Source: a virus
Direction: 5' to 3' (one strand)
Length of the DNA stretch: 32,402 nucleotides
IMG/VR virus record: IMGVR_UViG_3300035698_000680
Span: 1 to 32,402 of that record
A program made the translations under genes and the position numbers. Under the pieces are notes generated by a model. The model saw only the letters and a list, made by a program, of their open reading frames with translations, did no database searches and had not been told where the DNA came from. Positions 1 to 32,402 of this stretch are shown here, piece by piece (the stretch's first letter is position 1; each line of letters starts with the position of its first letter).

Positions 1-466
1 CCTCATGGTCGTCGCAGAAGTTCCCCAAGAACCGTGTCGTGTCCAGACGCATCTCCACCGTGAAGTATCGGGTCGCTGGTTTGTAGCAGTCCTGCAACTC
101 GCAGAGAACCAGATCAATCGGCCACACTTCCCATTCTGGCGTTCCGCATATGGCCCGCTCAGGAAGCATAGGAGGAACCATAGCGTTACGCTCAGATAGC
201 GTCTTCTCCTTATGGCATCCATTGCATAGGAGTTGACACTTGTCAAGCTCACCTTCCAGGCGCCCCCAGGCATAAGACCAGAATCTAGAAATCTCAAAGG
301 ACTTAAGCAGCGGATTAACATGATCGAACTCTAGACGCGTCTCATACGTCTCCAGAGCTTCCTCATTATCAATACCGCAATGGTTACAGCGCCCGCCCAG
401 GTACGTAAGCATCTCAGCGAACCTATGCCGCCGCCGCCTTGCCTGAGCCATAGCGTTAGTAGTCAT
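1..466 (-). CDS. HNH endonuclease, C-terminus cut by the window edge
   Basis: Reading from ATG at 466 on the minus strand, the frame stays open to the window edge (155 codons), so the stop is missing. Residues 27-30 form a CNHC knuckle, residues 47-49 read FDH (the DH of the HNH motif) and residues 81-85 read CNGCH, giving a zinc-stabilised beta-beta-alpha-metal nuclease fold. An arginine-rich N-terminus (residues 10-15) would suit DNA contact. It is probably a homing-type or packaging-associated HNH enzyme. A GGGGAG ribosome site lies about 10 nt upstream, and the gene starts 11 bp inside the 55-residue ORF before it. The last 50 or so codons (about positions 1-160) lose the CAA/TTG-poor composition of the backbone, so the C-terminus may have been exchanged. 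Confidence 0.75.
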   Translation of the reverse strand, partial: MTTNAMAQARRRRHRFAEMLTYLGGRCNHCGIDNEEALETYETRLEFDHVNPLLKSFEISRFWSYAWGRLEGELDKCQLLCNGCHKEKTLSERNAMVPPMLPERAICGTPEWEVWPIDLVLCELQDCYKPATRYFTVEMRLDTTRFLGNFCDDHE

Positions 467-623
467 CTAGGCTATCTCCCCTGTAGTCTTCTGGATACTT
501 ACTCTTCCGCTTATAGTCCTGAGGACTCTTAAACGTCTCCGCTCTGATCTTAGGAGCCCGTAATTTAGCCTGCCAGGCCAGACGCCGGAGCGTCTTCCTA
601 TCTAGTTCCTCATTATCATCCAT
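456..623 (-). CDS. small basic hypothetical protein (55 aa)
   Basis: A short open frame from ATG at 623 to TAA at 456, encoding a charged, Lys/Arg/Asp-rich peptide that starts MDDNEELDRK and ends DSLDDY. It overlaps the start of the HNH gene by 11 bp, the tight packing seen across the operon, and its codon use matches the backbone (CAG for Gln, no TTG). I recognise no family. Only a weak AGAAAG purine stretch precedes the start. The repeated 70-bp intergenic element at 632-703 lies directly upstream, so this could be the first gene of its own transcript with the HNH enzyme as partner. It could assist or regulate that nuclease, but nothing shows this. Confidence 0.5.
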   Translation of the reverse strand: MDDNEELDRKTLRRLAWQAKLRAPKIRAETFKSPQDYKRKSKYPEDYRGDSLDDY

Positions 624-631
624 CTCATTCT

Positions 632-703
632 TTCTAGTTGTAATTACCCTTCTATCTGTAATTATGTCCAGGAGGACCCTCTAATACAGGGCCACCCCTA
701 ATA
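632..703 (-). promoter_or_regulatory. intergenic repeated element, copy 1
   Basis: This stretch closely matches 12119-12188. On the minus strand both copies share CCCTGTATTA, a variable GGG-containing middle, then TGGACATAATTACAG followed by TAGAAG. CTGTATTA (689-682) and TAATTACAG (664-656) form an imperfect inverted repeat, here around GTCC-TCCT-GGAC. CATAAT resembles a -10 box. Both copies lie just after a stop codon and just before the next gene. It may be a promoter, possibly for the phage sigma-like protein, or a structured leader or attenuator. Confidence 0.55.
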
Positions 704-711
704 ATCTAGGA

Positions 712-1266
712 TTATTCCAATATTAACGCCTGAATACGCCCCTCAGCCCGGATCCGTACCTCCTGTACGCTCTGTTGAGTTTTCCCCAGTACATCCGCTA
801 CCTTAGCGTCATTAAGGATCCCGTCCAGGTAGTAGAGCCCCATAACCCTCCGCTGAGTAGCCGTGAGATAATCCATCGCCCCGTATATAGCGTCTAAGTC
901 ATCAGAGAGATCCTCAGCATCTCCGTAGCTAGGAACCAGCCCAGTAACCTCAGTAGCCTCCCAGGCTACGTTAGCGTGGAATCCATGCCGCCGTAGAGAG
1001 CTTCTAGATCCCGTAGTAGCGAAATCCACGGAAGCGGACATAATCCCCAGATTACGCTTAATCCAGATCCCCGCATAAGCCATAAACTGATTAGGATGGG
1101 TAAATTCCTCCCAGGGAGCCGCATCCCACGACTCTATAAGCGCCAGACGCCCCTCCTGAGCGTACTCCATCGTAGAGCCGCGCTTAGCCTTATTCCACTT
1201 ACGAGCCTCCCATACAGGGAGAAACCCGTACCTAGAAAATAGCCCATCCATATCAGGCTTAATCAT
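712..1266 (-). CDS. sigma-70-like transcription factor
   Basis: Residues 33-74 (MEYAQEGRLALIESWD, then FMAYAGIWIKRNL) follow the sigma-70 region 2 pattern of QEG, hydrophobic helix, F.YA..WI.R, which binds the RNA polymerase clamp and the -10 element. Residues 134-181 (LTATQRRVMGLYYLDG, then a VADVLGKTQQSVQEVR helix-turn-helix) look like region 4.2, which reads the -35 element. At 184 residues it is as short as an ECF or group 3 sigma, and the linker between the regions is unusual. It overlaps the upstream 74-residue gene by 4 bp (ATGA). Inference: it redirects host RNA polymerase to phage promoters. It could instead be a sigma-derived replication or anti-termination protein. Family match by eye only. 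Confidence 0.65.
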   Translation of the reverse strand: MIKPDMDGLFSRYGFLPVWEARKWNKAKRGSTMEYAQEGRLALIESWDAAPWEEFTHPNQFMAYAGIWIKRNLGIMSASVDFATTGSRSSLRRHGFHANVAWEATEVTGLVPSYGDAEDLSDDLDAIYGAMDYLTATQRRVMGLYYLDGILNDAKVADVLGKTQQSVQEVRIRAEGRIQALILE

Positions 1267-1487
1267 CCCAGGAGCCGCTTAGCTTCCGTAACAATATTAT
1301 TCCGTCCTTCATCAGCCTCAGAAGGACCTCCGCTAAGATCCGTAAGCGTATGCTCCGCATCCGTAGCCGCCGCTTCCTTAGCATATCCCGCGCTAACCTT
1401 CTCACCAGTGGTAAGGAAGTGCTCAGCCTGAGCCCGCGTTAGCTTGTACTTACCCATAAGTTTAGTAGCTGCATCCATCGTAATCAT
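1263..1487 (-). CDS. hypothetical protein (74 aa) preceding the sigma-like gene
   Basis: ATG at 1487 with AAGGAG 5 nt upstream; ATGA overlaps at both ends couple it to its neighbours. The first 45 residues (MGKYKLTRAQAEHFLTTGEK) are basic and predicted helical. The rest is acidic and Gly/Ser-rich, ending in a short basic helix. No family recognised. Lying directly before the sigma-like gene, it could be a partner or an anti-sigma-type modulator, but no motif supports that. Confidence 0.6.
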   Translation of the reverse strand: MITMDAATKLMGKYKLTRAQAEHFLTTGEKVSAGYAKEAAATDAEHTLTDLSGGPSEADEGRNNIVTEAKRLLG

Positions 1488-1669
1488 TGTGGCTCCTTAG
1501 TGTCAGCACTTCTAGCGGTTCTAGCCGCTTTCTGATTAGCTTGTAGCCGGAACTCTTGAGCCCGTCTAACTGAGATGCCCTCAGGAGACTGATCTCTACG
1601 CTCTTTTTCCTGCGGAGCAGCTCCTAGGAGAACGATTCCTTTAGTTGTACTGTAAAAGCTTCTAGCCAT
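1484..1669 (-). CDS. hypothetical basic protein (61 aa)
   Basis: Starts at ATG 1669 with AAGGAG 8 nt upstream and ends in an ATGA overlap with the next gene. The product is rich in Arg, Lys, Gln and Ala, without cysteines or hydrophobic stretches; residues 30-50 are probably helical. No family recognised. About 110 bp without a gene separates it from the HNH gene upstream (1670-1780). That gap contains a TTGCAT with a poor -10 17 bp further on, so a promoter cannot be argued firmly. Codon use is backbone-like, which supports a real gene. Confidence 0.55.
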   Translation of the reverse strand: MARSFYSTTKGIVLLGAAPQEKERRDQSPEGISVRRAQEFRLQANQKAARTARSADTKEPQ

Positions 1670-1780
1670 TATACGCTCCTTAGGTAGGTTATGTGTTCTA
1701 CGGTACGCTAAGCTAGTCCAGAATGCAAGCCCTAATCTCCTGCATAGCTTACACTATTTGAATGCCATGCACCGCTCCGA

Positions 1781-2317
1781 TCAGGCTCCGCGGACCATAT
1801 CCCAGGCGACCGGAGCCATAGCTCCCTTACGCATATTACACTCCGCGCATGATGGAAGGAGATTCTCTATATCGTTAGATCCCCCTAAAGCTATTGGCAT
1901 AACATGATCGTAATGCGCCCACGGTTCTCCGCAGTACGCGCATAGTCCGCCCCACTTTTCCACCAGAGCCGTGAGCTCAGTAGGTGACGCGGAGCCAGGA
2001 GCGCCACGCCGTCTAGCATCACTACCAGCCCTAGCCGCCTTCCCCGCTGGAGTCCTACGGTAAGCCGCCCTCTTAGCCTTAGCTTCCGGAGTACTATTAT
2101 AGGCCGCCTTCTTAGCCTTAGCTTCCGGAGTACTGTCGTAAGCCGCCTGCTTAGCCTTACCCGCTGGAGACCTAGCGTAGGCCTCCCTCTTAGCCCTAAC
2201 CTCCGGAGTACTATCGTAAGCCGCCTTCTTAGCCTTAGCTTCCGGAGTACTGTCGTAAGCCGCCTTCTTAGCCTTCTTCTCCTCCTCCGATTGTCCTACC
2301 ATATGCATTAACCCCAT
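1781..2317 (-). CDS. HNH endonuclease with a 13-residue repeat region
   Basis: Residues 119-162 hold a complete HNH domain: C126 and C129 of a zinc knuckle, D137-H138, the LGGSNDIENLLPSC stretch carrying the central Asn, and C157/C160 with N161. This fold cuts DNA with a single metal ion. Residues 15-94 consist of about six copies of a 13-residue unit based on KAKKAAYDSTPEA, a basic helical array seen in many phage HNH proteins and likely to bind DNA. The start overlaps the upstream gene by 10 bp, with only a weak GGA ribosome site. As a free-standing nuclease in the replication operon it may be a homing enzyme or a DNA-processing factor. Confidence 0.85.
   Translation of the reverse strand: MGLMHMVGQSEEEKKAKKAAYDSTPEAKAKKAAYDSTPEVRAKREAYARSPAGKAKQAAYDSTPEAKAKKAAYNSTPEAKAKRAAYRRTPAGKAARAGSDARRRGAPGSASPTELTALVEKWGGLCAYCGEPWAHYDHVMPIALGGSNDIENLLPSCAECNMRKGAMAPVAWDMVRGA
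2036..2275 (-). repeat. 39-bp in-frame tandem repeats inside the HNH gene
   Basis: About six 39-bp units encode the 13-residue KAKKAAYDSTPEA-type repeat. Neighbouring units share long identical DNA blocks such as TTAGCCTTAGCTTCCGGAG on the plus strand. The repeat keeps frame, so units could be gained or lost by recombination or slippage without breaking the gene. Confidence 0.85.
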
Positions 2318-2667
2318 TCCGCTAATTTAGCCTCATCTGGCGGATCAGGAATATCTCCCCGGAAAGTAGCCCTAGCGACCATATGCCGCACTCCCACGAT
2401 CCCAGAGCGCGCCTTAAGGAGCGTCTCCAGGTTCCGCTTCTGAGCTTCCCAGATAGGAGTAAGCGCGATCATCTCCGCCTCCACTGGCCTAGAAATCAGA
2501 ACCTCATCCTTAGCCCCGCCGTGCTTTCCCTGGACCCTTCCTAGCTCATCTAAATACTGGAGATCCACGTAAACCTCCTCCAGAGCTTCCGCCATATCCT
2601 GAATAGCTATCAGAGCTCGCCGCGTGGAAGTTGACATCTCAGGATCAATATTAGGGCGCTTAGACAT
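2308..2667 (-). CDS. hypothetical protein (119 aa) after DNA polymerase
   Basis: Begins in a TAATG overlap with the polymerase stop. It is mostly helical: residues 12-45 (RRALIAIQDMAEALEEVYVD) are amphipathic, and residues 65-95 form another helix with charged flanks. There is no cysteine cluster or obvious catalytic motif. No family recognised. The tight coupling to the polymerase suggests expression with replication and perhaps an accessory role, which is inference from position only. It ends 10 bp inside the following HNH gene. Confidence 0.65.
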   Translation of the reverse strand: MSKRPNIDPEMSTSTRRALIAIQDMAEALEEVYVDLQYLDELGRVQGKHGGAKDEVLISRPVEAEMIALTPIWEAQKRNLETLLKARSGIVGVRHMVARATFRGDIPDPPDEAKLAEWG

Positions 2668-4475
2668 TATGCGAACCTCACTAATTCCGTAGGTAGAGAA
2701 TCAATATCGTAGCCGTGGCCCCAGGACCGTCCGTAAATCTCACCAGACGCCGTAAGGGAAACCTCCCCAAAATCCGTAGTCATAATATCAGCGACCCGTC
2801 CCACGATATCCGGAGCGTTAACCATAGGAGCCTGACCCAGAAATTCATCATGGATAGGGAGTAGGATCCCAGGCCAGATTTCCGCATCATCGCGGAGACG
2901 TAACATAGCCTCCGCCAGAACGTCCCTAGCCGTAGACTGGACCATATAGTTAGTAGCCGCGTACATCCTATCCTTATCCAGCGGAAGTAAACGCCCGCTA
3001 GGAGTCTCGATAGGGCGCGCTCCCTGCCCGCTCCGCTCCTGGAGACGGTTACCGTAACGCTTCACCTCAGGGTAAGCCCTATGGAAACCCTTAAGAGCCG
3101 CTCTAGCTTCCTCAAAGGAAACCTTAGCCCGAATGGAAAGCTTACCCGCTCCGCCCCCGTAAACGATCAGGAAATTAACCATCTTAGCTAGCCGCCTATC
3201 GATAGCGACTAACTCCGCCGTCGTGGTATGGAGATCGATCCCATTATGGATAGCCGCTATCATCTTCTTAGCGCCCGCCATAACCGCCAGGACCCTAAGC
3301 TCTATCTGATCGTAGTCCACGGAGTAAAGAACGTGCCCCGGATCCGCTACCAGCATCCTCCGGATCAGAGCGTCCCTCGAGGGTAACTGGTGGAGAGGAG
3401 GATCAGAAACCGCCATCCTAGCGGTACGCGCCTTAAGAGCCCGGATAGAAGGATGGATACGATCCTCAGAATCCTTAGCCTCCAGCATAGATTCCACGTA
3501 AGACGTACGTAACTTCCCCACCTTAGCGTAAGCCTGGACCATCTCTACCGCTGGATGATTGATACCGTCCAAAGCGTCCGCGGACACCGATAGCTTCCCG
3601 CTAGGAGTCCGAACCGTAAGATCAGCCCCAGCCTCCAGGAGAGCCTTAAGAGCCTGATCGTTAGAGTTAGGATTCTCGATACCCATATGCTGGAGCTTCT
3701 GGAGGAGAATATCCTCCTGATCTAGCAGATACTCCCTTAAAGCCTCCGCATAAGGTACATCCATCAGGATCCCCGTACGCTGGATATCAGCCGCAGCCTC
3801 CTGAGTAGCGTACTCAAAGGAGGCCAGATCCTCCAGCCCCTTCTCCTGGAGCTTCTCAGAGAATATCTCAAAGAGCCCAGCCGTTATAATACAATCCACG
3901 CCCGCGTAATGCTCATAGCTTGGCTCCCCGAACGGTACCCGTAGGAACCGCTCATCCATAGGAACCTTATTCTTACGCGCCCAGTCCTTAAGCGCCTTCT
4001 CCCCATCCCTGAGAGCCGGATCTATATAATGCTCCCCTAGAGGCTTAAGAGCCATTCCCACGCCACCATCAGGACGACCCCGCGGATCCAGAAGATGAGC
4101 CATAACCGCCGTATCAGAACCTAACTTCCATAGCGTATGCTTATAGCCAGCCGCCTCCAGAGAAAGAGCGTCAAAGGAGAGATTATGAGCTACCGGACGC
4201 TGGAGGACCTTTAGAGCATCCTGGACCGCCGTACGGAAATCCTCATATCCTTCCTCCACTGGAATAACCCACGCTTCCCGCTTAGTACCGAACTGGACCA
4301 GCCGGAGCTTCCAGTCCACGCTAAACATCCGGAAGTCCGTAGACTCCGTATCTATAGCTACTGGCCTATGAGCGTTATCGTACACCCATTCTAGGAACTC
4401 CTGGAGATCCTCAGGGACCGTAGCTACCCTAGTGGTAACCGGAGCATCCAGGATCTCATCTGTATAAGTTCTCAT
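2667..4475 (-). CDS. DNA polymerase I family (family A) with 3'-5' exonuclease
   Basis: A 602-residue replicative polymerase. The N-terminal proofreading domain shows ExoI D42-x-E44 (IDTE), ExoII around D102 (AHNLSFDALSLE) and ExoIII Y190xxxD194. The polymerase domain shows motif A at 385-394 (SVDYDQIELR, catalytic D387), motif B with R428, K431, Y439 and G440, and motif C HDE at 542-544. There is no 5'-3' exonuclease domain, as usual for phage enzymes of this size. It overlaps the primase-helicase stop by 4 bp (ATGA), so initiation, unwinding and synthesis are encoded together. The catalytic residues look intact. Whether it prefers unusual nucleotides cannot be told by eye. Confidence 0.95.
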   Translation of the reverse strand: MRTYTDEILDAPVTTRVATVPEDLQEFLEWVYDNAHRPVAIDTESTDFRMFSVDWKLRLVQFGTKREAWVIPVEEGYEDFRTAVQDALKVLQRPVAHNLSFDALSLEAAGYKHTLWKLGSDTAVMAHLLDPRGRPDGGVGMALKPLGEHYIDPALRDGEKALKDWARKNKVPMDERFLRVPFGEPSYEHYAGVDCIITAGLFEIFSEKLQEKGLEDLASFEYATQEAAADIQRTGILMDVPYAEALREYLLDQEDILLQKLQHMGIENPNSNDQALKALLEAGADLTVRTPSGKLSVSADALDGINHPAVEMVQAYAKVGKLRTSYVESMLEAKDSEDRIHPSIRALKARTARMAVSDPPLHQLPSRDALIRRMLVADPGHVLYSVDYDQIELRVLAVMAGAKKMIAAIHNGIDLHTTTAELVAIDRRLAKMVNFLIVYGGGAGKLSIRAKVSFEEARAALKGFHRAYPEVKRYGNRLQERSGQGARPIETPSGRLLPLDKDRMYAATNYMVQSTARDVLAEAMLRLRDDAEIWPGILLPIHDEFLGQAPMVNAPDIVGRVADIMTTDFGEVSLTASGEIYGRSWGHGYDIDSLPTELVRFA

Positions 4476-6901
4476 GCATTCTCTCCCATATCGTTAGTAT
4501 CTGTATAGATACGTTTACGCTCAGCCTCAGTAGTGAGACGTACCCCAGCTATAAATACAGTACCTCCCGCTCCCCTCTTCTTAACTAATCCTCTGGACTC
4601 TAACTCCCTACCTAGCCATCTGGAAGAGTAAGCCGTCTCAGCCGCATCCTCAGCGAAGTCCTCCCACGCCTTAAACGCCGCGGAAAGCTTAACCTCTTCT
4701 CCAGGAGCTTCCACCAGGACCCCAGGGTAATAGCCCGCCAGGAGGTTAGCGTTATCCCGGAGGTTAAGTGTAGCCGCCACTACCGTATCTGGCTCCATAA
4801 GCCCGCTCTTATACCACCAGGAAGCGCCGCGCACCGTCCAGGCCAGAACGCCCTCAGCCTCCTCCCGGAGCTTTTCCCCTAGGTAATGATCCCGCTCCTC
4901 AGGCTTAAAGTACCTAGCGAACGGAACCAGCTTAACCCGCCTCCATAGACCCTCGTCCACTCCCCGGAACTGAGGGAGATGGTTAGTGGCCATAAGGATA
5001 AGATGGCGCGGACGGAACTCCATATCCTCCTGATAGAGATGACGCGCGGTTATCGTATCAGACCCCGTCATAGACTTAACCAGAGCCTCCCGGATAGGGG
5101 CCCCTTGCTCCCCCTCAGCCGTAAGCGTAAGCCGGTTACCGCGGAGCCTAGCTAACTCAGGACTAGCGCCCCCTCTAGACCCAGCCCCCTCAAAGACTGA
5201 GAAAGGAACCGTCTTAACAATAGGACCAAAGATATCATGCAGAGCCTCAAAGAGAACCGTCTTACCGTTAGCGCCATGACCAAAGAAGATAGCCATAGCT
5301 TGCTCCCTAGTGGAGCCCGTAATTCCGTAGCCTATAAGCCGCTGGAGGAAATCCACCATATCGGAATCCTCCACCATAATCTCCTCGAGGAACTTTTCCC
5401 AGCGTGGCGCCTTAGCGTCCGGATCATACGTAGTATCTATCCGGTTAGACATCAGGTAAGCCGGATCCTCCGGACCTAGGCCCCCCGTACGTAGGTTCAC
5501 TACTCCGTTAGCCACTAGGAGGAGATCCTCCCGGTTATCCATATCGTCCGGTTCTACCTCAGGGACTAGAGACGCTATCTCCTTTAGGACCGCATCCCTA
5601 AAGTACGACTGACCCAGCTTACGCCCGATACTGATAGCAAACTCCATTCTAGGAGTACGCTCATCCTCAGGTACGGACCCACCGTACCGGAGGAGGACGT
5701 TACGGAACTTATGGAGCGTAAACCGGAGCTTATGCTCAGACCCAGGCCACCAGACCCCATCAGCATAAACCACCGCTCCATAGCCGCGGATATAGATAAC
5801 GTCCAGATCATTCTCCCGCGCCCACTTAAGGAAAGCGTCCGCAACGCCCGCATTAGTAGAGTCCTCAATACCCCCACTCAGAGGGTCCTTAAGAGTTGAC
5901 ACCGCGGAGTCAGGAATACCAGCCCGGATAGCCTGCATAAGAACGCTCTTAAAGCTATCAGGATCCGCTTCTCTCCAGTCGGTTAGATCCCCGTAATCCT
6001 CCGGAACCAGGAGCGGACGCACATCCAGCCCGCGCTCAGCCAGGGACTTACATAGAGAATCTCTAAATGCATTACCAGCGTTATCATTATCGCCGACAAC
6101 GGAAACCACCATCCCTCCTAGCTTCTCAGCTAGCTCATCTAGGACTATCTCACTCTGAGATAGAGCCGCTCCTCTCAACACTATACTAGTAAGCCCAGCC
6201 CCATAAGCGCTAAGCCCATCAGACGGACCCTCAGTTATGACAGTATGGTCTAACCCATCATCCCGCCGCATATATGCCACTTTAGCCCAGGACTCTCCGC
6301 CCTTACCGTTAGCTAAGCCGGTCCAGCGTACCTCATGATCCGTTAGAGCCCTAGCCTGAGCGCCCATAGGCACGCCCTCCCAGGAAAGGAAAGGAACCAC
6401 AAGCCGCGGAACTGCATTCCAGGAGCGGAGCGTATAACCCCACTCCACGGAATAAGCCGCCGTAACCCCCAGCTTAAGCGCGTCCGCATCCATAGGACTC
6501 AGACCGAACCTATCAGCGATATAGTCCAGACCCATCTTACCTACCGGATCATACTCATCCAGCTTACGATTAGCGGAACGGACCAGGGTAGCTAACTCCT
6601 CGAGCGGTTCCCCCTCAATAGGAGCCGCCTCTCCAACCATAGTAACTCCCTCCATATCCTCAGGCCATCCCCAGGAACCTCCTAGCCCGCTCTGGAGCCC
6701 GCGCTCCTTAAGAGCCTCCACGATCTCCGGAAACTTACATCCAGAGCGACAGTACATAAGGAGCTTACCTGACGCGTTAATGTCAACTTTCAGAGAAGCG
6801 TTACTATCCTCATGAGAGGGACATATAGCTAGAACCCCAGCGCCCTGACGCTTCCAGCCGTCCAGGAGATCCAGAACTGCCCTAGCGTCATTACTCACCA
6901 T
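4472..6901 (-). CDS. primase-helicase fusion (CHC2 zinc finger, TOPRIM, SF3 helicase)
   Basis: An 809-residue multidomain replication protein. C27, H30, C51 and C55 form a CHC2-type zinc site for template recognition. A TOPRIM primase core follows at about 218-275 (ITEGPSDGLSA with E224; VVGDNDNAG with D271 and D273). The C-terminal half is a D5/SF3-type AAA+ helicase: Walker A GHGANGKT at 541-548, an acidic Walker B-like LTLTAEGE at 591-598, sensor ATN at 638-640 and an arginine finger near R654. It would unwind DNA and lay primers for the polymerase encoded next. Its AGGAG ribosome site lies in the 3' end of the preceding zinc-ribbon gene, which it overlaps by 11 bp. Confidence 0.93.
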   Translation of the reverse strand: MVSNDARAVLDLLDGWKRQGAGVLAICPSHEDSNASLKVDINASGKLLMYCRSGCKFPEIVEALKERGLQSGLGGSWGWPEDMEGVTMVGEAAPIEGEPLEELATLVRSANRKLDEYDPVGKMGLDYIADRFGLSPMDADALKLGVTAAYSVEWGYTLRSWNAVPRLVVPFLSWEGVPMGAQARALTDHEVRWTGLANGKGGESWAKVAYMRRDDGLDHTVITEGPSDGLSAYGAGLTSIVLRGAALSQSEIVLDELAEKLGGMVVSVVGDNDNAGNAFRDSLCKSLAERGLDVRPLLVPEDYGDLTDWREADPDSFKSVLMQAIRAGIPDSAVSTLKDPLSGGIEDSTNAGVADAFLKWARENDLDVIYIRGYGAVVYADGVWWPGSEHKLRFTLHKFRNVLLRYGGSVPEDERTPRMEFAISIGRKLGQSYFRDAVLKEIASLVPEVEPDDMDNREDLLLVANGVVNLRTGGLGPEDPAYLMSNRIDTTYDPDAKAPRWEKFLEEIMVEDSDMVDFLQRLIGYGITGSTREQAMAIFFGHGANGKTVLFEALHDIFGPIVKTVPFSVFEGAGSRGGASPELARLRGNRLTLTAEGEQGAPIREALVKSMTGSDTITARHLYQEDMEFRPRHLILMATNHLPQFRGVDEGLWRRVKLVPFARYFKPEERDHYLGEKLREEAEGVLAWTVRGASWWYKSGLMEPDTVVAATLNLRDNANLLAGYYPGVLVEAPGEEVKLSAAFKAWEDFAEDAAETAYSSRWLGRELESRGLVKKRGAGGTVFIAGVRLTTEAERKRIYTDTNDMGENA

Positions 6902-7073
6902 ATTCTCCTAATCCGCTTACTCTCTCTATTGCCGTCACTACTCGGCCAGACCCCTTGCAGATCCAGCAATCAACGGTCGACGTGTAGTCGTTGACATCTT
7001 CCTCTTCGCCTGTCCCATCGCACTTTTTGCAGTCAGCCATCCCTTCCGCAATCGCTTCGTCGTCAGCGCTCAT
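6891..7073 (-). CDS. small zinc-ribbon protein with DnaJ-like CxxCxGxG repeats
   Basis: Two paired knuckles are visible: CKKCDGTG at about residues 15-22 and CWICKGSGR at about 36-44, the pattern of the DnaJ cysteine-rich domain. Such small phage proteins are probably zinc-binding structural or nucleic-acid-binding modules. It starts in an ATGA overlap with the coiled-coil gene and ends inside the primase start. Its DNA uses CAA, TTG and TCG freely, unlike the backbone, except for the last dozen codons (ERVSGLGEYGE), which look backbone-like. The gene therefore appears to be an imported front part joined to a resident 3' end that carries the primase ribosome site. Confidence 0.7.
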   Translation of the reverse strand: MSADDEAIAEGMADCKKCDGTGEEEDVNDYTSTVDCWICKGSGRVVTAIERVSGLGEYGE

Positions 7074-7294
7074 TGGTCGTCGTCCCTCGCCAGTTCACGC
7101 AAACGATTTGTCAGCGATTCTTCGTCATCGAGCACAGCCCGTAAACGTTCGATCTCGAGGTCACGATTTTCAAGCTTGCGTTTCAACACATCAACGATTG
7201 CATCCCTCTCAGCGATCACTTTGCGTTGCTCGATGGACTCGCGCTCGACCTTGGCGGTTCCGTCCAGCATTTTGTTGACTAAGACCCTATCCAT
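7070..7294 (-). CDS. coiled-coil hypothetical protein (74 aa)
   Basis: ATG at 7294 with GGAGG about 5 nt upstream, overlapping the resolvase gene end by 16 bp. From residue 15 on it is an uninterrupted charged helix with leucine, valine and isoleucine at heptad-like spacing (VDVLKRKLENRDLEIERLRA), probably a parallel coiled-coil dimer. No enzymatic motif. Its base use is unlike its neighbours, rich in CAA, TTG, TCG and CGA and with no CTAG, so it belongs to the same imported block as the zinc-ribbon gene after it. The function cannot be read from sequence. Confidence 0.65.
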   Translation of the reverse strand: MDRVLVNKMLDGTAKVERESIEQRKVIAERDAIVDVLKRKLENRDLEIERLRAVLDDEESLTNRLRELARDDDQ

Positions 7295-7701
7295 TTATCC
7301 TCCGCTTCTAGAGCTTCCAGAGCTTCCTTACCCTCCTGGAGATCAGCCACGATATCCATAAACGTAGCCAGACTCATAGCGACCGTAGCCGCCTCCACTG
7401 AGCCCGTAGACCCCGTAGTGGCATCTCTACGCCGCTTAACCACCGCTACGCCCCAGGGACGCTTAGCGTGGATAGCCTGACGCTCAGCCGCATCTACGAA
7501 CTTCCAGAGATCAGCCTTAGACCATTTATCCCAGTCCTTAGCCTGGAGAGTGAAATCCTCCCCTAGATGGATGTCCCCTACATCCGCATAACCAGCCTGG
7601 ACCGCCCTACGTACGCTAATAGAGTTATGGAGGTTACCGCTCAGGTAGTTAACGATAGCCGTCTCCCACCGCGTACCCTTATCCTTATTAGCTCCCATCA
7701 T
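7279..7701 (-). CDS. Hjc-like Holliday junction resolvase (PD-(D/E)XK nuclease)
   Basis: The open frame extends to 7776, but the first 25 codons overlap the upstream gene heavily and look like a shadow; MMGANKDKGTRWE from 7701 is the likely start. The 140-residue product shows the nuclease signature: E13 in KGTRWETAIVNYL, D43 in ADVGDIHL, then Q53-x-K55 in LQAKDWDKW. This matches archaeal Hjc-type resolvases and related phage enzymes that cut four-way junctions during recombination or before packaging. VAVVKRRR further on resembles the following core strand. It overlaps the coiled-coil gene by 16 bp. A general PD-(D/E)XK endonuclease is the alternative. Confidence 0.75.
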   Translation of the reverse strand: MMGANKDKGTRWETAIVNYLSGNLHNSISVRRAVQAGYADVGDIHLGEDFTLQAKDWDKWSKADLWKFVDAAERQAIHAKRPWGVAVVKRRRDATTGSTGSVEAATVAMSLATFMDIVADLQEGKEALEALEAEDKWIGS

Positions 7702-7879
7702 CAGCCTGCGGATCCCAGTCCTCTCCAGCGGAGAAGAAATCATAGAACTGATCGAACATATCCACGGTAGGGCCATCCACTCCAGCCCTAATATCCGCGG
7801 AACTAACCCGCTCTACCTGGATCTTAGCCGCCATGATAGCCGCCACTCCAACCAGGAAACCCAGGATAAAGTTATTCAT
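7688..7879 (-). CDS. single-pass membrane protein (63 aa)
   Basis: Starts in a TAATG overlap with the gp3-like gene. Residues 3-19 (NFILGFLVGVAAIMAA) form one hydrophobic segment right at the N-terminus, followed by a 43-residue acidic soluble tail. It is an N-in or N-out anchored peptide, or possibly a secreted peptide, although no clear cleavage site follows the helix. No family recognised. It ends 14 bp inside the resolvase gene and has backbone codon use. A role in membrane-associated replication or in superinfection control is possible but unsupported. Confidence 0.6.
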   Translation of the reverse strand: MNNFILGFLVGVAAIMAAKIQVERVSSADIRAGVDGPTVDMFDQFYDFFSAGEDWDPQADDGS

Positions 7880-8556
7880 TAGAACGCTCCTTGTAATCCA
7901 TCTACGCCACCGCGCTCAGGAGCGGAGAAAGCCGGAACCGTCCACGTATGAGACTTACCCTCAATAGTATCTATCGAAACCTCAGTAACGTAAGGAGTAG
8001 AGAGACCAGCGTCCTCCGCCGCTTCCTCCAGCTTATCGAACTGAGAAACCGTAGAGCGACTATTCTTAGAGAGGATAAACTTACCCAGATCCTCTAACCC
8101 CACGATACGCCCGAAGATAAGACCGTCTGGCTTACAGGCCAGACCATCCTTAGAAGCTTCCCAGAAGTCCTTAGAGTTAGCCCCATAGGTAGCCGCGCAC
8201 TTACAAAGATCCCCGTCCGTCATCTTCTCTCCATCGCACTGGCGGAGCGTCTTCCACGTACTCTGACTCTTAAGGATCATAGCCGTCCGGAGGTAGTCTA
8301 CCTGGAAGGTAATATTATCCCCCGTACCTAGCTCTACCTGGAAAGGCTTACGATCATAATCAGTCTCCACCACCTCCACTCCATAGAAGTCCGCCAAGGA
8401 CTCCGCTACGTCAGGATCATCAGTACGGATAATCCAGAAATCCAGGGACTCAGGCTTACCGTTAACTTGGCGACCGTTCTTAAGCTCCCCCACTACCGGA
8501 GCATCCTCAGCGTCCCCAGAACGTGGAGCGCCCGTATTTAGAATCGTAATAGCCAT
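7879..8556 (-). CDS. phiC31 gp3-like recombination directionality factor / DNA-metabolism protein
   Basis: A 225-residue protein whose layout resembles the Gp3-like family of phiC31: an N-terminal NGRQVNGKPESLDFWIIRTD segment followed by ADFYGVEV, then a cysteine cluster (C107, C118, C120 and C141, CX10CXCX20C) likely to bind zinc, then a GLEDLGKFILSKNS segment. In phiC31 this protein switches the serine integrase to excision. Homologues are common in replication clusters of phages without that integrase, where they may have a DNA-replication role. No integrase is visible in this window. AAGGAG sits about 11 nt upstream of the start. The family call is by eye. Confidence 0.6.
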   Translation of the reverse strand: MAITILNTGAPRSGDAEDAPVVGELKNGRQVNGKPESLDFWIIRTDDPDVAESLADFYGVEVVETDYDRKPFQVELGTGDNITFQVDYLRTAMILKSQSTWKTLRQCDGEKMTDGDLCKCAATYGANSKDFWEASKDGLACKPDGLIFGRIVGLEDLGKFILSKNSRSTVSQFDKLEEAAEDAGLSTPYVTEVSIDTIEGKSHTWTVPAFSAPERGGVDGLQGAF

Positions 8557-8575
8557 ATGAAATATTCTCCTTAGT

Positions 8576-8591
8576 TGACACCAGAGTGTCA
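8576..8591 (-). promoter_or_regulatory. inverted repeat in the leader of the gp3-like gene
   Basis: TGACAC-CAGA-GTGTCA, a perfect 6-bp stem with a CAGA loop, lies just upstream of the AAGGAG ribosome site of the gp3-like gene. Similar sites are at 12809-12824 and, degenerate, at 24800-24815 before the capsid gene. It may be a small operator or an mRNA hairpin. Confidence 0.4.
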
Positions 8592-8601
8592 GTAGACCGC
8601 A

Positions 8602-8703
8602 TTAGCGGTAGTTTACTTCCCTTACCTTAACGCCCAGACCAGTAAATCTATTCCCAGGAAATCCAGGAGCGTAGACCCTGACCCCACCAGGACTAGCCAC
8701 CAT
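8602..8703 (-). CDS. possible 33-aa peptide upstream of the gp3-like gene
   Basis: ATG at 8703 to TAA at 8602 encodes MVASPGGVRVYAPGFP and a basic tail. The codon use is backbone-like, but no ribosome site is seen, because the sequence just upstream belongs to the foreign repeat-bearing block. It may be the surviving 3' part or a restart of a gene interrupted by that block. The evidence is weak. Confidence 0.3.
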   Translation of the reverse strand: MVASPGGVRVYAPGFPGNRFTGLGVKVREVNYR

Positions 8704-8730
8704 AAGATATGACTAGCCCTATCACTCATC

Positions 8731-8928
8731 CCCGACCACGACCTCGACCACTACCTCTACCACGCCCCCGACCACGACCTCGACCCCGACCACGACCCCG
8801 ACCTCACCCTCCCCCTCGACCCCGACCTCGACCCCGACCACGACCTCGACCTCGAGGTCGACCACGACCTCGACCCCGACCACGCCCCCGACCACGACCA
8901 CCACGCCGACCCCGACCCCGACCCCGAG
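8731..8928. repeat. hexanucleotide simple-sequence array (CGACCN)n
   Basis: About 200 bp made of roughly 33 degenerate units of CGACC plus one variable base, with a few interruptions (CTACCT, CTCACC) and two local inversions containing GAGGTCG. It is open in several frames, reading Arg-Pro on plus and Gly/Ser/Arg/Trp or Val/Glu/Gly dipeptides on minus. The neighbouring backbone has nothing similar. It could be a slippage-prone tract encoding a variable low-complexity tail, or a non-coding structure. Confidence 0.85.
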
Positions 8929-8954
8929 GTCGGTGCGCCTAACCCCGCAATCAC
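8757..8954 (-). CDS. possible low-complexity Gly/Ser/Arg/Trp-rich protein (65 aa)
   Basis: A GTG at 8954 overlaps the stop of the preceding gene as GTGA, the same coupling used elsewhere in the operon. The frame then runs through the hexanucleotide array, giving a protein with alternating Ser and Gly, Arg or Trp. A competing minus frame (8722-9018, Val/Glu/Gly-rich) and a plus frame (8709-8942, Arg-Pro) are equally open, because a 6-bp repeat rarely makes stops. I favour the minus GTGA frame only for its position; it may not be translated. Confidence 0.2.
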   Translation of the reverse strand: MIAGLGAPTSGSGSGSAWWSWSGAWSGSRSWSTSRSRSWSGSRSGSRGRVRSGSWSGSRSWSGAW

Positions 8955-9283
8955 TTTTGGACCCGCGGCAAATCAAAATTGACAATAGTCGCATCGACAA
9001 CGGCGTTACGACCCACAATCACCGCACCAACAAACGGTTCAACCTCCGAGAACGAACCCGTTTTGACTGCATCAGCGAAACGCCCCGTATCACCAATCCA
9101 CGCCGCATCCTGGAGGACTAACTCAGACGAATACACCTCTACCAGTTTCCCTGTGAGGGTCATGGTGACGGTGCGAATCAAATAGTTTTCACCGATCCGC
9201 CACGGACCACGGTCACCGCTTGTTCCGATGATCGCATTGTCTTGGCGCAGCATTTCTTTCAAATCCGATATAGACAACTCCAC
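8951..9283 (-). CDS. conserved-looking hypothetical protein of foreign composition (110 aa)
   Basis: A GTG at 9283 preceded by AGGAGG with 6 nt spacing is the best start; the frame is open further upstream (to 9427) but that part looks non-coding. The protein is compact and beta-rich, with WRIGENYLIRTVTMTLTGKL and a DAAWIGDTGRFADAVKTG segment, and has no cysteine cluster. I cannot name a family. The DNA uses CAA, TTG and CGA freely, unlike the backbone, so it was probably brought in with the adjoining repeat array. Context gives no function. Confidence 0.65.
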   Translation of the reverse strand: MELSISDLKEMLRQDNAIIGTSGDRGPWRIGENYLIRTVTMTLTGKLVEVYSSELVLQDAAWIGDTGRFADAVKTGSFSEVEPFVGAVIVGRNAVVDATIVNFDLPRVQK

Positions 9284-9356
9284 AACAAACCTCCTGATAA
9301 ACCGAACCGTTTGGCTCGAGACACCCCACCAACACATTCGATGTGATGTATCCAAC

Positions 9357-9448
9357 TCAACGATTATGAACCTCATGCTCCAAAATGTTGACAATCCCTG
9401 TGTGCGACGATTCGGACATGCGGGCAATGACGTCGTTCAAACGATCAT
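9357..9448 (-). other. interrupted gene start and short remnant ORF at a junction
   Basis: The preceding gene ends in GGATGA. The overlapping ATG at 9448, with AAGGAG 5 nt upstream, is ideally placed for the next gene but stops after ATC GTT TGA. From just here the sequence loses backbone composition. A 27-codon frame (TTG at 9440, or ATG at 9419, to TGA at 9357) follows, probably the tail of an imported gene. Read as the scar where foreign DNA replaced a resident gene. Confidence 0.4.
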
Positions 9449-9621
9449 CCCCGCTCCTTACGTATCGCTGGAGTAGTATCTACTCCGTGGACTATAGCGC
9501 CAGACTTAAAATAGACGCTAGCGCCAGGGAAAGTACGGACAGACTCAGAGGACTTAGGATCCTGGAACTTAACCAGACCATCCTTATCTCTCCGCTTCTC
9601 ACTCAGAAATAGCTTAGCCAT
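9445..9621 (-). CDS. small hypothetical protein (58 aa)
   Basis: ATG at 9621 with AAGGAG 6 nt upstream, running to TGA at 9445. The product begins MAKLFLSEKRRDKDG and ends TTPAIRKERG, is basic at both ends and probably folds as a small beta domain (residues 17-50). Backbone codon use. No family recognised. It follows the dATP/dGTP hydrolase gene after a hairpin (9639-9670), and its stop overlaps an orphan ATG that marks the edge of the foreign block. Confidence 0.55.
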   Translation of the reverse strand: MAKLFLSEKRRDKDGLVKFQDPKSSESVRTFPGASVYFKSGAIVHGVDTTPAIRKERG

Positions 9622-9638
9622 ACGAACTCCTTAGGTTA

Positions 9639-9670
9639 AGGGGAGAGGGAACCAACCCCCCCCCTCCCCT
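9639..9670 (-). terminator. GC-rich stem-loop after the dATP/dGTP hydrolase gene
   Basis: AGGGGAGAGGG (9639-9649) pairs with CCCCTCCCCT (9661-9670) around a C-rich loop. On the minus strand it comes 10 bp after the stop of the upstream gene and is followed by TTAACC, a poor U-tract. It is more likely a partial terminator or mRNA-stabilising hairpin. Confidence 0.45.
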
Positions 9671-9679
9671 ACTATTGTA

Positions 9680-10189
9680 TCATAGATCCTCTAGGCCAGA
9701 TGACCCTTCTCCGTAGAACTTAGGATTATCGCGATCCAGCCAGGAGATAGGAGAGTCCGGATAAAGCTCCTCCTCATAAGTACCCAGCGGAGTCCACTCA
9801 GGGACAGTCTCCCCAGGACGCTCCACCGCTACGTTAACCGGAGCCCTATCATCCGTGCCCAGACCTTTAAGCTCAAACTCCATCAGAGCCATAGCGTGAA
9901 ATATGACAGATGCCAGATGATGCCGCTCAGTCTCCTCATCTATAGACTCCCCATCCCAGAAAGCGTTACTGTGCCGCTGGAGAGAAGCGTAAGAAAGAGA
10001 CCAGCTATAGCCGCGCTCCCAATTACGATTAGCGTACTTCGCAGCCCCCACTCCGTATAGCTTAGCCACTTCCTCTAGAGGAGCTACAGGAATAAGCTCA
10101 TAACGTTGTAGCTTCGCCCCCTTCTCCCCTCCAGTAACCGTATCCGTCTGGCGGACCTCTTCCCCATTAGGAGTAATAGAACGCCTCAT
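9680..10189 (-). CDS. dATP/dGTP diphosphohydrolase-like (MazG-type) protein
   Basis: Residues 26-105 follow the family pattern: AKLQRYELIP, then VGAAKYANRNWERG, YASLQRHSNAFWDGE, and ETERHHLASVIFHAMALMEFE. H73, E81, D84, H90 and H98 are positioned like the metal- and nucleotide-binding residues of all-alpha NTP pyrophosphohydrolases. Such enzymes convert dATP or dGTP to monophosphates. In 2-aminoadenine phages the related MazZ feeds dZTP synthesis, but no PurZ or DatZ is seen here. Here it may balance dNTP pools together with the class II reductase. The C-terminal 50 residues are acidic and unassigned. ATGA overlap with the small gene upstream. Confidence 0.75.
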   Translation of the reverse strand: MRRSITPNGEEVRQTDTVTGGEKGAKLQRYELIPVAPLEEVAKLYGVGAAKYANRNWERGYSWSLSYASLQRHSNAFWDGESIDEETERHHLASVIFHAMALMEFELKGLGTDDRAPVNVAVERPGETVPEWTPLGTYEEELYPDSPISWLDRDNPKFYGEGSSGLEDL

Positions 10190-10380
10190 TCGACCCCCTG
10201 AGCATTAAGTACCCGCTGGAGCCACTCCATCAGCGTATCAATCTCATCCCCCGCGTACTGAGTCTCCCCACCTCTCTCCGGATCTCCGAACGAAAGAACA
10301 GTAACCGCCTCATCTACGATCAGGGTAACTATCGTATCCACATCTACTTCTAGCATGTAACTCTCCGAAGCACTACTCAT
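10186..10380 (-). CDS. third, diverged copy of a tandem small-protein family (64 aa)
   Basis: Shares the N-terminal MSSASE, the EVD..T.V.LIV.(D/E)A core and the LSFGDPE motif with the two genes upstream, but its C-terminal half (EIDTLMEWLQRVLN) is different. It begins in the same ATGA overlap and RBS context as the other copies and ends in an ATGA overlap with the dATP/dGTP hydrolase gene. Probably a helical, acidic protein. Function unknown. The conserved core with a variable C-terminus suggests paralogues adapted to different partners. Confidence 0.65.
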   Translation of the reverse strand: MSSASESYMLEVDVDTIVTLIVDEAVTVLSFGDPERGGETQYAGDEIDTLMEWLQRVLNAQGVE

Positions 10381-10574
10381 CTTCCATCTCCCTTAGCTAG
10401 CTTCTTAGCCTCTCCAGTTATATAGCGTACCACTATATCCGGAGTCACCTCGTACTGAGTCTCCCATCCCTCCGGATCTCCGAACGAAAGAATAGTAGCC
10501 GCCTGATCGTAGATCAGGGCAACTAGCGTATTCAAATCTACTTCTCGCTTATCATTCTCCGAAGCACTACTCAT
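10377..10574 (-). CDS. second copy of a tandem small-protein family (65 aa)
   Basis: Differs from the copy upstream (10571-10768) at only six of 65 residues (positions 5, 22, 41, 43, 44 and 45), so the duplication is recent. The core is LNTLVALIYDQAATILSFGD, a hydrophobic helix, followed by a basic C-terminus (EAKKLAKGDGR). The copies are joined head to tail by ATGA overlaps, each with its own GGAG. No family recognised. It sits between a RecB-like exonuclease and a dNTP hydrolase, so DNA metabolism or host-defence antagonism is possible but unproven. Confidence 0.65.
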   Translation of the reverse strand: MSSASENDKREVDLNTLVALIYDQAATILSFGDPEGWETQYEVTPDIVVRYITGEAKKLAKGDGR

Positions 10575-10764
10575 CTTCCATCTCCCTTAGCTAGCTTCTT
10601 AGCCTCTCCAGTTATATAGCGTACCACTATATCCTGGGCCAGCTCGCACTGAGTCTCCCATCCCTCCGGATCTCCGAACGAAAGAATAGTAGCCGCCTGA
10701 TCTACGATCAGGGCAACTAGCGTATTCAAATCTACTTCTCGCTTATCATTCTCCGTAGCACTAC
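10377..10764 (-). repeat. two 194-bp near-identical tandem units
   Basis: Positions 10571-10764 and 10377-10570 are nearly the same at DNA level, including the ribosome site (GGAGATGGAAG before ATG). A third, diverged unit follows to 10186. Because each unit ends with the start signal of the next, copies can be added or removed without breaking the operon. Confidence 0.85.
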
Positions 10765-10768
10765 TCAT
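10571..10768 (-). CDS. first copy of a tandem small-protein family (65 aa)
   Basis: Begins within the end of the RecB-like exonuclease gene (8 bp overlap, GGAG about 7 nt upstream) and ends in an ATGA overlap with its near twin. It is 59 of 65 residues identical to the next copy. The changes cluster at residues 41-45 (CELAQ here, YEVTP there), which hints at a contact surface under change. No known motif; probably helical. Confidence 0.65.
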   Translation of the reverse strand: MSSATENDKREVDLNTLVALIVDQAATILSFGDPEGWETQCELAQDIVVRYITGEAKKLAKGDGR

Positions 10769-11717
10769 CTTCCATCTCCTTAGCTAGCTTCTTAGCCACG
10801 CGCGCCTTACGCGCCGCCTCAGTCTTAGTCAGAGCCTTAATAGTCTTCTCCAGATCCAGTATATCATCCGGTTCCCAGGTATCCACTCCAGCGATAGGAT
10901 TATAAAGGACCGTATCCTTAAGCTCCCTCTCCCACTGGAAGACTACCAGGAGAGCCTTAAAGATGTCAAAGACCTCAGGACCGATCTCTACAGGGACCAG
11001 ACTCCAGGAGTCAGGACGTAGATGGATAACTAAGCCCGTAGTGGAATGCTTAGCCCACGGCTCCGGAACATAGTTACCCTCAGCGTCCGCTACCAGCTTC
11101 TCCTCAGCCGCGCGATAGGCCGCTAACTGGATAGCTACCTCCGCGTGGACCCCAGAGCGCGTAGTCTTAACGTCTCCCAGGATAGGGACCCCAGGACCCT
11201 CATACCAGCTAGGAGGAGCTTCCATATTTGACCACGTAGTGTCAGGAATCAGGAGACTCCTATCCAGCGTACCGCTATAGCCGTGAGCACTAGACCATAT
11301 GGTAGTCTCTACCTCCAGGATCTCAGCCTCAGTCTCCTCCCGGAAAGCCAGGTAACCCCTAGCGTAAGGAAGGAGATCCTTATGGATCCGCGAGGGAATG
11401 CCTCCCAGGTTATCCACGTCCTCAGTCATAGCGTGAACCTCAGTACCCTTAACCGCCGCGACATCAGTAGTCTGCATAGGAGCCCGCTTAAGGAAGTTAA
11501 TAGCGTCATCCTTCTGACCCTTAGAAACGAAACCAATAACTTCCGCCAGATTCTCCACCGCTTTCTCAGCCACTACCTTAGCGCTCCACCATCGTAGGAA
11601 GTCCTTAGGTAGCATATTCACGACTGACGTAACCCCTACCGCCTTCTCCTTAGTCACTGGATGGATGTAGTACCTGGAGTTACCGCGCTTCATAGTCTTA
11701 ACCGCAGGAGTAGTCAC
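10761..11717 (-). CDS. RecB/Cas4-like PD-(D/E)XK exonuclease
   Basis: The start is taken as GTG at 11717, which overlaps the upstream stop as GTGA and has GGAGGTGG in front; an ATG at 11771 would overlap by 58 bp. The 318-residue product carries the RecB-family nuclease set: GTEVHAMTED (H95), YSGTLDRS (D152), ILGDVKTTRSG (D182, K184) and the QLAAYRAAE helix (Q197, Y201). Phage enzymes of this type process DNA ends for recombination or degrade host DNA. The C-terminus is a basic, Lys/Ala-rich helix. All catalytic residues appear present. Confidence 0.85.
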   Translation of the reverse strand: MTTPAVKTMKRGNSRYYIHPVTKEKAVGVTSVVNMLPKDFLRWWSAKVVAEKAVENLAEVIGFVSKGQKDDAINFLKRAPMQTTDVAAVKGTEVHAMTEDVDNLGGIPSRIHKDLLPYARGYLAFREETEAEILEVETTIWSSAHGYSGTLDRSLLIPDTTWSNMEAPPSWYEGPGVPILGDVKTTRSGVHAEVAIQLAAYRAAEEKLVADAEGNYVPEPWAKHSTTGLVIHLRPDSWSLVPVEIGPEVFDIFKALLVVFQWERELKDTVLYNPIAGVDTWEPDDILDLEKTIKALTKTEAARKARVAKKLAKEMEDE

Positions 11718-12109
11718 TCTCCCACCTCCGGATCCAGGAGCCCTAACTCCGCCATATTCTCCGGAGTACACTCCTCATTAAGAAGCTCTAGGATGATCTG
11801 AGGGATAACGCTCATACAGTCTATGGTATGCATGATCGTAGGAACATGATACCCTACCGCTCCCAGACCAGTAGCCATCAGAGCCGTATCATGGATAGCC
11901 TTAGCGAACGTAAAGAGTACGTACTCATCCTTAGACATCTGATCCCGCCATCCACGTAGATCCATAGCGGCCATATCAGCCATAGCCCGGAGCTTAGGGT
12001 TATCCCAGGCTAGCCGCCTAGAGATCATAGCAGACTCTCCGATAAGCTTAACCGTACTCTCCATCATCTCCTCAATCGTTACCGTAGGACGCTCTTTCTC
12101 CTCAGTCAT
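11714..12109 (-). CDS. hypothetical helical protein (131 aa)
   Basis: ATG at 12109 has AAGGAG 7 nt upstream and follows copy 2 of the repeated intergenic element. The protein is almost entirely helical and methionine-rich (MMESTVKLIGESAMISRRLA; a long Met/Ala/Leu-rich core to residue 115), with an acidic C-terminus. There is no signal peptide or clear membrane helix, although residues 75-110 are rather hydrophobic. No family recognised. GTGA coupling to the exonuclease gene suggests it acts with it, perhaps as a recombination partner. That is inference from gene order only. Confidence 0.65.
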   Translation of the reverse strand: MTEEKERPTVTIEEMMESTVKLIGESAMISRRLAWDNPKLRAMADMAAMDLRGWRDQMSKDEYVLFTFAKAIHDTALMATGLGAVGYHVPTIMHTIDCMSVIPQIILELLNEECTPENMAELGLLDPEVGE

Positions 12110-12118
12110 GTAATCTCC

Positions 12119-12188
12119 TTCTAGTTATAATGCCTCTTCTAACTGTAATTATGTCCAGGATCCCACGTAATACAGGGTCACCTCCTAA
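12119..12188 (-). promoter_or_regulatory. intergenic repeated element, copy 2
   Basis: On the minus strand GGTGACCCTGTATTA, a GGG-containing middle and TGGACATAATTACAG match copy 1 at 632-703, with further matches in TAGAAG and AACTAGAA just before the ribosome site. CTGTATTA (12175-12168) and TAATTACAG (12151-12143) form the same imperfect inverted repeat. It sits between a stop and the start of the 131-residue gene. Candidate promoter or leader element. Confidence 0.55.
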
Positions 12189-12454
12189 ATAACGCTAGAA
12201 ATCCTGACCGCTCCCGGACCCTTAACCCTCAGCGTACGCCACTGAGCCCTAGAAGGAGTCCGCGTAGCCGATACCCACCAGCATAGCGCCTCCACTATCT
12301 CAGTCTCAGGACCGCTCTCAGGCCAGTAGTCCAGCCGTCTGATCTTAAAGTGGCCAGACTTACCCACCACCTTAACCAGTACCCCAGGTACCAGGGTAGG
12401 TGCTCCGCGCCTCTTCTCCAGCGTCCACTTATTAAGAACTTCCTTACCTTCCAT
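12185..12454 (-). CDS. small basic beta-rich protein (89 aa), first gene of the early operon
   Basis: The frame is open from a GTG at 12472, but ATG at 12454 with AAGGAGAG 7 nt upstream is the better start. The product is basic, with alternating strands (PTLVPGVLVKVVGKSGHFKI, WRTLRVKGPGAVRIS), resembling the small SH3-like barrel proteins common in actinophages. I recognise that style but not a firm family. As the first gene downstream of the double operator it is a plausible early DNA-binding or regulatory protein. Copy 2 of the repeated element separates it from the rest of the operon. Confidence 0.6.
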   Translation of the reverse strand: MEGKEVLNKWTLEKRRGAPTLVPGVLVKVVGKSGHFKIRRLDYWPESGPETEIVEALCWWVSATRTPSRAQWRTLRVKGPGAVRISSVI

Positions 12455-12500
12455 GATATCTCTCCTTCTCACATCTAAGGGTCAATAATTCGGTTTGATC

Positions 12501-12522
12501 TAGTGACTGAATACAGTCACTA
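12501..12522. promoter_or_regulatory. operator-like palindrome, left copy
   Basis: TAGTGACTG-AATA-CAGTCACTA, perfect 9-bp arms around a 4-bp centre. It is identical to the copy at 12565-12586 and was not found elsewhere in the window by eye. It would cover the start of transcription from the candidate minus-strand promoter. Confidence 0.8.
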
Positions 12523-12534
12523 TCCACCTAGGGA

Positions 12535-12564
12535 CTAATAAGTACTTATTCATAGCTAGGTCAA
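12535..12564 (-). promoter_or_regulatory. candidate early promoter between the operators
   Basis: On the minus strand TTGACC (12564-12559) is followed after 18 bp by TATTAG (12540-12535), a fair sigma-70-like pair. The -35 directly abuts the right operator, and the left operator begins about where transcription would start. It would drive the 89-residue gene at 12454 and the DNA operon behind it. The -10 is imperfect. Confidence 0.4.
12537..12550. promoter_or_regulatory. central 14-bp palindrome
   Basis: AATAAGTACTTATT is a perfect palindrome at the axis of the 86-bp element, lying in the spacer/-10 part of the candidate promoter. It may be a third protein site or a melting point. Confidence 0.7.
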
Positions 12565-12586
12565 TAGTGACTGAATACAGTCACTA
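12565..12586. promoter_or_regulatory. operator-like palindrome, right copy
   Basis: TAGTGACTG-AATA-CAGTCACTA, the same sequence and orientation as the left copy, immediately upstream of the candidate -35 box. Confidence 0.8.
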
Positions 12587-12853
12587 AGTGAGGGTATGAT
12601 CCTCGCGTATGGTGGGAGAGGAGGTCCCCCCGCTTGTAACTACTATAACGGCATCTGAGCGGAATACTGCATAGGCCATATGGCCCTATGACTAAACCGT
12701 ACCGATAGCGGTACTAATTAGCCATCTCCGTATTACCTCTGACTCATATAAGACGGAAGTGTATGAAACTAAGGGGCTGCCAGACCCCCTAACTTCATAC
12801 ACTCCCTCTGACACTCAGATGTCAACTAGGTAATATGGCCTAACGTAAAGAGA
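12587..12853. other. non-coding stretch with several palindromes
   Basis: No convincing gene. It holds GGCCATATGGCC (12674-12685) inside an imperfect CATAG/CTATG stem, GTACCG-ATAG-CGGTAC (12699-12714), a 46-bp hairpin (12758-12803), TGACAC...TGTCA (12809-12824) and a perfect TTGACA on the minus strand (12825-12820) without a good -10. A 20-codon plus-strand frame starting at 12595 looks like chance. The cluster of palindromes would suit a replication origin or a multi-site control region. Confidence 0.5.
12758..12803. other. 46-bp interrupted hairpin
   Basis: AGTGTATGAA (12758-12767) pairs perfectly with TTCATACACT (12794-12803). Inside, TA and GGGG pair with CCCC and TA around an 8-base loop (CTGCCAGA), with small mismatched bulges. 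No U-tract follows on either strand, so it is not a simple terminator; an origin structure or a small structured RNA is possible. Confidence 0.5.
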
Positions 12854-12899
12854 GCCCTAGAACCCAGGATCACGGAGGAGGGGATCCTGAGCCTAGGGC
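12847..12899 (-). terminator. probable terminator of the structural operon
   Basis: GCCCTAG (12854-12860) pairs with CTAGGGC (12893-12899), and inside it CAGGATC (12865-12871) pairs with GATCCTG (12883-12889). On the minus strand the stem comes 32 bp after the stop of the last tail gene and is followed by TCTCTTT. Location and tail fit an intrinsic terminator. Confidence 0.65.
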
Positions 12900-12931
12900 C
12901 CATACCAGGAAGCGTTAGCCTCCGGTAAATC

Positions 12932-13633
12932 TTATGTTAGTGATAGTACGCTCGTATCGTTCAGATCATACGACTCCGCGCTGATATCTGACGTAGATAG
13001 AAAAACAGCGGAAGGATGATAGATGTTAACGTTACCCGCCCCAGACAGACGCCGCGCCTGGATAGAGAATACCACGGAGTCCAGATCATCCCCCGTCCCT
13101 CCGGACCATCCATCATCATAGCCAGATAGAGAGTTAAGATTAAGCCGTACCTGGAGCGTACGGTCAGTCAGAGCCGGAAGCGCCAGAGAAGCGGAATCCT
13201 CAGTGGAGCTATGCGTGGCCCTCAGCCGAACCTCCCCAGTAGTGGCCGCGTCCACAGTAACAGCCATAGCTATTCTAAGGATAGGATGTCCGGTAGCTAT
13301 CATGGATAAAGCGTACTGAGTATCGAACGATCCAGACGAAACCGCCTCATAGTCTGAAACCTTCTGGACTCCGCCCAGGATAGGAAGAGGAAATAGAGGA
13401 CCCTCATTACCTACCATAAATACGATACGTCCAGCATCATTACGGACCACCAGACCGAAATCCTCTAATCCACTAGAAGGGTTAGTAAACTCCCCCGCCT
13501 GGACTCTGGTAACCGTACCATCATGAGCGGACGCCCTTTTAAGCGGATTATTCCGCTCCAGGAGAGAGATCCTAGTCTCCAGTCCCCTCATATACCGCGC
13601 TAAATCTGGCGGTAGTGCAACATCATCAGCCAT
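12932..13633 (-). CDS. minor tail / tail-tip protein (233 aa)
   Basis: Last gene of the structural operon, with AAGGAGG upstream. Residues 12-32 form a short trimeric-type coiled coil (MRGLETRISLLERNN). Residues 35-85 resemble a small beta domain (GLVVRNDAGRIVFMVGNEG), and the remainder is Ser/Thr/Asp-rich beta sandwich. An N-terminal coil followed by beta domains is typical of proteins at the tip of siphovirus tails that touch the cell surface. No enzymatic motif. The family is not certain; the position and layout give the call. Confidence 0.6.
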   Translation of the reverse strand: MADDVALPPDLARYMRGLETRISLLERNNPLKRASAHDGTVTRVQAGEFTNPSSGLEDFGLVVRNDAGRIVFMVGNEGPLFPLPILGGVQKVSDYEAVSSGSFDTQYALSMIATGHPILRIAMAVTVDAATTGEVRLRATHSSTEDSASLALPALTDRTLQVRLNLNSLSGYDDGWSGGTGDDLDSVVFSIQARRLSGAGNVNIYHPSAVFLSTSDISAESYDLNDTSVLSLT

Positions 13634-13643
13634 AAATTCCTCC

Positions 13644-14729
13644 TTATGTAACGTCAGCGAATAGCTGGAGACTAGTCAGAGTAAGCGTAACCGCTTCCCC
13701 GCTGGAGTCTGAGCTAACAGTCTTCTCCACAATACGGTAAGATCCAGAGTCATCCAGGTAACCGTAGTTAGCTCTAAGCCCTACGATATCCCCCACTTGA
13801 TACTCAGTATGAGCCGGAGGACCAGCCGGATCCACCTTAATCTTATACTGGATAGCAGAAGCGGAACCCCTAGAGAGAACCCTCCCGGCATGAGCCGCTA
13901 GAGTCTGCCAGTTAATGACATCAGAGAACGTCTCTACGCTCTGGAGTAAAGGTTCCGTAGCTAGAGCCGCTGGGTTAGTCCGCGTCTGATAGCGCTTATC
14001 AGGGCCCTCTCCCTCCCCCATAGCGTCCACCTCATTAACGCGCGCGGAGCCATCCCTAGAGAAGCTCAGAGACTCAGCGTTAGAAGCTATATCAAATACG
14101 TAGTTAGTCTGTTGACCCAGAGCCGGATAAGTAGTACGGAACTCCACCGTAGGGACCCCAGCGGAAGAGTAAGCCACGTCATAACGGAAATCAAACCCAT
14201 CCTCTACCGCCGCTAGTTGCTCGAGAGCCTCCCCGAACGGTTTACGATCCCAGGAGTTATAGAGACGTACCCGCGGTACTCCTGACACATTAGTGTCAGA
14301 AGTACCGATAATCCCCAGAGACCCATTAACCGCCTCCAGGAGCTCCATCAGGGACCGCGCGATAGCTAGCTGATCCTGACCGTTATAACTGTAACGCGCC
14401 CGCATGATCCGCCGGCGTACGTAGCTATGAAACCCAGCCGCGGAGACGGAAAGCATATTAGCCCCTACGTCCCCCGTAAGACCCCATACCAGCCCGCCCC
14501 ATATTAGTTTCTCCTCCCGCTCTACCCAGATGATAGACGTAACCGTATCCAGGTTAGCCGCGGAGATAGCCTCCAGAGCGTCCGGATCCTGGATACGTAG
14601 CGGCATACTGATATTAGCTGAGCCCTCATTATTAAGCGTCTCAGTAACCGCCACTGAGGTAATGGGAAGCTCCCCCAGGAATACCGTAGGATCCGTAACA
14701 TCAGAAACCAGAACTCTATACTTAGCCAT
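13644..14729 (-). CDS. Gp37-like minor tail protein (ReqiPepy6 type)
   Basis: A 361-residue protein with the plan of the siphovirus Gp37-like family: an N-terminal beta domain (ITSVAVTETLNNEGSANISM), IIWVEREEKLIWGGLVWG, a helical mid-section with ARSLMELLEAVNG, and a C-terminal beta part ending LTLTSLQLF. In actinophages this protein lies after the distal tail protein and belongs to the baseplate hub. Strong AGGAGGAGG ribosome site at 8 nt. Its place after the two fibre genes rather than right after the distal tail protein is a little unusual. No peptidase or lysozyme motif seen. Confidence 0.75.
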   Translation of the reverse strand: MAKYRVLVSDVTDPTVFLGELPITSVAVTETLNNEGSANISMPLRIQDPDALEAISAANLDTVTSIIWVEREEKLIWGGLVWGLTGDVGANMLSVSAAGFHSYVRRRIMRARYSYNGQDQLAIARSLMELLEAVNGSLGIIGTSDTNVSGVPRVRLYNSWDRKPFGEALEQLAAVEDGFDFRYDVAYSSAGVPTVEFRTTYPALGQQTNYVFDIASNAESLSFSRDGSARVNEVDAMGEGEGPDKRYQTRTNPAALATEPLLQSVETFSDVINWQTLAAHAGRVLSRGSASAIQYKIKVDPAGPPAHTEYQVGDIVGLRANYGYLDDSGSYRIVEKTVSSDSSGEAVTLTLTSLQLFADVT

Positions 14730-14747
14730 GCTCTCCTCCTCCTAAAC

Positions 14748-15665
14748 TCAACCCGCCAGATAGGTTAACGATATATCAATACGATCCCCAGTAGCCCACG
14801 TAAAGGGAACTGTGGAAGTGATATTCCCCCGTACCAGAGCCGTAGACGCCGCGTTAGCGTAGTTAATAGAAACCTTAGTAGCTAGCGAAGAAGGAGTAAC
14901 CATAGCCGCGTAATACGTAGTAGCGGAGAGATCGTAAAGTCTCCCGTTACCGTATACAGCGGTATTGGAAACCGCCGTAACCGGAAGATCCAGGTTAAAG
15001 CTAGAGGCTACGCTAGAAGTAGACCCCAGCGTAAAGGAAGCCTGAGCCGTAACTAGGTCCCCCACCTTCTGATAGAAGCTATCGCTCCACGTACCGTTAC
15101 CCTCAGTTATCCCAGCGTCAAAGGAAGGAGACCAGGCTATATCAGGAGTACCCGCTAGCCATCTAGACATCCCCTGAGTAACGCGGACATCCGCAATATA
15201 AGAATCTATGACAGTAGTAGCTAGAGCCGGAAGCGTAACCGTAGCCAGACTAATAGAGTTAGCTGGAGCCGTAGGAGTAACTGGACTAGCCGCAGCCGTA
15301 CCCGCCGTAACCACTAAACTCCAGGCATCCGTAGCGCCGCTATAAGCCGCGTCCTTTACCACCGCTGAAACTAGATCAATCCTAGGATGAGTACTATGAG
15401 CCGCCGTAACTACTACGTTAGCCACCAGCCTATTCTCAACATGATAGATCCCCTGATACGTGGCCTCAGTACCGCGAATAAACGCGCGACCCCCAGCGAT
15501 ATCCACGGACATATTAGCGCCTCCAGACGCCCGCTGAGTCACCGCCATATTAGAGGAGTGAATAACGCCGGCCGCTCCGCCAATAAGGCTATCGAGCATC
15601 CTACGGAGTCCTTCAGCTGGATGAGTAGCCCCCTGGATCCACGTAGCTGGATTCTGAATAGTCAT
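14748..15665 (-). CDS. tail fibre / receptor-binding protein, paralogue B (305 aa)
   Basis: The first 150 or so residues match the next gene upstream (shared WIQGATHPAEGLRRML-like start, RAFI.GTE.TYQG.YHVENRL, KV(E/K)DAAYSGAT), probably the tail-attachment module. The C-terminal 130 residues are a Ser/Thr/Val-rich beta domain without the glycine-rich repeat of the paralogue (for example TFTLGSTSSV-like strands and a closing DRIDISLTYLAG). This suggests two fibres with one docking domain and different host-binding tips. AGGGAGGGG ribosome site. Assignment rests on the layout and position. Confidence 0.65.
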   Translation of the reverse strand: MTIQNPATWIQGATHPAEGLRRMLDSLIGGAAGVIHSSNMAVTQRASGGANMSVDIAGGRAFIRGTEATYQGIYHVENRLVANVVVTAAHSTHPRIDLVSAVVKDAAYSGATDAWSLVVTAGTAAASPVTPTAPANSISLATVTLPALATTVIDSYIADVRVTQGMSRWLAGTPDIAWSPSFDAGITEGNGTWSDSFYQKVGDLVTAQASFTLGSTSSVASSFNLDLPVTAVSNTAVYGNGRLYDLSATTYYAAMVTPSSLATKVSINYANAASTALVRGNITSTVPFTWATGDRIDISLTYLAG

Positions 15666-15677
15666 AACGCCCCTCCC

Positions 15678-16832
15678 TTATCCGAAGATTTCTATAATAA
15701 CGATACCGTCCGCGCCCGCTCCACCATTGAGAGCAGACCCACTAGCCCCCTGAGCGATACCAGACCCGCCACCGCCAGGAGCGTTACCCGCATGCGCGCC
15801 CTCAGTAGAACGCGGATTATCCGTAGAGCCCGCGAAGTAAGACGCTCCCCCCTGACCCCCCATTAACTGATTAGCTGAGGAGAGCCCCAGAGAAATCCCA
15901 CAACCGCCTCCAGAACCATTAGCCGTAATGTCCCCAGTATTAGAGGTACCCCCAGAGCCAGAAAGCGAACTAGAAGCGTAAGTCGCCGCCGAGCCGAACC
16001 CGCCACCAGAACCTCCACCAGCTACCACTATCGTAGATCCGAACTGAGAAGCGCCACCAGAAGCTCCACCAGACGCTCCGACACCACCAGCCCCGCCACC
16101 GCCCACGGTAACCGCTACCGAAGAAGCCAGATCCTCTACCAGAATTACAGACTCAGCGTAACCGCCACCACCGCCACCGCCTGAATTATTGAATTGACCG
16201 CCCGCCGTAGCACCAATACCTGCGCCTCCCGCGCCTCCGCCCACCATACGAACGCGGATAAACTTAGCCCAGGGATACGTAGCCTTAACGAACGCCGCTC
16301 CCGCTCCGCCGCTAGACTGAATAACGCTAGCGTAATGAGGGTTATACTGAGTCCGGTTATCAGCTATGTTAGCGTCCACGATCGTAGTAACCGCAGCCCC
16401 CACCGTAACAGTAGCCAGGAGAAGAGAGTTATCAGGCTGAGTAGGAGCCGCTGGAGTAGGATCCGGAACGCCCGTAACTACCGCCAGACTCCAGGCATTA
16501 GTAGCGCCAGAGTAAGCCGCATCCTCCACCTTAGCCACGATCAGATCAATGCGTCCGTCCGTAGGGTCACTAGCGGAGATGCCTACGTTTGTCGGTAGCC
16601 TATTCTCAACATGATAGACCCCCTGATAAGTACCCTCAGTACCCAGGATAAACGCCCTACCAGCCGCTACGTCCACGCTCATATTAGCGCCAGACGCCCG
16701 CTCAGCTACCAGGAGATCCCCAGTAGCATAGAAGCCCTCAGCCCCATCAGTCATAGTATGGAGCATCCTACGGAGTCCTTCCGCTGGATGAGTAGCCCCC
16801 TGGATAAAGCTAGCTGGATTATTCTCAGTCAT
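15678..16832 (-). CDS. tail fibre with glycine-rich adhesin-like tip, paralogue A (384 aa)
   Basis: Residues 1-160 form the attachment module shared with paralogue B. From about residue 190 to the end the protein is extremely glycine-rich (RMVGGGAGGAGIG, NNSGGGGGGGYAE, VTVGGGGAGGVGASGG, and more), ending GGAGADGIVIIEIFG. Phage tips of this kind, such as the T4-like Gp38 adhesin of S16, pack as polyglycine II helices with variable loops that contact the receptor. AAGGAGG ribosome site. The closing IVIIEI strand is common to glycine-rich tail proteins. Inference: the main receptor-binding subunit. Confidence 0.7.
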   Translation of the reverse strand: MTENNPASFIQGATHPAEGLRRMLHTMTDGAEGFYATGDLLVAERASGANMSVDVAAGRAFILGTEGTYQGVYHVENRLPTNVGISASDPTDGRIDLIVAKVEDAAYSGATNAWSLAVVTGVPDPTPAAPTQPDNSLLLATVTVGAAVTTIVDANIADNRTQYNPHYASVIQSSGGAGAAFVKATYPWAKFIRVRMVGGGAGGAGIGATAGGQFNNSGGGGGGGYAESVILVEDLASSVAVTVGGGGAGGVGASGGASGGASQFGSTIVVAGGGSGGGFGSAATYASSSLSGSGGTSNTGDITANGSGGGCGISLGLSSANQLMGGQGGASYFAGSTDNPRSTEGAHAGNAPGGGGSGIAQGASGSALNGGAGADGIVIIEIFG

Positions 16833-16841
16833 AAATCCTCC

Positions 16842-17729
16842 TTAAGCCCACGTATCAGGCCAGGTAGCCGTTAGCGTCGCGCCAGTATCAGTAGGAGCCC
16901 GAAACTCCAGAGTATTAGAACCCTTAGCCAGATCAAACCAGCTAGAGGTAGTATCTAGAGCGAAATATCTAGACGCCCCAGTACCAGACGCCGCGGAGCC
17001 ATCCAGGGTAACCGTACGTAAATCCGTATCTAGCTCCACGTAGGAGCCGTCCGCTATCGTCAGGTTAAGCTTAAGCTTCTTACCCACCGTAGTATTCTCC
17101 ACCTCCGGATCAATACAGGGACCATCTATACGTAATACTACCGGAGCCGGATAGCTCCCGTCATTAACCACTACTAGTTGACCGCCAGTATCCGTAGCTC
17201 CGAACGTAAGCGGAAACGTAAGATTGAACGTCATACCACCAGAGTTAGAAGTAAGATCCACATTACCAGTATTCGTAGCCAGGGAGCGGATCCGTCCGTC
17301 CGTACAATGTAGCTGAATATCAATCTCAGCCAGACCGTTAAGGAACTGGAGATCCATAGGCATATCCCTTTTACGGACCCTACAGTTAACGTAAGACTTG
17401 ATACCCCCAGCTAATCCAGGCATCTGAAAAACCATCTGGACCTCATCCTCAGAAGGAGAGAAAGCCTCCTCCAGAGCGTGGACTAGCGTAGTCATAGTGG
17501 ACGGAGTTGACTCCGCTATGTCAATAGCCATAGAGAACGTCTTATCCCCTACGAAGTCATCCCCAGCCCGCGAACCCTGGCGGAAGAGGAAAGGCTTATC
17601 CTGAGACCTGACCGTAGGAGCCGCGGACAGACCCTTAATGAGTCTGAGATCGTAAGACGTACCGTCTCCAATAACTAGCCCGTTCCGCTCTACCATCCAG
17701 TCCGTAGTAACTAAGTCACCTATAGCCAT
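16842..17729 (-). CDS. distal tail protein (Dit-like)
   Basis: A 295-residue protein directly after the tape measure, the classic place of the distal tail protein, whose start overlaps the tape measure stop (TAATG). The N-terminal part (RNGLVIGDGTSYDLRLIKGLS) and the DDFVGDKTFSMAIDIA stretch resemble the Dit/siphovirus tail component family that forms a hexameric ring at the tail end. The C-terminal half is a beta sandwich with carbohydrate-binding-like strands (APVVLRIDGPCIDPEVEN). One cysteine pair is not obviously conserved. The role is well supported by context. Confidence 0.75.
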   Translation of the reverse strand: MAIGDLVTTDWMVERNGLVIGDGTSYDLRLIKGLSAAPTVRSQDKPFLFRQGSRAGDDFVGDKTFSMAIDIAESTPSTMTTLVHALEEAFSPSEDEVQMVFQMPGLAGGIKSYVNCRVRKRDMPMDLQFLNGLAEIDIQLHCTDGRIRSLATNTGNVDLTSNSGGMTFNLTFPLTFGATDTGGQLVVVNDGSYPAPVVLRIDGPCIDPEVENTTVGKKLKLNLTIADGSYVELDTDLRTVTLDGSAASGTGASRYFALDTTSSWFDLAKGSNTLEFRAPTDTGATLTATWPDTWA

Positions 17730-19480
17730 TATCCAGCCCTCCTAAGATCCCAGAGAACCGCCGCTCCGATGCCCTCAGCCGTAGCCTCAGACCCGTAAAC
17801 GTTAACGGTAACTCCTTCTCCGATACCCGCCCCGCCAGACTCCCGCCTAGACGTGACACGTCCACTATTCATACCTAGATTAAGAACCTCAGGACCATCC
17901 TCCCCCACGATAAAGCGCCCACTAGCTGAGCCGCCATGCCTGAGATGAGAGATATCCCTAGGGTTAATCTCCACAGTACCCACTCCAGGGATATGAGTAT
18001 TAAAGCTAATTTCCAGGGCCCGGTTAATACGGTCGATAACCTGAGTATTAACTACGCCCTTAATAGCGCGCATAATGTCCCCAGCGATATCTCCCGCTAT
18101 ACCGATACCAGAAGAGAGCCCCGCTTTCATACCGTCCAGAATAGCCGTACCCATAGCCTTAGCAGCGTTCAGGATCCTAGATGGAGCTTTCTTAATCTCA
18201 TCTATCAGAAGATCCAGACCCAGAGCCATAGCAGTTTGGAGAGTACCCTTAATGTTCTCCATAACTCCGCCCAGGGTACGCTTAATCCCTTCCCAGACCT
18301 TCGCCCAGTCTCCCCGGAAGATGGCGCTAAACGTATCCCAGATACCCATAATGATCTCAAAGGTTCCCATAAAGTTCCTAACGATGCCGTCCAGTACTGG
18401 CTTAATGACATCCCACATAACCTGAGCGCCCAGAGAGACATCCGCGAAGAAGTCAGGAGCCCTCTCAGCTAGCCACTCAATACCCGTAGCTAGCCCTTCC
18501 ACCGCTACCATCAGTCCCTCCATTACAGGGACCAGAGCTATCATGATCTGATTCTTAATGATCGTAAACCGCTCTCCCAGACTTCTCATCTGAGTAGCGT
18601 ACTCCGCCGTAGCGCCCTCATTATCCGTAAGGGAAGCGCGGAGATCATCTAGAGGACCAGTTCCCCGACTCATAACCCCCATAAACTCACCAGCGGAAGA
18701 ACCCATAGCCAGATAGGCCGTATTAGCCTCCTCCTGAGTAACTACGCCATCAGCCATAGACTCATTAAGGGAATCCCATTCTGCTTTCATCTGCTCAGGA
18801 GTGAGATTAGCCATACCAGACTTAAGAGCCTTAATAGCCTTAGCCGCGTTAATACCGTTATCCTCCATATGAGCCACCAGAGTAGTAGCTTCTGAGAGGG
18901 AGAGCCCCATACCCTGGAGCGTCTGACCTGACTCAGAAACCGTCTTATCCAGGAGACCAATATCCACGCCCGTAGCCTGAGAGACGGTAGCTAGATCATC
19001 TAAGTGATCTGTAAGACCCTCAGCGTCTAGCCCCCAGCTATTCATAGTTTCGCCTACCGCTTGCTCAGTAATAGTACCGAACCCCAGCCGGTTAAGATCG
19101 AAGAACTGGACCGTTAACTCTTCTAGATCGTCCCCCAGGAAACTCGTAGCCGTAGAGATATTACCGGAAGAAGCCGCTACCTTATCAAACGCTTCAGGGA
19201 GCCTAGCCATAGCCTCCTGAGCGGAATCCCAGGACACCGCCAGAGCGTCCCCGCTCAGCCCAGTAGAAACCTGAAACTCCCGCATATTCTGATCCATGTC
19301 AATAGACGCCACCGTAAGCGCGCCCAGAGCCGCCACTCCCACCAGAGCCGCGCCTCCAGCTACCGCCATACCCGCTCCAGTAGAAGCTCCGAACCCAGCT
19401 ATAGACGCCTTAGCCTGACCCACCGCGGAGAGAAGACCCTTAGCGGAACCTATGATATCTACCGAAATAGCGTTAGCCAT
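17729..19480 (-). CDS. tail tape measure protein (583 aa)
   Basis: Long protein located after the frameshifted chaperone genes. Residues 30-60 are hydrophobic Ala/Gly-rich (AGMAVAGGAALVGVAALGAL). The mid-part is helical with TP901-type motifs (LGFGTITEQAVGETMNSWGL; KAIKALKSGMANLTPEQMKA). A membrane-like helix region follows at about 310-340, and the C-terminus has RHGGSASGRFIVGEDGPEVL, common in tape measures. Using roughly 0.15 nm per residue, it would set a tail of about 90 nm, short for a siphovirus. No lytic domain seen. It may insert into the host membrane during DNA entry. Confidence 0.88.
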   Translation of the reverse strand: MANAISVDIIGSAKGLLSAVGQAKASIAGFGASTGAGMAVAGGAALVGVAALGALTVASIDMDQNMREFQVSTGLSGDALAVSWDSAQEAMARLPEAFDKVAASSGNISTATSFLGDDLEELTVQFFDLNRLGFGTITEQAVGETMNSWGLDAEGLTDHLDDLATVSQATGVDIGLLDKTVSESGQTLQGMGLSLSEATTLVAHMEDNGINAAKAIKALKSGMANLTPEQMKAEWDSLNESMADGVVTQEEANTAYLAMGSSAGEFMGVMSRGTGPLDDLRASLTDNEGATAEYATQMRSLGERFTIIKNQIMIALVPVMEGLMVAVEGLATGIEWLAERAPDFFADVSLGAQVMWDVIKPVLDGIVRNFMGTFEIIMGIWDTFSAIFRGDWAKVWEGIKRTLGGVMENIKGTLQTAMALGLDLLIDEIKKAPSRILNAAKAMGTAILDGMKAGLSSGIGIAGDIAGDIMRAIKGVVNTQVIDRINRALEISFNTHIPGVGTVEINPRDISHLRHGGSASGRFIVGEDGPEVLNLGMNSGRVTSRRESGGAGIGEGVTVNVYGSEATAEGIGAAVLWDLRRAG

Positions 19481-19491
19481 TACTCACTCCT

Positions 19492-19991
19492 TTATTTCAA
19501 TCGGTCGCGCATACTAGCTGCCTTAGCTCTATCCGCTACGTACTCAGTCATAGCCGCCACTTCCCAGAGACTCAGAGACGTAACCTCAGTCCAGGTAAGC
19601 CCTAGCTGATCCATAAGCTGGAGACGTAGGACCACTCTGGATCCCCGCCTCCGCTCTAGTTTCCCTTTACGGCCGCCGCCTTTTTACCAGGAGTCCCAAC
19701 GTTACCATCCGAACCGTGGAGCTTAATCCCGCCTAGCGGAATACGCTTAACGGACTCAATCGTAGCCGTAGGATCCGTACGTAGCCGCGTGATAAATCCC
19801 ATAGCCAGAATAAACTTAACCTTAGGAAGCTCAGTAATCTCAGTCTCCGTAGTGGGAATCATCCCCACGATCTCCTCAAAGATATCTAGTTCCCCGTAGT
19901 CCAGCGTATTAAACGGTACTCCGTGGATCTGGACCTCTACGTTAGGCTCTACCTCTTCTACCTTAGTTTCCTTCTCAACCGTCATAACCAT
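19492..19991 (-). CDS. tail assembly chaperone G-T fusion made by -1 frameshift (166 aa)
   Basis: The ribosome reads the short chaperone frame from 19991, slips back one base on G-GGA-AAC (19665-19659), passes the TAG at 19658-19656 and continues 55 codons in the -1 frame to TAA at 19494-19492. The added part (LERRRGSRVVLRLQLMDQLG, then LSLWEVAAMTEYVADRAKAA) has no ATG in good context at its start and fills the otherwise empty gap before the tape measure. In lambda-like phages the G-T form binds the tape measure while the tail tube polymerises. The geometry matches that conserved system. Confidence 0.85.
19656..19991 (-). CDS. tail assembly chaperone, short (G-like) product (111 aa)
   Basis: Unshifted product ending at TAG 19656. 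It begins acidic (KETKVEEVEPNVEVQIHG), has a helical core (LDIFEEIVGMIPTTE; KFILAMGFITRLRTD) and a basic C-terminus GKKAAAVKGN that holds the slip site. A second ATG at 19985 could be the true start, since GGAGGAGG lies 8 nt before it; spacing to the first ATG is tight. It should be made in excess over the fusion and coat the tape measure before assembly. Confidence 0.8.
   Translation of the reverse strand: MVMTVEKETKVEEVEPNVEVQIHGVPFNTLDYGELDIFEEIVGMIPTTETEITELPKVKFILAMGFITRLRTDPTATIESVKRIPLGGIKLHGSDGNVGTPGKKAAAVKGN
19659..19665 (-). promoter_or_regulatory. -1 frameshift slippery heptamer GGGAAAC
   Basis: On the minus strand the zero-frame codons are AAG GGA AAC TAG, so the heptamer has the classic X XXY YYZ frame. 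Both tRNAs can re-pair after a -1 slip (GGG, AAA). The stop codon follows immediately, which can act as a pause. No strong downstream hairpin was recognised. Confidence 0.85.
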
Positions 19992-20018
19992 AACCTCCTC
20001 CGGACGCTGAGCGCCCTA

Positions 20019-20405
20019 TTATAATCCGATCTCATCTATAAGCTCATCCATAGCCTCATCATAAACCTTAACCATCTCCTCATACTTAGCCGTTAGAGCG
20101 TTAGCTATGACTGGATGGCCAGGCATAGACCCTCCCTGAGAGCGACTAGCATGCCCCCAGTTATAAGCTCCAGCGTAAGGAATAGATTTCTTACCCATCT
20201 TTACGGAAGCTCCAGTAGGAGTACCCGCCGCCTTAGTGCTCTTCTGAAGAGCGCCAGAGAATACCGCCACGTTAGGCCGCGCCTCATCAGCGATAACGGT
20301 CGCCGCCTTAAGGCTAACCTTCTTAAGTCTCTTCGGAAGCTCCTTATCCAGTTGCTTAAGTTCCTTATTAAAGTCCCTTAAACCGTGGACGATTAGCTTA
20401 GGCAT
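20019..20405 (-). CDS. HK97 gp10-like tail/neck completion protein (128 aa)
   Basis: A basic N-terminus (LRDFNKELKQLDKELPKRLK), then KAATVIADEARPNV and SGALQKSTKAA, and a C-terminal PGHPVIANALTAKYEEMVKVYDEAMDEL follow the HK97-gp10/putative tail-component pattern. These proteins join the neck to the tail tube. Such a gene usually precedes the major tail protein; here it comes after it, between the small structural protein and the chaperone. TGGAGG ribosome site at about 5 nt. A 173-bp gap upstream holds a stem-loop, which may set its expression lower than that of the tail tube. Confidence 0.7.
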   Translation of the reverse strand: MPKLIVHGLRDFNKELKQLDKELPKRLKKVSLKAATVIADEARPNVAVFSGALQKSTKAAGTPTGASVKMGKKSIPYAGAYNWGHASRSQGGSMPGHPVIANALTAKYEEMVKVYDEAMDELIDEIGL

Positions 20406-20500
20406 GGCGCCTCCAATTCCCTAGCAGATAAGTCACCAGTGTAACTAGTGACGGATGTCGCTTAGCTATAACCCAGTCCAGGGACCGTATTAGAGCGCTA

Positions 20501-20568
20501 AACTATCCCGCGGAGGGAGGGAACCCGAACGTACAATCGTCCTAGATCCCCTCCCAGCGGAGATAGTT
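20501..20568 (-). terminator. long stem-loop between the tail gene block and the gp10-like gene
   Basis: AACTATC, CCGC and GGGAGGG (20501-20521) pair in order with CCCTCCC, GCGG and GATAGTT (20549-20568), with small bulges and a 27-base loop. On the minus strand it begins 12 bp after the stop at 20580. There is no real U-tract, so I read it as an attenuator or 3' end stabiliser that lowers downstream expression. Confidence 0.5.
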
Positions 20569-20579
20569 ACCCCCGTCCC

Positions 20580-20972
20580 TTACGGTCGAAATCCATTCTT
20601 AAACGGAATGATCGTAGCAGTAGCATATCCGCCAGTACTGGGAGATCCCGAAACCGTCAGAACCGCCTTAAGGAAATTCTTAGTACCGTTGTAAGCAACC
20701 GCTATGATCCGCTCATCAGCCTCATCCGTACCCGCCGTCATGACACCAGAGAACCCAGTATCAGCCGTATAGGATCCGCCCAGGGTATCCGAAGACGTAA
20801 GGCTGGGAGTAAACGTGCCATCTGTAATTACGCCGTAATTGAATAGTACTAGCGCCTGATCTACTCCAGTGAGATTCGCCGCCGCTCCCGTCTTAGTAGT
20901 AGTGATAATCGCCGCTGGAGCGATGGAGACCGTAGGGCTAACTACGTCCTGAGGGTTAGAAATCTTACTCAT
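20580..20972 (-). CDS. small structural protein, possible decoration or tail surface protein (130 aa)
   Basis: Thr/Ser/Ala-rich beta protein with GAAANLTGVDQALVLFNYGV, FTPSLTSSDTLGGSYTA and GTKNFLKAVLTVSG. Proteins of this style are common in siphovirus structural clusters and look like immunoglobulin-like sandwiches that sit on capsids or tails. Strong AAGGAG at 8 nt, and a stem-loop directly after the stop, suggest high expression like the tail tube gene before it. It has no cysteine or metal motif. Whether it decorates the head or the tail cannot be decided from sequence. Confidence 0.5.
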   Translation of the reverse strand: MSKISNPQDVVSPTVSIAPAAIITTTKTGAAANLTGVDQALVLFNYGVITDGTFTPSLTSSDTLGGSYTADTGFSGVMTAGTDEADERIIAVAYNGTKNFLKAVLTVSGSPSTGGYATATIIPFKNGFRP

Positions 20973-21003
20973 AATATTCTCCTTCTAGCCGTTAGGCCGA
21001 TAA

Positions 21004-21987
21004 TTAGACCGCGGTATCCGTAGTCATGTAAGTCATAGAAACGATAGGGTTAGTGCCATCGTAGAGCGCCTCAAAGGGAAGCGTCTGGACTGGAGTATCT
21101 TCTACCGCAGCCTTAGGGTTACCGTTAGTCCAGTTAATAGCTTTCATCCGGAGGGAGAGGTAATGATTATGCGCGCCCTCAATATTGGAGCCCGTCCACT
21201 TAAGCTCAATATCTGAAACCGTCTGGCCCGTCCACTCCGCGTAGCGCGTAGTAGCCGTAAGATCCACGCTGATCTCCCCCGTATAACGTGGGATCCCAGA
21301 GCGTACAGGTTCTTTCTTAAGGTTAGAACCGCGGAGGTAACGCCTATCAATCTTAAGCCCTAGATCAGCCTCAAAGGAAGCATCCAGAGCGTCCAGCGTC
21401 TCAGGAGTACCATCAGGATCCAGCGTAACCGTACACTGAGTCCAGTCAAAAGGAGTCTGAGAAGCGATATACGTAGGAGTACCCGCCGCCGTAGAGATGT
21501 CGGAATCCTCAAAGTCATAATCCACGTTAAGCATTAGGAGACCATCTAGCCCCTGGCTGAGCTTCCAGCCCGTAGCCTTAGCGCCATGATACGTATACTG
21601 TTGAGTACCCGTCTCTAGCTCAGGACGTAGGATCTGCATAGTCAGACTATCAGCCGGAGCCGCGGCCGTAGTAGCGTACGTTTGGAGGTAAGCCGCCGTA
21701 GACGCTTGCTGAGTAGGACCAGCCTTAGAACCCAGAAGCCCGCCCAGGAGAAGACCCATACCCTTATTCATAAAGTCAACTTCCAGAGACGCGCCGCCTC
21801 CCATATTGACCGTAATAACTCTATCAGAGCGGAGACCCTGAGTACCAGCCCGGAAGCCGATAGACTCTAGTCTATTCTGCTCCCGCTCAAAGGAGTCCGC
21901 CTTACCCTCATACGCCCTAGCCAGTGTAACCGGAGTACCGTAGGTAGTTTCCAGACCCACCATAACCGCCGCATCTAGAATACTCAT
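21004..21987 (-). CDS. major tail (tube) protein (327 aa)
   Basis: Position between neck proteins and the chaperone, plus the layout GLETTYGTPVTLARAYEG at the N-terminus, ASLEVDFMNKGMGLLLGGLLG, and repeated beta strands (YTGEISVDLTATTRYAEW), fits the phage tail tube protein family whose hexamers form the tube. At 327 residues it is long enough to include an extra C-terminal domain beyond the minimal tube fold. ATGA overlap with the 67-residue gene upstream and an AAGGAG site. No frameshift signal seen at its end. Confidence 0.8.
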   Translation of the reverse strand: MSILDAAVMVGLETTYGTPVTLARAYEGKADSFEREQNRLESIGFRAGTQGLRSDRVITVNMGGGASLEVDFMNKGMGLLLGGLLGSKAGPTQQASTAAYLQTYATTAAAPADSLTMQILRPELETGTQQYTYHGAKATGWKLSQGLDGLLMLNVDYDFEDSDISTAAGTPTYIASQTPFDWTQCTVTLDPDGTPETLDALDASFEADLGLKIDRRYLRGSNLKKEPVRSGIPRYTGEISVDLTATTRYAEWTGQTVSDIELKWTGSNIEGAHNHYLSLRMKAINWTNGNPKAAVEDTPVQTLPFEALYDGTNPIVSMTYMTTDTAV

Positions 21988-22187
21988 ACCGTCTCTCCTT
22001 CTCCAGATCCATCAGGATCCTCATAGTCATCCTCAGATGGAAGATCCACCAGGAAATCAGGATGGCCGTTAAGAGCCACCGCGTCCGATAGGAGGACTTC
22101 TACAGTCTCATCTACCGCGAAATTATACCAGCGACCAGAAGCCCCGTAGACCTCCACCGCGTTACCCGTATTAGTGACCTCAATCAT
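21984..22187 (-). CDS. small acidic protein in the neck/tail cluster (67 aa)
   Basis: ATGA overlaps join it to the genes on both sides, and AAGGAG lies 9 nt upstream. The N-terminal half is a small beta unit (VEVYGASGRWYNFAVDETVEV) and the C-terminal 20 residues are strongly acidic (PSEDDYEDPDGSGEGE). Small proteins here are often neck or tube accessory factors. No family recognised. Confidence 0.6.
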   Translation of the reverse strand: MIEVTNTGNAVEVYGASGRWYNFAVDETVEVLLSDAVALNGHPDFLVDLPSEDDYEDPDGSGEGETV

Positions 22188-22672
22188 AGTAAGCGCTCCT
22201 TAATCTCTAAGTTAATCGTAGTCTCCACTAGCCGAAAGCCTTCCGAAGTATCCGTATGCTCCACCTTATAGCCCATAACTAGGCACGTCATAGCGCCAGA
22301 AGTTACAGGATTATTAGGCCACTCTGGTGGCTGAGCGTCCGCTAGGAACCCCTCAATAGCCGCCACTATGACTAGGTTCCGCGTCTCCGCCGCCTCAGGA
22401 TCAGAGATGATCTCAGTTGACACCATTAAGTCAACATCCCAGATATTATAACGCTTCCGCCGTCCAGAGTTAAAACGGTACTCCGTATCCTCTAACGTCC
22501 TCATACTGGAAAGGAAGTAGACAGACTCCCGCCGTAGCTGATCCACTGGAGGACGCGCATACGTAGCCTGGATATAAGTAGGAGCCGCCGCCGTATCAGA
22601 GGCTATCGCTAGCGTACCGATCTCCGCCAGGAGGTTAGACTTAACCGTACCCACCGTAACCGTAGTAGCCAT
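22184..22672 (-). CDS. tail terminator-like / neck protein (162 aa)
   Basis: Placed between the head-tail adaptor and the tube protein, the usual site of the tail terminator. The sequence has an initial helix (VGTVKSNLLAEIGTLAI), strands with RESVYFLSSMRTLEDTEYRF, a VAAIEGFLADAQPPEW helix and a final LVETTINLEIKERL strand, which suits the alpha/beta fold of terminators that cap the tube. TGATG overlap with the adaptor gene. The call depends mostly on order and size. Confidence 0.55.
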   Translation of the reverse strand: MATTVTVGTVKSNLLAEIGTLAIASDTAAAPTYIQATYARPPVDQLRRESVYFLSSMRTLEDTEYRFNSGRRKRYNIWDVDLMVSTEIISDPEAAETRNLVIVAAIEGFLADAQPPEWPNNPVTSGAMTCLVMGYKVEHTDTSEGFRLVETTINLEIKERLL

Positions 22673-23298
22673 CAGATACTCCAGCGATGGTTATGACGAT
22701 TGAGGACCACGTTAACGTCAGGAAGGTTAGTAGGACGCCCAGGGGCCCCAGCCTGAGCGCGAACCTCAAACGCCCCCTCAGGAGTAGTCAGGTTAAGCGC
22801 CCTATCAGGGAGCCTAGACTCCTGATTAAACGCCCAGTTACGAGCAATAGCCCGCGCGCACCATCTGATATCAGCCAGAGCGTCCACGCTAGCATCATCA
22901 GCCTTACCAGCCGTACCCACTATAACGATATTCTCCCCGCCATCAGATCCAACGGACCAGACCCCAGAAGAGCGGACCGCTTCCCCGTTAGCGTGGATGA
23001 CGTACGTAACCCCAGAATCAGCTACGCCATCTATCGTAACTGAGGAGATCGTGCGCCCGAAGAGGATAGGGTAACCCTCAGCATCCGTAAGCCGGATACG
23101 CTTAGACCCATTACCGTTAAGGGTAATAGTGAAAGCGTCATAGGCCGCGGAGGTAACATCTCCAAAAGATGTACCCGTAGCTCTATCCACAGTATTCTTA
23201 GCCATCAGAATAGCCTCATTAAGGAGAGCGTCTGAGTGGACCGCAATATCTCCCAGGCCATCTAGGGCCCGCATCTCCGCTAATGTAGTATAAGCCAT
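22672..23298 (-). CDS. head-tail adaptor (gp6-like connector), 208 aa
   Basis: The N-terminus YTTLAEMRALDGLGDIAVHSD followed by LLNEAILMAKNTVDRATG is typical of phage connector proteins that attach beneath the portal. The C-terminal half contains ADIRWCARAIARNWAFNQES, another helix used in ring packing, preceded by an inserted beta region. GGAGG ribosome site at 6 nt. Follows the small 63-residue gene and precedes the terminator-like gene, the standard order for siphovirus heads. Confidence 0.7.
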   Translation of the reverse strand: MAYTTLAEMRALDGLGDIAVHSDALLNEAILMAKNTVDRATGTSFGDVTSAAYDAFTITLNGNGSKRIRLTDAEGYPILFGRTISSVTIDGVADSGVTYVIHANGEAVRSSGVWSVGSDGGENIVIVGTAGKADDASVDALADIRWCARAIARNWAFNQESRLPDRALNLTTPEGAFEVRAQAGAPGRPTNLPDVNVVLNRHNHRWSI

Positions 23299-23308
23299 CC
23301 TGACCTCC

Positions 23309-23500
23309 TCAGTCTTCCTCTAGGGTAATCTCAGCCGTCTCAGTAGGAGGAGCCACCGTAGCCCGCTCCACTACTTTCTTAGCTCTCTTCTTCCGTAACT
23401 TCTTAACTTCCTCCACGATCTCATTCTCCTCAGCATCCCGCCGAGCTCTAACCGCGCTAGCGTGACCATAAGGAACATAACGCCCGTTAATATGTGGCAT
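23309..23500 (-). CDS. small charged protein after the capsid gene (63 aa)
   Basis: The frame is open from a TTG at 23515, but ATG at 23500 with GAGGAGAG 5 nt upstream is the clear start. After PHINGRYVPYGHAS comes a charged helix rich in Glu, Lys and Arg (EIVEEVKKLRKKRAKKVVER) and a Thr/Glu-rich tail. It could be a capsid- or connector-associated peptide. A hairpin (23533-23568) between it and the capsid gene likely limits its transcription. No family recognised. Confidence 0.55.
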   Translation of the reverse strand: MPHINGRYVPYGHASAVRARRDAEENEIVEEVKKLRKKRAKKVVERATVAPPTETAEITLEED

Positions 23501-23532
23501 ACTCTCTCCTCTCAATACGTAAACGGTAGCGC

Positions 23533-23568
23533 CCCAGGGAGGGCAGACTTAGCCCACCCTCCCCAGGG
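23533..23568 (-). terminator. stem-loop downstream of the major capsid gene
   Basis: GGGAGGG (23537-23543) pairs with CCCTCCC (23557-23563), with outer CCC/GGG pairs adding to 23533-23568. It begins about 30 bp after the capsid stop on the minus strand and lacks a U-tract. Probably a partial terminator or an RNA 3' protector that keeps capsid mRNA abundant. Confidence 0.55.
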
Positions 23569-23598
23569 AACACTTACTTAACCGCTAATCCGTTAAGA

Positions 23599-24780
23599 TC
23601 AGCTAGCCGCATTAGTGACAACCGTAAATGCGTTATTATCAATGATTTCCCCATCAGCCCGTACAACGAACTTAAAGGTAGTGAGATCATTAAGGAACGC
23701 GTAATCAGTACTACGCTCAGCCCGGATAGAACCTACCAGACGGACCATATAGCCGCGCTTGAAATCTCCGAAGAGACCAATCTTAGCGTTAGCTCCGATA
23801 GTAGCAACGTTACTATCCGTAAATACTGGCTTACCCAGAAGGGTATCAGGAGCGCCCGCCTGGAGTCCTGGCTGCCATGCGAAGTTATTAGCTTCCGCAG
23901 CTACCAGAATTTGACGGATACCCAGAACGGTAGCATCATTAAAGATCCATGATGCATTCTGACGATAGCCAGAAGTAATATCATGGTAAGCCACCATAAG
24001 GTTACCCGCCGTAGGAAGTGCCACGCCGGTAGAAGCGGTAACGTTAGAACCGTTATCCACGCCGTTAGGCTGAGAGGAACCCGTCCCCGTAAGGAGATGA
24101 GTGCCCACGCCATTACGGACTCCCTCGATAGCCTGAGCGGTAATTTCACTCATAGCGTTACTGACTGCATGATCTTCCTCGAGCTCTGAGGAAATCTGGA
24201 TAGCCAGGCCATACTTATATGCGTTAAGGGTAACCGTGGTAAACTGAGGATCTGACTCAGAAATAGCCGCCGCTTCCGCTACCAGCGATGCAGTAGAGAG
24301 GGTAGACATGACTGGGAAATCCATCTGTTCTCCACCAGGAGTAACGACCGTTCGCCCCAGGCTAAACATGCTGGAACCAGGAGCCGTAAGACCCTGATAA
24401 AGTTGACCGAAGAGCGTAGTAGGAACTAGCTCCGCGCCATCAGTATCAGTACCAGCCTTAAGATCGCGCTTCTCTCCCATACCCATACCCATAAGACCGC
24501 GGACCTCTTCCTTAACGGAAGGAACCGGAGCCTCTTCCGCCACCTTACGCGCACCAATAAGAGCGTCAAGCTCCAGGCTACGCGCCTCAGTCTCAGCCGA
24601 CTTAAGAGCATCATTAACGATAACGTCCTGAGCGTCAATCTCAGCGTTAGAACGTGAAATATACTCGAGCTCTTCCTGAGTAGCTTCCCGATCTCCAATA
24701 TCCGTAACTTTAGCGCGTAGCGCCTCAATAGCATTACGCCGCGTATCATACGCCGCGCGTGCAACATCATGGTAACCCAT
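23599..24780 (-). CDS. major capsid protein, HK97 fold
   Basis: 393 residues from ATG at 24780 (AAGGAG 9 nt upstream; an ATG at 24789 sits right on the ribosome site). The first 100 or so residues are a charged coiled coil, the scaffold-like delta domain cut away by the prohead protease. The mature part shows HK97-family stretches: LFGQLYQGLTAPGSSMFSLG, GEQMDFPVMSTLSTASLVAE, VTLNAYKYGLAIQISSELEE, and AIEGVRNGVGTHLLTGTGSS. A cleavage site near residues 98-110 is likely but cannot be fixed by eye. Hairpins lie on both sides, consistent with special control of the most abundant product. Confidence 0.92.
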   Translation of the reverse strand: MGYHDVARAAYDTRRNAIEALRAKVTDIGDREATQEELEYISRSNAEIDAQDVIVNDALKSAETEARSLELDALIGARKVAEEAPVPSVKEEVRGLMGMGMGEKRDLKAGTDTDGAELVPTTLFGQLYQGLTAPGSSMFSLGRTVVTPGGEQMDFPVMSTLSTASLVAEAAAISESDPQFTTVTLNAYKYGLAIQISSELEEDHAVSNAMSEITAQAIEGVRNGVGTHLLTGTGSSQPNGVDNGSNVTASTGVALPTAGNLMVAYHDITSGYRQNASWIFNDATVLGIRQILVAAEANNFAWQPGLQAGAPDTLLGKPVFTDSNVATIGANAKIGLFGDFKRGYMVRLVGSIRAERSTDYAFLNDLTTFKFVVRADGEIIDNNAFTVVTNAAS

Positions 24781-24823
24781 AATAATCATCTCCTTCTCCT
24801 GACATCAGAGTGCCAGAAAGTAT

Positions 24824-24850
24824 AGAAGCTAGGAATATCCTAGCCCTTCT
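24824..24850 (-). other. hairpin in the capsid gene leader
   Basis: GCTAGGA-ATA-TCCTAGC (24828-24844) forms a perfect 7-bp stem, extended by AGAA/TTCT across a CC bulge. On the minus strand it is followed by TATACT, a good -10-like hexamer without a clear -35, and then the degenerate TGACAT...TGCCA repeat (24815-24800). It may be an RNA processing site or part of a capsid promoter. Confidence 0.45.
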
Positions 24851-24882
24851 TTCCTTAATGCTAAGTAGGGAAGATCCCAGGG

Positions 24883-25536
24883 TTAGCCTAAAATATAATG
24901 TAATGCGTTAGATCCCTTATTCTGAGGGAGAGGAACCGTCTCCGGAGTCTCCTCAGTTAATGGATCAGGGAGAGTGGACTCAGCCGGAGTCTCCCTATCT
25001 TCCTCTTCTAGCTCCCGCGCTTCCTGGATCCCATAGCTTCTAAGAGCCACGGTAGTATCTAGGTACGCTGGAGAAACCACTGGACCTAGCTCATACAGCC
25101 GCACCTCATTAAGAGTCCGTACCCTAGTTCCATCCTCATCCTTAGACCAGCTATCTCCATTAGGAGTAACTGAGAAAGTAAAGGAAGACCCGAAGAGATC
25201 CCCGCGATTAGCTAGGACTTCTACATCTCTGCCCGTAGTGGTATCAGGGAGATCCACCTCATAGCGTACCCCCACCTCATCCACACTAATACGCGCAGTA
25301 TTAGCCGCCGTACGCCCCAGGAGAGCGCCCACGTCATGATTAAGCGTAACCAGAATATCCTTCTGATTCTTAATCGTACGGTTAAACGCCTTAGGAGAAA
25401 TCTCCTCCTCAAACCCGCCTAGATCCTGAGAGCGCTTACCAAAGACCGCACCATACCCCACCAGGGTACGGTTACCATCATCATCCGCGCGGATCTCGAT
25501 AGGGATAGATCCCATAACTCTAGTCTCATTCTCCAT
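24883..25536 (-). CDS. prohead protease (HK97 / U35 type)
   Basis: 217 residues between portal and capsid. The family landmarks are LVGYGAVFGKRSQDLGGFEE, LVTLNHDVGALLGRT with the probable catalytic His (about residue 67), and NRGDLFGSSFTFSVTP with the probable Ser (about 117-118), followed by ELGPVVSPAYLDT. It would cleave the capsid delta domain and itself during maturation. The last 50 residues are acidic and proline-rich, likely the part that enters the prohead. It overlaps the portal gene by 11 bp. Confidence 0.9.
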   Translation of the reverse strand: MENETRVMGSIPIEIRADDDGNRTLVGYGAVFGKRSQDLGGFEEEISPKAFNRTIKNQKDILVTLNHDVGALLGRTAANTARISVDEVGVRYEVDLPDTTTGRDVEVLANRGDLFGSSFTFSVTPNGDSWSKDEDGTRVRTLNEVRLYELGPVVSPAYLDTTVALRSYGIQEARELEEEDRETPAESTLPDPLTEETPETVPLPQNKGSNALHYILG

Positions 25537-26830
25537 CAGTCTCTCCTTCTGGCGGATCTTCTACCGCTATATCAGTTGGTAATTCTTCTACTGGCACATC
25601 ATCCTTAGGAGCCTGAGCTAAAGGAATCCACGGAACCGCCCCCAGACCATCAGGGAGAGGAGCTAGACCCTCAGAGTTACGCGCCTCATCAGCCGTCCAG
25701 AGCCCGGAGCCCACGTTCTTACGGTGGTTATCCCAGCGTTCCGTAGTAGCTCCACGTAGGAGCGCCTCTTCATCCAGGTTAATATACGCCTGAGAAGGAG
25801 TAGGAGCCGCCTTAGCCGCCTGTACCTCAATCTGGAGGAGCATAGTGAGAGCCGCCTCTATCCGCTCAATCCAGGGACGCAGCGTATGAGTAACGTAAGC
25901 AGTATTCTGCTCAGCCATACCCGAACCCCAGCCCGTAGTATTAGTAGTGTCAGAGATCAGATGAGGAGGAATACCATAGATCCTAGCTACCTCCTGGACT
26001 CCGAACTTCCTAGTTTCTAGGAACTGAGCCTCATTAGGAGATACCTGTAAGGACTTAAACTTAGCTCCCTCCACCAGAACCGCTACGGACTTAGCCCGGT
26101 TAGGACCGCCGTAAAGCTCCTTCCAGGAAGTACGTAGAGCATCCTGACCCACTGGAGATAGCTTAGTAGTATCAGGTACTTCTATGATACCGCCAGGAGT
26201 ACCGTCATTATTAAAGAAGCTGGAACCGTACCGCTGAGCCGCTATGGAGATACCCAGCGTCTCCGCCGTCTCCGCTATCGGACTCATAGCCATAAGAGCG
26301 CCAGGCTTAGTCATCCCGCGGATATGCAGAATCTCTACCGGAGCCCTACCAGTAAACTTAGAAACCCCCTGGAGAATAGCGCCAGAAGCCGCAATCTCAT
26401 AAAGCCCGCGCTGAGTAGCGCGAACCCCCGTAGGGTCCAGCACTATCAGATCCTGTATAGCTCCCTCAGGAGTCCACGTAACCAGGACGTAAGCGTTACC
26501 GTCTGCCAGGAGACTAACGCCTACCTGGCCTAAGAAATCTACCCAGGTATCCCAGCGGCTAGGGTAGTCCAGCCATACAGGACGCGGACGGAAAGGCTTA
26601 GGGAAACCATCTACCCTCCGCATACTGTCGCGCGGAAGCGTAGAGAGTCCCTCTGAGATGATCCGCCAGGAAGCGTAAACCGCGGAGAGAGTAGTAGCCG
26701 TATGAGAGTTAACCTTAACGCCCGCCTTCTGATAACCAGAAACCGTTAGGTCTAAATGCTGATCCCATACATCCTGAAAGGAAATCGACCGCGCCCCCAG
26801 GGAACCTTTCATAGCGTCTAAGATACTCAT
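25526..26830 (-). CDS. portal protein (HK97 family)
   Basis: 434 residues with the HK97 portal layout: TLSAVYASWRIISEGLSTLP near the N-terminus, LLADGNAYVLVTW, IQDLIVLDPTGVR, LHIRGMTKPGALMAMSPIAE, RYGSSFFNNDGTPGGII, VQEVARIYGIPPHLISD and HTLRPWIERIEAAL. Portals form the dodecameric ring through which DNA enters and leaves. The acidic, proline-rich C-terminus (EDPPEGETDGE) is the last part before the protease gene. It starts in an ATGA overlap with the 52-residue membrane peptide, which couples its translation to that peptide. Confidence 0.92.
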   Translation of the reverse strand: MSILDAMKGSLGARSISFQDVWDQHLDLTVSGYQKAGVKVNSHTATTLSAVYASWRIISEGLSTLPRDSMRRVDGFPKPFRPRPVWLDYPSRWDTWVDFLGQVGVSLLADGNAYVLVTWTPEGAIQDLIVLDPTGVRATQRGLYEIAASGAILQGVSKFTGRAPVEILHIRGMTKPGALMAMSPIAETAETLGISIAAQRYGSSFFNNDGTPGGIIEVPDTTKLSPVGQDALRTSWKELYGGPNRAKSVAVLVEGAKFKSLQVSPNEAQFLETRKFGVQEVARIYGIPPHLISDTTNTTGWGSGMAEQNTAYVTHTLRPWIERIEAALTMLLQIEVQAAKAAPTPSQAYINLDEEALLRGATTERWDNHRKNVGSGLWTADEARNSEGLAPLPDGLGAVPWIPLAQAPKDDVPVEELPTDIAVEDPPEGETDGE

Positions 26831-26985
26831 TCCGTAACCCCATTCTTAGCATACTCAGCCGCTACCTTTAGACATAACAGACCGCCCAGGACCAGAGCGG
26901 AAGGAGCGTATATAACGTACGCCCCCGCCACCAGGAGAGCCAGACCCGCCAGAGATACCAGTACAAATATTACATCAGAAATCAT
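26827..26985 (-). CDS. small membrane peptide between terminase and portal (52 aa)
   Basis: ATG at 26985 with AGGAGG 5 nt upstream, ending in an ATGA overlap with the portal gene. It starts MISDVIFVLVSLAGLALLVA, one or two hydrophobic segments (residues 4-23 and about 28-40), then a short charged tail. The size and hydrophobicity would suit a holin or a small membrane protein. The amidase gene is only two genes upstream, so a lysis role is reasonable but not proven. Confidence 0.65.
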   Translation of the reverse strand: MISDVIFVLVSLAGLALLVAGAYVIYAPSALVLGGLLCLKVAAEYAKNGVTE

Positions 26986-26995
26986 GTAACCTCCT

Positions 26996-28483
26996 CTAGA
27001 GGATCAGTAGTAGAGAATCATCAGACGCCGGATCCTCTTTCATCCAGAGACGCGCCCGCTCCACCGCAATAATAGCCGCCACCGCTAAATCTATATGATT
27101 CCTGGATGACTTATACTCTTTAGTTATGTACGCTCCGCTAGGAGTAGTCCTTAGATTAGCGTTAGCCAGATGTCTAGCCAGAGCCGCGTTACCGTCATGA
27201 GTAAACTCCTGATCCATAACCGCCTGATAGAACCCACCAGTAGCCGGAATCATACGCCCGCGAACGTTAGTAGGAAACTCTAGGAGAGGTACCCCGTAAT
27301 CCTCCTGGAGCTTATGTAGAGTCTGCTCAAACCTATACGGATCAGCCGCCATCTCCTTAACCCGGAACCGCTTAGTAGTAGCGATAACTACCGCCTCTAC
27401 CTCCGCCGCTGGAGTCCTCCAGTCCGGATCATTAGGAGGAGCCTCCCAGTGACCTATAACCTCCATATGGAAATCTTCCAGGGATACCGCTATGAGCGCG
27501 GTAGAGTCACCCTTCCACGCTCCATCGAACCCTAGAATAACGTCCTCTCCATCCCGGAGCTTACGCTCAGAATCCTCCAGAGCCGCCCAGGACCCAGAAG
27601 GGAGGAACGCGCTAGCGGAGGTAGTCCAGCCGTTAAGCTTAAACCGGATAAATGCGGACTCATGAGTCTGCATTAGAGCGGACTCAAACTCAGCTACCGG
27701 ATCTGACATGATAGACCAGAATGGATTATACTTACGCCAGAGAAGAGGATCCTCATGATTCCAGGATGGATCCTGCATATCCTCAGCCGTAGGACCCCAC
27801 CAAGTCATCCCAAAGGAAGGGTTATCTTTCTCCCCCTCCTGGCGGAGCCCGTTAAGGTAATGACCAGAAGTAAGCCGCCCTATCTGATAGAGGAGCCCTA
27901 AAGGACTCTCTAGATCGTAGCCCGCCGTAGAGATGACCATAGTAAGCGGAGACTTACGCGCCGCCGCTCCCAGAGTGAGAGCCTGATAAAGCTCAGGGTT
28001 CTTAAAGATATGTAGTTCGTCAAAGATGACAAAGGAAGGGTTAAGCCCTTGCTGGAGACCAGCGTCCGCGGAGAGAGCCTTATAGACTCCGCCGTTAGTA
28101 GTACAACGGATCTCCGTACGGTATGTCTGGCATATCTCAGAGAGATCAGGAGAAGCGTTAATCATCCGCTTAGCCTCGTCAAAGACTAGCCTAGCCTGAG
28201 CCCTATCTCCCGCCGCGCTATAAACCTGAGGAGCGCTATCATGCTTATCCCCCACTAAGTGATAGATAGCCAGAGCCGCGCCCAGCTGAGATTTCCCATT
28301 CTTCCTAGGAAGCCCCAGGACGTACGTCCTCTTAATCCGCTTACCGTCATCATCCTCAGCGTACATATCGTAGAGGATATCCTTCTGGAAATCCTGGAGG
28401 ATAAATGGCTCCCCGATAAAGGAATGACCCAGAGTAAGGAACGTCTCTATAAAGTTAATAACCCTATCCGCTTCTGAAATCAT
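26996..28483 (-). CDS. terL: terminase large subunit
   Basis: 495 residues. The ATPase has Walker A GLPRKNGKS at 57-65 and Walker B VIFDEL with D155-E156; ISTAGYD at about 184-190 fits the coupling motif. The C-terminal RNase H-like nuclease starts LGFDGAWKGDSTAL (D320, D326), and the final SRNHIDLAVAAIIA contains its last acidic residue. It packages DNA into proheads and cuts concatemers. GGGGGAG ribosome site. It follows the endolysin rather than the small subunit directly. Both catalytic centres look intact. Confidence 0.95.
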   Translation of the reverse strand: MISEADRVINFIETFLTLGHSFIGEPFILQDFQKDILYDMYAEDDDGKRIKRTYVLGLPRKNGKSQLGAALAIYHLVGDKHDSAPQVYSAAGDRAQARLVFDEAKRMINASPDLSEICQTYRTEIRCTTNGGVYKALSADAGLQQGLNPSFVIFDELHIFKNPELYQALTLGAAARKSPLTMVISTAGYDLESPLGLLYQIGRLTSGHYLNGLRQEGEKDNPSFGMTWWGPTAEDMQDPSWNHEDPLLWRKYNPFWSIMSDPVAEFESALMQTHESAFIRFKLNGWTTSASAFLPSGSWAALEDSERKLRDGEDVILGFDGAWKGDSTALIAVSLEDFHMEVIGHWEAPPNDPDWRTPAAEVEAVVIATTKRFRVKEMAADPYRFEQTLHKLQEDYGVPLLEFPTNVRGRMIPATGGFYQAVMDQEFTHDGNAALARHLANANLRTTPSGAYITKEYKSSRNHIDLAVAAIIAVERARLWMKEDPASDDSLLLIL

Positions 28484-28521
28484 CTACTCATCTCCCCCCA
28501 GGATGTCAACTATAAGTAACC

Positions 28522-29460
28522 TTAGACCAGGAGATCCTCCAAAGTATTAGCCGCCTGGCGGATCCGCTGGATAGCCGGAAGGACCCCTACCGGAATCTCA
28601 GCCGGAACCTCTACCGTTACCGTAGTGATCTCAGGAGGAGTAGCCAGGATCTTAAGGAGCCGTCTCCAGTTAGCGTTATCAGGGAAGGTATCAGGATTAG
28701 GAGTACCACGCTTAGACTCAAACCACTTATTAGCCGCCTTAGTCCTATCTCCTATCAGTCCGTCCACGTCCCCCGGATCCATGCCCGCAGCCAGTAGGGC
28801 TCTCTGCCATAGCTCCACCGCCGCGGAATACTCAGAGCCGGAAGCCCTCCGGATATACTCAGTATTCCAGTTAATCATAGGTACCATCATATCCTCCTCA
28901 GAATTACTATTAGATATATCTACCGTACCGCTTAAAACCTCATCTACCCGCGCGCGGATCTCAGGGATAACCGCCATCAGACGCTCTCCACAACATGACG
29001 TAGAGCGGTAATTCCTATGCGGTTCCAGCTTAAACGACCGCGTAACGTGACCCGCCAGGATCCAGCGAACGATAAGACCAGCCACCGTACCGATAACCAT
29101 AGGGTTAACATCATCTCTCCCCGGAGTCTGGAAGTCTCCAGGTACCACCAGGGATAGAGAACGCCTATCCATAACCTCACCGTTGTACTTACCCGTAGCG
29201 CCACCCTGGACCAGAGGACCGCGGAGATCCGTAAAGTAATCCTCAGCGTTAGACGCCGCTCCATTATAAGCGATATCATCGTAAACGCCGCCATGATGGT
29301 AACGATCTACTGACCGTAGGATGTCAAAGAAAGGACCCTCCGGAGTAACCGTATGATGGAGAACCACCAGCGGAACCGGATAACCCTTACTAGTCATAGG
29401 ATGATCAGTAATCCTCTTAGCCGCTAGAACCTTCCACTCATTAGTAGCAACATAGCCCAT
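28522..29460 (-). CDS. endolysin: N-acetylmuramoyl-L-alanine amidase with peptidoglycan-binding domain
   Basis: ATG at 29460 follows GGGGGAG by 4 nt, a better start than the longer frame to 29490. The 312-residue enzyme has an Amidase_2/PGRP fold: VVLHHTVTP with zinc ligand H35 (or H36), IAYNG at 63-67, and PHRNYRSTSCCGERL with H148 and C156 as the other ligands. It cuts the bond between MurNAc and the stem peptide. Residues about 215-262 (AVELWQRALLAAGMDPGDVD, then IGDRT) are a PG_binding_1 repeat for wall targeting. No signal peptide, so a holin should release it. Its place between the terminase genes is unusual. Confidence 0.9.
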   Translation of the reverse strand: MGYVATNEWKVLAAKRITDHPMTSKGYPVPLVVLHHTVTPEGPFFDILRSVDRYHHGGVYDDIAYNGAASNAEDYFTDLRGPLVQGGATGKYNGEVMDRRSLSLVVPGDFQTPGRDDVNPMVIGTVAGLIVRWILAGHVTRSFKLEPHRNYRSTSCCGERLMAVIPEIRARVDEVLSGTVDISNSNSEEDMMVPMINWNTEYIRRASGSEYSAAVELWQRALLAAGMDPGDVDGLIGDRTKAANKWFESKRGTPNPDTFPDNANWRRLLKILATPPEITTVTVEVPAEIPVGVLPAIQRIRQAANTLEDLLV

Positions 29461-29461
29461 A

Positions 29462-29920
29462 TTACTCCCCCTTTTCATTCCACGCCTCAAACGCGCTCTT
29501 AGCCTTAGTGCGCCCGATCAGGATCGTATGGCGCGCCTGAGGACTGAGCCCCAGCCTATCCTCCACCGCTATCAGCCGCCCCTCTATATCGCTTAGGATC
29601 CTAGCCGCTGGATGTTGGACAACCTGACCGCCAGAACCGGAAGCCACGTAGCCCTCGTCTCGCAGGAGCGTAAGCATCTTATCCCGTCGCGCCATCATCT
29701 GTACGTACCGCTGGACCAGACCGTAATCCGCCACCGCGTGATAGATCCCATCAGGGCCCCCTAGCTCCCACGTAGAGAACCAGAGATCCACGTCCTCAGC
29801 GGAGAACCCATCAGGAGGACCAGGAGTAACCCAGTCCACGTTAACCACCGTATGAGCGTTCTTAACCAGGTCCCCGTCCCCGTTACGTAACCGCTCCTCA
29901 GGAGCCTTCTTAGCGCTCAT
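29462..29920 (-). CDS. terS: terminase small subunit (P27-like)
   Basis: 152 residues. The stretch GYVASGSGGQVVQHPAARIL, with IEGRLIAVEDRLGLSPQARH after it, is characteristic of P27-type small terminases, where it contributes to DNA recognition. An upstream helical part (AVADYGLVQRYVQMMARRDK) completes the family pattern. The small subunit recognises the packaging site and stimulates the large subunit. The gene ends 1 bp before the amidase start. GGAGG ribosome site at about 8 nt. Confidence 0.75.
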   Translation of the reverse strand: MSAKKAPEERLRNGDGDLVKNAHTVVNVDWVTPGPPDGFSAEDVDLWFSTWELGGPDGIYHAVADYGLVQRYVQMMARRDKMLTLLRDEGYVASGSGGQVVQHPAARILSDIEGRLIAVEDRLGLSPQARHTILIGRTKAKSAFEAWNEKGE

Positions 29921-29978
29921 AAATTACTCCTCCCAGTGTTTAGCTCCTCCTAATTAACCCGCCTCACTCCGCCACTAG

Positions 29979-30269
29979 TCATACAGCCTCATAAGGAGCA
30001 GGCCAGACCAGACCGTTAGCCTTCATATAAATCTGAGCTACCCGAAACTCATCCTCTACCCGCTCTATCTGAGCTATCCTATCCTTAAGCTCCTTAATTT
30101 CCTTATCCTGACGATCGAACTCAGCCCGGATCCTAGAGTCAATTAGCGAAGCCATACCTACCTCATTCTCCGCGCTAGCCGTAGCTCTGGTACCTCGGTA
30201 TGCAACCCAGGAAGTATAAGCCGTCTGGAGAGCAACTAAGACTCCCAGAGCGATAGTAGTAGGATCCAT
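29979..30269 (-). CDS. membrane-anchored coiled-coil protein (96 aa)
   Basis: Residues 4-24 (TTIALGVLVALQTAYTSWVA) make one N-terminal membrane helix; residues 45-78 (RIRAEFDRQDKEIKELKDRI) form a coiled coil; the end is a short hydrophobic PAPYEAV. An anchored coiled coil near an endolysin is the plan of Rz-like spanins or holin-associated proteins, but actinophages often carry such proteins with unknown jobs. AAGGAG is 10 nt upstream. It lies between the reductase and small terminase genes. Confidence 0.6.
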   Translation of the reverse strand: MDPTTIALGVLVALQTAYTSWVAYRGTRATASAENEVGMASLIDSRIRAEFDRQDKEIKELKDRIAQIERVEDEFRVAQIYMKANGLVWPAPYEAV

Positions 30270-30282
30270 TATGGTACTCTCC

Positions 30283-32265
30283 TTATCTGATCGGACATGA
30301 GCCCGTTAGGCAAATATCATTTATACTTTGACCCATCTCCCGGAGGATAGAGTCCTTAAATTCCTCTTCCGTAATACGCTCCATAGGAGACTGAGGACGC
30401 GACATATCAGGAAAGACCGTAGTCCCCTTAAGGTACGGACCATAGATAGAAAGCGCCGCCATCATCTCAGCTAGAGAATACTCATCAGCCTTAATGTTAA
30501 CCGTATAACTAACCGCGTTATCAGCGTAGTAATACTGTACTAACATCTGAGCCCGGAGCATATCGTGGAGACTAAGCTCCTCTACGTCCTGGATCATGTC
30601 GCCGTAATGCTGGACCGCTAAATCTTCCACGTAGAAGGAGACCACCTTAGTACGTGCTGAATAGAGATCATCCTCTATCGGATAACCAGCCGCCTCCAGA
30701 ACCACCAGACTACCGGAGTCCTCCGCATAACGGACCCTCCGGATAAAGTGCTTAGCGTACACTGGATGGATACCCTCAGTAGTACCAGGAAGCTTAGCGA
30801 TAGTTCCAGTAGGAGCAATTGTAGTAACCTTAAGAGGACGGTTAACATGGAGCCTATCAGCCTCCGCATATGCAGAGCTAGACGCCGCATCCCTCCACTT
30901 AGTCAGAGACTCAGCCACCTCATGAGTAGGATCATCAGCCTCAGAATAGCGGACGCCCCTATAGGCTAACCACTCCTGATATCCGAAGAAGCCTACACCT
31001 ATACGCCGGTTCCGGTTCTTAACTTCTTCCTGGCGCTGATCAGAGGACTTACCAATAGTGGCCCGTACCAGAAACGCGCCCATCATCCGGAAGCTACGCT
31101 CGAGCTCCACGGAGTCAGAATCTAAATGAGCCGGATGAGCTAAGTTGACATGACCTAAACAACATTGCTCCCACTCCTCCAGAGCGATCTCCCCGCATGG
31201 ATTAGTAGAGCGAACGTCCCCACGCTCCCCCTTCGAGGCTAGCGAAGAGTTAAAGATCCCCGGTTCCCCGTTAGCCAACATCCCAGCGGAGATAGCCCGG
31301 AGGATCTCCAGAGCTTCCCGCTTCTCCATCTCGATAGCTTCCCAGAACTCAGTATCCACCTCCACTGAAATATTAGTAGACCAGTGAGAGCCAGAGTCAG
31401 ATTTACAGGTAAGGAACTCATGGATATACGGATCCTCCCAGTGGAGAATAGACATCCGCGCGGAGCGTCTAACATTACCCGCTACTACGCAAGCCGCGAT
31501 CTCATGATCTATCTGCATAGCCTGGATAGGGGTAAGCGTACGGCTACCGTCCGTAAATGTCCCCGCACCGCTACACTCCGCCAGGGCCCACCGTACGTTA
31601 AGGAGCATCTGAGCTAAGGGAAGAGGACCGCTAGCCGTACCTCCGAACCCAGCGATAGGAGAGCCCGCTCCACGTACCGCGGAGAGATCAAAGGATATAG
31701 CGTCCGCTCCTCCCGTTACAGAATGCTGGAAGAGAACCCGGAGCGCCTCTACCCATCCCTCTCTAGAATCTTCTACTACGTAATTAGGAAGCAGCGGGAT
31801 ACCTGCCGTATCAATTCCCGCCAGAGTGAAAGCTTCCGTGTCAGGATGGAACCTATCCAGGACGATCCCCACCATAGGGACACTTCTAATCCCAGGTAGA
31901 CCAGCCAAGTAAGTAGACGAGTAATTAGCACCTACCCCACCTCCTAGCATTAGCTGATCGAAGAGAAACGTAAAGTGATCTTCTAGACGCGGGCCCCAGC
32001 CCGCCCTATGACAATTAAAGAGCCCCAGGCCAGAGCCGGAACCAGACGCCCATAGATGTCTACCCGCTGGAATGATCCGCATATCCTCAATAGCTTCCCG
32101 GATCTCAGCCTCAGTAAACTCCCCGCTCCCCAGGATCCCAGCTAGCTCCACGTTACCGCGTGCCGTTCTAGCTACCGTCTCAGGCCAGACCTCAGCCGTA
32201 CCGTTACCTCGAGTACGAGCGTACGTACGCTTGTAAACTTCTTCTCCCAGTGGGCCGAACTCCAT
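30283..32265 (-). CDS. nrdJ: adenosylcobalamin-dependent (class II) ribonucleotide reductase
   Basis: 660 residues. STNPCGEIALEE at 353-364 carries the thiyl-radical cysteine C357 with N355 and E359. C85 (LFNCHRAG) and C368/C369 (EQCCLGHVNL) are the reducing pair. ACVVAGNVRRSARMS and IAPTGTIAKLPGTTEG bind phosphate. The C-terminal C652 and C657 (CLTGSC) pass electrons from thioredoxin or glutaredoxin. This is the monomeric NrdJ type of Lactobacillus leichmannii, slightly shorter. It makes deoxynucleotides without oxygen and needs host B12. AAGGAG 5 nt before ATG. It is placed at the head of the structural operon instead of with the replication genes. Confidence 0.92.
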   Translation of the reverse strand: MEFGPLGEEVYKRTYARTRGNGTAEVWPETVARTARGNVELAGILGSGEFTEAEIREAIEDMRIIPAGRHLWASGSGSGLGLFNCHRAGWGPRLEDHFTFLFDQLMLGGGVGANYSSTYLAGLPGIRSVPMVGIVLDRFHPDTEAFTLAGIDTAGIPLLPNYVVEDSREGWVEALRVLFQHSVTGGADAISFDLSAVRGAGSPIAGFGGTASGPLPLAQMLLNVRWALAECSGAGTFTDGSRTLTPIQAMQIDHEIAACVVAGNVRRSARMSILHWEDPYIHEFLTCKSDSGSHWSTNISVEVDTEFWEAIEMEKREALEILRAISAGMLANGEPGIFNSSLASKGERGDVRSTNPCGEIALEEWEQCCLGHVNLAHPAHLDSDSVELERSFRMMGAFLVRATIGKSSDQRQEEVKNRNRRIGVGFFGYQEWLAYRGVRYSEADDPTHEVAESLTKWRDAASSSAYAEADRLHVNRPLKVTTIAPTGTIAKLPGTTEGIHPVYAKHFIRRVRYAEDSGSLVVLEAAGYPIEDDLYSARTKVVSFYVEDLAVQHYGDMIQDVEELSLHDMLRAQMLVQYYYADNAVSYTVNIKADEYSLAEMMAALSIYGPYLKGTTVFPDMSRPQSPMERITEEEFKDSILREMGQSINDICLTGSCPIR

Positions 32266-32290
32266 AGCTTCTCCTTAACCTGGAACTAAG

Positions 32291-32330
32291 AATCCCCCGT
32301 CCCTGGTCTGACGACTGGGTGCGGGGGATT
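32291..32330. terminator. GC-rich hairpin upstream of the reductase gene
   Basis: AATCCCCCG (32291-32299) pairs with CGGGGGATT (32322-32330) around a partly self-complementary loop. On the minus strand it is followed by CTTAGTTCC and then the reductase ribosome site, so it is either the terminator of an upstream transcript or a leader hairpin that controls the reductase. Confidence 0.5.
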
Positions 32331-32343
32331 ATCTCGTACAGAC

Positions 32344-32386
32344 GCAAGCCCCGCCCCCCGTGTGGTGGCGGGCGAGCGGGGCTTGC
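32344..32386. terminator. second GC-rich hairpin near the window edge
   Basis: GCAAGCCCCG (32344-32353) pairs perfectly with CGGGGCTTGC (32377-32386) around a C/G-rich 23-base loop that can pair further. No U-tract on either strand. Together with the previous hairpin it makes this 110-bp leader very structured; composition is GC-richer than the backbone. Confidence 0.45.
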
Positions 32387-32402
32387 TAGCTTCGGGCCTC
32401 GC

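Follow-up and report, generated by a model that had tools for sequence, protein, structure and literature searches.

The stretch of DNA analysed here (the window) comprises all 32,402 bp of an IMG/VR virus record that is probably a genome fragment, and nearly all of its genes are carried on the minus strand. A symmetrical 86-bp block at positions 12501–12586 is flanked by the end of the structural genes (ORF 12932–13633) on one side and by the early DNA genes on the other, and the first gene downstream of it is an 89-aa ORF (12185–12454, minus strand). The minus strand also encodes a Cas4-like exonuclease of the phiC31 gp1 family (10761–11771), the anchor gene that stands beside the element in relatives, and a primase-helicase (4472–6901); a PolA-type polymerase (2667–4475), a RusA-like gene and a 131-aa ORF are likewise among the early DNA genes. 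An ORF at 7879–8556 encodes an RDF-like protein resembling phiC31 gp3 (E 1e-4), no integrase being recognised in the fragment, and another at 712–1266 is weakly similar to phage sigma factors (E 0.03). Repeats of other kinds occur elsewhere in the window: a 194-bp unit at 10254–10797, repeated in tandem about 2.8 times and encoding three consecutive similar ORFs of ~65 aa; a 6/36-bp tandem repeat (CCCCGA), rich in GC, at 8730–8927 between ORFs; 39/117-bp tandem repeats at 2037–2275 within an HNH-like ORF (1781–2317); and a hairpin at 12755–12806 (arms of 22 nt, loop of 8 nt), possibly a terminator, that lies downstream of the structural genes.

The block is the strongest inverted repeat of the window by a wide margin, with a score of 22 in a scan of the whole window, compared with 12.5 for the runner-up and a maximum of 13 over 15 shuffled windows. 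The pattern TAGTGACTG-N4-CAGTCACTA occurs exactly twice, as exact 22-bp sites at 12501–12522 and 12565–12586 whose centres are 64 bp apart, and these are the only matches within the 32.4 kb even when up to three mismatches are allowed (0.02 expected by chance). Each site is an inverted pair of iterons with GTGACTG half-sites, of the same sequence on both sides (TAGTGACTGAATACAGTCACTA), so that each side of the window block has a single inverted pair, or two half-sites, where most relatives have more. The intervening segment (12523–12564), a candidate melting region, is AT-rich (AT fraction 0.65 vs 0.47 overall) and carries ACCTAG at 12526–12531 and CTAGGT at 12556–12561 in mirrored positions, together with a palindrome, AATAAGTACTTATT (12537–12550), whose centre is the exact midpoint of the two sites. 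Overall, 35 of 43 positions match between the two 43-nt halves. Pattern search and inverted-repeat scan thus reproduce every element of the layout given in the first-pass annotation, namely two identical operator-like sites 64 bp apart, a palindrome at the centre and linkers that mirror each other. GC skew showed no switch at the element and is uninformative as an origin signal.

No relatives of the block were found at the DNA level in phages, or in IMG/VR by exact pattern, and a search of IMG/VR with the window primase as bait gave no matches. At the protein level, the Cas4-like exonuclease has relatives (~40% identity) in phiC31-like phages of Arthrobacter, Microbacterium and Streptomyces; the search returned 248 phage records, most of them ~30–43% identical and phiC31 gp1 included, with further exonuclease loci in IMG/VR (80) and in actinobacterial genomes (22). 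Large inverted repeats containing repeated short words lie upstream of the exonuclease in the first six relatives inspected. Of 110 loci surveyed, drawn from partly redundant records, 68 had a large inverted repeat that exceeded 99% of shuffles, in most cases ~90–190 bp upstream of the exonuclease gene, although a few of the weaker repeats are of other kinds. Counting 8-mers over the 700 bp upstream was uninformative, the signal being swamped by GC-rich coding DNA. Most of the repeats share one plan: two or three iterons of 8–9 bp, an AT-rich spacer that has a small palindrome at its centre, and then the mirror image. The word itself varies by clade (GTGACG, ATGACG, GTGTAG, GTGCAG, GGGACG or GTGAAG, and GGGCAG in Armstrong). 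No clear dyad was seen in Squircle. In Zeta1847, a dense array of GGCGGACG iterons directly follows the integrase (38525–38700), and there is no clear dyad by the exonuclease.

Dimensions are conserved along with layout. The centre between the mirrored iteron sets measures ~46–54 bp in relatives, and among 24 relatives, some of them near-copies of one another, the inner sites are 65–69 bp apart from centre to centre in 21 and 72–73 bp apart in three, next to the 64 bp of the window. An AT-rich centre is present in all of these 24, near-copies included, at an average of 28 percentage points above the locus. The first-pass annotation had regarded the retention of a single site, or a freely drifting spacing, as evidence against its proposal that the whole block is one symmetrical binding unit; the comparison did not refute the proposal but supports it, as the block recurs in relatives and its inner-site spacing is held. 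Judged from these sequence comparisons, the block is one member of a widespread, conserved element of phiC31-like actinobacterial phages.

The element is present twice in nine complete genomes (phiC31, phiBT1, Phives, IAmGroot, Sue2, Honk, Liebe, Attoomi and Armstrong), where the copies are 14–21 kb apart and bracket the early region; in most of the nine, the second copy comes directly after the serine integrase. The phiC31 copies, at 21636–21768 and 40416–40547, are 75% identical, and the second copy of phiBT1 is at 40703–40809. In several genomes, no other inverted repeat ranks above the two copies, which exceed those of shuffled genomes. Both copies of each pair have the genome's own iteron word, which points to a binder acting in trans. 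Two arrays were also detected, by exact pattern, in 11 of 15 IMG/VR contigs, the others having one or none, and one of those contigs being only 18 kb long. The window contains a single copy. We attribute this to the fragmentary nature of the contig: the window ends 12.5 kb downstream of the block, so that, with copies separated by 14–21 kb, a second one would not be expected inside it and should instead lie past the left end of the contig.

What might bind such an element? The 89-aa product encoded next to the block, put forward earlier as a candidate, has no relative in any phage record and therefore cannot be the general binder. We infer instead that the primase-helicase may be the initiator of the element. 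The window protein contains Toprim, D5_N, SF3 and DUF5906 domains, and its nearest PDB relative is 7ola (E 3e-10; named DNA primase by the search tool), which we take to be the SaPI5 primase-helicase. A primase-helicase is present in the window and in 28 of the 30 relatives searched, the two without it being contigs of 13 and 28 kb. Its C-terminal 150 residues (660–809 of the window protein) are predicted to form a winged helix, with a confident core (pLDDT above 85 over most of the core). RFX DNA-binding domains (Z 7.5) are among the best structural matches of this predicted domain, alongside the P4 origin-binding domain 1ka8 (Z 5.5) and the C-terminal part of the PrimPol of African swine fever virus. 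The winged helix is a common fold, and a match between a predicted structure and these domains would not on its own show function.

Covariation may link this domain to the iterons. When all columns of four proteins were scanned against iteron class, the best-associated column was primase residue 776, located in the predicted wing (p = 8e-7 with automatic classes, which misplaced two genomes, Liebe and L155). With curated classes the association is weaker: residue 776 still ranks first (p = 3e-5), but an exonuclease column reaches 8e-5. A K/R pattern in the primase alignment had been noticed by eye before the column scan. A tree built from the remainder of the primase shows four to six changes of iteron class; among four independent pairs, three to four are in agreement and none conflicts, and the sister pair L149 and L150 differ in both the residue and the iteron class. 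A domain-wide partial Mantel test was not significant. Taken as a sequence association, the correspondence between residue 776 and iteron class is suggestive, and the link to a binder modest.

Replicators with comparable components are known from mobile elements, and we compared those of P4 and the phage-inducible chromosomal islands (PICIs) by annotation and literature. In SaPI-type PICI origins, two iteron sets flank an AT-rich region, a plan said to be unique to PICIs; the iteron words vary between elements, the initiator combines a helicase with a separate or fused primase, and the origin, one of which is described per island, is immediately 3′ of the rep gene (PMC6092414). The element described here likewise has mirrored iteron sets around an AT-rich centre, with a word that differs between elements, and a D5/SF3 helicase-primase encoded by the same genome (4472–6901 in the window). 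It differs in position, being located not 3′ of the initiator gene but beside the exonuclease operon, about 5 kb from the primase-helicase gene (in the window, about 5.6 kb upstream of its start), and in usually being present in two copies per genome, in complete tailed phages. The ori and crr loci of P4 carry annotated 8-bp type 1 repeats (GGTGAACA), those of crr being arranged → → ← ← →, and resemble the present element in the GTGA core of the iterons and in their occurrence in both orientations around AT-rich DNA. P4 has two separate cis loci per genome, as do the nine complete relatives, and its primase-helicase, the alpha protein, has a winged-helix origin-binding domain, which the predicted winged helix of the window enzyme resembles. 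However, the two P4 loci are unlike each other and not near-palindromic, whereas those of the phiC31-like phages are near-identical dyads of ~100 bp. The P4 and PICI initiators belong to the same helicase-primase superfamily as the window enzyme, and in layout the element matches PICI origins and is similar to P4 ori/crr. The Bacillus phage SPP1 also has two origin regions in one genome, oriL and oriR, that bind the same initiator, but this initiator is a different one and the helicase system is of the DnaB type.

We weighed a role in replication against other functions. In a phiC31-like phage, the element is probably bound by a replication initiator and most likely serves as an origin, or as half of a replicator made of two parts. 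The first-pass annotation had offered an origin carrying initiator sites as its alternative, and on the sequence comparisons this appears better supported than the operator that the annotation favoured. As an operator, the element would be bound at its two sites by an early regulator, possibly a looped tetramer of the ~190-aa protein encoded immediately upstream in relatives or of some other repressor, that controls the early operon; we consider this unlikely. Its position is suitable, directly upstream of the first early gene, and in phiC31 two members of a family of 13 AGGTTGCCGACTCCCT-like repeats, which are probably early promoters, lie just downstream of the two dyads (21760 and 40567), so that a regulatory role is possible. 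Yet only two of these ~13 repeats are accompanied by iterons, and they are found downstream of the dyad rather than inside it, where the annotation had placed its promoter. The letters of that promoter, TTGACC-18-TATTAG on the minus strand, are indeed present within the window block, but they fail a promoter consensus scan, leaving it a weak claim. The AT-rich centre and the many iterons also exceed what an operator would need.

The ~190-aa gene, at the position of c, adjoins the element in most relatives, but its product has no detectable homologue in the window or at the L018, L019, phiC31, phiBT1, L078–L085 and L092 loci, every one of which carries the element. We also considered whether this protein is a shortened c repressor, and found no detectable homology to phiC31 c. 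Operators of the c repressor itself are, like the element, palindromic intergenic sites in the same phage group; a search of phiC31 for repeated palindromes recovered 16 copies of the perfect palindrome CTACTCACGTGAGTAG, which we take to be the c repressor operator set. This sequence differs from the element between c and gp1 (21636–21768) and does not occur in it, and a c-repressor operator was rejected on these grounds.

It is quite improbable that the element is instead a cis-acting partner site like P4 crr, bound by the initiator and required for replication, with DNA synthesis beginning at a different place or at the other copy alone. The existence of two near-identical copies per genome, and of the same type 1 repeats in P4 ori and crr, would suit such an arrangement, but the full plan, including the AT-rich centre, is present in both copies of a genome, so there is no sequence mark of a non-starting partner. 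A structural site of another kind, with some other protein recognising it as a partition, packaging or termination element or as a recombination boundary, might be suspected from the way in which large palindromic blocks bracket the early region and adjoin the integrase; we regard this as very improbable. Armstrong has two copies and no annotated integrase, no protelomerase-like or ParB-like gene was noticed in a general reading of the window genes, and an AT-rich core with several iterons on either side is more in keeping with an initiator site.

If the element does serve replication, primase-helicase subunits would bind the iterons through the C-terminal winged helix, assemble on both sides of the block, open its AT-rich centre by melting and become loaded as hexameric helicases; with two copies in a genome, these could then act as two origins, or as an origin and a partner required in cis. 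We can tentatively extend this proposal, as a possibility held with less confidence, to a large group of actinobacterial tailed phages that includes phiC31: the duplicated iteron dyad may be the replicator of the group, its two near-identical palindromes bracketing the early region and acting together via the primase-helicase, with a site word that co-evolves with the helicase winged helix, and the window would represent the minimal, most reduced version. PhiC31 and its relatives are standard tools of Streptomyces genetics, and the literature that could be searched yielded no description of where their replication starts. The exact phiC31 coordinates given above, together with a named candidate binder (the primase-helicase, gp9a in phiC31), make the question directly testable. 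If the proposal is true, a layout described as exclusive to PICI origins would also be found, in duplicate, in complete phages.

Two minor features of the exonuclease loci in relatives were also observed. In L012–L017, a recurring leader (TGAGCA ... GGCMAYCTTCT) lies just upstream of the exonuclease gene, and in several of them also upstream of a dNMP kinase gene, and it is followed by a small stem that overlaps the ribosome-binding site. In Attoomi (L014:2194–3228), the ~190-aa protein is fused to an apparent GntR-like N-terminal DNA-binding domain.
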